Source: Helicobacteraceae bacterium (lineage in GTDB: Bacteria > Campylobacterota > Campylobacteria > Campylobacterales > Sulfurimonadaceae). Taken from it: a stretch of 61,497 nucleotides of DNA. Location of the stretch: positions 1 through 61,497 of the forward strand of contig JAMONY010000080.1 in the NCBI GenBank assembly GCA_027066325.1, in the 5' to 3' direction. Below are positions 1 through 61,497 of the stretch, one piece after another (the stretch's first letter is position 1; every line of letters starts with the position of its first letter). The notes under the pieces were generated by a model, which worked only from the letters and a program-made list of their open reading frames with translations, did not search any database and was not told where the DNA came from. The position numbers and the translations under genes are program-made.

Positions 1-1802
1 TCTCTATGTGGCACTGCAAGATTGTGACAATTTGCACAAAAAAGGTCAGGTGCAGAGCCATCTGGCTGTATGTCGCTATATGTAAACAGTGTGCCATCTG
101 GCTTAGTAGGCCAGTATTTATTTGGACCCTTTAACATAAAGTTGAAACTTGACCCATGTGGACCCTTAGGATCACCAGCATGCTCATTATCTGCGCCATG
201 ACAATCAGAGCAGTACATAGTCTGAGTTCCTACATTCTGATTCCAAGGGTGTCTCATGGCAGAAGCTTGCAAGGCTTTTGGAGCATATGAGCCTGGTCGG
301 TTATTGAGCGCCTCTACAACAGGGTGAGCAGACCGATTGTTTGGGTTGTACTCAAATGCAACATCTGTTGCTCTCATAAACTGACCCTCATTATCGATAA
401 CATTATTTGTCCAAGCTGTCTCTATCTCCATCATATCTGTAGATACTGTAGGACCAAGAGCCCAGTAAGAGTGACACTTAAAGCAGATCTGATGCTCTTT
501 TTCAGACTCTGCTAATGTTTGAAAGCTTGTAGGCTGTGTCCAAGCAGTAGGCCATATAGGCTGTACACCTTGCACTTTTCTTAACACTCCAGAGACTAAG
601 TTTGTTGGAGTATCTGGATACCACTGATTTGCTGGGGTGTGAGTCCCTTTGCCTACTCTATGTTGATTGTGACAATCCATACACTCCGCATGTTTAGAGG
701 TTGACCACTGTATGGTCTCTGCACCTGCTGGATCAGTTGAGCCAACACCATAAAGTGAATCTAAGTTAGTATGTTTGCCATCAGTTGTATTGGTGGGATG
801 AGCAAATGGACGATTTAAGATCGGCTCTATCTGTTTTGTACTATCTAGTGTACTTCCAGTACCGTGACAAGGTGCTGTACTTCTTGTACCTGATGCTCCC
901 ATATAGCAAGTATTTTGCTCAACATGGCGTAGTAGATATGGCTTACCAAGACCGTTGTGAGGAGTGTGGCAGTTGACACAGTAGAGATCTGTAGTTGAGA
1001 CTGCTCCTCCATTGTTGTATCGCTGCATCACCTCTACTGAAGTGTACTGTTTAACAGTATCTCTATGTGCTAACACACCGCTATCTCCAGGTGTTTTATC
1101 GTGACAAGCTATACATGTATTTTTAACATTTTGTCCATGATTTGGACTTATGACTCTAAGAAATTTCTTATTTTCTAGGTGTGGATTATGGCAAGATGAA
1201 CACTCTATGTAATTCTTACCAGCATAGTTATAGAGCTTTAATGGAGCATCTGGAACAGTTTTAAGCTCAATGCTCTTAGAGCCTACATCAAAGTTTTTAC
1301 TATTGGTAGGGTCGTACTCTATACCTACTGGATGGTGGATAGATAGGTCTGTTCCTATAAAACCTGGTGTTGCTGTTGTCATAGTTCCTGTTGTACTCGT
1401 TCCTATAACATCAAGATATGTATTGCCAAGCAGATTACCTCGTACCATGTAGACAGCACCAATAGCAACAGTACCATCATGACAACTCAAGCACTGTCTT
1501 GACACTGAGCCTGGTGTGCCTGCAACTGAACCCAAGTCTGTAGGGGTTGTGTAGCCACTTCTCTTAAGGTACTCGCTATCGTACATCACATAAGCAGATA
1601 CAGGCATGGCTCTATTCCAAAGAGGCTTACCAGGCTGAGCATCATGTACAATGTGGCAAAATACACACACCTCTTGTTCGCCTGAAGCTCTTATGTAATT
1701 TCCACTTGTAGCAGATAAATTGTGTTTTGTGTTATCAACAATGGCTTCTACTGATGAGAAGTAAGTTGCAACTATAAGTATATAAAACAGTATGCGCTTC
1801 AT
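1..1802 (-). CDS. Large multiheme c-type cytochrome, secreted (C-terminus outside window)
   Basis: This open frame of 600 codons runs off the left edge without a stop, so the protein is partial. It starts at an ATG at 1802 behind an AAGGA ribosome site, 10 bases after the upstream NHL gene. A signal peptide fills roughly residues 1-20. I read nine CxxCH heme sites, in order CVFCH, CLSCH, CSSCH, CIACH, CVNCH, CMDCH, CFKCH, CSDCH and CANCH. An extra CX12CH site lies between the fifth and sixth. The first four sites, with the HNLS, PLWN, HHPVGI and NPHL signatures, repeat the plan of the three small tetraheme cytochromes upstream, so the N-terminal third is a tetraheme (doubled-CxxCH) module and the rest is an extension. 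By position it is the likely terminal electron carrier of the locus, periplasmic or extracellular. Its substrate cannot be read from the sequence. Confidence 0.9.
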   Translation of the reverse strand, partial: MKRILFYILIVATYFSSVEAIVDNTKHNLSATSGNYIRASGEQEVCVFCHIVHDAQPGKPLWNRAMPVSAYVMYDSEYLKRSGYTTPTDLGSVAGTPGSVSRQCLSCHDGTVAIGAVYMVRGNLLGNTYLDVIGTSTTGTMTTATPGFIGTDLSIHHPVGIEYDPTNSKNFDVGSKSIELKTVPDAPLKLYNYAGKNYIECSSCHNPHLENKKFLRVISPNHGQNVKNTCIACHDKTPGDSGVLAHRDTVKQYTSVEVMQRYNNGGAVSTTDLYCVNCHTPHNGLGKPYLLRHVEQNTCYMGASGTRSTAPCHGTGSTLDSTKQIEPILNRPFAHPTNTTDGKHTNLDSLYGVGSTDPAGAETIQWSTSKHAECMDCHNQHRVGKGTHTPANQWYPDTPTNLVSGVLRKVQGVQPIWPTAWTQPTSFQTLAESEKEHQICFKCHSYWALGPTVSTDMMEIETAWTNNVIDNEGQFMRATDVAFEYNPNNRSAHPVVEALNNRPGSYAPKALQASAMRHPWNQNVGTQTMYCSDCHGADNEHAGDPKGPHGSSFNFMLKGPNKYWPTKPDGTLFTYSDIQPDGSAPDLFCANCHNLAVPHR

Positions 1803-1812
1803 GATAAATCCT

Positions 1813-2814
1813 TCACTTTTGATACTCTAGCATATTAAAGAGCTCTATTCTCATGTTGTATGAGTCGGTTACATATATTGTACCATCTTTAGATATTGAG
1901 ATATCTTGAGGTGCTACAAACTCTCCATCACCAACGCCTCTTTTTCCAAACACAAGCAACAGCTCACCATCGCTATTGAAAATCTGCACAGCATCAAATA
2001 GCGTATCGGTCACATAGAGGTTGTCAAACTTATCAACTGCTATACCTCTTGGACTTGAAAATGAGCCTATGCTATCGCCAGATTGTCCATATCTTCTAAT
2101 GTACTCTCCATCTGGATTAAACATCAACACTCGCCTATTCATAGAGTCTGCTACATATAGATTGCCTCTGCTATCTAGAGTGATATATGTTGGCTTATTG
2201 AGCTCACCTTCACCTTCACCCATTCTTGATATGTTATCAATGTATGTTCCATCTTTCTTATAAACTTTGATATGTGAACTTAGGGTATCGCTAACATAGA
2301 TGCGGTCTCTTACATGGTCTACTGCAACACCAGTTGGTCTTAGCAGTGAGGATGGGTGATGAATCTTTTTAATAGGATCTAGGTCTGAGTTGTATATAAA
2401 TAGAGATTGGAGCACAGAGTCTGTTATGTATATATTGCCTTTTTCATCAGTTGTGACATCTATAGGGGAGGAGAATCTTTGACCTTTATAGCCATCTATA
2501 CTCTCAAAGTTCTCTCTTTTAGTATCAAATACAATTACGCTTTTTTGTGCCATATCTGTCACATATATCTTATCTGCATCTATATGTATACCAAAAGGCT
2601 TAACAAGAGAGTTCTCTTCAGCACCAGCAAAAAACTCCCATATTTTTGTAAAAAATCCCTTACTAATTCCTAGATCTTCAGCTTTCATTACGCTTTTTTC
2701 ATACGAAATTCTAGCTTTTTCAGGAGGTGGTGGCCACACTATATTGGACGCTGCTAGTGTGTTAACTGCAAATATACATAAAAATGCTACTGGTATCAAT
2801 CTTAAATATTTCAT
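1813..2814 (-). CDS. Secreted NHL-repeat six-bladed beta-propeller protein
   Basis: The 333-residue product has an N-terminal signal peptide (about residues 1-22) but no lipobox. A short linker containing PPPPEKARISYE follows, then repeated NHL blades. Each blade carries an IYVTDS/LYVADS-type strand and a V..F...G turn, which gives about six blades between residues 95 and 330. It overlaps the upstream beta-barrel gene by 4 bases (ATGA), so translation is coupled. The NHL lipoprotein at 6290-7363 has the same PPPPE lead-in and blade plan, so the two are paralogues. Propellers of this kind are protein-binding scaffolds. Here the neighbours suggest a periplasmic or surface partner for cytochrome secretion or assembly, which is an inference. 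Confidence 0.9.
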   Translation of the reverse strand: MKYLRLIPVAFLCIFAVNTLAASNIVWPPPPEKARISYEKSVMKAEDLGISKGFFTKIWEFFAGAEENSLVKPFGIHIDADKIYVTDMAQKSVIVFDTKRENFESIDGYKGQRFSSPIDVTTDEKGNIYITDSVLQSLFIYNSDLDPIKKIHHPSSLLRPTGVAVDHVRDRIYVSDTLSSHIKVYKKDGTYIDNISRMGEGEGELNKPTYITLDSRGNLYVADSMNRRVLMFNPDGEYIRRYGQSGDSIGSFSSPRGIAVDKFDNLYVTDTLFDAVQIFNSDGELLLVFGKRGVGDGEFVAPQDISISKDGTIYVTDSYNMRIELFNMLEYQK

Positions 2815-4550
2815 ATATTTCGTCCTATAACAAAGTAATAATTTATATGCTCTCTATGACCAAATGCACCACCATTTTGCGAGGTATATCTAGTTCCTAC
2901 AGATGCATATATCTTACGAATAATATATGTTAACTTAGCATCACCAGAGTATGTGGTGTAGTCATACACACTATCACTTGAGACTCTACCGTGAGCATTA
3001 AAGTTCAAAGAGCGCATTAGCATATATTTGAGTGATAAACTAGCATAAGGGGTGACTCTATTTTTAAATATACCCTCTGCATAAGCAACGCCTGCATTAA
3101 AGCTCATCTTGCCATAATAGCCAAGATTGCCCCAGTAGCTCAGTCCAGTCTCAACTGTATATGCTTCAACAACCTTTACTGTTGCATTAACATCTTCATA
3201 AAGATTCTCATCTCTATAGCCATTAAATCTAACAAAAAAGTTTGTGCTACTTGCAAGTGGCTGAGTCAATCCAGCTGCATAAACTGCACGATTTGTATAA
3301 TCATCTGCTGTTGAAAATCTCTGATAGTAACTTGTGTTGAGATAGATATTTGTTTTTGTACTCGGAAAACTCTGATCTAGTCCAGCACTTAGGGTGTAGC
3401 TAAAGATATTTTTATCTGATAAAGTTGAGTTAGCATCAACTCTATCATACTGCTCACTTCTGCCTGTAACGCTAAGACCAATACTACCTATGAGATTTTC
3501 TATAATTGTTTTTCTATAATTTGTACCAAGCATCAAACTTGTGTAGTTAAGCCCCAATGAGTCACCAAGTGCTTGAAAGTAGATAAAATTTTGGCTAAAC
3601 GACAATTCAGAGGTAGCTTGGTAGTTACTACCCTGATTAATGGTAATGTAGCTATTTTGATCATTTGCAACTCTGATAGAGTTGGCTGTGACTGAAAAAC
3701 TAGTAGATAGCTTTTTGCTAGCTAGATAATTCAAAGATACCGTTGCGGAGATATCTTCATTGTCATAATAGCTATAACTATAGTATCTAGCATAAGATCT
3801 TAAGCGCAACGCCTCACTCACTTTCCAGTCATAACCAACTCTAGCCTCATCGATATCTCCATCAATAGTTGTCAAGATACCAACACCGCTGTCTCTGTAT
3901 TCGTATTCAACAATTCTATGTGTATAGTCTGCATACATGGACTGATCACTACTAATCTGTTTTGTCATGCCGACCTTAAAACGCAACTCTTTATCTGTTG
4001 ATGTGGAGAACGACTCCTCTCTTCTTGAGTCACTATTTCTAAGTTCATAATTAAGATCAAATATATCAAGCAGTAGTGATCCAAATATGCCCATCCTATC
4101 TGCTTCATACTTTACAAAAGTATTTCTATCAGCTTGAGTGCTCCAGACTGGTGAATCTGCCCGTTCAGCATATAGTGTAAACGGGTAATCTGACTGTTTA
4201 ATAAAGTTTAGGTAGGCTCTATAGTTTGTATGTTCAGATCTGTAGCTAGTAGATGTTTTAGTTGAACTTGAGGTAATGGTGGCATCCGTATTGTCTATGT
4301 ATAGCGTTCCACCAATATCATAGGTGAGTAGCAATGGGCTATACAGATAGCTCTCATATCCTAGTGAGTATTTTTGTATCAGTGACAACTTATCATTAAG
4401 AGCATTTTGACTATCGATTTTATCATTGATAGCCCTAAACTCTATCTGCCCATAAAAACCTCTAGTATACATGGTCTCAGCCCAGACAGACTGAGTAGTA
4501 ACTAAGAGCAACGATACATAAATAAAAATTATTTTCAAGGATACTTTCAC
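2811..4550 (-). CDS. Outer-membrane beta-barrel protein of the cytochrome locus
   Basis: The 579-residue product begins with a signal peptide ending near VWAET (residues 20-26). The rest is alternating polar and aromatic beta strands typical of a large outer-membrane barrel, with many YxYxxY and SLSL patterns and no helical membrane segments. The GTG start at 4550 lies 13 bases after the prolyl isomerase stop. The length would fit a barrel of more than 20 strands, as in porins that sheath multiheme cytochromes. I recognise no specific family. The protein does not end in the usual C-terminal Phe but in GRNI, which is odd for a BAM substrate. The inferred job is the pore or secretion channel for the cytochromes encoded on both sides. 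Confidence 0.8.
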   Translation of the reverse strand: MKVSLKIIFIYVSLLLVTTQSVWAETMYTRGFYGQIEFRAINDKIDSQNALNDKLSLIQKYSLGYESYLYSPLLLTYDIGGTLYIDNTDATITSSSTKTSTSYRSEHTNYRAYLNFIKQSDYPFTLYAERADSPVWSTQADRNTFVKYEADRMGIFGSLLLDIFDLNYELRNSDSRREESFSTSTDKELRFKVGMTKQISSDQSMYADYTHRIVEYEYRDSGVGILTTIDGDIDEARVGYDWKVSEALRLRSYARYYSYSYYDNEDISATVSLNYLASKKLSTSFSVTANSIRVANDQNSYITINQGSNYQATSELSFSQNFIYFQALGDSLGLNYTSLMLGTNYRKTIIENLIGSIGLSVTGRSEQYDRVDANSTLSDKNIFSYTLSAGLDQSFPSTKTNIYLNTSYYQRFSTADDYTNRAVYAAGLTQPLASSTNFFVRFNGYRDENLYEDVNATVKVVEAYTVETGLSYWGNLGYYGKMSFNAGVAYAEGIFKNRVTPYASLSLKYMLMRSLNFNAHGRVSSDSVYDYTTYSGDAKLTYIIRKIYASVGTRYTSQNGGAFGHREHINYYFVIGRNI

Positions 4551-4563
4551 ACTATCTACCCGC

Positions 4564-5586
4564 CTATTTTAGATTTTTATATGAGCCAAAATACTCAATT
4601 TTTACCTCTTTTTTTGCCTCTGATGTAATATCTTCTAGCTTCTGCTTTTCATACTTCTTCTTTAAATCTTTTGCAAGATTAGTTTTAACAATATCAAAAC
4701 TTAGCTGCTCTGGAGGACTCTTGCCTTCAAGCTTTACAATATAACACCCTTTATCAAGCTCTATAATGCCACTTATCTCACCTATATTGAGCTTACTTGC
4801 AGTATCTTCAACATCAGCTTCTAACATACCTCGGTGAACAAAGCCCATGTCTCCACCATTGATGCGACTCATAGCTTCTGAGTACTCTGCTGCAACATCA
4901 GCAAAGATATTGATTGTTGCATTGGTATCTACTGTTATATTACCCTCATCAACCAACGCTTGTCGCTTAGCTATCTCACTCAATGCCTCTTTTGCTCTCT
5001 TCATAGCCTTGCTCTTACCCTTAGGATCTGTTGGGTTATTTTTAGTATAGATAATTCTAACTTTTAATTTCTCTGGCATCATAAATTTAAATTTATTTTT
5101 ATTATAATACTCTTCTAGCTCTTTCTCGCTAACTTCAGTCTCAATCTCTTTTTTATACAGACCCTCTAAGATACTATCTTTTTTCAGCTCTGCAACAAAA
5201 GAGTCATAAGTATAGAGTCTCTGTTTTAATGCTTCGCGCATTCTATCATCTGTTCCAAATCTCTTTTTAACTTCAGCCACTCTCTCTTTTATGATTTTAT
5301 CATCTGGCTTATAGCCACGGTTAATAGCATACAGAACTAACGATTCACGCTCAATAAGATCATCTATCGCCTCTTGTTTAACTTTCGCCAACTTCTCATC
5401 TGTGATGGTTGCATGATAAAAAGTACGAGGCATAAGAGCATCAACCTGACGCTTTAGTCTTGCCTCGGTGATAAGCACCTGATTGATGGCTACAACTGGC
5501 TCGTCTGTCTTGTTGTTATCAACCACATCTGATGCAAATGCACAATTTAAACCTATTATAAATACGATAAAGATAATTTTTTTCAA
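4564..5586 (-). CDS. SurA/PpiC-like periplasmic peptidyl-prolyl cis-trans isomerase
   Basis: The 340-residue product has a signal peptide (residues 1-19), an alpha-helical SurA-type chaperone region (about 25-165) and a parvulin rotamase domain (about 170-295). The rotamase domain carries the family signatures GGDMGFV and GCYIVKLEGKSP. A Lys-rich C-terminal helix follows. Translation starts at TTG 5586 behind AAGGA. Parvulin chaperones guide outer-membrane and secreted proteins through the periplasm. Its place between a tetraheme cytochrome and the large barrel gene suggests a client-specific folding factor for the barrel or the cytochromes. The family call is firm; the client assignment is inferred. 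Confidence 0.88.
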   Translation of the reverse strand: MKKIIFIVFIIGLNCAFASDVVDNNKTDEPVVAINQVLITEARLKRQVDALMPRTFYHATITDEKLAKVKQEAIDDLIERESLVLYAINRGYKPDDKIIKERVAEVKKRFGTDDRMREALKQRLYTYDSFVAELKKDSILEGLYKKEIETEVSEKELEEYYNKNKFKFMMPEKLKVRIIYTKNNPTDPKGKSKAMKRAKEALSEIAKRQALVDEGNITVDTNATINIFADVAAEYSEAMSRINGGDMGFVHRGMLEADVEDTASKLNIGEISGIIELDKGCYIVKLEGKSPPEQLSFDIVKTNLAKDLKKKYEKQKLEDITSEAKKEVKIEYFGSYKNLK

Positions 5587-5611
5587 TTTTTTTCCTTAAG
5601 TTTATCTACTA

Positions 5612-6286
5612 CTATTTGCCATGACAACCAAGACATAGTTGGCTCTGGCTATTGTTGATCCGTAAAAATAGACCTGATGTACTATGTGGATCATGACAGC
5701 TTGTACATCTAATCACACCCTCGGGCACAAGATCTCCTATACTATCTGCTCCAATCCAACCAAGCAGTGGTGTGCTTTGTGGTTTCAAACTAGCTTTTCT
5801 ACCATTAACACTATGTGGAGCATAATCTCTTCCAACTGGGTGTTGGTGTGAGTCATAAGTTACTGGTTGACCCAATAAGTTTGCCTCTTTTGTATGCTTT
5901 TGTGACTCTTCATTGTTTGATAGAACAATATTTGGGGCATTAATGCCATCGTGGCATGTTAAACAGACTCTTAAAATTGTGTCTGGTCTATTGGCATAGT
6001 CATAATCACTCTCATCTTGTGCGCCGTATATGGTAAAATTTTGACCAGAGTCCTGATTCCATTTTGGTGCAGTTTTACCAACATACTTATCATGCGGTAT
6101 ATGACACCACAAACATGGCTCCATGTTATTTTGCTTATCCTCTATCATTAAGCCCTTAAACATGTTGTGCTTGGTGGTCAACACACCCTTCTCACTGCCA
6201 CCTTCTATGCCATACCCATATGCACTCAATGCGTAGATACAACTACTCATTAGGACAACTATTAACTTAGTGACAGTTCGACTCAT
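5612..6286 (-). CDS. Tetraheme c-type cytochrome (doubled CxxCH family), operon copy
   Basis: The 224-residue product has a signal peptide (about residues 1-25) and four heme-binding motifs: CLWCH 58-62, CLTCH 108-112, CTSCH 194-198 and CLGCH 218-222. The spacing and flanking words (IPHD, MYG-like IYGA, CLTCHDG, HPVGRDY, SCHDPH) match the cytochromes at 7639-8382 and 8623-9363 and the N-terminus of the large cytochrome. A GAGGAG ribosome site overlaps the end of the NHL lipoprotein gene 3 bases upstream, so the two are probably co-translated. It is expected to be a periplasmic or exported electron carrier with His/His-ligated hemes. Histidines outside the CxxCH motifs (for example in HPVG) could be distal ligands. 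Confidence 0.9.
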   Translation of the reverse strand: MSRTVTKLIVVLMSSCIYALSAYGYGIEGGSEKGVLTTKHNMFKGLMIEDKQNNMEPCLWCHIPHDKYVGKTAPKWNQDSGQNFTIYGAQDESDYDYANRPDTILRVCLTCHDGINAPNIVLSNNEESQKHTKEANLLGQPVTYDSHQHPVGRDYAPHSVNGRKASLKPQSTPLLGWIGADSIGDLVPEGVIRCTSCHDPHSTSGLFLRINNSQSQLCLGCHGK

Positions 6287-6289
6287 AGC

Positions 6290-7363
6290 TTACTCCTCTT
6301 GTAACTGCTTAAGCTTTTGATACTTTTTTGGATTATTCTCTTTCCAAGCATCGTTCATGTATTGAAAAACTTGAACTCTACCGCTATAAGATCCAACAGC
6401 ATATAGCTTATCTTGCTCATCAATATAGAGTCCAGCTGGTAGGTAAAAATTACCAAGTCCAAAGCCGGCATTTCCAAAAAATAGCAACATTGTTCCATTG
6501 CTATCAAATATCTGAATATTGTTAAAAGCTGAATCTGCGATATATATATGTCCATCAGAGTCGATACCTATACCCTTTGGTCTAGCAAACATACCAGGTC
6601 GATCTCCAATTTTACCAAATTTTGAGATAAAATTACCATCTTTATCAAAAGTTTGCACTCTGAAGTTTTGGGTATCAACAATGACTACATTATTATTTCT
6701 TCTATCTATGGCTACATTGGTAGGGTAGTTAAACTCACCATCTTTGATGCCTCTTTTACCAAACTCAAATAGGCGCTTTCCATCCTTAAGGTCAAAAACC
6801 TTAATGTTGTGCTTAGAAGTATCTACAACATAGAGTCTATTTAACTCTTGATTGATGGCTATACCTGTTGGTCTACCAAATTCACCACTATCGCCAATGG
6901 CAAATACTAACTTTCCATTTTTATTATAGCCAAATACTTTATTGATCTTAGCATCCGATACATAAACTGTATTATCACTACCTATAGCTACACTAACAGG
7001 AAGTGCTAATTTTCCAGATGGCTTATCACCTAAAAATCTAACTTCACTTCTATTGTCATCGATTACAAATACAACACCTCTAGCTGTATCTGTAACATAT
7101 ACAATATCTTTATGAGCTGCTACACCATAAGGCTTAAATAGATTTTTGCCTACAGATGGTGCCTCTTCTCCTATAAAGGTATCTAGTGCACTATCATCAA
7201 CATAATCAACTTCACCTTTTAGAACATTAACAAAATATAATCTTGGCTCTTCAGGTGGCGGCGGAAGAACAAGATGAAAATCCTGCTTATCTTTTGTGGC
7301 ACACCCCGCCAAAAGTAAAATAACAATAGAGACCATCACGCTATAAAATAAAGTCCGCTTCAA
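6290..7363 (-). CDS. NHL-repeat beta-propeller lipoprotein
   Basis: I place the start at TTG 7363 rather than TTG 7369, because the AAGGAG site at 7371-7376 then has a spacing of 7 bases. The product is then about 357 residues. A lipobox LLAGC near residue 20 makes it a lipoprotein. A PPPPEEPRLYF linker and about six NHL blades follow, with repeats such as VYVTDTARG, VYVSDAKIN, LYVVDTSKH and IYIADSAFN. It is the first gene of the tight minus-strand run and a paralogue of the soluble NHL protein at 1813-2814. One anchored and one free propeller in the same operon suggest a membrane-tethered scaffold and a mobile partner, which is an inference. Confidence 0.9.
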   Translation of the reverse strand: MKRTLFYSVMVSIVILLLAGCATKDKQDFHLVLPPPPEEPRLYFVNVLKGEVDYVDDSALDTFIGEEAPSVGKNLFKPYGVAAHKDIVYVTDTARGVVFVIDDNRSEVRFLGDKPSGKLALPVSVAIGSDNTVYVSDAKINKVFGYNKNGKLVFAIGDSGEFGRPTGIAINQELNRLYVVDTSKHNIKVFDLKDGKRLFEFGKRGIKDGEFNYPTNVAIDRRNNNVVIVDTQNFRVQTFDKDGNFISKFGKIGDRPGMFARPKGIGIDSDGHIYIADSAFNNIQIFDSNGTMLLFFGNAGFGLGNFYLPAGLYIDEQDKLYAVGSYSGRVQVFQYMNDAWKENNPKKYQKLKQLQEE

Positions 7364-7497
7364 GGTCAATCTCCTTTTTAGATAATGTTTTTCAGTATTA
7401 AGTATATCTTATTAATAATTAGGAATACTTATGTACTCTAAGACTAAGTAGTATACCTCAAGTTAGCTTTAGAATTCTGTAACTGCTTATAGTAAAG

Positions 7498-7503
7498 ATT
7501 ATA
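7498..7503 (-). promoter_or_regulatory. Candidate -10 box of the main cytochrome operon
   Basis: The 269-base gap 7370-7638 contains TATAAT on the minus strand at 7498-7503, which would start a transcript near 7491 with a leader of about 130 bases before the NHL lipoprotein. Sigma-70 promoters of this phylum have weak -35 boxes, so the -10 alone is the evidence. The rest of the gap is A+T-rich, apart from the hairpin at 7589-7610. Confidence 0.35.
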
Positions 7504-7588
7504 TAACTATCTAGGGGAGATAAAAAATTGAAATAACAACATAGCAAAAAAATTACATAATCTCTCTACTATGTTGACATAAACAACT

Positions 7589-7610
7589 CAACAGGACAGA
7601 GGTCCTGTTG
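7589..7610 (-). terminator. Hairpin terminator after the 7639-8382 cytochrome gene
   Basis: A perfect 9-bp stem (CAACAGGAC / GTCCTGTTG) with a 4-base loop lies 28 bases past the stop codon. On the minus strand it is followed by a moderately T-rich tract (GTTGTTTATG). It separates this tetraheme gene from the operon that starts downstream. Confidence 0.55.
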
Positions 7611-7638
7611 CGTCTATACTAAACAGATAAGCAGATTG

Positions 7639-8382
7639 CTACTTATCGTGACAAGATAGACATAGTTGACTTCCAGCATTTGCAGCGCCATTAGCACCTA
7701 AACGCTTAAGGAATGTTGTTGACTGAGTTGCTCCAAGGTGTGGATCATGACAACTAACACACTCAACTTTACCATTTCTTAGAACATCAGCAATGGTTGT
7801 TGCACCACTCCAAGTACCAAGTAGGTTATCGGTTGTTGGTTTAAGACTAGCTGGTCTAGGCGCAGTGTCTACATAAGTGATAGATACTGGGTGATCATTA
7901 GTAAGATCTGTACCGATCTGAGTTACACCAGCTGGCATAGTAAATGCCGCACCACTTTGACCCATAAAGTCTACAAATCCACCACCAGGTACATATCCAC
8001 CAGAACCAGGTGCATTAACAACTGAGTTAATACCACTTACACCATCATGACAGCTTAGACAAGCTAGTGAAGGTGAGTTTGGTTGTGCATCAGGTGAGTT
8101 ACCAGCAACAGTAGTGCCATACATAGTAAAGCTACCAGAAGCTGGAGTTGCTTTGTTCCATATAGGTACCGTTGGGAAACCTGTATTTGCTGCGTGAGGC
8201 GTGTGACAAAATACACATATTTCATCATTAAAAGTTGCTGATTCTGCAGCACTTGCCTTAATAGTACCTAAACCAGTAGCAGATAAGTTGTGTAGGCTGT
8301 TGGTAATATCTGCGTTAGCTGATACACCTAGCACCAAAGCAGCTGAGACTGCTATCTTTGTGAATGTCGAAGATTTCATCAT
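7639..8382 (-). CDS. Tetraheme c-type cytochrome (doubled CxxCH family), stand-alone copy
   Basis: The 247-residue product has a signal peptide ending around SANA (residues 21-24). Its four heme sites are CVFCH 56-60, CLSCH 108-112, CVSCH 208-212 and CLSCH 241-245. Other conserved elements are HNLS near residue 31, PIWNK, MYGT, NDHPVSI and CHDPHL. A near-perfect AGGAGGAC ribosome site precedes the ATG, stronger than those of neighbouring genes, which suggests high expression. It has its own upstream region of 240 bases and its own terminator, so it is probably monocistronic. Gly/Ala-rich stretches between hemes 2 and 3 are typical of exported cytochromes. Its role is inferred as an abundant periplasmic or extracellular electron carrier feeding the operon-encoded conduit. 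Confidence 0.92.
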   Translation of the reverse strand: MMKSSTFTKIAVSAALVLGVSANADITNSLHNLSATGLGTIKASAAESATFNDEICVFCHTPHAANTGFPTVPIWNKATPASGSFTMYGTTVAGNSPDAQPNSPSLACLSCHDGVSGINSVVNAPGSGGYVPGGGFVDFMGQSGAAFTMPAGVTQIGTDLTNDHPVSITYVDTAPRPASLKPTTDNLLGTWSGATTIADVLRNGKVECVSCHDPHLGATQSTTFLKRLGANGAANAGSQLCLSCHDK

Positions 8383-8426
8383 TGTCCTCCTATGACTTTG
8401 ATTTCATATGTAGTATATCTACTCTT

Positions 8427-8443
8427 TGTAAAATTAGTGTAAA
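8427..8443 (-). promoter_or_regulatory. Shared upstream element of the tetraheme genes, copy 1
   Basis: The minus strand reads TTTACACTAATTTTACA, a near-direct repeat of TTTACA at about one helical turn. The same 17-mer with one base changed occurs at 9435-9451 in front of the paralogous gene. Here it lies about 45 bases before the ATG and about 9 bases from a TATACT -10-like box at 8412-8417. A binding site for a response regulator is possible. Confidence 0.4.
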
Positions 8444-8542
8444 AACTTACTACATGTTGCATACAAACCACTAAAACATGAGATATAAGTATAAGTATTA
8501 AGAGAGATAGGCTACTATCTTGGTCTATGAGGACTTAATAAG

Positions 8543-8548
8543 ATTATA
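8543..8548 (-). promoter_or_regulatory. Second candidate -10 box upstream of the 7639-8382 cytochrome
   Basis: TATAAT on the minus strand lies between the terminator of the upstream gene and the shared element. It would give a leader of about 150 bases. It competes with the nearer TATACT at 8412-8417 as the promoter, and the sequence alone does not decide between them. Confidence 0.3.
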
Positions 8549-8576
8549 GAGAGTAAAGTTGATATCGAAAAAATGG

Positions 8577-8610
8577 TAAAAAGAGTAGAGACTAGCGCCA
8601 AGGCTAGTCT
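8577..8610 (-). terminator. Rho-independent terminator after the 8623-9363 cytochrome gene
   Basis: An 8-bp perfect stem (AGACTAGC / GCTAGTCT) with a 6-base loop lies at 8589-8610, 12 bases past the stop. On the minus strand it is followed by CTACTCTTTTTACC, which carries a run of five T. Confidence 0.6.
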
Positions 8611-8622
8611 AAAAAGAGATCT

Positions 8623-9363
8623 CTACTTAGCGTGACAAGTTAAACAGAGTTTACTTCCGTTATTGTTTATGCTTCGTAAAAAAGTCGTTGCTTGTCCTAG
8701 GTGTGGATCATGACAACTTGAACACTGAACTTTTGCTATACCATCTGCACCAGTTCTTAAAAGATCTGCAATAGTTGTAGCATTTTCAAAACCAATAATT
8801 GGTGTTGATGGATCTCTTAGAGAAGCTGGAGATGTCTCTGGGCTACCATTGTATATATATGGTATTGAGATAGGATGATCATTGGTGAGGCTTTCTGAAA
8901 ATGCAGCACTACCAACAGCTTTGACAAAATCTGTCATCGTTCTATTTTTACCTATCTTATTGCTTGCTCCAGTTGGATCATAATTTCCTGTACCAGGAGC
9001 ATTGATAACACTATTGAGAGCACTAACTCCATCATGACAAGTAAGACAAGCCATACTAGCACCAGTAGGTGTAGCATCAGTAAGAGTACCTGCTATGGTT
9101 GATCCAGCTGTACCTGTAGCAGTAGCGCCATACATGGTAAATGTTGTAGATGTAGCCGGTTTATTCCATAGTGGTGCTCCATCAAAAGATGAATCTGCTC
9201 CGTGTGGGGTGTGGCAATAGACACATATTTGAGAATTATCAGGTATATTACCAACATCATCAGCACTAGTGCCCAAGTCATGTAAGCTTCCAAATATCTG
9301 AGCATTTAAGCCAGAGGTCATCAACAACGATGCTCCTAACCCTAAAAGTATCTTTTTCTTCAT
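8623..9363 (-). CDS. Tetraheme c-type cytochrome (doubled CxxCH family), stand-alone copy
   Basis: The 246-residue product has a signal peptide ending at SGLNA (about residue 21). Its heme sites are CVYCH 47-51, CLTCH 106-110, CSSCH 214-218 and CLTCH 240-244. The words TPHGAD, PLWNK, MYGA, NDHPISI and CHDPHL are shared with the next gene downstream, so the two are tandem paralogues. It is followed by its own terminator and preceded by the same 17-base upstream element as its paralogue. The divergent neighbour is purH. The inferred role is the same as for its paralogue; why three related tetraheme proteins are kept is not evident from the sequence. Confidence 0.92.
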   Translation of the reverse strand: MKKKILLGLGASLLMTSGLNAQIFGSLHDLGTSADDVGNIPDNSQICVYCHTPHGADSSFDGAPLWNKPATSTTFTMYGATATGTAGSTIAGTLTDATPTGASMACLTCHDGVSALNSVINAPGTGNYDPTGASNKIGKNRTMTDFVKAVGSAAFSESLTNDHPISIPYIYNGSPETSPASLRDPSTPIIGFENATTIADLLRTGADGIAKVQCSSCHDPHLGQATTFLRSINNNGSKLCLTCHAK

Positions 9364-9434
9364 AATTTCTCCCTAGTTAAACTACAAAATCTTTGCCGCT
9401 ACACAAAATTTATAACGACATTATGTCACAATTG

Positions 9435-9451
9435 TGTAAAAATAGTGTAAA
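9435..9451 (-). promoter_or_regulatory. Shared upstream element of the tetraheme genes, copy 2
   Basis: The minus strand reads TTTACACTATTTTTACA, 16 of 17 bases identical to the element at 8427-8443. It lies about 72 bases before the ATG and 20 bases from a TATAAA box at 9409-9414. The spacing to the -10-like box is 11 bases longer than in the other copy, about one DNA turn, which would keep the same helix face. Confidence 0.4.
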
Positions 9452-9496
9452 GATGCAAGAGCTCTCTCTTTTACCTAACTTTCTATAGTAATTGGC

Positions 9497-9502
9497 TACA
9501 AT
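9497..9502 (+). promoter_or_regulatory. Candidate -10 box for purH
   Basis: TACAAT lies 31 bases before the purH start, inside a perfect 14-bp palindrome CTACAATATTGTAG (9496-9509). The palindrome may be chance in A+T-rich DNA or an operator. No purine riboswitch fold was recognised. Confidence 0.3.
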
Positions 9503-9533
9503 ATTGTAGATATTTTGATGAGGAGATGTTGCT

Positions 9534-11072
9534 TTGAAAAGACGCGCATTGGTTAGTGTTAGTGATAAAAGTGGGGTTGTAGAGTTTGCTACTGCATTAG
9601 AAAAGCTCGGGTTTGAGATAGTTTCGACAGGTGGAACTCACAAGTTACTTAAAGAGAGTGGTGTTGATGCTATAGAGATAGACGAGGTGACAAAGTTTCC
9701 TGAGGTATTTGATGGTAGAGTTAAAACGCTTAACCCTTTTGTGCATGGTGGCATACTATATAGAAGAGATATGATCAGCCATGTCGATATTGCAAAAAAA
9801 CATAACATAACAGCTATAGATCTTGTCTGTGTTAATCTCTATCCATTTAAACAGACCATTGAGAGAAGTGATGATTTTGATGAGATCATAGAAAATATAG
9901 ACATTGGTGGACCCGCCATGGTTCGCTCTGCTGCTAAAAACTTCAAAGATGTTATCATAGTGACAGATCCACTCAAATATAGTCTCATTATAGATAAACT
10001 AACTCACAAGAGTGATAGTTATGAGTTTAGAAGAGATCTCATGATAGAAGCGTATGAGCACACCGCAGCGTACGATAGCATGATTGCAAACTATATGAAC
10101 AGTAGATGCAAAAGTGGGTTTGCAGAGAAGCAGTTTATCGTTGGCACTAAAGTACAGGAGACACGATATGGAGAGAATCCGCACCAGCAAGGAGCTCTTT
10201 ATGAGTTTGATCAACACCTAAGTAACAACTTAAAAACGCTCAAAGGTGAGGCTAGCTTCAACAATCTTACAGATATCAGCAGTGCCGTTAAGATAGCAGC
10301 TGCATTTGGCGAGTCTAACTCTGTCTGTATAGTAAAACATGGCAATCCGTGTGGATTTGCCATAAAAAACAGCCTTAAAGAGTCATATATAAAAGCTCTA
10401 GAGTGTGATAACATCTCAGCATTTGGTGGTGTAGTGGCAGTTAATGGTGTGGTTGATAAAGAGCTAGCTCTACAGATGAATAAGATCTTCTTAGAGGTTA
10501 TAGTAGCTGCAAAAATCTTACCTGAAGCGCTAGAGGTGTTTGAGAGCAAAAAGAGACTTAAGCTTTTTGAGCACAATAGCAAAACTCTTCTAGTAGCCAA
10601 CGATAAGATAGATTTTAAACATATAGATGGTGGCTTTGTCTATCAAGATGCAGATAGTGTAGATGATAGTGAGGTAGATAATGCGACATGCAAAAGTGAT
10701 CTCTCTGCCTCTACAGATGAGCTAAATGATGCCAAAATAGCCTGGAAGATAGCAGCCCTTACAAAATCAAACTCTGTTGTTTATGTTAAAGATAGTATTA
10801 TGGTTGCTGTTGGCATGGGGATGACATCTAGAGTTGATGCTGCCAAAAGTGCCATAGCAAAAGCTAAAGATATGGGCATAGATATAAGTGGTTGTGCTCT
10901 TGCATCTGAAGCATTTTTTCCATTTCGTGACTCTATAGATGAGGCAGCTAAAGCTGGGGTCAAGACTATCATAGAACCAGGCGGGTCAATCCGTGATGCT
11001 GAAGTGATAGATGCTGCAAATGAGCACAAAATGGCTCTATATTTTACAGGGATTAGACACTTTTTACACTAG
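9534..11072 (+). CDS. purH: Bifunctional AICAR formyltransferase / IMP cyclohydrolase
   Basis: This enzyme catalyses the last two steps of IMP synthesis: formyl transfer from 10-formyl-THF to AICAR, then ring closure. The 512-residue product has the usual length. The N-terminal MGS-like cyclohydrolase domain (residues 1-150) shows SVSDKSG, STGGT and [10 protein letters not shown]. The transformylase domain shows [17 protein letters not shown] and a C-terminal region with EAFFPFRD and PGGSIRD. The TTG start at 9534 is set by a GAGGAG site 11-16 bases upstream. It is convergent with nadB, and the two genes share a palindromic CTAG as both stops. Confidence 0.97.
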
Positions 11073-12505
11073 ATCCTATAATGTACGCCAACAGAGTGCT
11101 CCGCTCTACTAGCAGCATCTACAATGGATCGAGCTGTATAGAGTCTAAGTTTTAAAAGTCTTCCTATCGGCTCTGAGAGTATCTTATCTATCTCATCTAG
11201 TGCCTCCTTCAGCCCATCTGTTGTGCGCACAATAGAGACCTTTTGCCACATAATCTCTCTTAATCTCTCTTTTTTACTCTTATCGTCTGCTAAAACAAGC
11301 TGTTCGCTATTTGAGGTGAATATTTTAGTACATCGTAATGAGGTTGTGCTCTGTAATTTTCTGGCAACTCTTTGAGCAAAAACAAGACCTTCTAGTAAAG
11401 AGTTACTAGCTAGTCTATTGGCACCATGCACTCCAGTAGATGCCACCTCTCCTACTGCAAATAGTCCATCTATGCTATCTACAACACCATCTAAATCTGT
11501 TTTAATTCCCCCTATAGCGTAGTGAAATGCTGGAGATATAGGTACACGCTCTTTTGGTATAGAGTAGCCTAAGCTCTTGAGGCTCTGGCTGATATTTGGA
11601 AATCTGTGATGAAAATACTCAACATCAAAAGACTCAAATGATAGATATGCCTTAGAGTTATGTTTTTGAGTATAGTCAAAAATTGCTCTGCTTACTATAT
11701 CGCGTGGAGCCAATTCGCCTCGGCTATCATACTCAAATAGAAACCTCTCATTGTTGTCATTGACAATATAAGCACCCTCCCCTCTTAAAGCCTCACTCAA
11801 AAGCTGTTTTTGTACTGAATTATTGCCCACATAGACGCTAGGGTGGAACTGCATCATATGCATCATCTCAAGCTCAATGCCCTTCTCGATGCATATACCC
11901 TGCAGATCCCCACTGATACTGTATGCATTTGTGTGGTACTCATAAAGTGAGCCTACACCTCCGCTAGCTATGACTACCTGATCTGCATATATCTGCTTCA
12001 ATTCACCTTTATAGAAAACCTCAACTCCGCAAATAGTGCTATTGTCTATAAGCAGATCTATAACGGTTGCATTTGCTAACATTGGGTGTGGGTTTTTCTC
12101 AAGTAAAAAGTGGTGCAGATATCTACCAGTAGCATCACCACCAGCGTGCACGATACGCTCTTGTGAGTGTGCTGCCTCTTTTGTGTAGAGAAGATTACCA
12201 TCACCATCACGATCAAACTCAAATCCACGCTCTATAAGATCCTCTATAACATCGCGCGACATGGAGCTTAGAACTTCTACTGCTTCTTTATTGCACATCA
12301 TAGCACCAGCATTTAAAGTATCTTCTATGTGTAGCGCAACATCTGCATCATCTCTTGCCACACAGATGCCACCTTGAGCATAGTAGGTGTTACACTCCCA
12401 TGGGCGTGTTTTATTGATGATTAGGACTCTTTTGTCTCTATCTAGATTAATGGCAGCATACAGACCTGCTACTCCAGCACCAATAATCACAACATCATAC
12501 TGCAT
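11069..12505 (-). CDS. nadB: L-aspartate oxidase
   Basis: This FAD enzyme oxidises L-aspartate to iminoaspartate, the first step of de novo NAD synthesis. I chose ATG 12505 because GGAG lies at good spacing and the protein then begins [14 protein letters not shown], directly at the Rossmann FAD motif. A GTG at 12550 would add 15 residues with no family support. The product is then 478 residues, slightly shorter than in enterics. Supporting motifs are YAQGGICVA, a Ser-rich active region with [16 protein letters not shown] and [13 protein letters not shown]. nadD and nadE lie elsewhere in this window. Confidence 0.95.
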
Positions 12506-12590
12506 AACACTGCTCCATAGCACTATATTGTGGATCTTTTTTGTATCCACACCCTACCAACATTAACATACAAAGTGCTATAATTACCAC

Positions 12591-13031
12591 ATGAAAAATG
12601 TCTCTCAAGTTATCACCTCTTTAACGCAAAAACCTCGTTTTGCTAAGCTGTTACGCAGCAGGTGTGTAGATCGAATCAAGTCGCTATTTCCACCACACCT
12701 ACAGCGTCTAGTACGCTATGGATATATACATAGCGGTACACTATATTTTGTTTTAGCTCACCCTGGTGCTAAACAAGAGTTTGATAATATCATAGCTTCT
12801 ATAAAAGAGCCTTTAAGAGAGTTTATGCCTCAAGAGTGCCAGAGCCAAACCATAACGGAGATAAAAGCATTTGTACGCTATGAAGCACAACAGTCTCAAA
12901 AGAGCGCTTACAAAAGTGTTGTAGAGTTTCAAGAGTCATCAAATGCATCATTTATCAACCGCGCAAACAATCCAGATCTACACGCACTATTTGAGTCAAT
13001 CAGAGGGCATATAGATGCTAAATCAGATTGA
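12591..13031 (+). CDS. DUF721 / DciA-like protein
   Basis: This is a 146-residue protein without signal peptide or membrane segment. The central part (residues 22-80, around RCVDRIKSLFPPHL and SGTLYFVLAHPGAKQEF) resembles the DUF721 fold of DciA, the helicase-loading factor in bacteria lacking DnaC/DnaI. The C-terminal half is diverged and rich in charged and Gln residues. Its end overlaps uvrC by 17 bases, so the two are probably co-transcribed. The family call is moderate: the pattern is recognisable but short. Confidence 0.6.
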   Translation: MKNVSQVITSLTQKPRFAKLLRSRCVDRIKSLFPPHLQRLVRYGYIHSGTLYFVLAHPGAKQEFDNIIASIKEPLREFMPQECQSQTITEIKAFVRYEAQQSQKSAYKSVVEFQESSNASFINRANNPDLHALFESIRGHIDAKSD

Positions 13032-14805
13032 GTCTCTACCTGATCTGCCCGGTGTTTATCAGTACTTTGATAAAGATCTTCGCCTACTATACATAGGAAA
13101 AGCAAAAAGCCTCAAAAAGAGAGTTAAGAGCTATTTTAGGTTTACTCCTCTATTTAAGATCAATCCATCAGTATCACCAAGAGTCTACAAGATGCTTGAA
13201 CAGACTGTAACACTAAGATATATAGTTGTAGATAGCGAACATGATGCTCTCATATTGGAGAATTCACTCATAAAACAGCTACGACCACGCTACAATATCT
13301 TACTAAGAGATGATAAAACATACCCATATATCTACATAGACCACTCAGAAGAGTTTGCTAGATTTGAGATCACACGCAAAGTGATCACTGGCAGAGAGAT
13401 AGAGTACTTTGGTCCATACTCTGTTGGTGCAAGAGATATATTAGACTCTCTCTATGAGCTTATCCCACTTGTACAAAAAGCACCATGCCTTAAAGGTAAA
13501 AAAGCGTGTCTCTACTATCAGATGAAGCGTTGCAAAGCCCCTTGTGAAGGTAAAATATCTCCAGATGAGTATAGAGGGTTTATAGAGCAGGCTAAAAGAT
13601 TAATAGTACGCAAAAAAGAGCTTGTATTGGCACTGAAAAATAGGATGCTAAGCTATGCTGAAGAGTTGCGTTTTGAAGAGGCTCAGATACTACGCGATAG
13701 GTGTGAACGCATAGATAAAAGTGAACCAATATCAAATATTGATCTAGCCTCAAATGCCAACTTTGATATCTTTGCTATTGCGATATCTAACACAAAAGCC
13801 TCTCTAGTTAAGATGTTTATGAGAGATGGTAGAGTTGTCTCATCAACACAAGAGAGCATTCGCATAGATGAAGATATAGATATAGATGAGTTATACGAGA
13901 GAGCACTTCTTGAGTTCTACACCAAAAATAGACCACCCATTGTTGCATCTATCTTAGTTGCAGATCAGTTTAGTGAGATGCGATGGGTAGAGTCTAGTAT
14001 AGGCAAGCTACTCAAATCTACCCTCAAGATATCATCTCCTATCAGAGGAGCTAAGAGAAGATTGGTAGAGCTGGCTCTACTCAATGCTAAAGAGTCTCTA
14101 AAAGATAACTCATCTATGCAGCACCAAGAGCTACTGATGGAGTTTCAAAAGCTATGTAAACTTACACACCTGCCTCAACGCATAGAGATATTTGACAACT
14201 CACATCTAGCCCAAAGTTCGCCAGTTGCCGGCATGGTTGTCTACGATAGAGGTCAATTTGATAAAAGTTCATACAGACACTACAATCTAAACTCAAAAGA
14301 TGAGTACGCACAGATGAGAGAGACACTTAGTAGGCGTATTAAAAGCTTTGATAAAAATCCGCCGCCAGATCTCTGGATCATAGATGGTGGCTCAACACTT
14401 CTATCGTTAGCGATATCACTCATAGACTCAAGTGGTGTTAATCTTGATGTTGTTGCTATAAGCAAAGAGAAGAGAGATGGTAGTGCCTATAGAGCCAAAG
14501 GCGCAGCAGCAGACACTCTACACACAAGAGATGGCTCCATCAAACTACGCAATAACGACAGAAGAGTTATGCTGGCTCAAAAGTTGCGCGACGAGGCGCA
14601 CAGATTTGCCATAACTTTTCATCAAAAAAGCCGCACAAAGGCCTCAATGCAGAGCAAACTTTTACAGACAAAAGGGATCAGTGAAGCAAAAGTTAAAAAA
14701 CTTCTAAACTTTTTTGGCTCCTATGAAGAGATAAGAAGAGCAGATGAGAAGAGCCTAAAACTAGTAGTAAGTCAAAAAGATGCAGAAAATATCAAAAAAT
14801 TATAG
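13015..14805 (+). CDS. uvrC: UvrABC system excinuclease subunit C
   Basis: UvrC makes the dual incision around bulky DNA lesions with UvrA and UvrB. The 596-residue protein has the N-terminal GIY-YIG nuclease domain (LPGVYQYFD ... LLYIGKAKSLKKRV, residues 8-40). A Cys cluster follows (CLKGKKACLYYQMKRCKAPC, about 158-177), then the UVR motif (SYAEELRFEEAQILRDR, about 207-223). The RNase H-like nuclease domain shows IEIFDNSHL and LWIIDGG, and a C-terminal helix-hairpin-helix shows TKGISEAKVKKLLNFFGS. The ATG at 13015 lies inside the upstream gene. Confidence 0.97.
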   Translation: MLNQIESLPDLPGVYQYFDKDLRLLYIGKAKSLKKRVKSYFRFTPLFKINPSVSPRVYKMLEQTVTLRYIVVDSEHDALILENSLIKQLRPRYNILLRDDKTYPYIYIDHSEEFARFEITRKVITGREIEYFGPYSVGARDILDSLYELIPLVQKAPCLKGKKACLYYQMKRCKAPCEGKISPDEYRGFIEQAKRLIVRKKELVLALKNRMLSYAEELRFEEAQILRDRCERIDKSEPISNIDLASNANFDIFAIAISNTKASLVKMFMRDGRVVSSTQESIRIDEDIDIDELYERALLEFYTKNRPPIVASILVADQFSEMRWVESSIGKLLKSTLKISSPIRGAKRRLVELALLNAKESLKDNSSMQHQELLMEFQKLCKLTHLPQRIEIFDNSHLAQSSPVAGMVVYDRGQFDKSSYRHYNLNSKDEYAQMRETLSRRIKSFDKNPPPDLWIIDGGSTLLSLAISLIDSSGVNLDVVAISKEKRDGSAYRAKGAAADTLHTRDGSIKLRNNDRRVMLAQKLRDEAHRFAITFHQKSRTKASMQSKLLQTKGISEAKVKKLLNFFGSYEEIRRADEKSLKLVVSQKDAENIKKL

Positions 14806-14850
14806 TTTATATGCTACAATGTAAGTTAGATTTTGCAAATAGTATGTTAT

Positions 14851-14870
14851 ATTACTCTTTTTAGAGTAAT
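14851..14870. promoter_or_regulatory. Palindrome in front of the phosphorelay operon
   Basis: A perfect 8-bp inverted repeat ATTACTCT / AGAGTAAT with a TTTT spacer ends 17 bases before the PAS gene. No T-run follows, so a terminator is less likely than an operator. It is the only structure in the 82-base gap after uvrC. Confidence 0.35.
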
Positions 14871-14887
14871 TATCGTAGAGGTATATT

Positions 14888-15310
14888 ATGAATCAAGCTA
14901 AACCAGTAGACAAAGAGTACCATTTTGAAGGTAGGGTTATTATTAGCGAAACTGATCTCAAAGGCAAGATCACATATGCCAATAGAAAGTTTTGTGAGAT
15001 AGCTGGTTACACCAAAGATGAACTAATTGGTCAGCCACACAGTATTATCCGCCATCCAGATATGCCAAAAGCGGCATTTCAAAACTTATGGGATACCATA
15101 CAACACGGCAAGACTTGGACTGGAGCTGTTAAAAATCTACGCAAAGATGGTCGCTATTATTGGGTAGATACAACAATTACGCCCAACCTTGATGATAGTG
15201 GAGCTACTATTGGCTACAGTGCTGCACGCAGAACTCTAAATGATTTAGCAAAAGAGCGAGCCATTGAAAAATATAAAAAAATGTTACAAAATGAAACTAA
15301 GGAGAGCTAG
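14888..15310 (+). CDS. Stand-alone Aer/CetB-like PAS sensor protein
   Basis: The 140-residue protein is essentially one PAS domain. The core resembles the FAD-binding PAS of the aerotaxis receptor Aer: ANRKFCEIAGYTKDEL, then IIRHPDMPKAAF (about residues 57-68), then W-rich TWTGAVKNLRKDGRYYWVD. No HAMP, kinase or methyl-accepting domain is attached, as in CetB of Campylobacter, which works with a separate CetA transducer. No CetA lies here; instead the gene overlaps the Hpt gene and heads a phosphorelay operon. The inference is that it reads redox state or oxygen through a flavin and passes this to the hybrid kinase. Confidence 0.85.
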   Translation: MNQAKPVDKEYHFEGRVIISETDLKGKITYANRKFCEIAGYTKDELIGQPHSIIRHPDMPKAAFQNLWDTIQHGKTWTGAVKNLRKDGRYYWVDTTITPNLDDSGATIGYSAARRTLNDLAKERAIEKYKKMLQNETKES

Positions 15311-16965
15311 TGCTAATTTACAACCATGAAAAGTCTCTTATCGGCATGGATGATGAGACATTACACCATTTAGGATTTGAGACTATAGATGCTTTTTTAG
15401 AGCAACATAGTGATGTTGCGGAGCTATTTGTTAAAAAACCAGGATATATCCATAACTTTAAAAACTTTCCTTGGATCGATTTTGTTATTCATGCTGAATC
15501 AGAAGACTCTCATGCAATTATTGAGACTGACACAAGAAGCTTCTCTTGCGCACTTGAAATCACACCTTTTCTACTTACATCATCACCAGAACAAGAGGGA
15601 TTTGCGGTCTATTTCAAACACATCAAATCAATCAGTGGTGCTAGCATAGGAGATTTTACACAAAAACCAGAAAAACAGATCTTAGATATAGACATGCAAG
15701 ATGACTCAACCGTAACAGAGTTTGACTCCATTACCAACATAGAAGAGACTGTTCTTAAAGAGCCAGATACACTCGATATTCCAGATACATTTAGCATCCC
15801 AGACACATCTGCTGATGATAGTTTGTTTGCTGTTCCATCTACTGACTTTGAGCTTGACACATCATCTAACTTACAACTCAATGAGATAGAACTTGGATCA
15901 CCAATGCTTGGTGACTATGTAAATCAAGGAGATCAATCTCTAGTCAATCTTGATACAGATGATGACTACATCTTTGATCCATCAATTGCCTCTGAAGAGC
16001 TTGGTCTTCCTGTAGAGCTTATCAATGAGTTTATAGGTGACTTCATCAAGCAGACACATGAGTTCCGTCCGCAACTACATGAAGCTATGTTAAAAGAGGA
16101 TTACGATGAAGTACATGTGCTCTCACACAAACTCAAAGGTGTAGCAGCCAACTTGAGAATTGAAGATGCTTTTGAGACTCTAGCCATTATCAACAGCTCT
16201 GTTGATCAAGATGAGATTGAAGCACATCTTGGTAAGCTAGACTCCATTATCGCGAAGATGGAAGGAAAACCCGTTGCGGCACAAAAACAGGATAATCAAA
16301 ACAGTTTAACTACCGACTCTGATGCTGATAGTGAAGTGGATTTGGACTTAGACAATGATGATATTTATGATATCGGGGCACTACTTGGCGGTGACTCAGA
16401 TACTTCTAAAGCTGACAATAAAACAGCGGATCTAGAAGATCTCAATGAGCTAGAGCTTAGTGAACCAGAGATGCAAATTGATGATGACTCACTACAGTTG
16501 TCTGGTGATCTAGAGCTTAATGATGATACGCTCCAGATGCCAGATGAACTCAGTATAGATGAGACAATCAAAAATGATATCTCTATGGATGAAATCTCCA
16601 TAGATGATATCTCAAGTGATACTAAAGCTTCAAATAATGCAGATACAGACCAGCAGACAACTCTACAGCTCAACTATGATGTAGATAAAGCTGCTGAAGA
16701 GCTTGGCATAGGTGCTAAGTTTGTAACAACACTGATTGAAGATTTTAAACAAGAGGCACTAAAACATAAAGATGAGCTAACTCAAGCTATAGATACTGAA
16801 GATTTTCTACATGTAAAAAGAGTTGTCTTCCCATTTAAAGGCTTAGCAGACAATCTAAGAATCATAGAAATTTCTAAATCAATTAGCAATCTCATTGCCC
16901 ACAACAACAAAGATCTAGCAGCTCAAGAGTCTACAAACTTCTATCAGCTGTTAGAGCAGCTATAA
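15310..16965 (+). CDS. Double Hpt-domain phosphotransfer protein, second Hpt degenerate
   Basis: This 551-residue acidic protein starts at GTG, overlapping the PAS gene stop by 1 base. The N-terminal 110 residues are unrecognised, possibly PAS-like. An Hpt domain at about 225-300 contains SHKLKGVAANLRI with phospho-acceptor His273. A second Hpt-like domain at about 455-550 has the same plan, but VFPFKGLADNLRI places Phe507 where the His should be, so it cannot be phosphorylated there. Asp/Ser-rich disordered linkers with repeated D-L-E-L patterns separate the domains. It should relay phosphate between the hybrid kinase and a receiver; the second domain may be a docking module. Confidence 0.85.
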   Translation: MLIYNHEKSLIGMDDETLHHLGFETIDAFLEQHSDVAELFVKKPGYIHNFKNFPWIDFVIHAESEDSHAIIETDTRSFSCALEITPFLLTSSPEQEGFAVYFKHIKSISGASIGDFTQKPEKQILDIDMQDDSTVTEFDSITNIEETVLKEPDTLDIPDTFSIPDTSADDSLFAVPSTDFELDTSSNLQLNEIELGSPMLGDYVNQGDQSLVNLDTDDDYIFDPSIASEELGLPVELINEFIGDFIKQTHEFRPQLHEAMLKEDYDEVHVLSHKLKGVAANLRIEDAFETLAIINSSVDQDEIEAHLGKLDSIIAKMEGKPVAAQKQDNQNSLTTDSDADSEVDLDLDNDDIYDIGALLGGDSDTSKADNKTADLEDLNELELSEPEMQIDDDSLQLSGDLELNDDTLQMPDELSIDETIKNDISMDEISIDDISSDTKASNNADTDQQTTLQLNYDVDKAAEELGIGAKFVTTLIEDFKQEALKHKDELTQAIDTEDFLHVKRVVFPFKGLADNLRIIEISKSISNLIAHNNKDLAAQESTNFYQLLEQL

Positions 16966-16989
16966 CACTAAACGAAGCGAGGATATACA

Positions 16990-19900
16990 ATGAATATTGG
17001 ACTACAAAATCGTCTAAAACTTATAAGTCTTTTTCCTATTTTGCTACTACTAGCACTAGCTAGTTTGTATGTTTATAACTCATACACAAATTACAAATCA
17101 GCAAAACTACTTGAGACTCAACTAACAGAGAGCAGATATCTTAGCTCACTATTTACCAACCTCTCAAGAGAGCGTGGAATGTCGATAATGCTTATCAACA
17201 ACAACTCCGAAGCACTAAGAAGATCTATGGTGACTCAAAGAGGAATTGTTGATATTGAACTATCAAAATTAAACTCTGTCTTATCTGCTCCAAGTAGGAA
17301 AAAACTTGCAGATATCCAGGGTATCATTTCTGATATTCGCATAGCTATTGATAACAATGAGGCAACTTTTGAAGATATATTTCACAACTCATATGGTAAT
17401 ATTGAAGAGAAGATTTTATCTATCATATCAGACATAACCTACTCATCTAATGATCAGGAGCTATCATCACTTGCTGCTGCGTACTATAATGTTGTCTCAG
17501 TAAGATTTCATACAACTTCAGAGAGAGATTATGTTGTAAATGCACTTGCTAGCTCAACTCAATTTGAAGTCTCAGAGTTCAATGAGTGGCTATCGCATAT
17601 CGGTAAAGCAGATGCACTAAGCTATAAAGCGATCCTCAACAAAGATGTAGTAAGCACTCTAGATGAGCTATTTGAAGATGAGAGCAATAGAGAGCTATTT
17701 GGTGATATAACTGCAGAGAGAAGTGAGATTATTAAAGCTAGCCATGAAGGCATATACTCAACTCAGACTAGCATCTGGTTTGCTATGTTATCTGAAAAAG
17801 CAAACCTTCTCTCAGAGGCAGAAACCGTTATATCAGAAGCTATAAATCATAGAGTTCAAGCTGTCCAAAACCATGAGCTACAGATACTAATAATCTCAAT
17901 AGCTATATGGCTTATAGCACTACTACTAGTTATATTGGGTTATTTTCTCTCTAGTGAGATCACAAGAAATGTTAGAAGCCTTGAGGGTGTACTTAAAAGA
18001 GCAGCTTCTGGGGCATCGTTTAACATACCAGATATCAATCTAACAACTGCTAAAGGTACAGCTCAAGCATACGCCATCTTAGAAGATGTCATCAATCAGA
18101 CTAAGTACGATAAAGAGATGGCTCAAGAGGCCAGTGAAGCTAAGTCTATGTTCTTGGCAAACATGTCACATGAGATTAGAACTCCACTCAATGGCATAGT
18201 TGGCTTTACAGAACTACTAAAAGATACTGACCTACAAGAGGAGCAGAGAGAGTTTATAGATATCATAGAGAAGAGTTCTGAAAACCTACTTGAGATTATC
18301 AACAATATTCTTGACCTCTCAAAAATTGAGAGCAATAAGCTAGAGATCGAAGAGATCGCCTTTAATCCTCTTGAGGAGTTTGAGAGCGCTGTTGAGATCT
18401 ATGCGGTTAGAGCTTCAGAGAAACATATCGACCTTGGCTGTTTTATAGATCCTTCACTTGAAAAACCTCTTAAAGGTGATCCAACTAAAATCAAAGAGGT
18501 AGTTATCAACCTTCTCTCCAACGCTGTTAAGTTTACCAATAGCGGTGGTGCAATCAATGTAACAATCACAAAAGATCTGTGTGAAAAAGATAACTGTGCG
18601 CGTGTTAAATTTGAAGTTGCAGATAGCGGTATAGGTGTTACAGAAGAGCAGAAAAAGAGTATTTTTGAAGCGTTTGGACAAGCTGATACTTCCATCACAA
18701 GAAAGTATGGTGGTACAGGGCTAGGACTTACCATCTCAAGTCGCTTTGTTGAGCTTATGGGTGGCAAACTTGATCTAGAGAGTGAGCCTGGTCGTGGCAC
18801 AACATTCTTCTTTACTATAGAGCTAGAGGAGATGGAGACACTTGAAGACTCTCTTAAGGGTGCTCACTCTGATATCAATGCTCTTATACAGATTGATGAG
18901 CACAACCTCAAAGCTCAAACAGACTATCTTGTACAATATCTTGACTATTATGGTGTTAATCACACCGTATTTAAAGATACAGATGAGCTCAAAGAGCTTG
19001 AAGCAGCAAATAAGTATGATCTAATTTTTGCTGACTTTGACTACTCAGATGAGAAGATATTAGAAGAGCTCAACAACTCTGCTGAAGCCATGGTGTTGAT
19101 CACTAAATCATACTATATGAAAAAAATTGAGTCACTTGGTGTAGATATCTTTAAAGTTCTATATGAGCCACTAAATGCTAGCAAACTACAAGCTGTGTTG
19201 GACTCACATGACTTAGGAGAGTATGCATCTAAGACTCTATCAAAACCATCAAACAAAGGTCCTTCTAAAACCAAATACAATGCCAAAGTACTTGTTGCAG
19301 AAGATAATGTCATAAACCAAAAACTGATTCGTCGTACACTTGAGGAGCTAGGTCTAGAGGTGAGTATTGCCAGCAATGGGCTAGAGGCTTTTGAGAAGCG
19401 TAAAAATGGTACATTCGATATGATTTTTATGGATATCCAGATGCCTGTATTGGACGGAACAGAAGCTACACGCGAAATATTGGATTATGAAGAAGATGAA
19501 AATATGCCTCATATTCCAATTATTGCCCTTACTGCCAATGCACTAAAAGGTGATAGAGCACGCTATATGGCTGCTGGCATGGATGAGTATACTACCAAGC
19601 CAATTGTCAAAAGTGAGATCTTAAGTATCCTAAATCACTTTATAGGAGATAAGCTTATAGAGGTTATCGAAGAAGATCCTGAAGCTCTACAGGACTCAAC
19701 TTCAACAGAGACTACATACAAAGCTGATATACTACTTGCAAAACAGGGTAGATTACAGACTAGACTGTTTGCACAACTACTAGATGATCTAAATCTATCT
19801 TACAATAGTGTAGGTGAAGCTGAACAGATTATTGAGGAGCTGCAAAATAGCTCATATAGAGTTGTTCTTTTTGATAAAAATCTTGCCAATCTTAATGTCT

Positions 19901-20079
19901 CTGATATGCAAGAGATCATCAAGAATTCAGACCTAAAGACCGCCTCTATCATGATGATTGATCCAGCCATAGAGCCTACAGAGTCTATGAAATCTACGGT
20001 TGATGAAGTCATGAAAAATATTATTAACAAAGATACACTTCGATCTATACTAGAAAAATACATAAACAAGGAACTATAA
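16990..20079 (+). CDS. NIT-domain hybrid sensor histidine kinase with receiver and pseudo-receivers
   Basis: The 1029-residue inner-membrane kinase has TM1 at about 10-30 and a periplasmic nitrate/nitrite-sensing (NIT-like) helical region at about 40-290 containing [15 protein letters not shown]2 lies at about 297-320. HisKA contains [12 protein letters not shown] with phospho-acceptor His394. The ATPase domain shows [17 protein letters not shown] and [10 protein letters not shown]. Three receiver-like domains follow. The middle one is canonical (VAEDN ... [13 protein letters not shown], Asp815; Lys in TTKP). The first (about 625-735) and the last (about 900-1025) lack the acidic pair or the conserved Lys. 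The gene sits 24 bases after the Hpt gene. The NIT call rests on the RERGMS word and position; the ligand is not proven. Confidence 0.92.
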
Positions 20080-20457
20080 ATGCCAAGTAAAAAGTTAAAG
20101 GTACTGGCTGTAGATGATGACTTTATAAACCTAAAGCTCTTAAAATCTATGCTTCTAAAGACCAACTATGTCAATGAGGTGATAGAGGCTAAAAATGGGG
20201 CTGATGCTATAGCGGAGCTCAAAAATAATGACGGTATAGATATCGTTCTGCTTGATCTAATCATGCCTGTAATGGGTGGACTTGATATGTTGCGCATCCT
20301 AAGATCTGATGATAGTATGGTTCAAGTACCCGTGATTGTGCTAACAACAGATGAGACTAAAAAGCTAGAGGCACTTGAGTCTGGTGCTAATGGCTTCTTA
20401 ATGAAACCTATACGCGAAAAAGATCTGAGTGCCAAGATAGATCAGCTTATGATCTAG
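20080..20457 (+). CDS. CheY-like single-domain response regulator
   Basis: The 125-residue protein is one receiver domain: acidic pair in VLAVDDDF, phospho-acceptor Asp in VLLDLIMPVMGG, Thr in VLTTDE and Lys in LMKPI. No output domain is attached, so it acts by protein contact like CheY or is a phosphate shuttle in the relay. Its ATG directly follows the kinase TAA with no gap. It is convergent with the exonuclease gene; both end in a shared CTAG. Confidence 0.95.
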   Translation: MPSKKLKVLAVDDDFINLKLLKSMLLKTNYVNEVIEAKNGADAIAELKNNDGIDIVLLDLIMPVMGGLDMLRILRSDDSMVQVPVIVLTTDETKKLEALESGANGFLMKPIREKDLSAKIDQLMI

Positions 20458-21200
20458 CTCTCTAAAACTCTCTTGATAGAGTAGCGCATATCATCATCAA
20501 GAGACTCCATGTTCTCCAATGCCCACCTCAAATATCCCTCATCTTCAGCTCTAATTTGCATCAATGTTTTACCTCTATGTTTACCAAAACGGATAGGAGT
20601 TTTTATAAATACTGACTCTTTAGTAAGCTCAACCATCTTCTCAATCGGATTTTGACCTGTAAATTTTTTCTCTACCTCTTGGCGCAGTTTAGATAAAAAT
20701 AGTTTTAAAACTAAAACATCTCCAATAGCATCATGAGCTTTAACAACAATACCCAACTTCTCTGCCTCACTCTTCTCATCTTTATAGAGTTCTAGTCTGT
20801 AGCGAAAATATTGTAGTCTATGTGCACTCTCACTATCGAAGATATGTTTTGCACATCTTAGAGTATCGATAAGTTGCATCTTGCACTCAAAACCCTCTTT
20901 TTTAAGCATTGCTAGATCAAACGGTGCGTTATGTATAATGAGATAGTTATCTGGGGTATTAAGAGTATTTAAAAACATATACGCTTCACTCTGTAAACAA
21001 CTAGGTCTGCCTTCTAACATCTGTTCAGTGATACCGTGCACCTCCATAGCCTCTATAGATATAGCTCTTTCACAACTGCAAAACTCATTGTAAACTAGCG
21101 TCTGTTTACCACTCTCTAGCACCATAAATCCAAGCTGTATGATACGATCTTCCTCACCAACACCTGTTGTCTCTGTATCTAAAATAATATATTTTGCCAT
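20454..21200 (-). CDS. DEDDh 3'-5' exonuclease with C-terminal DUF3820-like domain
   Basis: The 248-residue protein is similar to the epsilon proofreading subunit of DNA polymerase III. Exo I is ILDTETTG (residues 5-12), Exo II is IIHNAPFDLAML (about 88-99) and Exo III ends in KAHDAIGDVL (about 148-157). The last 50 residues (IRFGKHRGKTLMQI ... YLRWALENM) match the small DUF3820 module often fused to such exonucleases. It lies 12 bases after priA in the same direction and may be co-transcribed with it. A dedicated proofreading subunit (dnaQ) and an accessory repair exonuclease are both possible. Confidence 0.88.
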   Translation of the reverse strand: MAKYIILDTETTGVGEEDRIIQLGFMVLESGKQTLVYNEFCSCERAISIEAMEVHGITEQMLEGRPSCLQSEAYMFLNTLNTPDNYLIIHNAPFDLAMLKKEGFECKMQLIDTLRCAKHIFDSESAHRLQYFRYRLELYKDEKSEAEKLGIVVKAHDAIGDVLVLKLFLSKLRQEVEKKFTGQNPIEKMVELTKESVFIKTPIRFGKHRGKTLMQIRAEDEGYLRWALENMESLDDDMRYSIKRVLES

Positions 21201-21212
21201 CTATTGACTCCT

Positions 21213-23054
21213 TTAACTAAACTCTATGGGATCCATATCTATCTGTGCTAGAGGGTGTCTAACTGCTCTAATAGCTCTGATAAGATCTGTGCTTTTATCT
21301 GCTCTTAGAAGTATAACATAACGGTACATAGAGGCTATCTTCTCTATAGGTGCCCTAGAGCTACCTACAACCTCAACTGTTGTAAATTTTCTCAACTCAC
21401 TGCTCATCTGCTCTGCTGCTTCAGACGCCTTTTGTGCATTTTTATGAGCAAACAGTACTCTGCATAACTTCTTGTATGGTGGATACATGTCTACTCTAAA
21501 TGTCAACTCATCTTTTAAAAAACTCTCATAATCAGCAAGATAACTCTTAAAAAACTCCTCATTTAAAGTCTGAACAAGAACTAAAGAGCTATCGCGTCTA
21601 CCACTTCTGCCTGCTATTTGAACCAGCAGTGACATAGCTCTCTCTCTTGCCCTATAATCACTCTGTGACAATATATTATCTAGTCCTAAAACTACTGCTA
21701 GGCTTACGCCATGGTAGTCATGACCTTTAGATAACATCTGTGTTCCTATGAGAAGATCTATCTTCTTGTTATTAAACATCTCTAAGAGTTTAACTAACTT
21801 TTTCTGTGTTGTTATGCTATCTCTATCAAATTGAGCCACTCGCACACCAAAAGAGTCTTTACTAAAGTGCTCTACTGCTTCTGCTGTACCAATTCTAGAG
21901 CTCTTTAACTCACCGCCACACTCACTACAGCATCTAGGAATTGCACTAGAGTAACCACAGTAGTGACATCTAAGGTGGTTAAACTTTCTATGAAGACTTA
22001 AGCCAACGCTACAGAAGATACATTTCGATACAGATCCACAATCTCTACAGATAAGGTACTTAAAATTTGCACGCGTAGGTATAAAGAGCATAGCCTGTTT
22101 CTTGTTATCTACACACTCTTTAATACTAGACTCTACTCGTGGAGTAATACTCTCTAGTGAGCGTTCAAACTCATAGAGCTTAGATGAAGTATGGTAGCCT
22201 CCACGAACCCGAAAGTGAGGAAATTTTTTATAGCTACTCAAAGATGGTGTTGCACTCCCTAAAAGAGTTGGAATTTTTAAGAGTGAGCCATAATAGATCG
22301 CCATATCTTTAGCATTATATCGTGGTCTATTTGAAGCTTTATAACTATCATCATGCTCCTCATCAACCACAATAAGTCCAAGATTTTGGATTGGTAAAAA
22401 TAGAGCAGATCTAGCACCAGCTATGATATATGCCTCACCACTTCTAACCATCTCTATGGCTTCAGTGCGCTTTTTTTTACTCAATCTAGAGTGATACATC
22501 ACCACACGCTTACCAAAATGTGACTCTAAGCGCTGTTGCATTTGAGGTGTAAGAGATATCTCTGGCATCAGCAGAAGGGCTCTTTTACTGTTGCCAATCA
22601 CCTGCTCAAACCACTTCATATAGATCTCACTCTTACCGCTACCAGTATCGCCAAAAAGTAGAGATACGGTATGCTGCTGTGCAAACTTAAGTGCTTTTAG
22701 TTGCGCTACTGAGAGCTCTATCTGTGTGGAGACTTCATCAACCATACAACCACTATGATGACTATCTGCAACCATCAAAGCTAGAGCCTCACCAAGTGAA
22801 CAGAAGTAGTATTGACTCATAAACTTTGCCATCTGTATCTGGACTTTAGTATACTTAAGAGCCAACACCTCTAGTATAGGCTCACACTCAAAATCTACAC
22901 TCTTCACAGTTGCAACAACTACACCCTCGACCGATCTACTCCTAAGAGTTGCCACAATCTTGCTTCCAAGATCAATCTGTCTGTCTGAGTAGTAAGTGAG
23001 TGGCTCAAGAACAGATGAGAGTAGCGCTACCTCATATAGATACCTATCTAACAC
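21213..23054 (-). CDS. priA: Primosomal protein N' (replication restart helicase)
   Basis: PriA recognises stalled forks and reloads the replicative helicase. The 613-residue protein is shorter than the roughly 730 residues of enterics, as is usual in this phylum. It shows Walker A GDTGSGKSEIYM (about 140-151), the DEEH box VVDEEHDDSYK and a zinc-binding region with paired CxxC motifs (CRDCG, CIFC, CHYCG, CSECG; about 348-390). Helicase motifs V/VI follow as GTQMLSKGHDY and QIAGRSGR. It starts at GTG 23054 and ends 12 bases before the exonuclease gene. Confidence 0.96.
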   Translation of the reverse strand: MLDRYLYEVALLSSVLEPLTYYSDRQIDLGSKIVATLRSRSVEGVVVATVKSVDFECEPILEVLALKYTKVQIQMAKFMSQYYFCSLGEALALMVADSHHSGCMVDEVSTQIELSVAQLKALKFAQQHTVSLLFGDTGSGKSEIYMKWFEQVIGNSKRALLLMPEISLTPQMQQRLESHFGKRVVMYHSRLSKKKRTEAIEMVRSGEAYIIAGARSALFLPIQNLGLIVVDEEHDDSYKASNRPRYNAKDMAIYYGSLLKIPTLLGSATPSLSSYKKFPHFRVRGGYHTSSKLYEFERSLESITPRVESSIKECVDNKKQAMLFIPTRANFKYLICRDCGSVSKCIFCSVGLSLHRKFNHLRCHYCGYSSAIPRCCSECGGELKSSRIGTAEAVEHFSKDSFGVRVAQFDRDSITTQKKLVKLLEMFNNKKIDLLIGTQMLSKGHDYHGVSLAVVLGLDNILSQSDYRARERAMSLLVQIAGRSGRRDSSLVLVQTLNEEFFKSYLADYESFLKDELTFRVDMYPPYKKLCRVLFAHKNAQKASEAAEQMSSELRKFTTVEVVGSSRAPIEKIASMYRYVILLRADKSTDLIRAIRAVRHPLAQIDMDPIEFS

Positions 23055-23062
23055 ACATAAAC

Positions 23063-23737
23063 CTAATCTCCAAATCCTATCTTATACCCTACTCTGTTAA
23101 TGTTTACTATAAGATTTTTAGAGGTTTTATCACGGATACGGTGGATCAAAGATCGAAGTGTCTGACTCGATACAACTCTACCCCAAAGATAGAGCGATAT
23201 CCTCTCATCATCTAAGATAGCATTACAGTTAGTACACAAATACTCAACAATCTGTAGCTCTTGTTTGCTCAAAAAAACCTCTCTATTTGCTCTATATAGC
23301 CTGTGCTCTTTTTGATTGTATGAGTACCCATCAGCTAGATGTAATACACCAGCCTCTTTTTTGGTGCAGTTATGGTATTTGGCATGTACAATTTTTAAGT
23401 TTGCTAGGATTTCATCTTTATTGTACGGCTTAACAAAATAGCATAGAGCACCAGCCTCTATGGCTGCATCTACCATGCTCTCTTCAGCATACGCTGTCAA
23501 AAATATAATCACAACATTTTTATTGCTTATGCGTATATTGATCGCTGCATCTACACCAGACATAGAGTCTGCTAACATGATGTCCATTAGTATAAGATCT
23601 GGTCTCTCAAGTTCTGCTATCTGTACGGCTCTACTGCCTTCAGAGACTATATCTATGACATTAAAACCAGCCTGAAGCACTATCTGCTTAAGATAGTTAG
23701 CAGCTATTACTTCATCTTCAACTATCAGAACATTCAA
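23063..23737 (-). CDS. Response regulator with winged-helix DNA-binding domain
   Basis: The 224-residue protein has an N-terminal receiver (VEDE acidic pair, LILMDIML phospho-Asp, TAY, KPY) and a C-terminal OmpR-type winged helix (about 140-222; SKQELQIVEYLCTN ... LRSLIHRIRDK). It starts at TTG 23737 behind AGAAGGA. No kinase gene is adjacent, so it is an orphan regulator; the hybrid kinase at 16990-20079 is the nearest candidate partner. It lies 8 bases upstream of priA in the same direction. Confidence 0.92.
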   Translation of the reverse strand: MNVLIVEDEVIAANYLKQIVLQAGFNVIDIVSEGSRAVQIAELERPDLILMDIMLADSMSGVDAAINIRISNKNVVIIFLTAYAEESMVDAAIEAGALCYFVKPYNKDEILANLKIVHAKYHNCTKKEAGVLHLADGYSYNQKEHRLYRANREVFLSKQELQIVEYLCTNCNAILDDERISLYLWGRVVSSQTLRSLIHRIRDKTSKNLIVNINRVGYKIGFGD

Positions 23738-24059
23738 ACACCAAATCCTTCTAATCTTAATCTATAGCTCATTTTACTACACAAACCTTCAAAAAGAGCC
23801 AAATATACTCTCTGGCCATATCATTGTTATGCAACTTTGTAACACCCGAGTTAAATACCTGTGGGACATGATAAAACTATCTTATATATTTGATAAGTAT
23901 GATTGGTCTATCTGCATAGTACTTAGTATCTTTAAATTGGCGATGATTATATCATAAAAAAATAGAACTTTTTAGTAATTTTTAGCACAAATCATGTAAC
24001 AGCTTTATGATTTTTGCATGATAGTATTTTAAATACAAAATCAAAAGTTGGAGTAGATC
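23738..24059. other. 322-base intergenic region
   Basis: This A+T-rich gap separates the divergent response regulator and the repeat lipoprotein gene. I see short inverted repeats (CTTAT...ATAAG near 23879-23896, AATCAT...ATGATT near 23991-24015) and a palindrome GTATTTTAAATAC about 25 bases before the lipoprotein start. There is a GGAG ribosome site but no convincing RNA gene or extra ORF. It probably holds promoters for both genes. Confidence 0.5.
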
Positions 24060-27000
24060 ATGAAAGAGCACACCATCAAACATATCTTGATCATGTTTGC
24101 AGCACTATTTTTAACAGCATGTGGTAGCAGCGACGCTGGCAATGATAGCAGTAGCACAAGCAGTACAAGTAGCATGAGCAGTAGTACGGTGAGTAGCACA
24201 AGCAGTAGTAGCACAAGCAGTATGAGTAGTATAAGCAGTACGGCAAGTAGCATGAGTAGCAGCAGCATCCAAGCTGATACCACACCGCCTCTATTTACAT
24301 CTAGTCCAGTAGCTAGTGTTTATGAGAACCAGATCAATGCTATTACCGTAGTAGCTACAGACAATAACTCCACGGTGACATATAGTATTGGCGGTGGTGA
24401 TAGCGAGTTGCTTACCATCAATCAAACAACTGGTGTAATCACATTTAAACATGCACCTGATTATGAGAGCAAAAAGTTATACCTCTTTACAGCAACAGCA
24501 ACAGATATGGCAGATAATAGTACAGATCAAAATATTGTTATCAATATACTCAATATCGTTGAGGCGATCAGAGACACAACACCTCCACACTTTACATCTA
24601 ATCTAGAAGTTAGTGTTTATGAAAACCAGAGCTCTGCTATAACACTAACAGCAGTAGATGCTGAGTCTGAGCCTATTAGATACAGCATAAGTGGTGGTGA
24701 TAGTAGCTCTTTTGATATAGACTCTGCAACTGGAGTTGTAAGTTTCAAAACTGCTCCAGATTATGAGAGCAAAAAGAGATATATATTCTTAGCACATGCC
24801 AAAGATAGCAAAAATAACAGCATATCTAAACTTGTGCGTATCGACATCTTAAATCTAGCCGAAACTGCCCTACTTACTCTTTATGGTCAACGAACTGGTG
24901 TGGAACCGTGGTTTAGTGATGGTACTAGTAGCGGAACATACCTCATTAAAGATATCAATCAAAACACTTTAAGCTCAAGCCTATCAGAGCCAATTTATAT
25001 CTCTGGAGTACTATACTTTAGTGCAGATGATGGAGTACACGGCAGAGAGCTCTGGAGGAGTGATGGTAGCGCGGCTGGAACTGTGATGGTTAAAGATATA
25101 AGTGATGGTGGCAGCTCATCCCCTAGAGGTCTTACAAATATAGGCGGTGTGCTATACTTCAGTGCCAACGATAATATACACGGCACTGAACTCTGGAGGA
25201 GTGATGGTAGCGCGGCTGGAACTGTGATGGTTAAAGATATAAGTGATGGTACGATGTCTTCATCTATAGGGTCTTTAACAGATCTTAATGGGGTGTTGTA
25301 CTTTAGTGCAAATGATGGAGTACACGGTAGTGAACTCTGGAGGAGTGATGGTAGCGCGGCTGGAACTGTGATGGTTAAAGATATAAGAGATAGCGCATCT
25401 TCATCCGTAGCATTTCTAACAGCTCTTGATGGGGTGTTGTACTTTAGTGCAAATGATGGAGTACACGGTAGTGAACTCTGGAAGAGTGATGGTAGCGCGG
25501 CTGGAACTGTGATGGTTAAAGATATAAGAGATAGCACTAGCTCATCCATCCCTAGGGATCTTATATCAATAGGTGGAGTGCTATATTTTAACGCAGATGA
25601 TGGCACGCATGGTAGAGAGCTCTGGAAGAGTGATGGTAGTGTGGCTGGAACTGTGATGGTTAAAGATATCAAAAGTGGTACAGCAGGCTCACTCATACAT
25701 GTAATGGAGTTTAACTCAACTGCATACTTTATTGCAGATGATGGCACTGGTCAAGAGATATGGAAAAGTGATGGCAGTGAGGCTGGAACTGTAGCAGTTA
25801 CTGATATGAACTTTACAAGATTATTCAGCCTTACCAAGGTAGATAAATTACTATATTTTACCGCAGATAACAGAAGAGATCTCTGGGTATACGACATAAA
25901 CTCTTCCACCTCATCTATGCTCTATAGAGCATTAAACACACGCTCAATAAGCAGCCTTACGCCACTAGGCGACACGCTCTATTTTAGTATAAATACAGAT
26001 GAATTACACAAGAGCGGTGGTAGCGTAGCAACAACATCTAAAGTAAAAACATTAGATAACATATACAACATGATTGGTGCTGGTGAAAAACTCTACTTCC
26101 GTAGCAATGATGATACACATGGTATTGAGCTATGGGTAAGTGATGGTAGTGAGAGTGGAACTGTGATGCTCAAAGATATCAACACCGTTACAAAATCATC
26201 TATGAACCAAAAAGGTTATGTGATAGATACAGTATTTATAGATTCAAAATACTACTTTGGTGCCACTGATGATATGCATGGCAATGAGTTGTGGGTAAGT
26301 GATGGTAGTGAGAGTGGAACCATAATGGTTAAAGATATCACAGATGGTCCAACAAGCTCCTATCCGCGTGGTTTTGCAGAATTAGATGAGACTCTATACT
26401 TTTTTGTTGATGGCAATAGATCAATGGGTGGCACAACTCTCTACAGAAGTAGCGGAGATGCATCTAACACAGTACAAGTCAGGAGGATAGACTCTGGACC
26501 ACTAAGTTCTCTCACTTCTAAAAGTGTAATACGCATCGACAACAAACTCTATTTTGCCATTGGTAGTGAGTTGTGGGTAAGTGGTGGCAGTGCAGCAACA
26601 ACTCTACAGATAAAAGATCTACCATTACCTATCAGTAGTCTTACAGATGTAAATGGCACACTCTTCTTAGAGTTAGGCAATACTCGCCCCCGAGATGCAG
26701 CTTCAAGAGCAAGACCATCAACAATCAGTGAGATATGGAGAAGCGATGGGAGTGAAGTTGGCACACTAAAGGTCTCAGATATTAACGGCAGTGCTAGAAC
26801 CGTAAACTCAATGAGCTCAAACGGTCTCTTCTATACAGCAACTAAAGACTATAGAGGTGCATTTACACTACAATCGATCAGGGCAGATAACGCTATGGTT
26901 ACGCAGCTTCATAGCAGTAGTGGTCCACTATCTTTTTATCCACCAAACCTAATAGACTGGAGAGATAGACTCTACTTTACTCCAGACCAATCTGCTCTAT

Positions 27001-27338
27001 GGGTTAGCGATGGCAATAGCTCTAGTACCACCATGATTAAAATGATGCCAACACCAATCATAAATATCACAAAAAGTGTAGATAAACTCCTAATCTTTAC
27101 TTACAGTTCAGGCAACATCTACTTATGGGCTAGCGATGGAACCCTAAGTGGCACAACTATCATTAAAACTTACCCTATGGATGATACTGGAGGTTCTGCA
27201 ACGATTATGGCACACTTAGATGGTAAGCCGATATTTTTCATAGGCAACAGTCTATGGATTAGCGATGGAAGCGCCACAGGAACCCACAAGATCGTTGATG
27301 ATAACATACTACTCAACATACTCTACGCTCGCTTCTAG
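24060..27338 (+). CDS. Giant surface lipoprotein: Ser-rich stalk, two cadherin-like domains, ELWxSDG propeller repeats
   Basis: The 1092-residue product starts behind GGAG with a lipoprotein signal (lipobox LTACG, Cys about residue 21). Residues about 28-70 are almost all Ser and Thr, a flexible stalk. Two cadherin-like domains follow (about 75-270), each with VYENQ, GVI/VSFKxAPDYESKK and IxILN. From about 275 to the end there are about 17 repeats of roughly 48 residues built on ELWxSDGSxxGTxMVKDI. Such hyalin-like repeats form large beta-propellers or solenoids. The protein is therefore surface-exposed or periplasm-facing, likely adhesive or binding. No catalytic motif was seen. The central repeats are nearly identical at DNA level, which suggests recent expansion. 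Confidence 0.9.
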   Translation: MKEHTIKHILIMFAALFLTACGSSDAGNDSSSTSSTSSMSSSTVSSTSSSSTSSMSSISSTASSMSSSSIQADTTPPLFTSSPVASVYENQINAITVVATDNNSTVTYSIGGGDSELLTINQTTGVITFKHAPDYESKKLYLFTATATDMADNSTDQNIVINILNIVEAIRDTTPPHFTSNLEVSVYENQSSAITLTAVDAESEPIRYSISGGDSSSFDIDSATGVVSFKTAPDYESKKRYIFLAHAKDSKNNSISKLVRIDILNLAETALLTLYGQRTGVEPWFSDGTSSGTYLIKDINQNTLSSSLSEPIYISGVLYFSADDGVHGRELWRSDGSAAGTVMVKDISDGGSSSPRGLTNIGGVLYFSANDNIHGTELWRSDGSAAGTVMVKDISDGTMSSSIGSLTDLNGVLYFSANDGVHGSELWRSDGSAAGTVMVKDIRDSASSSVAFLTALDGVLYFSANDGVHGSELWKSDGSAAGTVMVKDIRDSTSSSIPRDLISIGGVLYFNADDGTHGRELWKSDGSVAGTVMVKDIKSGTAGSLIHVMEFNSTAYFIADDGTGQEIWKSDGSEAGTVAVTDMNFTRLFSLTKVDKLLYFTADNRRDLWVYDINSSTSSMLYRALNTRSISSLTPLGDTLYFSINTDELHKSGGSVATTSKVKTLDNIYNMIGAGEKLYFRSNDDTHGIELWVSDGSESGTVMLKDINTVTKSSMNQKGYVIDTVFIDSKYYFGATDDMHGNELWVSDGSESGTIMVKDITDGPTSSYPRGFAELDETLYFFVDGNRSMGGTTLYRSSGDASNTVQVRRIDSGPLSSLTSKSVIRIDNKLYFAIGSELWVSGGSAATTLQIKDLPLPISSLTDVNGTLFLELGNTRPRDAASRARPSTISEIWRSDGSEVGTLKVSDINGSARTVNSMSSNGLFYTATKDYRGAFTLQSIRADNAMVTQLHSSSGPLSFYPPNLIDWRDRLYFTPDQSALWVSDGNSSSTTMIKMMPTPIINITKSVDKLLIFTYSSGNIYLWASDGTLSGTTIIKTYPMDDTGGSATIMAHLDGKPIFFIGNSLWISDGSATGTHKIVDDNILLNILYARF
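24147..24266 (+). repeat. AGY-rich trinucleotide tract coding the Ser stalk
   Basis: About 120 bases of AGC/AGT codons mixed with ACA, ATG and ACG encode the Ser/Thr stalk of the lipoprotein. The simple sequence can slip during replication, so length may differ between strains. Leucine-rich ORFs on the opposite strand here are shadows of it. Confidence 0.8.
25008..25680 (+). repeat. Tandem 141/144-base coding repeats
   Basis: Five successive copies of a unit containing CTCTGGARGAGTGATGGTAG start at 25050, 25191, 25335, 25476 and 25620. The spacings are 141, 144, 141 and 144 bases, that is, 47 or 48 residues. A core of about 50 bases in each is nearly identical. Repeats further into the gene are diverged. 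The alternation suggests duplication of two-unit blocks. Confidence 0.85.
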
Positions 27339-27389
27339 CCTCTAGGCTAGAATGCACCTTATAGACCAGATTAACTCAGGAGATTTAAA

Positions 27390-28364
27390 ATGAAAAAACA
27401 GACAACGCTTGGCACTAAGTGCTTGATTTTATGTATAAGTGGATTTCTTTTTGCAACAACAACTTTTGCAAAAGATGGTCCTTGTGGTGATGAAAGATTA
27501 GGTCTATATAAGGTCTGTGATACAAAGTGTGGCAAGGAGGATCCAGTTGGTGGATGCACCACAAGAGTTGGTCAAGGACGCGATGAGTACTACTGCTGCT
27601 GCAAAAAAGGGTATGAGCCAAAAGATACAGAGTGCGGTGGCTCTACACAGAGCTCAAGTAGCGCTGCATCTAGTAGCAGCAACAACGAATCTCCAGGGTG
27701 TGAAAAACAGTATAAAAGTGTGTCTAAACACATGAAAAATACTACAACCCTAGATCTTATGAACACTCTGCGCGCTTTTAGAACAGAGGTGTTGGCTAAA
27801 AATAGCCTTGGTAAACAGTATATAGATCTCTACTATGCAAACTTAACTGATACAGCTACACTACTGATCAAAAATCCTAAATTAGCAAAACAGACCGCTA
27901 AAGTTCTTAGTGCCAATAGAAATTTGATAGTAGAGCTCACAGATGGTAAAAAGGTTAAGATAAAGAATCAGCAGATGTTTGAAATCTTGAGGCTACTTAG
28001 AGAGTACGCAACTACTGCTGGTGAGAAAAGCAAAATTGCATCTCTAGCCCATAGACTAACAGGTGACCTTTTAGATAAAACTTGGCTCAATGAGCTTGGT
28101 ATTAGCATATCAGGAGAGTACTATAATACTCTAGCTACCTCTCAAGGTAAAGATGATGATAAAGATGATGACCCTACTACTTGTGATAAGCCAAAAGGTG
28201 GAATGTGTCCAAATGTATCTAAAAAGCCAAATGGTGAGTGCCCTACAGGGTGCAACAAGGTTAATAAAACTGAATGTAGCTGTAAACACTCAGGTCCAGA
28301 GGGTTCTAGTAAAACAGAGAGCTGGGGTGATTGGATCTGTAGAGTAGTGACTATCTGCTGGTAA
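27390..28364 (+). CDS. Secreted Cys-rich protein of unknown function
   Basis: The 324-residue product starts behind CAGGAG. A signal peptide ends at TTTFA (about residue 27). The mature N-terminus (28-75) has about 11 Cys, including a CCC cluster. A Ser/Ala stalk (about 86-98) resembles that of the preceding lipoprotein. A helical charged middle (about 105-240) follows, and the C-terminal tail (about 260-324) is again Cys-rich with an Asp/Lys run. I recognise no family. It lies 51 bases after the lipoprotein gene in the same direction, so the two may be expressed together and act at the surface. The many Cys imply disulfides formed outside the cytoplasm. Confidence 0.75.
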   Translation: MKKQTTLGTKCLILCISGFLFATTTFAKDGPCGDERLGLYKVCDTKCGKEDPVGGCTTRVGQGRDEYYCCCKKGYEPKDTECGGSTQSSSSAASSSSNNESPGCEKQYKSVSKHMKNTTTLDLMNTLRAFRTEVLAKNSLGKQYIDLYYANLTDTATLLIKNPKLAKQTAKVLSANRNLIVELTDGKKVKIKNQQMFEILRLLREYATTAGEKSKIASLAHRLTGDLLDKTWLNELGISISGEYYNTLATSQGKDDDKDDDPTTCDKPKGGMCPNVSKKPNGECPTGCNKVNKTECSCKHSGPEGSSKTESWGDWICRVVTICW

Positions 28365-28369
28365 AAAAC

Positions 28370-28720
28370 CTATATACTCTTAAGCACAAAAGCTGAAAGG
28401 TCAAACTCTACTAGCTCTCTAGCTAGTAGAAGGTAGAGACTACACCCTTTTTTTACAATTGATGAGGCGCTAGCTAACTCTGTTATGCGCTTGGCAACTC
28501 TACTGCTTTGTGGATCATACACCACAACACAATCGGCGCAACAGATAAAAACCCTACCACCACCACACCCATCGCCCGATATGCCACAAGCTAGATCTTT
28601 TGGGCTATCTAGATCTTGTAGATGCACCTTCTCTGCTCCTTGTTCAAAACTATATAGAGCGCTATCTTGTATGAACCAAATTACATCATCATCACCAAAC
28701 GCAAATGCATCTGCTCTCAT
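28370..28720 (-). CDS. Hypothetical protein downstream of tcdA
   Basis: This small protein of 116 residues shows short beta-strand segments ending in hydrophobic-Asp patterns (VIWFIQDSALYSFE, CVVVYDPQSSRV), reminiscent of one or two propeller blades. There is no signal peptide. The ATG overlaps the tcdA stop by 4 bases, so it is translationally coupled. It could be a diverged WD40/PQQ-like fragment or a lineage-specific protein. Function unknown. Confidence 0.6.
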   Translation of the reverse strand: MRADAFAFGDDDVIWFIQDSALYSFEQGAEKVHLQDLDSPKDLACGISGDGCGGGRVFICCADCVVVYDPQSSRVAKRITELASASSIVKKGCSLYLLLARELVEFDLSAFVLKSI

Positions 28721-29355
28721 CTATCTATAAGCCTCTGTATTGCTAGTGAACTCATGACAAGCCCAAAAGTTGCTGTTACCGCCATAAAACTTCCCTTCTC
28801 TTTAACTTTTGCACTCTCGCTACTGTAGATCACGGGGTACTTTTTATTGAAGCGGCGTTTTTTTAGCTCATAGCGTATCTTAGATGCAAACTTATCACCA
28901 TGTGCACTCCAGATAGTTCCAACTTCTACCTTTGTTGGGTCTACTCTTTTGGCTGAGCCTGTTGCACTTATGAGTTTTTTGTAACACTTTTGAGCTAAAG
29001 CCATCTTTGCAACCCTGTCATCAATGGCGTCAAGTACAAGATCATACGGCTCAAAATCAAACTCACTTACCCACTTCTCATCTACCTTTAACTCTAAGAC
29101 TCTAACCTCTTTGTAGTGCTTTTGAAGTGCTAAAACTTTAGACTCACCCTCATGAAGCTCTGAGTGAAGCTGTCGATTTTGATTACTTAGATCAAACTTA
29201 TCATGATCTACTATAGTGATGTCATTAACGCCTGCTCTAACCAGAGAATCAAGACAAAAACTACCTACTCCACCAACACCTAAAAGAAGCACCTTGCCAC
29301 TTCTAATCTTCTCAAAATCATCTTTGAAGAGCATCTTAGTGCGCTCAAATCTCAT
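28717..29355 (-). CDS. tcdA: tRNA threonylcarbamoyladenosine dehydratase (ThiF/E1-like)
   Basis: TcdA converts t6A37 of tRNA to its cyclic form using ATP. I start at ATG 29355, which overlaps the surE stop as ATGA, rather than GTG 29361. The 212-residue product begins MRFERTKMLF and has the nucleotide-binding LLLGVGGVGS (about 24-33), IVDHDKFDLSNQNRQ with the conserved Asp and Arg, and DAIDD. It is shorter than the roughly 268 residues of E. coli TcdA and lacks the C-terminal membrane helix, as is usual in this phylum. Other E1-like ThiF proteins are a weaker alternative. Confidence 0.85.
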   Translation of the reverse strand: MRFERTKMLFKDDFEKIRSGKVLLLGVGGVGSFCLDSLVRAGVNDITIVDHDKFDLSNQNRQLHSELHEGESKVLALQKHYKEVRVLELKVDEKWVSEFDFEPYDLVLDAIDDRVAKMALAQKCYKKLISATGSAKRVDPTKVEVGTIWSAHGDKFASKIRYELKKRRFNKKYPVIYSSESAKVKEKGSFMAVTATFGLVMSSLAIQRLIDR

Positions 29356-30119
29356 AGCCACTCTTTAAGTCTTTGAGTTGAATCATAGGCTGTAAGATCT
29401 AACTTGATTGGTGTTATCGATACCAATCCACTCTCAACCGCCTTAAAATCACAGATAGTATCTTTATGTTGACGCTCTTTATACTCAAGAGGATGAAGAC
29501 CAAGCCAGTAGTACTCTACACCTCGTGGATTTCGATGTAGATGTGCATCATTACCGTAGTATCTATAACCCGCATGTGTCACTTCAAAACTTATCTCTTT
29601 GGTATCTTTTGGTATATTGATATTTAAAAACTCTCTTTGATCAAGAGGAAACTTACCATCAAAAATTTTCATAACTATCTCTTTTATACTCCGTGTCGCT
29701 AAAGTGTAGTCTTCTATAGGATTACTAAAATCTAGTACTTGTGATATAGCTATGGCTGGCACATCATGAAGTACCGCCTCCATAGCAGCAGCAGCTGTTC
29801 CTGAGTAGGTTATATCTTCTCCCATGTTAGAGCCTCTATTGATGCCACTTATAACAAGATCTGGCTTTTGATCTTCAAAGAGTGAGTGTAACGCTAGATA
29901 GATACAGTCGCTAGGTGTTCCATCATCTAACTTATAAAAGTCATCATCAACACTCACAAATGTCAATGGTCTTGTGAGTGTGATAGAGTGTCCACAAGCT
30001 GACTTCTCCGTTGATGGAGCCACAACTGTTACACTAGCTATCTCACGCATAGTCTCTACAAGAGCTAGTAGTCCTGCAGATTCGTAACCATCATCGTTGG
30101 TTATTAAGATTTTTTTCAT
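29352..30119 (-). CDS. surE: 5'/3'-nucleotidase SurE
   Basis: SurE is a metal-dependent survival protein that removes phosphate from nucleoside monophosphates. The 255-residue product has the canonical N-terminal motif ILITNDDGYESAG with the metal-binding Asp pair. It also has APSTEKSACGHSITL, DGTPSDC and the ISGINRGSNMGEDITYSGT loop that carries the metal-binding Asn. It is the first gene of the surE-tcdA-hypothetical run, all overlapping by about 4 bases. Confidence 0.97.
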   Translation of the reverse strand: MKKILITNDDGYESAGLLALVETMREIASVTVVAPSTEKSACGHSITLTRPLTFVSVDDDFYKLDDGTPSDCIYLALHSLFEDQKPDLVISGINRGSNMGEDITYSGTAAAAMEAVLHDVPAIAISQVLDFSNPIEDYTLATRSIKEIVMKIFDGKFPLDQREFLNINIPKDTKEISFEVTHAGYRYYGNDAHLHRNPRGVEYYWLGLHPLEYKERQHKDTICDFKAVESGLVSITPIKLDLTAYDSTQRLKEWL

Positions 30120-30194
30120 ATATTATGCTTCCTTTTAGCGATAAAATTAATTTATTATGTTATGATTATACCAAATTTTAAAATGAGAAAAACC

Positions 30195-30584
30195 ATGAAA
30201 AAAGCAGCTCTTCCTAAAAAATCTTCTAAACCACAAAAAAAAGCCAAATCATTTGGACAACAAGAGGTAGATTTTTCAAAGTTTCTACCTCTACCTGAAG
30301 GTCATGAGAAGATATTTATAGCTCTATATCTCATAACGATACCATATATTTTTGGACTAGCATTCCTCTTTTTGTTTGTTGCAAAAGGGAGTCTTGATAG
30401 CTTTATGTCGATGGACATTGCTATGTTTTTAGCAGTCTGGGCTATAGGCTATGAGATTGTTGCTGCCATTGCTCTGCTTGTGATATTTTACAAAATGTTT
30501 ACATTTACACAGAGTGCTCAACAGCCAAGTGCGCCAAAACAGCGTAAAAGTACTACACTTTACGAGATTCACAAACTCGAATAA
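30195..30584 (+). CDS. Small integral membrane protein, two TM helices
   Basis: Unrecognised protein. A Lys-rich cytoplasmic N-terminus (MKKAALPKKSSKPQKKAK) precedes a first membrane helix (IALYLITIPYIFGLAFLFLFV). A second follows (IAMFLAVWAIGYEIVAAIALLVIF). The start is uncertain: ATGs at 30162 and 30183 are in frame and none has a clear ribosome site; I prefer 30195 for the basic leader. Its 3' end overlaps the convergent sensor kinase gene by 32 bases. Confidence 0.7.
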   Translation: MKKAALPKKSSKPQKKAKSFGQQEVDFSKFLPLPEGHEKIFIALYLITIPYIFGLAFLFLFVAKGSLDSFMSMDIAMFLAVWAIGYEIVAAIALLVIFYKMFTFTQSAQQPSAPKQRKSTTLYEIHKLE

Positions 30585-31854
30585 ACTCAAAAATACTTTT
30601 CTGATTAAGATGTCTATACCCAAGTTTTACGCTATGTAGAGTAAGTATGGCATTTACCAAGTAGAGCCCTAAACCAAAACTATCTTTTGATGATGACTCT
30701 TTAGAGAATGGCTGTATGTAGTACTCAAGTGCCCTATTGAGCTCTCTGCCGCGATTTGAAAAGAGTACAGAGCCATCTGGGCTACTTGTAATCACAATCT
30801 TACCATCGGTAGAGTATTTGACACCATTATCTATCATGTTTTTAAATGCTGTTGCCATAAGTTTAAAGTCACACACTATCCACTGAGTATCATCTATGTT
30901 GGACTCTATGTTGTTAGAGTCCAACATAGACTGATCTATCGCTTCATCTACGATGTCTGCCAATCTATATCTCTTCTTATCTATATGACCAGCTCCAGAT
31001 GAGACCTCTTCTATAAGTGCAAACTCATTAATTAGACTCTCAAGTCGAATAAAAACTCTCTTTAGTCTCTGTTTTTGTTTAATCTCTTGCAGCATCTCTG
31101 TTGTGATTCTACCTTTGGCTATAGGTGTCTTTAGCTCATGCATAACATTGCGCAAAAACATGGTTCTTGACTCTATGAGTGCATTGATGCTTTTTCTAGC
31201 CCTCTCAAGCTCATTGGCAAGTGTTGCAATCTCATCAGATCCTTTGATAGCAAATGATAGATCTCTATCACCAGCAGCGTAACGGCGTAACTTTTTAGTT
31301 ACAGCACGAAGAGGCTGAAGCTTATAGAGTATGAGAGCTACAGAGATGAGTATCACCAATATGATAGTAAGATAGGCACTTAACAGGTGGATTGGGAAAT
31401 AGGGCTTTAAGGAGTCATCACACAGTAGAACCCTATTGCTTCTAGACTCTAAAAAGAAGTATATTTTCCCTTTTGATTCTAGCATAGTTGCCCTCATGCC
31501 TCTTATATCTCTTGTTGCTACAACCTGCTTCTGTATAAAAAGCATGGAGTCAATCACCTTGTTAAAACCGACTCTTTTAAGTACTTTTGCACCATCAAAT
31601 GCCTCATTGATAGCAACAACACCATTTATAGGATAGAGATCATAAACTGCTAGATTTGCCTCTAGCGTAACCTCTGGTGTTCTCTTCATCATATGTTCAT
31701 GATATATCTGAGTTATAACGCTATATTTGGTAAAGATATTGTTGATATGTTGCTCTTTATTGAGCTTGTAAAAGTTATAGAAGGTGTAGGTGACCAACAT
31801 AAGGGTGATAGCAAAGGAGAGTAGTACCGTAAGAAGCACAGCATTGCTTCTCAT
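30553..31854 (-). CDS. ArsS-type sensor histidine kinase
   Basis: The 433-residue membrane kinase has TM1 near 7-27, a periplasmic sensor loop (about 28-155), TM2 near 158-180, HAMP (about 182-235) and HisKA with FLRNVMHELKTPIAKGRI. The phospho-His is in HELKTP, the form typical of ArsS (HP0165) of Helicobacter, the acid-response kinase. The ATPase part is short, with NMIDNGVKYS and FGLGLYLV. It overlaps the response regulator gene by 4 bases. The signal could be pH, but that is known only for the Helicobacter relative. Confidence 0.9.
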   Translation of the reverse strand: MRSNAVLLTVLLSFAITLMLVTYTFYNFYKLNKEQHINNIFTKYSVITQIYHEHMMKRTPEVTLEANLAVYDLYPINGVVAINEAFDGAKVLKRVGFNKVIDSMLFIQKQVVATRDIRGMRATMLESKGKIYFFLESRSNRVLLCDDSLKPYFPIHLLSAYLTIILVILISVALILYKLQPLRAVTKKLRRYAAGDRDLSFAIKGSDEIATLANELERARKSINALIESRTMFLRNVMHELKTPIAKGRITTEMLQEIKQKQRLKRVFIRLESLINEFALIEEVSSGAGHIDKKRYRLADIVDEAIDQSMLDSNNIESNIDDTQWIVCDFKLMATAFKNMIDNGVKYSTDGKIVITSSPDGSVLFSNRGRELNRALEYYIQPFSKESSSKDSFGLGLYLVNAILTLHSVKLGYRHLNQKSIFEFIRVCESRKV

Positions 31855-32519
31855 TTTATTAGCTTATATCCTATGCCACGAACTGACTCTATGAGAGACT
31901 TATCTTCTAGCTTATTTCTAATACGCCCTACCATAACATCTATGCTCTTATTGGAGGAGTCCTCGTTAATAGCGTTTACATTATGGATAATATCTGCACG
32001 CGACACAACCATACCCTCTTTTTTGATCATAAATGCTAAGATGCCATACTCCGCATTGGTAAAGTCAAGTACTCTACCCTTATAAGAGATCTGCATAGCA
32101 GCCTCATCTAGCTTAAAATCACTAGCCTCTTGCTCTAGCTTCTCTTTACTTTTAGCAGCATATCGCCTAAGTACCGATGTTATACGCGCCTCAAGCTCTC
32201 GTGGATCATACGGCTTTGGCATGTAATCGTCTGCGCCAAGATCAAAAGCACTCACCTTATCGTTCACATCAGATCTAGCAGAGGAGATGATAATTGGTAT
32301 ATCTTGTCTCTCGCGTATCGCCTCACACACCTCAAGCCCATCCATGCCAGGAAGTGTAAGATCCAATATTACTAAATGGTACTCTTTCAGTTTTAAGATA
32401 CTAAGTGCCTTAAATGGGTCATCTTCAGTCTCTATCTCATAATCAAACTGCTCAAGATACTCAGTAAGTATCTCCGCCAACTCCAGATCATCTTCTATCA
32501 TCAATATTTTTTTCTTCAT
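31851..32519 (-). CDS. OmpR-family response regulator (ArsR-like)
   Basis: The 222-residue protein pairs with the downstream kinase. The receiver shows MIEDDLEL, VILDLTLPGMDG and MPKPYDPRE. A winged-helix output domain at about 130-222 ends in SVRGIGYKLIK, as in OmpR-family regulators. It resembles ArsR (HP0166) of Helicobacter. It follows the dppC-like permease by 48 bases, and that spacer (32520-32567) should hold its promoter. Confidence 0.92.
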   Translation of the reverse strand: MKKKILMIEDDLELAEILTEYLEQFDYEIETEDDPFKALSILKLKEYHLVILDLTLPGMDGLEVCEAIRERQDIPIIISSARSDVNDKVSAFDLGADDYMPKPYDPRELEARITSVLRRYAAKSKEKLEQEASDFKLDEAAMQISYKGRVLDFTNAEYGILAFMIKKEGMVVSRADIIHNVNAINEDSSNKSIDVMVGRIRNKLEDKSLIESVRGIGYKLIK

Positions 32520-32567
32520 ACAAGAAGTGTATCAAAACAAGTTTAATCTTAAGTAACTAAAGACTAC

Positions 32568-33380
32568 TTATTGAGTATTAAGATCTCTTTGGTTGCTCAA
32601 TGTCTGTAGATATGAGGCTATATTCATCAAAGATAGCGTAACGGCAAATATCATAAGTCCAGGGAAAAAACTGACCCACCAAGCTATATCCATAACCTCT
32701 CTTCCGCTACTTAGTATGGTACCCCAGCTCATCTGTGGGGCAACTATGCCAAGTCCCAAAAAGCTAAGAGCTGACTCTGCTAGTATCGCACCACCAACGC
32801 CAAATGTAAAGCTTACAAAAAAGATAGGTGCTAGTAGTGGAGCAAAGTATTTTAATACAATCTTACCTCTTTGCACTTTAGCAATCTGCAATATCTTAAT
32901 ATATGGCTTAGCTGCAATAGCAAAGCTCTCAGATCTGATAAGTCTAGCTGTGCTCATCCAGCCTGTAATCGATATCACTACAATAAGCACAAGAGCGGAT
33001 GCATTTATGAAACTAATCATGGCAAGTAGTAGAAAAAAGGTAGGAAATGTTAAAAACAGATCCACTAAAATAACAAAACCTCTATCTACAACTCCACGCA
33101 TATATCCAGCTATAGCTCCAAGCATAAACCCTATAAAAGTGGCAACAAGAGCACTTGCAAAGCCTATGAGAAGAGATATCTTACCACCCTCTATAATGCG
33201 TAAAAATAGATCACGCCCAAGTCTATCTGTACCAAAATAGAACTGTAGTGATGGTGGGCTAAGAATCTCATCTGCTCTCATCTTGTATGCACTATCTGTA
33301 AAAAACAGATCACCAAAACTCACAAAGAGTATGATTGATATAAGTAAAATAGTGGAACTTAGTGGAAAATCTTTACTCAT
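32568..33380 (-). CDS. Oligopeptide-type ABC transporter permease (DppC/OppC-like)
   Basis: The 270-residue inner-membrane protein has about six helices. The N-terminal part shows FYFGTDRLGRDLFLRIIEGGKISLLIG in segments, the hallmark of DppC/OppC. The BPD_transp_1 EAA loop (about 145-175) is followed by ILAESALSFLGLG. It would pair with a DppB-type permease, but the dppB-like gene here lies 4.4 kb away at 37822-38784 as a separate transcription unit. Neither ATPase nor binding-protein genes are in the window. The ung TAG abuts this gene's ATG. Confidence 0.9.
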   Translation of the reverse strand: MSKDFPLSSTILLISIILFVSFGDLFFTDSAYKMRADEILSPPSLQFYFGTDRLGRDLFLRIIEGGKISLLIGFASALVATFIGFMLGAIAGYMRGVVDRGFVILVDLFLTFPTFFLLLAMISFINASALVLIVVISITGWMSTARLIRSESFAIAAKPYIKILQIAKVQRGKIVLKYFAPLLAPIFFVSFTFGVGGAILAESALSFLGLGIVAPQMSWGTILSSGREVMDIAWWVSFFPGLMIFAVTLSLMNIASYLQTLSNQRDLNTQ

Positions 33381-34043
33381 CTAACACCACTCTATCTCAC
33401 CTCTACTATGCTTTTTTAAGTATCTATTACATCTGCTAAAAACTTTAGAGCCAAAAAAACCTCTATATGCAGATAGTGGCGATGGGTGTGAACTTTGTAG
33501 TATGCAGTGTTTTGAGCTATCGATATATGAAGCTTTTTTTTGAGCCTCTTTCCCCCACAATATAAAGACAATATGGCTTCTATTTTGACTTAAAAACTTG
33601 ATGCTCTCATCTGTAAGAGCCTCCCAAGAGAGGTCTTTATGAGACATAGGCTCAGACTCTCTAACACTTAAGATCATGTTAAGAAGAAGCACGCCACTCT
33701 CTGCCCAAGGTATCAGATCTTTATCGACTGATCTAGTGCAGCCCAAGTCGCTTTTAAGCTCTTTATAGATGTTTTTAAGTGATGGCGGCATAGGTGTTGA
33801 TGCTCCAGTGCAAAATGCTAAACCGTTAGCTTGATGAGGCTGATGGTACGGATCTTGACCAACAATAACAACTCTAACCGACTCTGGAGGAGTAAGCTCA
33901 TAAGCTCTAAATATGAGCTCTTGTGGCGGATAGACTACATGCTCTTGATACTCACGCTCCACAGACTCAAAAAGTTTTGTAAAATATGTACTATCTAGCC
34001 TGCTTATGAGAGCTTCTCTCCATAAAGGCGGTAGTTTTAGCAT
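33381..34043 (-). CDS. ung: Uracil-DNA glycosylase
   Basis: Ung excises uracil from DNA. I start at ATG 34043 behind GGTGAA, which gives 220 residues beginning MLKLPPLWREAL, the usual Ung length. The ORF from 34115 would overlap the divergent gene. Motifs are VVIVGQDPYHQPHQANGLAF (about 57-76, water-activating Asp), LLLNMILSV, FILWGKEAQ and the leucine loop HPSPLSAYRGFFG with catalytic His. Confidence 0.97.
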   Translation of the reverse strand: MLKLPPLWREALISRLDSTYFTKLFESVEREYQEHVVYPPQELIFRAYELTPPESVRVVIVGQDPYHQPHQANGLAFCTGASTPMPPSLKNIYKELKSDLGCTRSVDKDLIPWAESGVLLLNMILSVRESEPMSHKDLSWEALTDESIKFLSQNRSHIVFILWGKEAQKKASYIDSSKHCILQSSHPSPLSAYRGFFGSKVFSRCNRYLKKHSRGEIEWC

Positions 34044-34108
34044 CTGTTCACCACTTTTATATTTATCATACAGTATAATAACACGATAAAGATTATAAAG
34101 GGCTATCA

Positions 34109-34549
34109 ATGCCAAAGAGATTTAAGCTAAAACACTACATTAGCAATGCGTTTAGGGAGCTGTTTTTGTACCACCACAGCTCACTAGAGTTTCGTGCCAA
34201 ACTTTTTGCCACAATCATTGTAGCTGATGGTGAAGTAGAGGAGCGTGAATTTGACCTTGTCAAAGAGGCTGGAATGAAGATCTACAATGATGAAGATCGT
34301 AGTGACACACTTGTGCTTACAACACGCGAATATGTCAATAAAGTGCTAGACAATAACGGTCTTGATATAGATAAGCTCATAGATGATATCATCAAAGATC
34401 TAAAAGAGATGCCACGATATGCTAAAAAGATCGACATAGAGCTACTTTCACCACTACTTGAGTGTCACAGTAGCTATGAGGCAGGTGTGTATCAGGAGAG
34501 AATTATAGAGTTGTTTATAAAACTAAAAGAGGAGTATGGTAGTGTCTAG
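34109..34549 (+). CDS. TerB-like domain protein
   Basis: The 146-residue cytoplasmic protein has the TerB/DjlA-like signature RAKLFATIIVADGEVEERE (about 29-47), where a helix-loop with acidic residues can bind metal. No tellurite operon is nearby. It overlaps the multicopper oxidase gene by 14 bases, so the two are co-translated; a link to metal or envelope stress is an inference from that. The start has an AAGGG site 11 bases upstream. Confidence 0.75.
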   Translation: MPKRFKLKHYISNAFRELFLYHHSSLEFRAKLFATIIVADGEVEEREFDLVKEAGMKIYNDEDRSDTLVLTTREYVNKVLDNNGLDIDKLIDDIIKDLKEMPRYAKKIDIELLSPLLECHSSYEAGVYQERIIELFIKLKEEYGSV

Positions 34550-35972
34550 GGCTCTTCTACCACACATAGATCGAAGGTCATTTATCAAGCTTAGCGCAGT
34601 AGCCTCTTTGACACTACTGGTTGGATGTGGTAGTGATGATAGCCCCACAGATAACACAACCAACCAAAAACTACTTCCGATTCCAGAGCTTTTACAACCA
34701 GATATCATTGGCAATGTAAAACATTATAATCTAACCATCAAAGAGTCAAAGCACCAATTTTTTGATGAGGCAAAAACAGATACATACGCCATAAATGGCA
34801 CATATTTAGCTCCTACAATCAAAGTAATAGATGGCGATGAGGTCTCCATAAACTTTAAAAATAGTCTAAATGAGGCTACAACGATGCATGGACACGGCAT
34901 GCATGTGCCAGCTAAGATGGATGGCACACCCCACCAAGTCATAGAGCCAGATAAGAGCTGGAGTGCTAGATACAGAGTCAAACAGAAAGCTGCTACAAAC
35001 TGGTATCACCCTCATTTTATGGGAAAAACAGCTGATCATGTCTACAAAGGGCTTGCTGGATTTATCGTAGTTGAAGATGAGGAGAGTAGAGCTCTTGATC
35101 TTCCAGATCGTTACGGCATAGATGATATACCACTTGTTCTGCAAGATCGAAGGTTTGTAAACAGTCAATTTGACTACACTCCTACCATGCAAGAGGTTAT
35201 GAGAGGATACATAGGAGACACTTTTATAGTCAATGGAGCCATAAAACCGACATTTGAGGCTGAGGCTAAAGAGATAAGATTTAGACTCTTAAATGGCTCC
35301 AACTCCACTGTCTATGAGCTAGGATTTAGCGACAATCGAAGCTTTAATCAAATAGCAACAGATAACGCTCTACTAGAGTCTCCTGTAGCTCTAAATAGAG
35401 TTACACTCTCACCAGGCGAGAGGGCTGAGATAGTAGTAGACTTTAGTGGCGATCTTGGCAAAAGTGTAGATCTATATGAGTACAAAAATAGCAAAACTTT
35501 TCTACAGATAGATATAAAAAAACAAGCAACCGCTACAACATCTCTTCCAAACAAGCTAACCTCTCTTGTGAAACTCAACCCTCTCAACAGCGCAACAAGT
35601 AGAACATTTACACTATCTGGAAGAATGGGTAGTTTTCAGATAAATGGCAAATCTATGGATATAGACCGCATAGATGAAGTTGTGCCACTTAATGCCATCG
35701 AGATATGGGAGGTTAAAAATAGTATGATGGTAGATCATAACTTTCATATCCACGCTACTCACTTTATGATTATTGAGCGAAATGGAAACAGTGCAGGCGT
35801 AGCCGCAAATGAGAGAGGATACAAAGATACCGTCTACATCAAGGGTGGTGAGAGTGTGAAGTTTATAGTTAAGATGGTAGACTATACCGATACAAAGATC
35901 CCCTATATGTACCACTGCCACTTTTTAGAGCATGAAGATAGAGGCATGATGGGACAGTTTGTAGTGACTTAG
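34536..35972 (+). CDS. Tat-exported multicopper oxidase lipoprotein
   Basis: The 478-residue protein has three cupredoxin domains. The leader carries a twin-arginine motif DRRSFIKL (Arg13-Arg14) followed by a lipobox LLVGC (Cys31), so it is folded with copper in the cytoplasm, exported by Tat and lipid-anchored. The four copper motifs are present: MHGHGMH (His118, His120), WYHPHF (His158, His160), DHNFHIHATHF, and YHCHFLEHEDRGMM near the C-terminus, which carries the type 1 Cys-His-Met set. It could act as a cuprous or ferrous oxidase or a laccase. It lies between the TerB-like and beta-lactamase-fold genes; the feoAB system is elsewhere in the window. Confidence 0.93.
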   Translation: MVVSRALLPHIDRRSFIKLSAVASLTLLVGCGSDDSPTDNTTNQKLLPIPELLQPDIIGNVKHYNLTIKESKHQFFDEAKTDTYAINGTYLAPTIKVIDGDEVSINFKNSLNEATTMHGHGMHVPAKMDGTPHQVIEPDKSWSARYRVKQKAATNWYHPHFMGKTADHVYKGLAGFIVVEDEESRALDLPDRYGIDDIPLVLQDRRFVNSQFDYTPTMQEVMRGYIGDTFIVNGAIKPTFEAEAKEIRFRLLNGSNSTVYELGFSDNRSFNQIATDNALLESPVALNRVTLSPGERAEIVVDFSGDLGKSVDLYEYKNSKTFLQIDIKKQATATTSLPNKLTSLVKLNPLNSATSRTFTLSGRMGSFQINGKSMDIDRIDEVVPLNAIEIWEVKNSMMVDHNFHIHATHFMIIERNGNSAGVAANERGYKDTVYIKGGESVKFIVKMVDYTDTKIPYMYHCHFLEHEDRGMMGQFVVT

Positions 35973-35990
35973 CCAGTTATATAAATCTGC

Positions 35991-36003
35991 AATAATCATT
36001 ATT
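35991..36003. promoter_or_regulatory. Fur/PerR-like palindrome upstream of the beta-lactamase-fold gene
   Basis: AATAATCATTATT is a perfect 6-1-6 inverted repeat in the 82-base gap after the multicopper oxidase gene. It fits the core of a Fur box (ATAATCATTAT) and lies about 52 bases before the start codon, where a repressor could cover the promoter. Confidence 0.45.
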
Positions 36004-36054
36004 TTCTCACTATTTTTCAATATACTCTGATTTTAGACTCAACTAGGAGTTAAG

Positions 36055-37821
36055 ATGAGAGAAAAGATAGCACAACTAGCCCTGCTTATAGTAGCAATAA
36101 TAACACTTTTTGGATGCTCCACAAAGGCACCAGTAGCGCCAGATCGCGTAGAACAAGGTGACTACACCTATCTTAAAGAGTATATGAGGTGGTATATCGA
36201 AAAAGAGATGCAAAGTGAAGATATAGTTGGTCTAAGCATAGCTTTAATTGATGATCAAAAAATCATCTGGAGTGAAGGGTTTGGCTATGCAGATAGAGAG
36301 CTAAACATAAAAGCAACACCTCATACCAGATATAGAGCAGGCTCTATCACAAAGCTTTTTAATGCTATGGCTGTGATGAAGCTAGTTGAACAACATAAGA
36401 TAGACTTAGATAGACCACTTGTAACCTACCTACCTCAATTTAGCATCAAAAGCCGTTTTGGCTCTACTGATGATATCACACCAAGAAATATCTTAACCCA
36501 CCACTCAGGACTACCATCAAACTGGCTTGATCGTATGTTTGCAACTGATCCTATACGATATGATCAGATCGTAGATAAGATTACCGATACATATGTAGCA
36601 TACCCTCCAGATACAATATTTGACTACTCAAATCTTGCCATAACACTTCTAGGACATAGTGTAGAGCTAGTAAGCCAACAACCATACACAACATTTTTAC
36701 AACAGAGTCTACTCTTGCCTCTTCACATGAGCAACTCAGATCTAGATACAAGGCTTAAGGGGGAGATGGCATCTAAAAGCTACAGTGACAACGAGGAGAT
36801 AGATGAGTATGCCATCGGACAGATTCCAGCAGGCGCTCTCAATACAACCACACTAGATCTAGCTAAATTTGCCATGATGATCAATAACAAAGGTGCGTTT
36901 AGAGGCAAAACAGTGCTAAAATCCGCAACTTTAAAAGAGATGTTTTGTGTGCAAAATAGCAACATCAAGCTAGATCTTGGTCAGAAAATGGGGCTTGGCT
37001 GGTTTATAGATGATAAGATCTTGCCAGATAAGCAGATGCTCTATTGGCATAGCGGTGCAACTGTAGCCCATATGTCATCATTTATGATTGCGCCAGAGTC
37101 TAAACTAGCTGTGATCGTCATGGCAAATAGTGACTCTTCAGACTCTACTAAGATAGCAAAAATAGCTCTACAGAAGGCTTGGGAACTCAAGATGAATCAA
37201 AAACTATCTTTCACAAAAGAGTCTGTATCATCTGCAGATTTTGAAGATACATATGCTACTGTAGCAGGAAAAGTTAATTTTATAAAAAAATCAGACAAAC
37301 ACTATGTGGCAAAAGCATCCAACAAGAGTTTTGATCTTACTCTAAAAAGAGATGGTGGATTTATGATTGAGTATCTTCTTTTTGGATTTATCCCTATTGG
37401 TGAAGATACATTAGGCACACTTACTCTATATGCAAAAGATATAGATGGCTCACATATCTTAGCTATTGAAAAAGATCATCACAACTATCTTATTGGCATA
37501 AAAGCTACACCAAAACAGATTCCAGATATATGGCACAACCGCTTAGGAGCGTATGAGTTACTCAACAACTTTGAGCCAAAACGCTTTAAAATTCAAGAGC
37601 TCAATCTAGAGATTGAAGATGGTTTTTTAGTAGCTAAAATTCAGAGTCATTATGGAGATGAAATAGTTGAGATCTTAGATATCATCAATGACAATGAAGT
37701 GATCATAGATGGTATAGGCATAAGTAAAAGAGAGACCATAAGAATCAAAGAGCTAGAAGATGGATCAACTCTACTGTTATATCAAGGGTTGATATTTAGA
37801 TCTAAACAGAAAAACCAATAG
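36055..37821 (+). CDS. Beta-lactamase-fold serine hydrolase lipoprotein
   Basis: The 588-residue product has a lipobox LFGC (Cys21) and a class C beta-lactamase/penicillin-binding-like domain (about 40-380). Its motifs are the SxxK motif SITK (Ser97, Lys100), the YxN motif DYSN and HSGA as the third box. The C-terminal 200 residues are beta-rich and resemble the extension domains of Pab87/FmtA-type peptidases; no further motif is clear. It is likely a D-amino peptidase or esterase in the periplasm, not necessarily an antibiotic-resistance enzyme. The ribosome site is AGGAG. A Fur-like palindrome lies upstream. Confidence 0.88.
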   Translation: MREKIAQLALLIVAIITLFGCSTKAPVAPDRVEQGDYTYLKEYMRWYIEKEMQSEDIVGLSIALIDDQKIIWSEGFGYADRELNIKATPHTRYRAGSITKLFNAMAVMKLVEQHKIDLDRPLVTYLPQFSIKSRFGSTDDITPRNILTHHSGLPSNWLDRMFATDPIRYDQIVDKITDTYVAYPPDTIFDYSNLAITLLGHSVELVSQQPYTTFLQQSLLLPLHMSNSDLDTRLKGEMASKSYSDNEEIDEYAIGQIPAGALNTTTLDLAKFAMMINNKGAFRGKTVLKSATLKEMFCVQNSNIKLDLGQKMGLGWFIDDKILPDKQMLYWHSGATVAHMSSFMIAPESKLAVIVMANSDSSDSTKIAKIALQKAWELKMNQKLSFTKESVSSADFEDTYATVAGKVNFIKKSDKHYVAKASNKSFDLTLKRDGGFMIEYLLFGFIPIGEDTLGTLTLYAKDIDGSHILAIEKDHHNYLIGIKATPKQIPDIWHNRLGAYELLNNFEPKRFKIQELNLEIEDGFLVAKIQSHYGDEIVEILDIINDNEVIIDGIGISKRETIRIKELEDGSTLLLYQGLIFRSKQKNQ

Positions 37822-37832
37822 CTATCTATTGG
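37815..37832 (-). terminator. Terminator at the convergent ends of the hydrolase and dppB-like genes
   Basis: The 7-bp stem CCAATAG / CTATTGG with a 4-base loop spans both stop codons. On the minus strand it is followed by TTTTTCTG, a good intrinsic terminator for the dppB-like gene. It implies that dppB-like and dppC-like genes are transcribed separately. Confidence 0.6.
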
Positions 37833-38784
37833 CAAATGGATTTAGCTTTAGTAGTAGCAGATCAGCTACAATATTACCAAGCAGTGTCAATAGCGCGGTT
37901 ATCATCAAGATACCCATGATTACAGGGTAGTCTCGACTCAGTGCGCTCAAGAAAAATAGTTGCCCCATGCCCTCAATAGCATAGATCTGCTCAAGTATCA
38001 CACTACCTCCAATGAGACCTGGTAGCGATAGACCAAGTAGAGTTATGATTGGTGGTAGTAGATTTGGCAAGATATATCTTCTAGTTAAAGTACTCTGGTC
38101 CAAGCCTCTTGAGAGTGCAAAAAAGTAGTAGTCGCTCTTTAGTATCTCCAGTGTCAATGAGCGTACATAGACAATCATAGATCCTATAGAGACAAAGACC
38201 ATAACAGATATCGGCAACACAAGGTGCCAAGCACGATCTACATAGTAGAGACTACTACTCTCATCTATACCTATAGAGTTTATACCAGCTATTGGAAAGA
38301 GTTGTAGATTAAAACTCAGTATCAATATAAGCAAAAGTGCAAGATAAAATGATGGTGTAGCAAAAGATAAAAGTGATAACTGGCGTATAGCAAAATCCAA
38401 CTTACTGCCGTAAGAAAGTGCTGCTTTTATGCCAAGATATAGACTGATTGCAAATACTAAAACTAGTGAGATGATATTTAGTAACAGTGTGATTGGTAGC
38501 CGTTTTAAGATCTCATCGCTAACATCAGCACCTGTAACAAATGAGATACCAAAATTGAGAGTTAGTATATTTTGCAACCAAGAGGTGTACTGCTCTATAA
38601 GTGGCTTATCAAGCCCATATATAGACTTTAATCTATCTATGCTATCTGCAGACATGTTGGGATTTAGTTCACCGCCACTTAAAAAACTATTTGGCGCTGC
38701 ATGTATAGCTACAAATGAGATAATGGAGATAAGAGCTAGCATCGCTAGAGTATAGACAAGCTTATGTGCTACTACTCTTATCAT
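37822..38784 (-). CDS. Oligopeptide-type ABC transporter permease (DppB/OppB-like)
   Basis: The 320-residue inner-membrane protein has about six helices. The DppB N-terminal pattern (FVAIHAAPNSFLSGG, YGLDKPLIEQYTSWL) and the BPD_transp_1 EAA loop (YFFALSRGLDQSTLTRRYILPN in segments, about 222-243) identify it, with GSVILEQIYAIEGMG near the end. Its usual partner DppC is at 32568-33380. It follows the porin gene by 7 bases and is the last gene of the pgk-tpiA-fabI-porin run. Confidence 0.9.
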   Translation of the reverse strand: MIRVVAHKLVYTLAMLALISIISFVAIHAAPNSFLSGGELNPNMSADSIDRLKSIYGLDKPLIEQYTSWLQNILTLNFGISFVTGADVSDEILKRLPITLLLNIISLVLVFAISLYLGIKAALSYGSKLDFAIRQLSLLSFATPSFYLALLLILILSFNLQLFPIAGINSIGIDESSSLYYVDRAWHLVLPISVMVFVSIGSMIVYVRSLTLEILKSDYYFFALSRGLDQSTLTRRYILPNLLPPIITLLGLSLPGLIGGSVILEQIYAIEGMGQLFFLSALSRDYPVIMGILMITALLTLLGNIVADLLLLKLNPFANR

Positions 38785-38791
38785 CAGTATA

Positions 38792-40030
38792 TTAAAATCT
38801 TAGAGTAAGGCGCGTCTGGATAGTGTTAAAAGAGCTGCCACTATTTTGATCATCTGCATCTGTGATGATGTATGCCAAAGTAGTCTCAAGAGGCCCGTAG
38901 TGAGTGGTTGCACCAAGTGCTATCTCGCTCATATCTGGTCCACTTGAATCTGCTACAGTGTAGCTTATGCCTAATGAAGCTCCAGAAGCATCTACATCAG
39001 CAGAGATTTTGTAGCTACTAGTATCGGCTGCGCTCACATATCCGTAGTTCCAACTAGCTTCAGTATATAGGTTTGATCTACCTGTACTAGTAGCAGTATT
39101 GAATCCAGCTGCACCAGCACTATCTACTGATGAGTAGGCTAGTTTGATAGATGCTGTATCCTCTTTGCCAATTCCAACCATGATAGCATACACATTAGAG
39201 TCGTATCCACCCTCAAGATCGATTGTGCTGTACTGCGCACCAAATAGAAAGCCTCTATGTGTAGCAACATCTGCTTGAACCCAGATAGCTTTAGCTAACT
39301 TAGATAGATCATAGTACCACGCTTGAAATGTCAAAGGTGAGTATGAGCTGTTGATGATACCAGCTGTATATGCACCATCAGTACCAAATGTTGTAAAATC
39401 TCCATCTTCATTTACAACAGCTGCGCTTGTAAACCCTAAACTCTTAAGAGCTCCAGTTGCACTAGCATCACCAAAGACCTCATTACCATTGCCATTACCA
39501 ATATATGCAAAAACCATAGTTGTGTTTGGAAGATCTTTATTGAGCATTACTGCCGCTTCAAAGCTATTGCGCTCTATGGAGTGATCCTCTGTAAATGCCA
39601 ACGGAGTAGATAGCTCCATGCGTCCTAGCTTGGCTGTAGATTTAGAGATAGATGTTGCTATCCAAGCCTCATTAAACCAAGATGCATTCTCAACCTTCAC
39701 GCCTCCTAAAGAGTTTGGAAATGACTGCCCAGTCCCTGTAGTAGCGCCATGTGAGCCACCCCAAACACCGCCCACAAAGTTATTTTCAAGTCCCAAACTC
39801 GATACTCCTGTGTATGAGAGGTTACCCTTAACATTCTCCAACAACATAGCTGATGCGTTTACATATATGCTGCTATCTGCTGTTGAGCTATCTTTATCGA
39901 ACAGATCACTAGTAGCATCTTCTGTCTGATAAAATAGATTTGCACTACCACTAACCTTAACATCCTCTATAGCAAAAGCTGATGCGCTCAACACAAGAGC
40001 TGCAAATATACTGATTTTAATTGATCTCAT
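38792..40030 (-). CDS. Outer-membrane porin, epsilonproteobacterial major-OMP type
   Basis: The 412-residue product has a signal peptide ending ASAFA (residue 20) and a beta-barrel of about 16-18 strands. The C-terminus TRLTLRF has the terminal Phe recognised by the BAM complex. The N-terminal start VKVSGSANLFYQTE and Gly/Ser/Asp-rich loops fit general porins of Sulfurimonas-type bacteria. The ribosome site is AAAGG. It lies 28 bases after fabI and may also have its own promoter, as porins are highly expressed. Confidence 0.88.
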   Translation of the reverse strand: MRSIKISIFAALVLSASAFAIEDVKVSGSANLFYQTEDATSDLFDKDSSTADSSIYVNASAMLLENVKGNLSYTGVSSLGLENNFVGGVWGGSHGATTGTGQSFPNSLGGVKVENASWFNEAWIATSISKSTAKLGRMELSTPLAFTEDHSIERNSFEAAVMLNKDLPNTTMVFAYIGNGNGNEVFGDASATGALKSLGFTSAAVVNEDGDFTTFGTDGAYTAGIINSSYSPLTFQAWYYDLSKLAKAIWVQADVATHRGFLFGAQYSTIDLEGGYDSNVYAIMVGIGKEDTASIKLAYSSVDSAGAAGFNTATSTGRSNLYTEASWNYGYVSAADTSSYKISADVDASGASLGISYTVADSSGPDMSEIALGATTHYGPLETTLAYIITDADDQNSGSSFNTIQTRLTLRF

Positions 40031-40058
40031 TGTATACCTTTATTTTTCTGTATTTTAT

Positions 40059-41583
<1,525 letters not shown>

Positions 41584-41587
<4 letters not shown>

Positions 41588-42786
41588 GATAGCTGCTTTA
41601 ATATAAGTGGCTTTACACCAGGCAACACCTTGCCCTCAAGCAACTCTAATGAGGCTCCTCCACCTGTGGATATAAAAGTGATCTCCTCATCTACTCCAAC
41701 ACGCTTCAATAGATCTGCCGTATCTCCACCACCTACAACTGTAGTAGCGTATGAGTCTGCCACAAAGTGTGCTATTTTGTTAGATCCTCGACTAAATCTA
41801 TCCATCTCAAAAACACCCATAGGTCCATTCCAGAGTATTGTTTGAGCATCATCTAACACCTCACGATAGAGCCTAACAGTAGCTGGTCCTATATCAAGCC
41901 CCATCCATCCAGATGGTATCTCTTGAGCTGGTGTAACCCTACTAATAGAGTCTGCACTAAATGTTTGAGCAGCTACTACATCAACAGGTAAGTAGAACTT
42001 CACACCCAACCGTCGTGCCTCATTCATGATATTTTGCGCATCATCTAGCAGATCATCCTCTACAAGTGAGTTGCCAACATCATAACCCATCTGTTTTAGA
42101 AATGTAAATGCCATACCACCACCTATCAATACCTTATCTACACGCGGCAATAGATTGATTAGTGCTTCTAACTTGCCAGAGACTTTACTTCCTCCAACAA
42201 TAGCCGCAAATGGTCGCACTGGTCGCTTTATGAGTGATCCAAAAAACTTGATCTCTTTTTGAAGCAAAAATCCAGCAGCTCTATGTTCATCATCAAAAAA
42301 GCTAGTTATAGCATCAACTGATGCATGTGCGCGATGACTCACGCCAAAAGCGTCATTAATATAAAACTCCGCCATATCTGCTAGTTTTTGGGCAAACTCA
42401 CTAGAGTTTTTTGTCTCACCCTTCTCAAATCTTAGATTTTCAAGAAGTAGCACTTCGTGTCTTTGAAGAGCTGACGCCTTCTGCACAGCATCATCACCCA
42501 CAACATCTGATGCTAAGATAACTGTTCGCTTCAAAATTTGCTGAAGTCTTAGATGTATTGGCTCTAATGAGTACTTTTTAAGCACTTCACCCTTTGGTCT
42601 TCCCATATGTGATGCTAAGATAACAGCACAATCTTGATCCAAACAGTAGTTTATGCTTGCTACAGCCGAACGAATACGACGATCATCACAGATATTACCA
42701 AACTCATCAAGCGGGACATTAAAGTCGCACCTTATAAAAACAGTCTTATCTTTTAACTCAAGGTCTTTGATGTTAAAAAGCTCCAT
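41584..42786 (-). CDS. pgk: Phosphoglycerate kinase
   Basis: The enzyme transfers phosphate between 1,3-bisphosphoglycerate and ADP. ATG 42786 behind GGAGAG gives 400 residues starting [14 protein letters not shown], the family N-terminus. The longer ORF from 42825 adds 13 residues and would overlap nadD. Motifs are [40 protein letters not shown] and the nucleotide region WNGPMGVFE ... VVGGGDTA. It is divergent from nadD. The gap gene, often adjacent, is not here. Confidence 0.97.
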
Positions 42787-42863
42787 TGCACTCTCCAAAG
42801 TATAATTAGAGCATGATTTTACCAAAGCTAAGATATAATTGCGGTAAAAATAGGGTTTATTGG

Positions 42864-43400
42864 TTGAGTATAGCTATATTTGGTGGATCTTTTGATCCTC
42901 CGCACACTGGACACAGATCAGTTGTAACAGAAGCTCTCAAAGAGCTTAGTATCGACAAGCTCTATATTGTACCAGCATACTTAAGCCCATTTAAGAGCAA
43001 CATAGTCGCTTCTGGTGAGCTTAGAGCCTCTTGGCTTAGGAGAATATTTGCCGATAATGCTCAAGTAGAGGTGAGTGATTTTGAGATTATGCAAGATAGA
43101 GCAGTCTATACCATAGAGACCGTACTGCACTTTAGACAGATAGACCCTCACATCTACCTCATCATAGGTGCAGATAATCTTGATGAGCTTCATAAATGGT
43201 ATAACTTTGAGCTACTAGACACTCTTGTGACTTGGGTTGTTGCTACAAGATCAGGAGATAAAAGTGCTAGCATGCTAAGAGAACTACAGGTAGATTGCAA
43301 CATAAGCTCAACTGAGCTAAGAGATATCAAATGCACTCACATGATAGATAACATAGTGCGTGATGAGATTATAGATTACTACAAAACAAGGAAAAGATAG
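42864..43400 (+). CDS. nadD: Nicotinate-nucleotide adenylyltransferase
   Basis: NadD joins nicotinate mononucleotide and ATP to deamido-NAD. I take TTG 42864, so the protein is 178 residues and begins with [16 protein letters not shown], the nucleotidyltransferase HxGH signature at the N-terminus. The ORF start at 42813 would add 17 unrelated residues. Further motifs are [13 protein letters not shown] and ISSTELR. It is followed directly by rsfS, a pairing common in bacteria. Confidence 0.92.
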
Positions 43401-43723
43401 TGCAAAAACGGTTAGAGAAGATAGCTAGTATACTAGATAAAAACAAAGCAGAAGATGTTGAGATTTTTGACTTAAGAGATAGAGACTACTTTGCAGACTC
43501 CGTCATCATAGCCTCATCTATTGGAGAGAGGCACACAGAGGCTCTACTAGATCACCTCAAAAGAGATCTAAAAGGTGATGAGGAGTTTTTGCATATTGAT
43601 GCAACAGCACAGTGGATAGTGGCTGATCTTGGTGATATACTGATACATATCATGATACCAGAGTATCGCTCTATGTATGATATTGAACTATTTTTAAGTA
43701 AGCTAGAGAGACGAGCTCAGTAA
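43400..43723 (+). CDS. rsfS: Ribosomal silencing factor RsfS
   Basis: The 107-residue protein of the RsfS/Iojap family binds ribosomal protein L14 and blocks subunit joining when nutrients are short. It shows FDLRDRDYFADSVIIAS, HTEALLDHL and a C-terminal DLGDILIHIM ... YDIELF, all typical. The GTG start overlaps the nadD stop by 1 base. Confidence 0.93.
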   Translation: MQKRLEKIASILDKNKAEDVEIFDLRDRDYFADSVIIASSIGERHTEALLDHLKRDLKGDEEFLHIDATAQWIVADLGDILIHIMIPEYRSMYDIELFLSKLERRAQ

Positions 43724-43730
43724 AGTTTTA

Positions 43731-43763
43731 GTTGATTTTCATTATCATTATAGATATTATCTT
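43731..43763 (+). promoter_or_regulatory. Fur-box-like operator/promoter of feoAB
   Basis: In the 53-base gap between rsfS and feoA lies GATTTTCATTATCATTATAG, followed by ATATTATC. This matches the A+T-rich ATTATCATTAT core of Fur operators. Iron-dependent repression of feoAB is well established in related bacteria. The AACAAGG ribosome site follows directly. Confidence 0.6.
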
Positions 43764-43776
43764 AACAAGGCATTAG

Positions 43777-44007
43777 TTGAAAACATTGATCGATTGTGAT
43801 AGAGGTGACATAGTCACCATAAAGAGGCTCCATACAGCAGGAGAGCTCAAGCAGAGATTAATCTCTTTTGGTCTTATGAGAGGTGCTAAAGTTAAGGTTC
43901 TTGAGTTTGCACCTGCTAAAAAGACAATTGAGATCAAGGTCAATAGCACAAGAGTTGCACTGCGTGGTGATGAAGCTGCTCTAATTGAGGTCATAGATGA
44001 GTCATAA
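43777..44007 (+). CDS. feoA: Ferrous iron transport protein A
   Basis: This 76-residue SH3-like protein stimulates FeoB. It starts at TTG 43777 with AACAAGG at 43764-43770. Typical features are LKQRLISFGLMRGAKVKVLEFAP and the C-terminal STRVALRGDEAALIEV. It overlaps feoB by 11 bases. Confidence 0.93.
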   Translation: MKTLIDCDRGDIVTIKRLHTAGELKQRLISFGLMRGAKVKVLEFAPAKKTIEIKVNSTRVALRGDEAALIEVIDES

Positions 44008-46123
44008 AGTCTTAGAGTGTCCACTAACAACAAAACATATCAAAATTGCCCTAGTTGGTCAGCCAAATGTTGGCAAAAGCATGCTCATCAACTCTATCAG
44101 TGATGCAAGACTACATGTTGGTAACTTTAGTGGAGTTACAGTTGAGAAGTGTGAGGTATTTTTTGACTACAGTGGATACAACTTTAGCATCACAGACCTA
44201 CCTGGCACATATGCTCTAAACAACTACACCATAGAAGAGGGCGTTACTAGCTCATTTTTGCACTCTGCTGAGTATGATCTCATACTCAATGTCACAGACT
44301 CTACATCACTAGAGAAAAATCTCACACTAACTTCAGAGATCATGGGTCTTGGTAAAAAAGTTGTTGTTGCGCTAAACATGAGTGATGAGGCAGAAAAAGA
44401 GGGCATAGAGATAGATGAGAAGTATCTATCAAAGCTACTTGGCGTGAAGTGTGTCAAAGTTTCAGCTGCTAAAAAAACAGGGATAGAGGAGTTGCTTGAG
44501 AGTATCATTGAGAGTTTTGAGCACGCACATGCTAAACCTAAGATGATCTTTAGTGAAGCAGTAGAAGAGGAGCTACACACCATAAAAAGCTATCTTGATG
44601 CTCATAACTACAGCTCTATGTTACCAAATAGCGCAGTAGCCATCAATCTACTACAAGAGGATCTATGTAGTATTGAAGCTATCTCAACTGAGTCTCTATA
44701 TGTAGATCTACAGCCCATCTTAGCAGAAGCAAAAAGACACATTCAAACACACCATGATAGTGATGATCTTAAAGAGATATGGGCAGAGGAGTATGCTGCC
44801 TTTGCTAGGGGTGTTGTAGCAGAGACACTAAAGCTAACAAAGACAGAAAAGCTAAGTTTTACAGAGCGTCTTGATACAATCTTGATACATCCGCTACTTG
44901 GTATACCAATATTTCTATTTTTTATGTGGGCACTGTTTCAGTTAACTTTTGAGATTGGTAGCATACCAATGGGGTATATAGATGCTCTTTTTGGTCTGAT
45001 TGGTGAAGCAGTTGGTGGACTCATAGCACATGATGAATTACGATCACTTATAGTAGATGGGGTTATTGCAGGAGTTGGTGCTGTTGTGCTTTTTATACCA
45101 AATATCATCATACTGTTTATAGGTATTGCTCTACTTGAGTCAACTGGCTACATGTCTAGAGTTGCATTTTTATTAGATGGTATATTTCATAAATTTGGGC
45201 TTCATGGACAATCTTTTATCCCTCTAGTAACTGGATTTGGCTGCTCTATACCAGCTTACATGTCTGCTAGAATCTTAAAAAATGATAGAGATAGACTGCT
45301 TACACTCTTTATCATAGGATTTATGAGTTGTGGGGCTAGACTGCCTGTATATGTACTATTTACTGGAGCTTTTTTCTCTCAAAATGTAGCTGGTAATGTA
45401 CTATTTGCTATCTATATTGTTGGCGCTATCTTAGGTCTCATAGCAGCAAAAATACTTAAAATGACTGCATTCAAAGGTGTAGATGAGCCATTTGTCATGG
45501 AGATGCCAAAATATAGACTACCATCACTCAAGCTCATAAGCCACACAGTTATCAACAAAACTTGGATGTATCTCAAAAAGGCTGGAACATTTATAGCACT
45601 AGCATCTATGTTGGTCTGGTTTTTAAGCAACTATCCACAACAACCAGTACTACAACAAGAGTACAGCATCAAAATAGAACAAGCTAGCTCACAAGAGAGC
45701 ATAGTAGAACTTAAAAACCTACTAGCAAAAGAGTCTCTTGAGCGTAGCTATCTTGGAGAGATAGGCAAGTTTATTGAACCAATCTTTGAGCCGCTTGGTT
45801 TAGACTGGAGGCTAGCAGTAGCTCTACAGACTGGCTTAGCCGCCAAAGAGGTTGTGGTATCTACTCTTGGGGTGCTATACGCAGTAGGAGATAGTAGCCA
45901 ATCACAAAACTCACTAACAGATGCTATAAGAGAGAATGTGCCTTTTGCATCTGCAGTCTCTTTTATAGTAATCATTATGATTTATCTACCATGTTTGGCT
46001 GCTTCAATCGTCTTTACACGCGAAGCTGGTGGTATCAAGTACTTCTTCTATCTGCTTCTATTTACATCACTAACAGCCTACTTTTTAGCTTTTATAGCGC
46101 ATAGAGTAGCTCTGCTACTATAG
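43997..46123 (+). CDS. feoB: Ferrous iron transport GTPase/permease
   Basis: FeoB imports Fe(II) across the inner membrane. The 708-residue protein has an N-terminal G domain (G1 GQPNVGKS about 17-24, DLPGTY, NMSD), a helical GDI region, and a C-terminal membrane part of about eight helices with two Gate motifs. A conserved Cys lies in VTGFGCSIPAYM. Spacing and overlap with feoA and the upstream Fur-like box show an iron-regulated feoAB operon. No feoC was found; a 43-base gap precedes the next gene. Confidence 0.96.
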   Translation: MSHKVLECPLTTKHIKIALVGQPNVGKSMLINSISDARLHVGNFSGVTVEKCEVFFDYSGYNFSITDLPGTYALNNYTIEEGVTSSFLHSAEYDLILNVTDSTSLEKNLTLTSEIMGLGKKVVVALNMSDEAEKEGIEIDEKYLSKLLGVKCVKVSAAKKTGIEELLESIIESFEHAHAKPKMIFSEAVEEELHTIKSYLDAHNYSSMLPNSAVAINLLQEDLCSIEAISTESLYVDLQPILAEAKRHIQTHHDSDDLKEIWAEEYAAFARGVVAETLKLTKTEKLSFTERLDTILIHPLLGIPIFLFFMWALFQLTFEIGSIPMGYIDALFGLIGEAVGGLIAHDELRSLIVDGVIAGVGAVVLFIPNIIILFIGIALLESTGYMSRVAFLLDGIFHKFGLHGQSFIPLVTGFGCSIPAYMSARILKNDRDRLLTLFIIGFMSCGARLPVYVLFTGAFFSQNVAGNVLFAIYIVGAILGLIAAKILKMTAFKGVDEPFVMEMPKYRLPSLKLISHTVINKTWMYLKKAGTFIALASMLVWFLSNYPQQPVLQQEYSIKIEQASSQESIVELKNLLAKESLERSYLGEIGKFIEPIFEPLGLDWRLAVALQTGLAAKEVVVSTLGVLYAVGDSSQSQNSLTDAIRENVPFASAVSFIVIIMIYLPCLAASIVFTREAGGIKYFFYLLLFTSLTAYFLAFIAHRVALLL

Positions 46124-46166
46124 TAACAGATATCTCAATGCTAACTCTCTATAAAAGGATAAAAAA

Positions 46167-46607
46167 ATGGCAAAAAAAACTTACCAAGAGCAGATGCGCT
46201 CCTCGTATCCAGATCATCCTACCATAAAGCCAATCGCTCCAGATATGGTAAAAACTTGGGGAGAGGGTATGCAGGTGATTCCATCTCCTTTAGAGATCAG
46301 AGAGGTGATGAGAAGTATACCCAAGGGTGAAGTAATGAGCACAAAAGAGCTGTGTGCTATTTTAGCAAAAAAGCATAAAGTAGATATCGCTTGTCCTTAT
46401 AGTGTTGGTATCTTTATGAATATTGTAGCAAGAGCTATAGAAGAAGATGAAGATGACAACACCCCTTGGTGGCGAACTTTGGGAAGTAAAAGAGAGTTAA
46501 AACCAAGATACCCAAACGCACCAGATGAGCAGATGGCACTACTAGAAGCTGAAGGATTTTCGTTTGAAAAGAAGGGGAAAAAGTGTGTTTATTGGGTGGT
46601 TAAATAA
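46167..46607 (+). CDS. Alkyltransferase-like (MGMT-fold) DNA-binding protein
   Basis: The 146-residue protein resembles the DNA-binding domain of O6-alkylguanine-DNA alkyltransferases. It has the helix-turn-helix IPKGEVMSTKELCAIL (about 50-65), a VGIFMNIVARAI helix, and TPWWRTLGSKRELKPRYP. Trp stands where MGMT has the catalytic Cys of PCHRV. It is therefore more like the alkyltransferase-like (ATL) proteins that flag lesions for nucleotide excision repair; uvrC is in this window but distant. The ribosome site is AAAGGA. Confidence 0.6.
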   Translation: MAKKTYQEQMRSSYPDHPTIKPIAPDMVKTWGEGMQVIPSPLEIREVMRSIPKGEVMSTKELCAILAKKHKVDIACPYSVGIFMNIVARAIEEDEDDNTPWWRTLGSKRELKPRYPNAPDEQMALLEAEGFSFEKKGKKCVYWVVK

Positions 46608-46670
46608 AAAGATGTAAAACTGATAGCTCCTAAGAAGTTTAAGCCAAACAGAGGTAGTAAAGTTGCAAAT

Positions 46671-46696
46671 GAGTAGGTGCCTCTTAGCACCTACTC
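46671..46696 (-). terminator. Hairpin between convergent genes, overlapping the malic enzyme stop
   Basis: A perfect 10-bp stem GAGTAGGTGC / GCACCTACTC with a 6-base loop includes the malic enzyme stop codon. On the minus strand ATTTGCAACTTT follows, so it is a likely terminator. It may also stop plus-strand transcripts from 46607. Confidence 0.6.
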
Positions 46697-47962
46697 TTCA
46701 GGACAGCCATATATAAGACATCTTAGATGCTCTTTATACTGCTCGTGATCATACTGCTCTACTCTTGCCACGCCCTCTTCTACAGCCTTTTGGGCTACAG
46801 CTGATGCTACCCATATAAGAGCCTCTTTATTAAAAGGCAGAGGGATTATATGCTCTTTACCATACACAATATGCTCATTATGGTACGCCGCTTTTACATA
46901 ATACGGCACGGGCTCTTTTGCCAATGCCGCTAAGGCCTTAGCAGCTGCCATCTTCATACCTTCGGTTATTTTACGCGCTCTTACATCTAGTGCGCCACGA
47001 AATATGAATGGAAATCCCAGAACATTGTTGGTCTGATTTGGATAATCTGATCTTCCAGTAGCGATAATAGCATCATCTCTCACCTCCTTTACCTGCTCTG
47101 GCAATATCTCAGGAGTAGGGTTTGAAAGAGCAAATATGATGGGCTCATCTGCCATAGATTTTACCATATCTTGACTCAGTGCACCCGCAACACTTAGACC
47201 TAAAAACATATCTGCACCATCTACTGCCTCACTCAGACTTCTCTTAGTAGTCTCTATGGCAAACTCTTGCTTATAAGAATTAAGATCATCTCTATGAGTT
47301 GAGATCACACCTTTAGAGTCACACATTATGATATTTTTCACACCTATATCACGATACATCTTAGCACAAGATATACCAGCTGCTCCAGCTCCATTGATGA
47401 CTATTTTGATATCTTCTGCTCTCTTGTTAGTAAGCTCAAGAGCATTTATAAGACCTGCGGTGGTGATAATAGCTGTCCCATGTTGATCATCATGAAAAAC
47501 AGGAATATCTAACTCTTCTTTTAAGATCTTCTCAATCTCAAAACATCTTGGTGCAGATATATCTTCAAGATTAATACCTCCAAAAGTAGGAGCTATGGCT
47601 TTACAAGTTGCTACAATCTCATCAACACTTCGCACACTAAGCTCTATATCAAAAGCATCTACATTGGCAAACTTTTTAAAAAGAACCGACTTGCCCTCCA
47701 TAACCGGCTTAGATGCAAGCGGACCTATATCTCCCAAACCAAGAACAGCACTACCATCACTCACAACAGCTACAAGATTAGCACGATTTGTATACTCAAA
47801 TGAGAGCTTATCATCATCTGCTATCTCTAAACATGCAAAAGCTACTCCAGGCGTATAGGCTAGAGAGAGTTGATGCTGAGACTCACAAGGCTTTGTTAAC
47901 TCAATACCTATCTTGCCACTTTTGTGATACCTTAATGATTCATTTTTACCTATTTTTGACAC
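46691..47962 (-). CDS. NAD(P)-dependent malic enzyme
   Basis: The 423-residue enzyme decarboxylates malate to pyruvate. It is the short form without the phosphotransacetylase-like tail of MaeB. Motifs are SLAYTPGVAFACLEI, DGSAVLGLGDIGP, the metal-binding FHDDQHGTAII and the NAD site VINGAGAAGISCAKM. It starts at GTG 47962 with AGGATAAGAT upstream, 20 bases after the antiporter gene, so the two form a unit linked to malate or sodium metabolism. Confidence 0.94.
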   Translation of the reverse strand: MSKIGKNESLRYHKSGKIGIELTKPCESQHQLSLAYTPGVAFACLEIADDDKLSFEYTNRANLVAVVSDGSAVLGLGDIGPLASKPVMEGKSVLFKKFANVDAFDIELSVRSVDEIVATCKAIAPTFGGINLEDISAPRCFEIEKILKEELDIPVFHDDQHGTAIITTAGLINALELTNKRAEDIKIVINGAGAAGISCAKMYRDIGVKNIIMCDSKGVISTHRDDLNSYKQEFAIETTKRSLSEAVDGADMFLGLSVAGALSQDMVKSMADEPIIFALSNPTPEILPEQVKEVRDDAIIATGRSDYPNQTNNVLGFPFIFRGALDVRARKITEGMKMAAAKALAALAKEPVPYYVKAAYHNEHIVYGKEHIIPLPFNKEALIWVASAVAQKAVEEGVARVEQYDHEQYKEHLRCLIYGCPEE

Positions 47963-47982
47963 ATCTTATCCTAATATTTTAT

Positions 47983-49359
47983 TTAACTTACATACCCTAC
48001 TACAACAAAAGCTAGAGCTGCTATAGATGCACTAATAAGTGCATATGGCAACTGTGTTTTAACATGCTCTACTACTTCACACCCGCTAGCAAGTGAGGAG
48101 ATTATAGTAGTATCAGAGATAGGTGAGCAGTGATCTCCAAACACTGCTCCAGATATAACAGCACCTATACAAAGTGCTATATCTGCATCAACTCCAACAG
48201 CCAGCGGTATTGCAACAGGTAACATGATACTAAAAGTTCCCCAACTAGTTCCAGTTGAAAATGCCATGATAGCACTCAATATAAAAAGAGTAGCTGCTAA
48301 AAATCGTGCATCCAAGGTATCAGATAGTACCGATGCCAAATAGAGACCGCTCTTCAACTCACCTGTTACATGCCCTATTGCAAATGCAAGTAAAAGGATA
48401 AATGCTATTGGTACAAGCTTATAGGCACCTCTTAAAGCTACACCACTCCATGTCCATATACTCATGTTGGCAGATCCCACATAGTAGACTAGCATCAATA
48501 GCAGTGTTGTGACTAGTGTATAAAATATCGCACTTGAACCACTACCTTGAAGTATCTCTCCATCACCACTAATATACAAAAAGACAAACACTAAAACCAC
48601 CATACTTACAATTGGTAGAAACATATAGAGTGCACTTGCAGTCTTAGGACTGCTTAACTCACTCTGATATGTAGTAGCACTTGTAGCCTCTCTCATAGCT
48701 CCTATCTCTAAGTTAAAATATATAAAGCAAAAAGTTACAACAAGAGCACTTTGAGCATAAAAATTATAGAGTAGTGCATCTATAAGTAGCTCCATTGCAT
48801 CTACATCAAGCAACTGTAGCGAGATCTGTGTTGTAATAAGCCCAAGTAGAAGTGCACCCCAGCCATTGATAGCAATCAAAGAGCATATAGGTGCTGAGGT
48901 AGAGTCACACACTAAAGCTAACTTAGCAGGTGGTATGTGGTACTGTTTGACAAAAGCTCTACCAACCGCCCCACTAATCAAGGCTGTGATAGATGACTCT
49001 ATAAATATCACTATGCCTATAACATAGCTCAACATTAAAGCAGATTTTTGTGATGTAACAATAGCTTTTTTATTCTGCACATACTCAACAAATCCACCTA
49101 CGCCACCACTATGCTCTATGAGTGCCATAACACTACCAACAAGTAAGGCAAAAGCCAAAGTCTTGACTATCCACGGTTCTGTAAATAGTGTAACAACTAG
49201 ATCAAATAGCGCCTCAATACTTTGAGCTACAGAGAATTCATTTAAGATCAAAAGCGCCAAGACAATACCTAAGCTAAGTGAAAGAGCTACACTTCTAGTA
49301 TATAGAGCTAACACAATTGCTGCTAATGATGGTAGTAGTGATAGTGCTGATAACTCTAT
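47983..49359 (-). CDS. NhaC-family Na+/H+ antiporter, probable ATA start
   Basis: This is an inner-membrane protein of about 12 helices, with GGVGGFVEY, SAPICSLIAINGWGALLLG, FSTGTSWGTFSIMLPVAIPL and FGDHCSPISDTTIISS. The last two are hallmarks of the NhaC/MleN family. The ORF with a standard start is GTG 49314, which has no ribosome site. Reading on upstream, an AAGGAGAG site (49363-49370) sits 5-7 bases from an ATA codon at 49357-49359. The added 15 residues (ELSALSLLPSLAAIV) look like the conserved family N-terminus. I therefore extend to 49359 with ATA as start. The gene precedes malic enzyme; a malate-lactate type antiport is possible but not shown. Confidence 0.85.
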   Translation of the reverse strand: MELSALSLLPSLAAIVLALYTRSVALSLSLGIVLALLILNEFSVAQSIEALFDLVVTLFTEPWIVKTLAFALLVGSVMALIEHSGGVGGFVEYVQNKKAIVTSQKSALMLSYVIGIVIFIESSITALISGAVGRAFVKQYHIPPAKLALVCDSTSAPICSLIAINGWGALLLGLITTQISLQLLDVDAMELLIDALLYNFYAQSALVVTFCFIYFNLEIGAMREATSATTYQSELSSPKTASALYMFLPIVSMVVLVFVFLYISGDGEILQGSGSSAIFYTLVTTLLLMLVYYVGSANMSIWTWSGVALRGAYKLVPIAFILLLAFAIGHVTGELKSGLYLASVLSDTLDARFLAATLFILSAIMAFSTGTSWGTFSIMLPVAIPLAVGVDADIALCIGAVISGAVFGDHCSPISDTTIISSLASGCEVVEHVKTQLPYALISASIAALAFVVVGYVS

Positions 49360-49395
49360 ATGCTCTCCTTTAATAAAATAATGATACCATGTTTT

Positions 49396-50100
49396 ATGAT
49401 AAAAAGTTTGATAATTATATTAACTTGTAGCATAAGTATCTTTGCCAATCAGATTATACTTGTTGTTGCGGATGATTTTAATAGCTCCAAAGCTATGCTA
49501 GAGCGATATGAAGATGGAATATTACTAGGTGATGCTATTGAAGTTAACATAGGTAGGCATGGTCTTGGATGGGGTCTCTCAAAGATAGAGCTGGAGCACA
49601 ATAGTAGCGATCCTATTAAAGTTGAGGGTGATGGGAAGGCTCCTGCTGGTATCTTTAAACTCATCAGTGCATTTGGATATGAGCAAAATAGATCTTTAGA
49701 TATCGCCTACCAAAAAGTTGATAAAAATCTAATATGCGTTGATGATAGCAACTCAGATGTATACAATCAGATAGTAACCCTAACTCCAGTAGAGCCAAAA
49801 AGCTATGAGATAATGCGTAGAGATGACCATCAGTACCGTTTTGGTGTAGTAGTGGCGCACAATACAAGCGGCATAAAAGAGCGAGGTTCTTGTATATTTT
49901 TACATATACAAAAGAGTCCAGATAGCCCAACAGCAGGATGCACAGCTATGAGTGAAATACAACTAAGAGAGATCATAGGTTGGCTAAATATAAAAAAATC
50001 TCCCACTCTAATTCAGATACCCTCATCTGCCTCTAAAGAGACTCTTAAGCTATATCCATATCTTAAAAAATCTAAACTCCTAGCAGAGCCAATAGACTAA
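49396..50100 (+). CDS. L,D-transpeptidase (YkuD family)
   Basis: The enzyme cross-links or trims peptidoglycan. I choose ATG 49396, which gives a clean signal peptide MIKSLIIILTCSISIFA; an upstream ATG at 49360 would sit on the ribosome-site region of the divergent antiporter gene. The YkuD domain covers about residues 20-215. The conserved His is in VVAHNTSGIKERGSCIFLH (read in two parts), and the catalytic Cys in SPTAGCTAMSE. The last differs from the usual SHGC(I/V)RM but keeps Gly-Cys. Convergent with the next gene, overlapping by 4 bases. Confidence 0.85.
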   Translation: MIKSLIIILTCSISIFANQIILVVADDFNSSKAMLERYEDGILLGDAIEVNIGRHGLGWGLSKIELEHNSSDPIKVEGDGKAPAGIFKLISAFGYEQNRSLDIAYQKVDKNLICVDDSNSDVYNQIVTLTPVEPKSYEIMRRDDHQYRFGVVVAHNTSGIKERGSCIFLHIQKSPDSPTAGCTAMSEIQLREIIGWLNIKKSPTLIQIPSSASKETLKLYPYLKKSKLLAEPID

Positions 50101-50687
50101 AACCTAAAGCCAAAATGCAGACCAGGCTCAAACAGATAGTAGTTTACGGATCTATTATCTACCTCTTTAAAAGAGTCTGGGATATTGGTGTTGATGGGCC
50201 AATAATTAAATGCTACAGATGGCTCTAAAAAACAGCGCTTATTGAAAAACTCAAAGCGATAACCGAGTCTAAGCTGAAGATATAGCTGAAAACCATCGCC
50301 TATTTTTCTATCTTTTAAATCAAAAAATTGCTGAAAAAATGGTGTTGCTTGTATCGTCGAATAGAGACCCTTCCAGTAAAACTGCTGATGACCTATGCCA
50401 ATACCATAGGCTTGAATTTTACCTGGGTATGATCTACTTGAAGAGCCATATGTGCCCAGTGGCTCATAATATGTCCAGGTAATCGCCTCAACTACAATAA
50501 AACTTTTTGGCACATACTCATATCCGTAATTTAACTGAAAGTAGCGTGGAGGATCTTCTTGAGCAAAATTACCCAAGAGAAAAAGTGAACTCCCAATAGA
50601 GTGCTGTCGCTTTACATTCTGAGCTAGTAGCAACGAGTTAAATAAAATCGATAACACCATCAATAGTAAAACTCTATTTATACTCAT
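50097..50687 (-). CDS. Small outer-membrane beta-barrel protein
   Basis: The 196-residue product has a signal peptide (about 1-22, ending LLLAQ), then amphipathic strands rich in Tyr, Phe and Gly, ending in HFGFRF with the C-terminal Phe of BAM substrates. About eight strands are predicted, similar in size to PagL/OmpW-type barrels. No catalytic His-Ser pair typical of PagL is clear. Good AAGGAGATATC ribosome site. Monocistronic by context. Confidence 0.7.
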   Translation of the reverse strand: MSINRVLLLMVLSILFNSLLLAQNVKRQHSIGSSLFLLGNFAQEDPPRYFQLNYGYEYVPKSFIVVEAITWTYYEPLGTYGSSSRSYPGKIQAYGIGIGHQQFYWKGLYSTIQATPFFQQFFDLKDRKIGDGFQLYLQLRLGYRFEFFNKRCFLEPSVAFNYWPINTNIPDSFKEVDNRSVNYYLFEPGLHFGFRF

Positions 50688-50784
50688 GATATCTCCTTAT
50701 ATCGCTATGATAGTACAAGAAGATGAGAGAAAAATGAGATCTACGCTCTTTATGGTTTTAAGATTGGTAAAATATACAAACTAT

Positions 50785-51189
50785 CTAATAGCTCATAGAG
50801 CCTGCGTTAAGCAGTCCTACTGAGACTGATACAAATGCCATCAATATGCCAGCAGAGACTCTATCGTCTTGAATCTGTGATCTAAGTGACACTCTACTGC
50901 TGTATCTAGTAAGAGCGTAAGCTAATGATAGCTGTATGGACATTGCCACTACTGCCCAGATCAGAAAATCCAAATATGATACCGAGCTAAGCAGCGCACT
51001 ATATAGAGGGATAGAGAGTCCAAGAACTGCTCCTCCAAACCCTATAGAAGCAGCCAAATTGTTCTTATTTAAGATAAGATCATAATCATCATATGGGGTA
51101 ATCTTGGCATATAGATACAAAAAGAGTACAACAACACTCACGGCGGTTACAAAAAAGAGTATAAATGCTAAAAATGAGCCTACAAACAT
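50785..51189 (-). CDS. DUF350 membrane protein
   Basis: The ATG at 51189 behind AAGGA is better than TTG 51195 and gives 134 residues. Four membrane helices are visible: MFVGSFLAFILFFVTAVSVV, a segment after the DYDLI...NNLAASIGFGGAVLGLS loop, FLIWAVVAMSIQLSLAYAL, and the C-terminal GILMAFVSVSVGLLNAGSM. The N-N-L-A-A-S/A sequence is typical of the YjfL/DUF350 family, whose function is unknown. Confidence 0.8.
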   Translation of the reverse strand: MFVGSFLAFILFFVTAVSVVVLFLYLYAKITPYDDYDLILNKNNLAASIGFGGAVLGLSIPLYSALLSSVSYLDFLIWAVVAMSIQLSLAYALTRYSSRVSLRSQIQDDRVSAGILMAFVSVSVGLLNAGSMSY

Positions 51190-51237
51190 AATCAAGTCCT
51201 TAAAAATAGTTTTGAAATTATAGCTAAATTAGGCTAA

Positions 51238-52145
51238 TTAAGATAGCTTAACTGCTGCCTTAATAGCATTGATGTAGCTTGTAGTACTAGCTCTGTTTTT
51301 ATATGCTATATCAAATGCTGTACCATGGTCTACAGATGTACGCACGATGGGTAGATTGAGTGAAATATTGATGCTCTGATCAAAATAGAGAGCTTTCAGT
51401 GGAGCTAAGCCTTGATCATGATACATGGCTACCATATAGCTATGCTTTGCAATAGCAGCTGGTGTAAATGCCGTATCTGGCACCAATGGCTCTGTGAAGA
51501 TATCGGCTCCTATATGAGCATTTGCTATCTTAGCTGCTGCTGCTATCTCAATCTCTTCAGAGCCCAATACCCCACCATCTCCCGCATGTGGATTGAGGGC
51601 TAGTAGTGCTATGCGTTCTGCTTTTATGCAGCTATGCAGTGTTATTAGAAACTTAGATAGAGGCTCTTTTTTTATCTTTGAGGCTACATCTTTAAGTGGC
51701 ACATGCTCTGTATATAGAGCCACAAAAAGCTTCTCACATCCAAGCATCATGATAGCATCTTGCCTAAAATATTGGCGTAAAAAATCAGTATGTCCTACAA
51801 ATTTTAAGCCCGCCTTTGCCCACGACTCCTTATGTATAGGTAGGGTCACAATAGCATCAACCATCTTTGACTCTGCTAGCTCTACTGCGTTGTAAAATGA
51901 GTCATAAGAGTATCTACCACTTTTGGCATCTATAGATGATGGTTCTATGCTAAACTGCTCTGATATTAAATCTGAGAGTGTAAAACTAGATGGTATCTCT
52001 ATGTTTAGCAGACTCGATGCTTGGTATAGCATCTGTTTATCTATACAGTAGACAATGTCACACATTAAGCTTATAGTACTGTGTGAGCGCAGAGCTATCT
52101 CTATGCCTACGCCATTAAGATCACCTACACTAACTGCAATCTTTC

Positions 52146-52149
<4 letters not shown>
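51238..52149 (-). CDS. pdxA: 4-hydroxythreonine-4-phosphate dehydrogenase
   Basis: PdxA and PdxJ make pyridoxine 5'-phosphate by the DXP-dependent route. The 303-residue protein has SVGDLNGVGIE at the N-terminus, the metal-binding His in FVGHTDFLRQY, LNPHAGDGGVLGSEE, and a C-terminal MYHDQGLAPLKAL with conserved His-Asp, then VRTSVDHGTAFDIA. It overlaps pdxJ by 4 bases and is the last gene of the minus-strand operon 54968-51238. Confidence 0.96.
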
Positions 52150-54620
<2,471 letters not shown>

Positions 54621-54968
54621 CTATCTGCTCCTCTCTAGTCTGTAGATATCTTCTATGCTATCTGCATCAGTATGTGTTAGATAGTATCTAGTCAATAGCT
54701 GATTTAATCTATTTTGATTAAACCTCCAGAAGTGTTCGCTATCAAAATCTCTATGTGCTATCATCAGATCTGCTATCTGTTTAGAGTTGAGATTAGAGTT
54801 GTTGTGCTCACATATGACTCTAATCATTAGATCTGTAAGCTCATCTAACGACGCTCTATCTGTGTCATCATCTGCTAACGCTTCTGTTGGAAAAAATTTA
54901 TATATTTTGTATATTGCCAAGCAAAATGCTAAAATAAAGACAATAAACATCACTGTTTGTAAAGACAT
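54621..54968 (-). CDS. Hypothetical membrane-anchored protein
   Basis: The 115-residue protein has one N-terminal membrane helix (VMFIVFILAFCLAIYKIY). An acidic stretch and a helical cytoplasmic domain with charged residues (HEHFWRFNQNRLNQLL-like region around residues 75-95) follow. Not recognised. Its stop directly abuts the start of the DUF3972-like gene; the two are likely co-translated. Confidence 0.65.
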   Translation of the reverse strand: MSLQTVMFIVFILAFCLAIYKIYKFFPTEALADDDTDRASLDELTDLMIRVICEHNNSNLNSKQIADLMIAHRDFDSEHFWRFNQNRLNQLLTRYYLTHTDADSIEDIYRLERSR

Positions 54969-55028
54969 AAGCGTATTTTAGCCAATTTGGTGTAAAATCA
55001 TACAAATATTTGAAAAAAAAGGTGAGTT

Positions 55029-55595
55029 ATGGCAGTAATTGGCATGGGTGATATCAAAAAAGGTGTTCGTCTGGAGATCTCTTCAGTTCCATATAGGGTA
55101 GTTGAGTTTCAACATGTAAAACCTGGTAAAGGGGCTGCATTTGTAAGAATGAAGGTCAAAAGCTTTATCAATGGCAAGGTGATTGACAAGACTGTACATG
55201 CAGGAGACAAGTTTGAAGTTCCTGTATTGGAGTATGCAACAATGCAGTACCTCTATGATGATGGTGAGATGTTGCAATTTATGGATACTACATCATTTGA
55301 GCAGATAGGCTTAGAGTATGATCAGTGTGAAGAGGCTATGAAGTGGCTCATAGATGAGACTCAAGTGCAGATCATATTTTACAAATCAAAAGCGATAAGT
55401 GTTGAAGTTCCAAGCGTAATGGAGTTGAGCATTACGCAGACTCCACCAAACTTCAAAGGTGATACATCTAGCGGATCTAAAAAACCTGCAACACTAGAGA
55501 GTGGTGTAGTTATTCAAGTGCCATACCATGTCTTAGAGGGTGATAAGATCAGAGTCAACACAGTAGATAGCGAATACATAGAGAAGGTAAAATAA
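55029..55595 (+). CDS. efp: Translation elongation factor P
   Basis: EF-P relieves ribosome stalling at polyproline. The 188-residue protein has the usual three domains; the modifiable Lys34 is in [11 protein letters not shown]. Domain II and III signatures [15 protein letters not shown] and [21 protein letters not shown] are present. The ribosome site is AAAGGTGAG. Lys34 suggests EpmA/B-type modification; those genes are not in this window. A ridA gene follows 1 base later. Confidence 0.97.
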
Positions 55596-55596
55596 G

Positions 55597-55983
55597 ATGA
55601 GACCCATACACACTTCAGATGCACCAGCAGCGATAGGTCCATACTCACAAGCTATGATTCATAATGGACTTGTCTATACATCGGGACAGATTGCGCTCAC
55701 ACCAGATGGTGAGATGGTTAGCGATGACATAGCGCTTCAGACAAAACAGGTGCTTAAAAACTTAGAAGCTGTGCTAGTAGAAGCTAAAAGTTCACTGCAA
55801 AATGTCATAAAAACAACTATCTACTTAGCCGACATGGATGATTTTGTAGTTGTAAATGGACTATACGAGGAGGCATTTGGTACACATAAGCCCGCCAGAG
55901 CAACAGTAGCTGTAAAAACATTGCCAAAAAATGCTCTTGTAGAGATAGATGCCATAGCTACTGTAACATCTTATAGCTTTTAG
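55597..55983 (+). CDS. ridA: RidA family reactive intermediate deaminase
   Basis: RidA hydrolyses reactive enamines and imines released by PLP enzymes, such as threonine dehydratase. The 128-residue protein shows APAAIGPYSQAMIHNGLVYTSGQIAL, the conserved Arg in HKPARATVAVKTLPKNALVEIDAIA, and a good length match. Single residues after efp, it shares an operon with it. Confidence 0.96.
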   Translation: MRPIHTSDAPAAIGPYSQAMIHNGLVYTSGQIALTPDGEMVSDDIALQTKQVLKNLEAVLVEAKSSLQNVIKTTIYLADMDDFVVVNGLYEEAFGTHKPARATVAVKTLPKNALVEIDAIATVTSYSF

Positions 55984-56002
55984 AGATAGCGCTTAACCTG
56001 AT

Positions 56003-56025
56003 CTTAAATATATTTAAGCTAAAAT
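56003..56025 (+). promoter_or_regulatory. Palindrome and -10 box upstream of the rplU leader
   Basis: CTTAAATATATTTAAG (56003-56018) is a perfect 16-bp palindrome directly followed by TAAAAT (56020-56025), a plausible -10. A transcript would start near 56031, 19 bases before the long stem. Confidence 0.4.
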
Positions 56026-56049
56026 GCGCAAATTATTAAGATTTGGGAG

Positions 56050-56208
56050 CCTCTATAAAGATTTAGAGAGTTACCAGTAGACTCTTTTTGGTTGCTATAT
56101 GGATATAATTATCTTCATATAGAAGTTAAAAAAGAGCTCTATCTACAGGCTATATGCCTGATCGTCATTAGTGTTTTTGCGCTGGTAACTCTCTGAGTCT
56201 TTAAGAGG
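56050..56208 (+). ncRNA. Large structured RNA element upstream of rplU-rpmA
   Basis: Bases 56050-56077 pair with 56182-56208 in a nearly continuous 27-bp helix with one bulged A and two G-U pairs, enclosing about 104 bases. Inside I see a stem CTCTTTTT (56082-56089) with AAAAAGAG (56129-56136), extended below by TAGA/TCTA. It is capped by CTATATG/CATATAG (56095-56101, 56116-56122) and GATA/TATC. A separate hairpin CAGGC/GCCTG lies at 56146-56160. This makes a junction-type fold. A 21-base unpaired strand (56161-56181) closes it. The rplU ribosome site starts 18 bases after the helix. It could be an L21-responsive leader or an independent RNA, for instance 6S-like, because a long closing helix, bubble with a small hairpin and terminal stem fit. 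I cannot decide. Confidence 0.65.
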
Positions 56209-56239
56209 TTTCTCTATCTTTATCACGAAGGAGATTTTT

Positions 56240-56548
56240 ATGTACGCAATCATAAAAAATGGCGGCAAGCAGTATAAGGTTGAAGAGGGTGATATCATCT
56301 CTTTTGACAAGATGAGCCTAGAGGCAAAAGATAGCGTAGAGTTTAAAGAGGTTCTAGCTATACATGCTGGTGAGCTTAAAACTGGTACGCCATTTATTGC
56401 AGGTGCAGTTGTGACAGGCGAAGTTATCAATGAGATGAGAGAGAAGAAAGTTCTTATTTTCAAAAAGCGTCGTCGTAAAGATAGTAAAGTTAAACGCGGA
56501 TTTCGTAGAAGCGTAACGCGTGTTCGCATAACTAAGATAGCAGCATAA
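56240..56548 (+). CDS. rplU: 50S ribosomal protein L21
   Basis: The 102-residue protein begins [18 protein letters not shown] and ends [15 protein letters not shown], as L21 does. The ribosome site GAAGGAG lies at 56227-56233. It is preceded by a structured leader and followed by rpmA 10 bases later. Confidence 0.98.
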
Positions 56549-56558
56549 GGAGAGAAAG

Positions 56559-56813
56559 ATGGCACACAAAAAAGGTCAAGGTAGTACACAGAATAACCGT
56601 GATTCAGCTGGTCGTAGGTTAGGCGTTAAAAAGTATGGTGGTGAGAGTGTTCGTGCTGGAAATATCATAGTTCGCCAAAGAGGCACTAGAATTCATCCAG
56701 GTAAAAACATAGGCATGGGCAAAGATCACACTCTATATGCTCTTATAGATGGCATTGTTGCATTTGAACGCAAAGACAAGACGCGTAAACAAGTTAGTAT
56801 TATTGCCGCTTAA
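56559..56813 (+). CDS. rpmA: 50S ribosomal protein L27
   Basis: The 84-residue protein begins [20 protein letters not shown] and contains [22 protein letters not shown], standard L27. The initial MAHKKG shows no N-terminal extension, so no Prp-type cleavage is needed. The obg gene that often follows rpmA is absent; nadE follows instead. Confidence 0.98.
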
Positions 56814-56834
56814 GTAGAGCTTGTTGCTCTGCTT
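56812..56834 (+). terminator. Terminator of the rplU-rpmA operon
   Basis: The 9-bp stem AAGTAGAGC / GCTCTGCTT (one G-U pair) with a 5-base loop overlaps the rpmA TAA. It is followed by a T-rich stretch, so termination is likely though the T-run is interrupted. Confidence 0.55.
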
Positions 56835-56950
56835 TAATTGACTTATACACCTTTTCTCTACTATTTCCACTTTTCTTTAAGATTTACCTTTGCTTAAACA
56901 CCAAAATTAGTTATACTTTTATTTAGAATCTTTTTTAGTGAGGTTGCAGT

Positions 56951-57751
56951 TTGAGTAGATATATGGCTATTGCCGACTTTTTAACTCTATTTATAGACAA
57001 TGAAGTACGAAAGTGTGGATTTAAAAAAGTTGTGCTTGGGCTCAGTGGGGGAGTAGACTCTGCTGTAGTTGCACTACTGGCACACAGAGCCTTTGGTGAT
57101 GATCTCTTATGTATCAAAATGCCATCACACTACTCATCTAAAAGCAGCTTAGATGATGCTGATGAGCTCTGTGCTAAGTTTGGATTGCGAAGTGAGACTC
57201 ACTCTATTGCCAAATTACTACAAACTTATGAGAACGATCAGATGAGCAGACTTAGAGTTGGCAACTTTAGCGCTAGAGTTAGAATGGCAACACTATTTGA
57301 TATCAGTGCTAAAGAGGAGGCTCTTGTACTTGGCACTAGCAATAAGAGCGAGCTCATGTTGGGCTACGGTACGCTATTTGGTGATCTATCTAGCGCTATA
57401 AATCCCATAGGAGACCTCTATAAGAGTGAAATTTTTGAACTTGCACGCTATCTTGGTGTATGTGAGTCTATCATCAATAAGCCACCATCAGCAGATCTAT
57501 GGGAGGGACAGAGCGATGAGGAGGATCTAGGGTACAGTTATGCTACTCTAGATGCAGCTCTTGTAAAGCTAGTTGAACATAGGGCAGCGGCAGATGAGCT
57601 TATAGCTGATGGATTTGATAAAAGATTAGTAGATCTTGTGGTTGCTAAGATCTATAAAAATCAGTTTAAGAGAAAGATGCCAATTATTGCTAAATTGACA
57701 ACACGCACCATCAACCATGATTTTAACTATCCACGAGATATTACCCTTTAA
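56951..57751 (+). CDS. nadE: NH3-dependent NAD+ synthetase
   Basis: NadE amidates deamido-NAD, the last step of NAD synthesis. The 266-residue ammonia-dependent form has the P-loop VLGLSGGVDSAVVALL. It also has LGTSNKSELMLGYGTLFGDLSSAINPIGDLYKSEI (read in two halves) and KPPSADLWEGQSDEEDLG. TTG 56951 is spaced 8 bases from GAGG; ATG 56963 is the alternative. No glutaminase domain is fused. The 137-base gap before it holds the L27 terminator and A+T-rich sequence. Confidence 0.95.
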   Translation: MSRYMAIADFLTLFIDNEVRKCGFKKVVLGLSGGVDSAVVALLAHRAFGDDLLCIKMPSHYSSKSSLDDADELCAKFGLRSETHSIAKLLQTYENDQMSRLRVGNFSARVRMATLFDISAKEEALVLGTSNKSELMLGYGTLFGDLSSAINPIGDLYKSEIFELARYLGVCESIINKPPSADLWEGQSDEEDLGYSYATLDAALVKLVEHRAAADELIADGFDKRLVDLVVAKIYKNQFKRKMPIIAKLTTRTINHDFNYPRDITL

Positions 57752-57761
57752 GGAGATTGAG

Positions 57762-58877
57762 ATGAAGATACCATTTTTTAAACAGAATATAGGTCAAAAA
57801 GAGCAGAGAAAGATAGAAGATATCTTAAACAATAGCACACTAGCGGTTGAGACTCTTGAGTCGAGTTGTGAGGATTTTCTTGGAGCCTCTTTTGCACTTG
57901 CAGCTTCACATGGAACAGCCGCTCTTCATCTAGCCATGCTAGCAATTGATCTTAAACGCGGAGATAAAGTTGTCTGCTCAGTCAATGCTCACCCATCTGT
58001 ACCTGAAGTAGTAAGACACTTTGATGCAGAACCTATCTTTATAGATGTTGATGAGTGGACATACAATATAGATCTTGATAAACTAGAGAGCTATCTTGAA
58101 GAGCATAGCGTCAAAAAGCTAAAAGCGGTTATAGTCTCATATATTGCAGGTCAAAGTGTAGATATAGATCGGCTCTATAACATAGGCAAGATATATAATG
58201 TTAAGATAATCGAAGATGCTGCTGATGCTTTTGGAGCGACCTATCAAGGTAAACGCATAGGCTCTTTGGGTGCAGATATTACATGCTTTAGTTTTAGCCC
58301 ATATCTAAAACAGAGTGTAAGTAATGGCGGTCTATTTGTGACTGATGATGAGGAGCTTTATGAGCGTGCAGCACTACTTAGAAACCATGCTATGGTCTAT
58401 GATGAAGATGATCTTGGGTACATATATGATGTTGTAGATATCGGCAATAAGTACACTATGAGTCCACTTGAAGCCGCCTACAATGATGCTCAACTATCAA
58501 GAGTGCCATCAGCCATTAAACGCCAACAAGAGATAGCTGCCACATACAATGAGAAGTTAAAAGCCATCTCACACATTACACTACCAGAGGTGCATCAAGA
58601 TCATAGCTACTCAAACTATATCATCAAGATAGATAAAAACCGTGACTCTTTTGCAAAATCAATGTTAGACTCTGGCATTGAGACAGGGCTTCACTATATA
58701 CCACTACACCTTATGAGCTACTACAAGAGCAAATACTCACTACGGATCAATGATTTTCCAGTAGCTCTTCGTAACTTCCAGCAGGTGTTATCGCTACCTA
58801 TATATGAGGCTCTAAGCGATAAAGAGGTAACATTTATCTGTAAGACTATCATAGAGATAGCTGACAAACGGGTTTGA
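57762..58877 (+). CDS. DegT/DnrJ/EryC1/StrS-type aminotransferase with shifted active-site Lys
   Basis: The start is ATG 57762, behind AAGGAG, not 57717. The 371-residue fold-type I protein has the family outline: FFKQNIGQKE, AASHGTAALHLAML, VDEWTYNID, IIEDAADAFGATYQG and GADITCFSFSP. The catalytic segment reads SFSPYLKQSVSNGG. In ArnB-like members the Lys lies six residues after the Ser (SFHAIK); here that position is Leu and Lys is one residue later. The EDAAHA motif also has Asp for His. It may be a transaminase on nucleotide sugars with a relocated Lys, or a dehydratase-type relative. It lies between nadE and lpxK (overlap 4 bases), which hints at lipid A or surface-sugar chemistry. Confidence 0.85.
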   Translation: MKIPFFKQNIGQKEQRKIEDILNNSTLAVETLESSCEDFLGASFALAASHGTAALHLAMLAIDLKRGDKVVCSVNAHPSVPEVVRHFDAEPIFIDVDEWTYNIDLDKLESYLEEHSVKKLKAVIVSYIAGQSVDIDRLYNIGKIYNVKIIEDAADAFGATYQGKRIGSLGADITCFSFSPYLKQSVSNGGLFVTDDEELYERAALLRNHAMVYDEDDLGYIYDVVDIGNKYTMSPLEAAYNDAQLSRVPSAIKRQQEIAATYNEKLKAISHITLPEVHQDHSYSNYIIKIDKNRDSFAKSMLDSGIETGLHYIPLHLMSYYKSKYSLRINDFPVALRNFQQVLSLPIYEALSDKEVTFICKTIIEIADKRV

Positions 58878-59785
58878 GACGATTTTTTATCTTATGGGGT
58901 GAGCAGTACCTCTACTCTCCAACCCCTCTACAAAAACTACTATCAACCCTACTACTACCGATAAGTTATCTATATTGTGCTTTAGCATTTTTGCGCTATC
59001 GACTAAGTCTGGAACTCGATCTAGGGGTGCCCATTGTTAGCATCGGTAACTTAAGTGTTGGTGGAAGTGGCAAGACGCCACTCACTAGCGCATTGGCACA
59101 AAGATATAAACATAGTGCAATTATATTGCGTGGATATGGGCGCAAAAGCAGAGGTCTTCAGGTAGTAAGTGATGGTAGCAGTGTGCTATGTAGCGTTGAG
59201 GTAAGTGGTGATGAAGCCATGGAGTATGCTCTTAGAGTACCATCATCTATCATCATAGTCAGCGAAGATAGAGTCAAGGGTATCATAAAAGCTAAAGAGC
59301 TTGGAGCTAAAGTTATATTTTTAGATGATGGGTACAGTAAACATAACATCAAAAAACTTGACATCATCATAGAGACTAACACTATATCTAATAGATGTTT
59401 ACCATCAGGCGCATATCGTGAACGGCTATATAGCAACAAAAAAGCTCTAATTATAAGAGATGGCGTAGAGTTTAAAAGGGTAGTTAAGATCAAAAATCCA
59501 GATGATCACATGGTGCTAGTAACTGCCATAGCTAGAGCAGATAGGCTAGATAAATATCTACCTCAATTAAAAGGTAAGTACTACTTTGAAGATCACCACT
59601 ATTTTACTCTCAAAGAGTTACAAGATGCTCTAGACAATAGTAGCGCAGATAAAATCCTGACAACTCTCAAAGATTATGTTAAAATGCGCCAGTTTGATTT
59701 AGAAATAGCTATTATTGAGCTTGAGATTGAGCTCAATAAAAGTCTAATCAATAGTGTCGATAGCTACATAAAGGAGCAGATATGA
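58874..59785 (+). CDS. lpxK: Tetraacyldisaccharide 4'-kinase
   Basis: LpxK phosphorylates the 4' position of the tetraacyl disaccharide to give lipid IVA. The 303-residue inner-membrane-associated protein starts at TTG overlapping the upstream stop. It has an N-terminal membrane-binding helix (LLSTLLLPISYLYCALAF, about 20-37), Walker A SVGGSGKTP (about 62-70), LRGYGRKSRG and the Walker B-like FLDDGYSKHNI. The C-terminus VVLVTAIARADRL-type region and KTLKDYVKM-like end are as in LpxK. It overlaps argB by 4 bases. Confidence 0.93.
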   Translation: MRRFFILWGEQYLYSPTPLQKLLSTLLLPISYLYCALAFLRYRLSLELDLGVPIVSIGNLSVGGSGKTPLTSALAQRYKHSAIILRGYGRKSRGLQVVSDGSSVLCSVEVSGDEAMEYALRVPSSIIIVSEDRVKGIIKAKELGAKVIFLDDGYSKHNIKKLDIIIETNTISNRCLPSGAYRERLYSNKKALIIRDGVEFKRVVKIKNPDDHMVLVTAIARADRLDKYLPQLKGKYYFEDHHYFTLKELQDALDNSSADKILTTLKDYVKMRQFDLEIAIIELEIELNKSLINSVDSYIKEQI

Positions 59786-60633
59786 AAACCAAGATAGATA
59801 CAGTCAAAACACTACTAGAAGCACTCCCTTTCATAAAAGATTTTAGCGAACAGATAGTTGTCATAAAGTATGGTGGAGCAGCACAAAAAGATGAGAGCTT
59901 AAAGGCAAAGTTTGCCAAAGATATACTGCTTATGTACTTAGTTGGCATACGCCCCATCATAGTACATGGTGGTGGTCCAAAAATCACACAGATGCTAGAC
60001 TCACTTGGAGTAGCTACTGAGTTTATAGATGGACAACGCGTAAGTACACCTGAGGTGATGCGTGTTGTTGAGATGGTACTTTGTGGTGATATCAACAATG
60101 AGATAGTGTCACTCCTAAACGCACATGGCGCTAGAGCTGTTGGGCTCAATGGCAAAGATGCACACTTCATAACAGCAAAGCCAAAAGATAGCGCCAAATG
60201 GGGTCTAACAGGCAACATAGATAATGTAAAGGCTACAGTAGTGCAGCGAATGATAAATGAGAAATTTATCCCTGTGATCGCCCCCATAGCAGCATCAACA
60301 ACCGCTGGACATCCAGGCTACAATATCAATGCAGACCTATGCGCTTCACAGATAGCTATTGCGCTTAAAGCAAAAAAAGTGATCTTTATGACTGATACTA
60401 CAGGAGTTTTAGACTCAGACGGCAAGCTTATATCAACAGTAGATAAAGCAAGATTAATAGAGCTTAAAAATAGCGGGACCATACATGGGGGCATGGTGCC
60501 AAAAGTAGATGCCTGCAAAGAAGCGATAGATGGCGGGGTACAAAAAGCTCACATCGTAGATGGTCGCATAGAGCACTCAATCTTACTAGAGCTCTTTACT
60601 GAAGATGGTATTGGCACACAGATAGTGTCCTAA
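59782..60633 (+). CDS. argB: Acetylglutamate kinase
   Basis: ArgB phosphorylates N-acetylglutamate in arginine synthesis. The 283-residue amino acid kinase shows VVIKYGGAAQKD, IIVHGGGPKITQML, LLNAHGARAVGLNGKD, NINADLCASQIAIALKAKKVIFMTDTTGVL in two parts, and GGMVPKVDACKEAIDGGV. It is the first arginine gene seen here; other arg genes are not in the window. It overlaps lpxK by 4 bases. Confidence 0.97.
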   Translation: MKTKIDTVKTLLEALPFIKDFSEQIVVIKYGGAAQKDESLKAKFAKDILLMYLVGIRPIIVHGGGPKITQMLDSLGVATEFIDGQRVSTPEVMRVVEMVLCGDINNEIVSLLNAHGARAVGLNGKDAHFITAKPKDSAKWGLTGNIDNVKATVVQRMINEKFIPVIAPIAASTTAGHPGYNINADLCASQIAIALKAKKVIFMTDTTGVLDSDGKLISTVDKARLIELKNSGTIHGGMVPKVDACKEAIDGGVQKAHIVDGRIEHSILLELFTEDGIGTQIVS

Positions 60634-60658
60634 ACTTACCTAAAAACCTTTTTGTAAA

Positions 60659-61108
60659 ATGAAAAATATAGACAATGCAATATGGACAGAAGATCTAAGA
60701 TCGATAGAGTGGGGTGAACTATCTACCCTGTATCAGATAGCACTACTAGGAGACAAATCACCCAATATGCTAAAAAAAGTGTTTAAAAATAGCATGTTTA
60801 CATATTTTATTTATGACAACAACAAACTTATAGGTGCAGGTAGAGCATTGGCAGATGGTGCAGATAGTGCTTATCTTTGTGATATCGCTATACATCCTGA
60901 GTATCAAGGTATCGGACTTGGCAAAGAGATAACTAAAAAACTGCTTGATTGTGTAAAGAGTTACAATAAAATTATTCTTTTTGCAAGTATCGGGAAAGAG
61001 GGATTTTACTCAAAGTTAGGTTTTGCAAAGATGACTACTGCTATGGCTATATTTAAACACCAAGAGCGTGTTATGGAGATAGGATTGATAGAAAAAGATG
61101 AAATTTAA
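60659..61108 (+). CDS. GNAT-family N-acetyltransferase
   Basis: The 149-residue protein has the acetyl-CoA-binding motif A IHPEYQGIGLGKEITKKLL (about 80-98), with strand IKDNKLIGAGRALADG-like upstream and FYSKLGFAKM near the end. The substrate is unknown. It lies 25 bases after argB, which could hint at a role in amino acid acetylation such as N-acetylglutamate synthesis, but the similarity shown here does not prove it. Confidence 0.88.
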   Translation: MKNIDNAIWTEDLRSIEWGELSTLYQIALLGDKSPNMLKKVFKNSMFTYFIYDNNKLIGAGRALADGADSAYLCDIAIHPEYQGIGLGKEITKKLLDCVKSYNKIILFASIGKEGFYSKLGFAKMTTAMAIFKHQERVMEIGLIEKDEI

Positions 61109-61133
61109 AGAGTTTTACAAGTAGCTCTTTTTT
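61107..61133 (+). terminator. Terminator of the argB-GNAT unit
   Basis: A 6-bp stem AAAGAG / CTCTTT with a 12-base loop starts at the GNAT stop codon and ends in six or more T (61128-61133). Confidence 0.5.
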
Positions 61134-61142
61134 ACCTTACTC

Positions 61143-61364
61143 TTAATATATCGCTATTTTTGTTACATGTTTAACTGATTTTTCAAAATATTTTTGTTTA
61201 ACTTTTAGATACTCTTTATCAGCAAAAAACAGATTCATAGAGTCCTTATCTAAAAAAGAGATTAAAAACACTCTATTGATTGGATCATCCGTTTTGGATT
61301 TAAGAGCCTTTGAAATTATAAAATCATACTCAAAGTTGCCACCATAGCTTTTAAGAATTGACAT
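61143..61364 (-). CDS. Small DUF1330-like protein
   Basis: The 73-residue protein has a pattern of a dimeric alpha/beta barrel: strands VFLISFLDKDSMNLFF and a terminal VKHVTKIAIY, with helix KEYLKVKQKYFEKSVK between. This resembles the DUF1330 fold. It is shorter than the usual 95 residues at the N-terminus. An AAGGA site lies 10 bases before the ATG. It follows the partial membrane gene with 1 base between stop and start. Confidence 0.6.
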   Translation of the reverse strand: MSILKSYGGNFEYDFIISKALKSKTDDPINRVFLISFLDKDSMNLFFADKEYLKVKQKYFEKSVKHVTKIAIY

Positions 61365-61365
61365 A

Positions 61366-61497
61366 TTATTTAATCCTTATTTTTTCAAAAAATACTTTAT
61401 AAAGCGAAATTAGATGCAACCATATAAATATAGGTGCAGCAAAAAATACTGCTAAAAACAGATTGTGTCCCGAACCAATATCCCCTAGTATAACAAA
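61366..61497 (-). CDS. Membrane protein, C-terminal fragment (start outside window)
   Basis: An open frame from the right edge gives 43 residues ending in FFEKIRIK and TAA. They form at least one membrane helix (NLFLAVFFAAPIFIWLHLI). The stop is followed after one base by the ATG of the DUF1330-like gene, so the two belong together. Too short to name a family. Confidence 0.55.
   Translation of the reverse strand, partial: FVILGDIGSGHNLFLAVFFAAPIFIWLHLISLYKVFFEKIRIK

Follow-up and report, generated by a model that had tools for sequence, protein, structure and literature searches.

The window analysed here, a stretch of 61,497 nucleotides from a Sulfurimonadaceae bacterium, contains at its left end eight open reading frames that all lie on the minus strand and are co-directional. 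They encode three tetrahaem cytochromes (C1, C2, and TET), one cytochrome with about 12 haems, two NHL propellers, one of them a lipoprotein, a PpiC isomerase, and a 579-aa barrel (Table 1). Pfam and NCBIfam models recognised the NHL repeats, the PpiC/SurA-N regions, and paired-CXXCH cytochromes, and the lipobox of NHL1 (LLAGC) could be read directly in the sequence; the two propellers, one lipid-anchored, and the SurA/PpiC prolyl isomerase of the initial annotation are thereby confirmed. From position 7369 downwards, the six genes that start with NHL1 are separated by 3, 25, 13, -4, and 10 bases, and the intergenic regions measure 240 bases between C1 and C2 and 269 bases between C2 and NHL1. 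Both of these longer regions contain a terminator-like hairpin, and terminator-like sites numbered 11 across the region versus 4.7 in shuffles. A foreign base composition of the cluster was considered and none was seen (G+C of 37 to 40%, versus 38 to 42% in the rest of the window).

Table 1. Features of the cluster at the left end of the window
Feature	Position (strand)	Length	Assignment	Remarks
C1	8623..9363 (-)	246 aa	exported tetrahaem cytochrome, OmcE/UetA-like candidate filament subunit	position kept in other loci
Hairpin	8589..8610 (-)		terminator-like, directly 3' of C1	8 stem pairs, T-rich tail
C2	7639..8382 (-)	247 aa	exported tetrahaem cytochrome, OmcE-like candidate filament subunit	
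Hairpin	7589..7610 (-)		terminator-like, directly 3' of C2	between C1/C2 and the six-gene run
NHL1	6290..7369 (-)	359 aa	six-bladed propeller lipoprotein, UetH/I-like	PF01436, 2.8e-27; position conserved
TET	5612..6286 (-)	224 aa	third tetrahaem cytochrome	
PpiC	4564..5586 (-)	340 aa	PpiC/SurA-type prolyl isomerase, UetB-like	PF13145, 3.2e-14; SurA_N_3, 8e-9
Barrel	2811..4550 (-)	579 aa	outer-membrane beta-barrel, UetC-like	28 predicted strands
NHL2	1813..2814 (-)	333 aa	exported propeller, UetH/I-like	PF01436, 2.4e-27
Large cytochrome	1..1802 (-)	first 600 of 709 aa	conduit cytochrome, UetJ-like	remainder on contig C3 (L003:12242-12696)

The gene for the large cytochrome runs off the end of the window's contig. 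Positions 1 to 127 of the window are identical to the end of another contig of the same genome (C3), and this 127-base overlap, which provides the leftward extension suggested in the initial annotation, completes a protein of 709 aa with 10 CXXCH motifs, one CX12CH, and one terminal CXCH. Beyond the large cytochrome, C3 encodes a small exported protein and then a CcsBA haem lyase. The DmsE-family model of NCBIfam (MtrA type) stayed far under its cut-off (20.7 versus 192 bits). An AlphaFold2 model of the large cytochrome, built with 10 sequences, had a pLDDT of 31 and was not interpreted.

We then compared the cytochromes with proteins of known structure. In phmmer, C2 matched OmcE (PDB 7TFS) at 1.2e-23 and entry 9YUQ at 2e-17, TET matched the same entries at 1.4e-12 and 2.4e-16, and the N terminus of the large cytochrome matched 7TFS at 1.7e-22, which defines an OmcE-like domain. 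C1, C2, and TET each contain four CXXCH motifs, and in the OmcE alignment all four CXXCH motifs and all four distal His match. Judged by these alignments, the four related multihaem cytochromes noticed initially are all homologues of OmcE, which forms tetrahaem filaments in Geobacter, and this homology lends sequence support to a filament. An N-terminal His aligned with the TKH of OmcE is present in all cytochromes compared, and we assume that it would serve as an inter-subunit haem ligand. We infer that the OmcE-like cytochromes of the locus may form filaments. TET is confined to a subset of loci (L020, L021, L022, L025, L029 to L031, and L039).

The barrel had no sequence match in Pfam, NCBIfam, or the PDB. 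AlphaFold2 predicted 28 strands (mean pLDDT, 89.4; pTM, 0.66), in agreement with the outer-membrane barrel proposed at the outset. Family assignment by Foldseek against the PDB was abandoned, as it returned generic large barrels with TM scores of 0.25 to 0.42, among which MtrB ranked fourth (TM, 0.38). Outer-membrane ushers were also found among the Foldseek matches; ushers and other barrels fitted equally poorly.

Homologues of the barrel are present in 11 of 397 Campylobacterota genomes. The gene order of the window is kept in 11/11 further Campylobacterota loci, as far as their contigs extend, and is the same in named MAGs of Hydrogenimonas and Sulfurimonas; the set recurs, rearranged, in Nitrospirota, Planctomycetota, and Proteobacteria. 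The search for the ordered gene set that the initial annotation had advised thus recovered it as a conserved unit. The position of NHL2 between the barrel and the large cytochrome is kept in nearly all loci, and the inter-locus distances of the genes correlate with each other (Mantel r, 0.64 to 0.90; 0/1000 permutations). These results show that the parts are conserved as a co-evolving unit, and there are signs of transfer of the cluster between families.

The closest described system is Uet (undecahaem electron transfer), presented in PMC10734462 and PMC12575090 as the porin-cytochrome system uetABCDEFGHIJ of the electrode-oxidising Ca. Tenderia electrophaga and reported there also in relatives of Gallionella and Leptothrix. 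We found a gammaproteobacterial locus (L059) with the order tetrahaem-PPIase-barrel-3haem-3haem-lipoprotein-3haem-NHL-NHL-11haem, which equals the described uetA-J, and this locus served for the protein-level comparison. The Campylobacterota profiles matched its tetrahaem cytochrome (UetA position) at 1.8e-42, its PPIase (UetB position) at 6.5e-39, its two propellers (UetH/I) at 7.2e-43 and 1.9e-76, and its 11-haem protein at 1.5e-59, with haem positions that align. A direct HMM search with the barrel family did not match the L059 barrel. At the profile level, the family aligned with barrels in the UetC position (hhalign, 98.1%; E, 1.3e-13; reversed controls, 0.3 to 0.9%), a similarity to which general outer-membrane-barrel resemblance may contribute; by this alignment, the protein does not appear to be a known unrelated porin. 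The trihaem UetD/E/G and UetF are absent from the cluster of the window, from C3, and from the Campylobacterota loci examined. The initial statement that no well-described system has this exact layout needs correction: Uet has been described (PMC10734462) and is close, although uetABCDEFGHIJ is not identical to the cluster.

The CX12CH motif sets the large cytochrome of Campylobacterota apart. CX12CH or CX13CH occurs in all Campylobacterota homologues long enough to reach the site, versus a plain CXXCH at the same position in homologues of planctomycetal, Rhodoferax, and gammaproteobacterial origin. One Nitrospirota locus (L051) has CX12CH too, with ResB and CcsA encoded directly downstream, and Ccm-type genes lie beside the conduit in one gammaproteobacterium. 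That the region is merely a lost haem site was ruled out, as both Cys and the His are invariant in 11/11 aligned cross-phylum sequences. Across the 397 Campylobacterota genomes, the cluster-type CcsBA is present in 11/11 genomes with the barrel and in 0/386 others. We rejected the idea that every genome with the cluster has an extra CcsBA, since the genome of the window has only the cluster-type copy; a second CcsBA is kept in 9/11 barrel genomes (not in G000 and G285), which suggests that the cluster may have a dedicated haem lyase. There is a precedent in Wolinella, where CcsA1 is required for CX15CH (PMC6976685), and the pattern of genes and motifs suggests that the cluster CcsBA may be dedicated to the CX12CH of the large cytochrome.

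We propose that the locus is a Uet-type extracellular electron conduit, with a probability of roughly 0.78. The electron conduit or filament locus of the initial annotation is supported by both the OmcE homology and the correspondence to Uet. The barrel in the outer membrane would hold or dock the ~12-haem cytochrome, so that a chain of haems would run through the membrane or lie at it. C1 and C2 are probably transcribed separately from the other genes; their products would assemble extracellularly into an insulated filament, and its base may touch the large cytochrome at the OmcE-like N-terminal domain. The NHL1 lipoprotein and NHL2 could act as docking or assembly scaffolds, the PpiC/SurA-type isomerase would aid folding of the barrel and the cytochrome, and haem attachment would fall to the cluster-linked CcsBA, probably since the housekeeping lyase handles the CX12CH site poorly. 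The conduit could deliver electrons to Mn/Fe oxides or a partner outside, or take them up from minerals, electrodes, or a partner; genes of the haem-copper oxidase family and for molybdopterin oxidoreductases occur in the genome and are compatible with both directions. A broader version, to which we give somewhat less than even odds, is that Campylobacterota possess a distinct electron-wire module that moves horizontally; its OmcE-type nanowire would plug into a 28-strand barrel and a dodecahaem conduit, and it would have its own haem lyase because CXXCH gave way to CX12CH at one conduit haem. Maturation genes would then have become coupled to the conduit more than once, as CcsBA in Campylobacterota, as ResB/CcsA in one locus of Nitrospirota, and as Ccm-type genes in one gammaproteobacterium.

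A conduit may also operate here without a filament, if C1, C2, and TET are OmcE-fold single carriers, soluble or at the surface, that replace the trihaem UetDEG between the inner membrane, the barrel, and the surface. The Uet trihaem carriers are missing and the periplasm must still be crossed; several tetrahaem paralogues are available, of which TET is encoded within the operon, after NHL1 and before PpiC, and the N terminus of the large cytochrome has the same kind of domain yet is no filament subunit. We nevertheless regard this version as rather unlikely, since the nearest homologues of known structure are OmcE (7TFS) and an entry with 16 chains (9YUQ), the His at the TKH position is kept throughout, and the hairpins set C1/C2 off from the operon, as if they were overproduced.

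Filament subunits also have to cross the outer membrane, and in other bacteria large secreted cytochromes come with PPIase and propeller proteins (PMC5539420). The barrel, PpiC, and the propellers could thus form a secretion or assembly machine that exports OmcE-like subunits, with the large cytochrome as its cap or tip instead of a conduit, a role for which the ushers among the Foldseek matches might be invoked. Ushers match no better than other barrels, however, and a ~12-haem cytochrome gene beside the barrel, conserved in several phyla, favours electron transfer; we find this reading improbable, and export and conduit roles are compatible. Least probable by far is a respiratory reductase, in the periplasm or at the surface, that acts on a soluble substrate and uses the CX12CH haem for catalysis, by analogy with the sulfite reductases MccA and SirA, in which a long-spaced haem motif is essential for activity and is served by special maturation functions (PMC6976685). 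The CXXCH found at the same position in other phyla indicates that the spacing is dispensable for the shared function, no cluster protein matched an NCBIfam reductase model at cut-off, and the large cytochrome is accompanied by a large barrel and OmcE homologues.

A Uet-type conduit would bear on the physiology of these bacteria. Oxidation of sulfide by Sulfurimonas at the expense of solid manganese oxide has been reported (cited in PMC11748539), and no complete porin-cytochrome complex was found in the Sulfurimonas genome of that study; our literature search on manganese reduction by Sulfurimonas marisnigri returned nothing specific. The locus conserved in Sulfurimonas, Hydrogenimonas, and relatives is a concrete candidate conduit. 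That genes of the nanowire type (OmcE) lie physically beside those of an outer-membrane conduit bears on how cytochrome filaments join the cell, and a haem lyase type that co-occurs exactly with the conduit lends itself to testing, in nature, why several haem lyases are retained in some bacteria.

Among known systems, OmcE of Geobacter sulfurreducens (7TFS) shares full-length homology, the four CXXCH, the four distal His, and an end just past the last haem; the candidate filament subunits of the Campylobacterota locus differ in being two or three paralogues that are physically linked to the barrel-cytochrome set. MtrCAB/MtoAB likewise pair a large outer-membrane barrel with a multihaem cytochrome, and MtrB is among the structural matches of the barrel, but no sequence homology was found, and ~12 haems of the paired-CXXCH/OmcE type contrast with the decahaem MtrA. 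PCC3 combines a porin with very large cytochromes (median, 21 and 34 haem) and an inner-membrane protein of five helices, whereas the cluster has ~12 haems and no such gene. The Oet conduit and the PPIase/propeller/large-cytochrome operon of ANME-partner sulfate reducers (PMC10553843, PMC5539420) share the barrel, multihaem cytochromes, PPIase, six-bladed propeller, and putative nanowire cytochromes. Their cytochromes have 16 and 26 haems or are OmcX/OmcS-like, and include an extracellular lipoprotein cytochrome; the large cytochrome of Campylobacterota is UetJ-like with ~12 haems, and there is no lipoprotein cytochrome. Wolinella CcsA1/MccA also associates a Campylobacterota CcsBA-type lyase with a cytochrome with a long-spaced haem motif, there CX15CH in a sulfite reductase and here CX12CH in a conduit cytochrome, for which the lyase specificity is putative.

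Uet comes closest, with homologous UetA, UetB, UetH/I, and UetJ, a barrel that would take the UetC role and is similar at the profile level only, and a common 3'-end order (propeller, then large cytochrome). The Campylobacterota locus differs in lacking UetD/E/G and UetF, in one propeller shifted upstream beside the tetrahaem genes, in the extra third tetrahaem cytochrome, in one CX12CH haem versus CXXCH, and in the cluster-type CcsBA and small exported protein downstream. Our literature search found no paper describing Uet in Campylobacterota. New here are the Uet variant in this phylum, one haem site with CX12CH in place of the CXXCH of other phyla, the signs of transfer between families, and a cluster-type CcsBA whose co-occurrence with the barrel suggests a dedicated haem lyase.

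We analyzed a set of eight genes at the start of the window, all transcribed from the minus strand. The gene content recognized in the initial annotation (cytochromes, propellers, an isomerase, and a barrel on one strand) was confirmed by open reading frames, AlphaFold2, and Pfam and NCBIfam profiles, the latter identifying the NHL propellers (the lipoprotein NHL1, and NHL2), a PpiC/SurA-N isomerase (PpiC), and paired-CXXCH cytochromes. The window begins inside the gene for the large cytochrome, and bases 1-127 recur without a mismatch as the end of a neighboring contig of the same genome, apparently an overlap left by the assembly. With the contigs joined, the leftward extension that had been proposed, the large cytochrome is complete at 709 aa. 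Downstream of it, an exported protein of 161 aa is followed by a lipoprotein with RCC1/cadherin repeats, which the other Campylobacterota loci that were compared do not have at this position, and by a 1,075-aa heme lyase, CcsBA (4e-217 to 7S9Y). The 579-aa barrel protein had zero matches in Pfam, NCBIfam, or the PDB by sequence; its AlphaFold2 model (12 homologues) has 28 strands after a signal helix, with a mean pLDDT of 89.4.

Features of the locus and of compared loci (L0xx), with their coordinates
Feature	Location	Remarks
Eight-gene locus	window 1-9363	minus strand
Overlap with contig C3 (L003)	window 1-127	
670-aa lipoprotein, cadherin-like/Ig and RCC1 repeats	L003:9791-11803	between 161-aa exported protein and CcsBA
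Extra monoheme, 11-heme, and 8-heme cytochromes	L007:2402-5091	just upstream; Sulfurimonas type; also L023, L027
dCache sensor protein, response regulator, histidine kinase	L020:1212-4148	directly upstream; also L026, L028
Genes reading as cytochrome c maturation (Ccm)	L059:12467-19499	gammaproteobacterial; directly after uet-ordered cluster
Propeller fused to five-heme cytochrome (658 aa)	L060:4966-6942	Phycisphaerales; two separate genes in relatives
Large cytochrome apparently split into 4-heme and 7-heme genes	L081:9947-11910	Nitrospirae

Two tetraheme cytochromes, C2 (1.2e-23) and TET (1.4e-12), and, in its N-terminal region, the large cytochrome (1.7e-22) matched the OmcE filament structure 7TFS, and all three also matched PDB entry 9YUQ. 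The latter, a "putative multiheme cytochrome c" with 16 copies of one chain, is a closer match to TET than OmcE is and may be a further filament of the OmcE type. Alignment with both structures showed that C1 (the remaining tetraheme cytochrome), C2, TET, and the large cytochrome keep 4/4 CXXCH motifs and the four distal His (TKH, TPH, NDHP, and DPH positions); by sequence, the locus cytochromes are thus OmcE-like. In OmcE filaments, one heme is reported to be ligated by a His from the neighboring subunit (PMC9473688; PMC12954529). Terminator-like hairpins lie 3' of C1 and of C2, consistent with separate, higher expression of these two genes.

The barrel profile matched 11/397 sampled Campylobacterota genomes from 7 genera, and additionally genome G028. 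The order tetraheme-NHL1-(TET)-PpiC-barrel-NHL2-large cytochrome-small protein-CcsBA was kept in 11/11 further loci, as far as contigs reach, so that the set proposed for a search across Campylobacterota is conserved as a unit. A scan of named genomes added Hydrogenimonas, Sulfurimonas, and other Campylobacterales MAGs, as well as Nitrospirae, Phycisphaerae, Rhodoferax, and one gammaproteobacterium, where the NHL-barrel-NHL-large cytochrome core occurs with changes. Distances between loci were correlated for every gene pair tested (Mantel r, 0.64 to 0.90). The window's proteins are nearest to those of other families and farther from those of their own (65 to 68% versus 49 to 53% for the large cytochrome), and the barrel was missing from 7/7 other genomes of its genus searched; the locus therefore likely moved between families. 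Second large-cytochrome copies with a PpiC-like protein and without a typical barrel occur in L033, L035, and L057, beside an NHL-containing protein of ∼640 aa in L033 and L035; the genomes of L033 and L057 also carry the full cluster.

The large cytochrome has 10 CXXCH motifs, one CX12CH, and a terminal short-spaced site (CXCH in the window, CX4CH in most relatives). The CX12CH position is a plain CXXCH in Planctomycetota, Rhodoferax, and L059, CX7CH in two Nitrospirota loci, and CX12-13CH in Nitrospirota L051 and in all Campylobacterota homologues that extend to this position, which indicates that a heme site ordinary elsewhere was expanded. Cluster-type CcsBA (at least 55% identical to that of the window's genome, beyond which identity drops clearly to 51%) was found in exactly the same 11/397 genomes as the barrel. 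A second CcsBA is kept in 9/11 of these (43 to 47% identity in the six examined singly), ResB and CcsA lie directly downstream of L051, genes reading as Ccm maturation genes follow the L059 cluster, and Wolinella requires special lyases for CX15CH and CXXCK (PMC6976685). Together, these observations make it plausible that the cluster CcsBA is dedicated to the CX12CH heme. Co-inheritance of neighboring genes would give the same co-occurrence, and the window's genome and G285 have one CcsBA only, which counts against a strictly dedicated lyase.

The locus is most likely an outer-membrane conduit joined to external OmcE-like filaments. This electron conduit or filament reading, already put forward in the initial annotation, is supported by the OmcE homology, the conservation as a unit, and the match to the undecaheme electron transfer (Uet) cluster. 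In the membrane topology, filament formation, and electron path that we infer, the barrel and the ∼12-heme cytochrome would constitute the conduit, the propellers its scaffolds, and the isomerase a folding helper, with OmcE-like filaments joined to it outside the cell. Electrons could run inward, since cathodic electron uptake has been associated with Uet (PMC12575090), or outward, given a report of a Sulfurimonas that transfers electrons to MnO2 (PMC11748539). Genes of the heme-copper oxidase family and for molybdopterin oxidoreductases are present in the window's genome, where a NapC/NrfH-type candidate could provide the quinol link. The cytochromes upstream in the Sulfurimonas-type loci are possible periplasmic links, missing in the window, and the sensor and regulator genes upstream of three other loci suggest signal-controlled expression.

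The initial annotation knew of no well-described system with this layout, but uetABCDEFGHIJ comes close. Published accounts describe a tetraheme UetA, the PPIase UetB, the barrel UetC, triheme UetD/E/G, NHL proteins UetH/I, and the undecaheme UetJ (PMC10734462; PMC12575090). L059 has this same order: tetraheme, PPIase, 617-aa barrel, two trihemes, 512-aa lipoprotein, triheme, two NHL proteins, and 11-heme. The window's set is significantly homologous to L059 in every part except the barrel, whose likeness appears only in a profile-profile comparison of its family with a mixed set of UetC-position barrels (98.1%, E = 1.3e-13; reversed controls, 0.3 to 0.9%). Since it lacks the triheme genes and UetF, the window's set is, as judged from these comparisons, a variant of Uet rather than a strict member.
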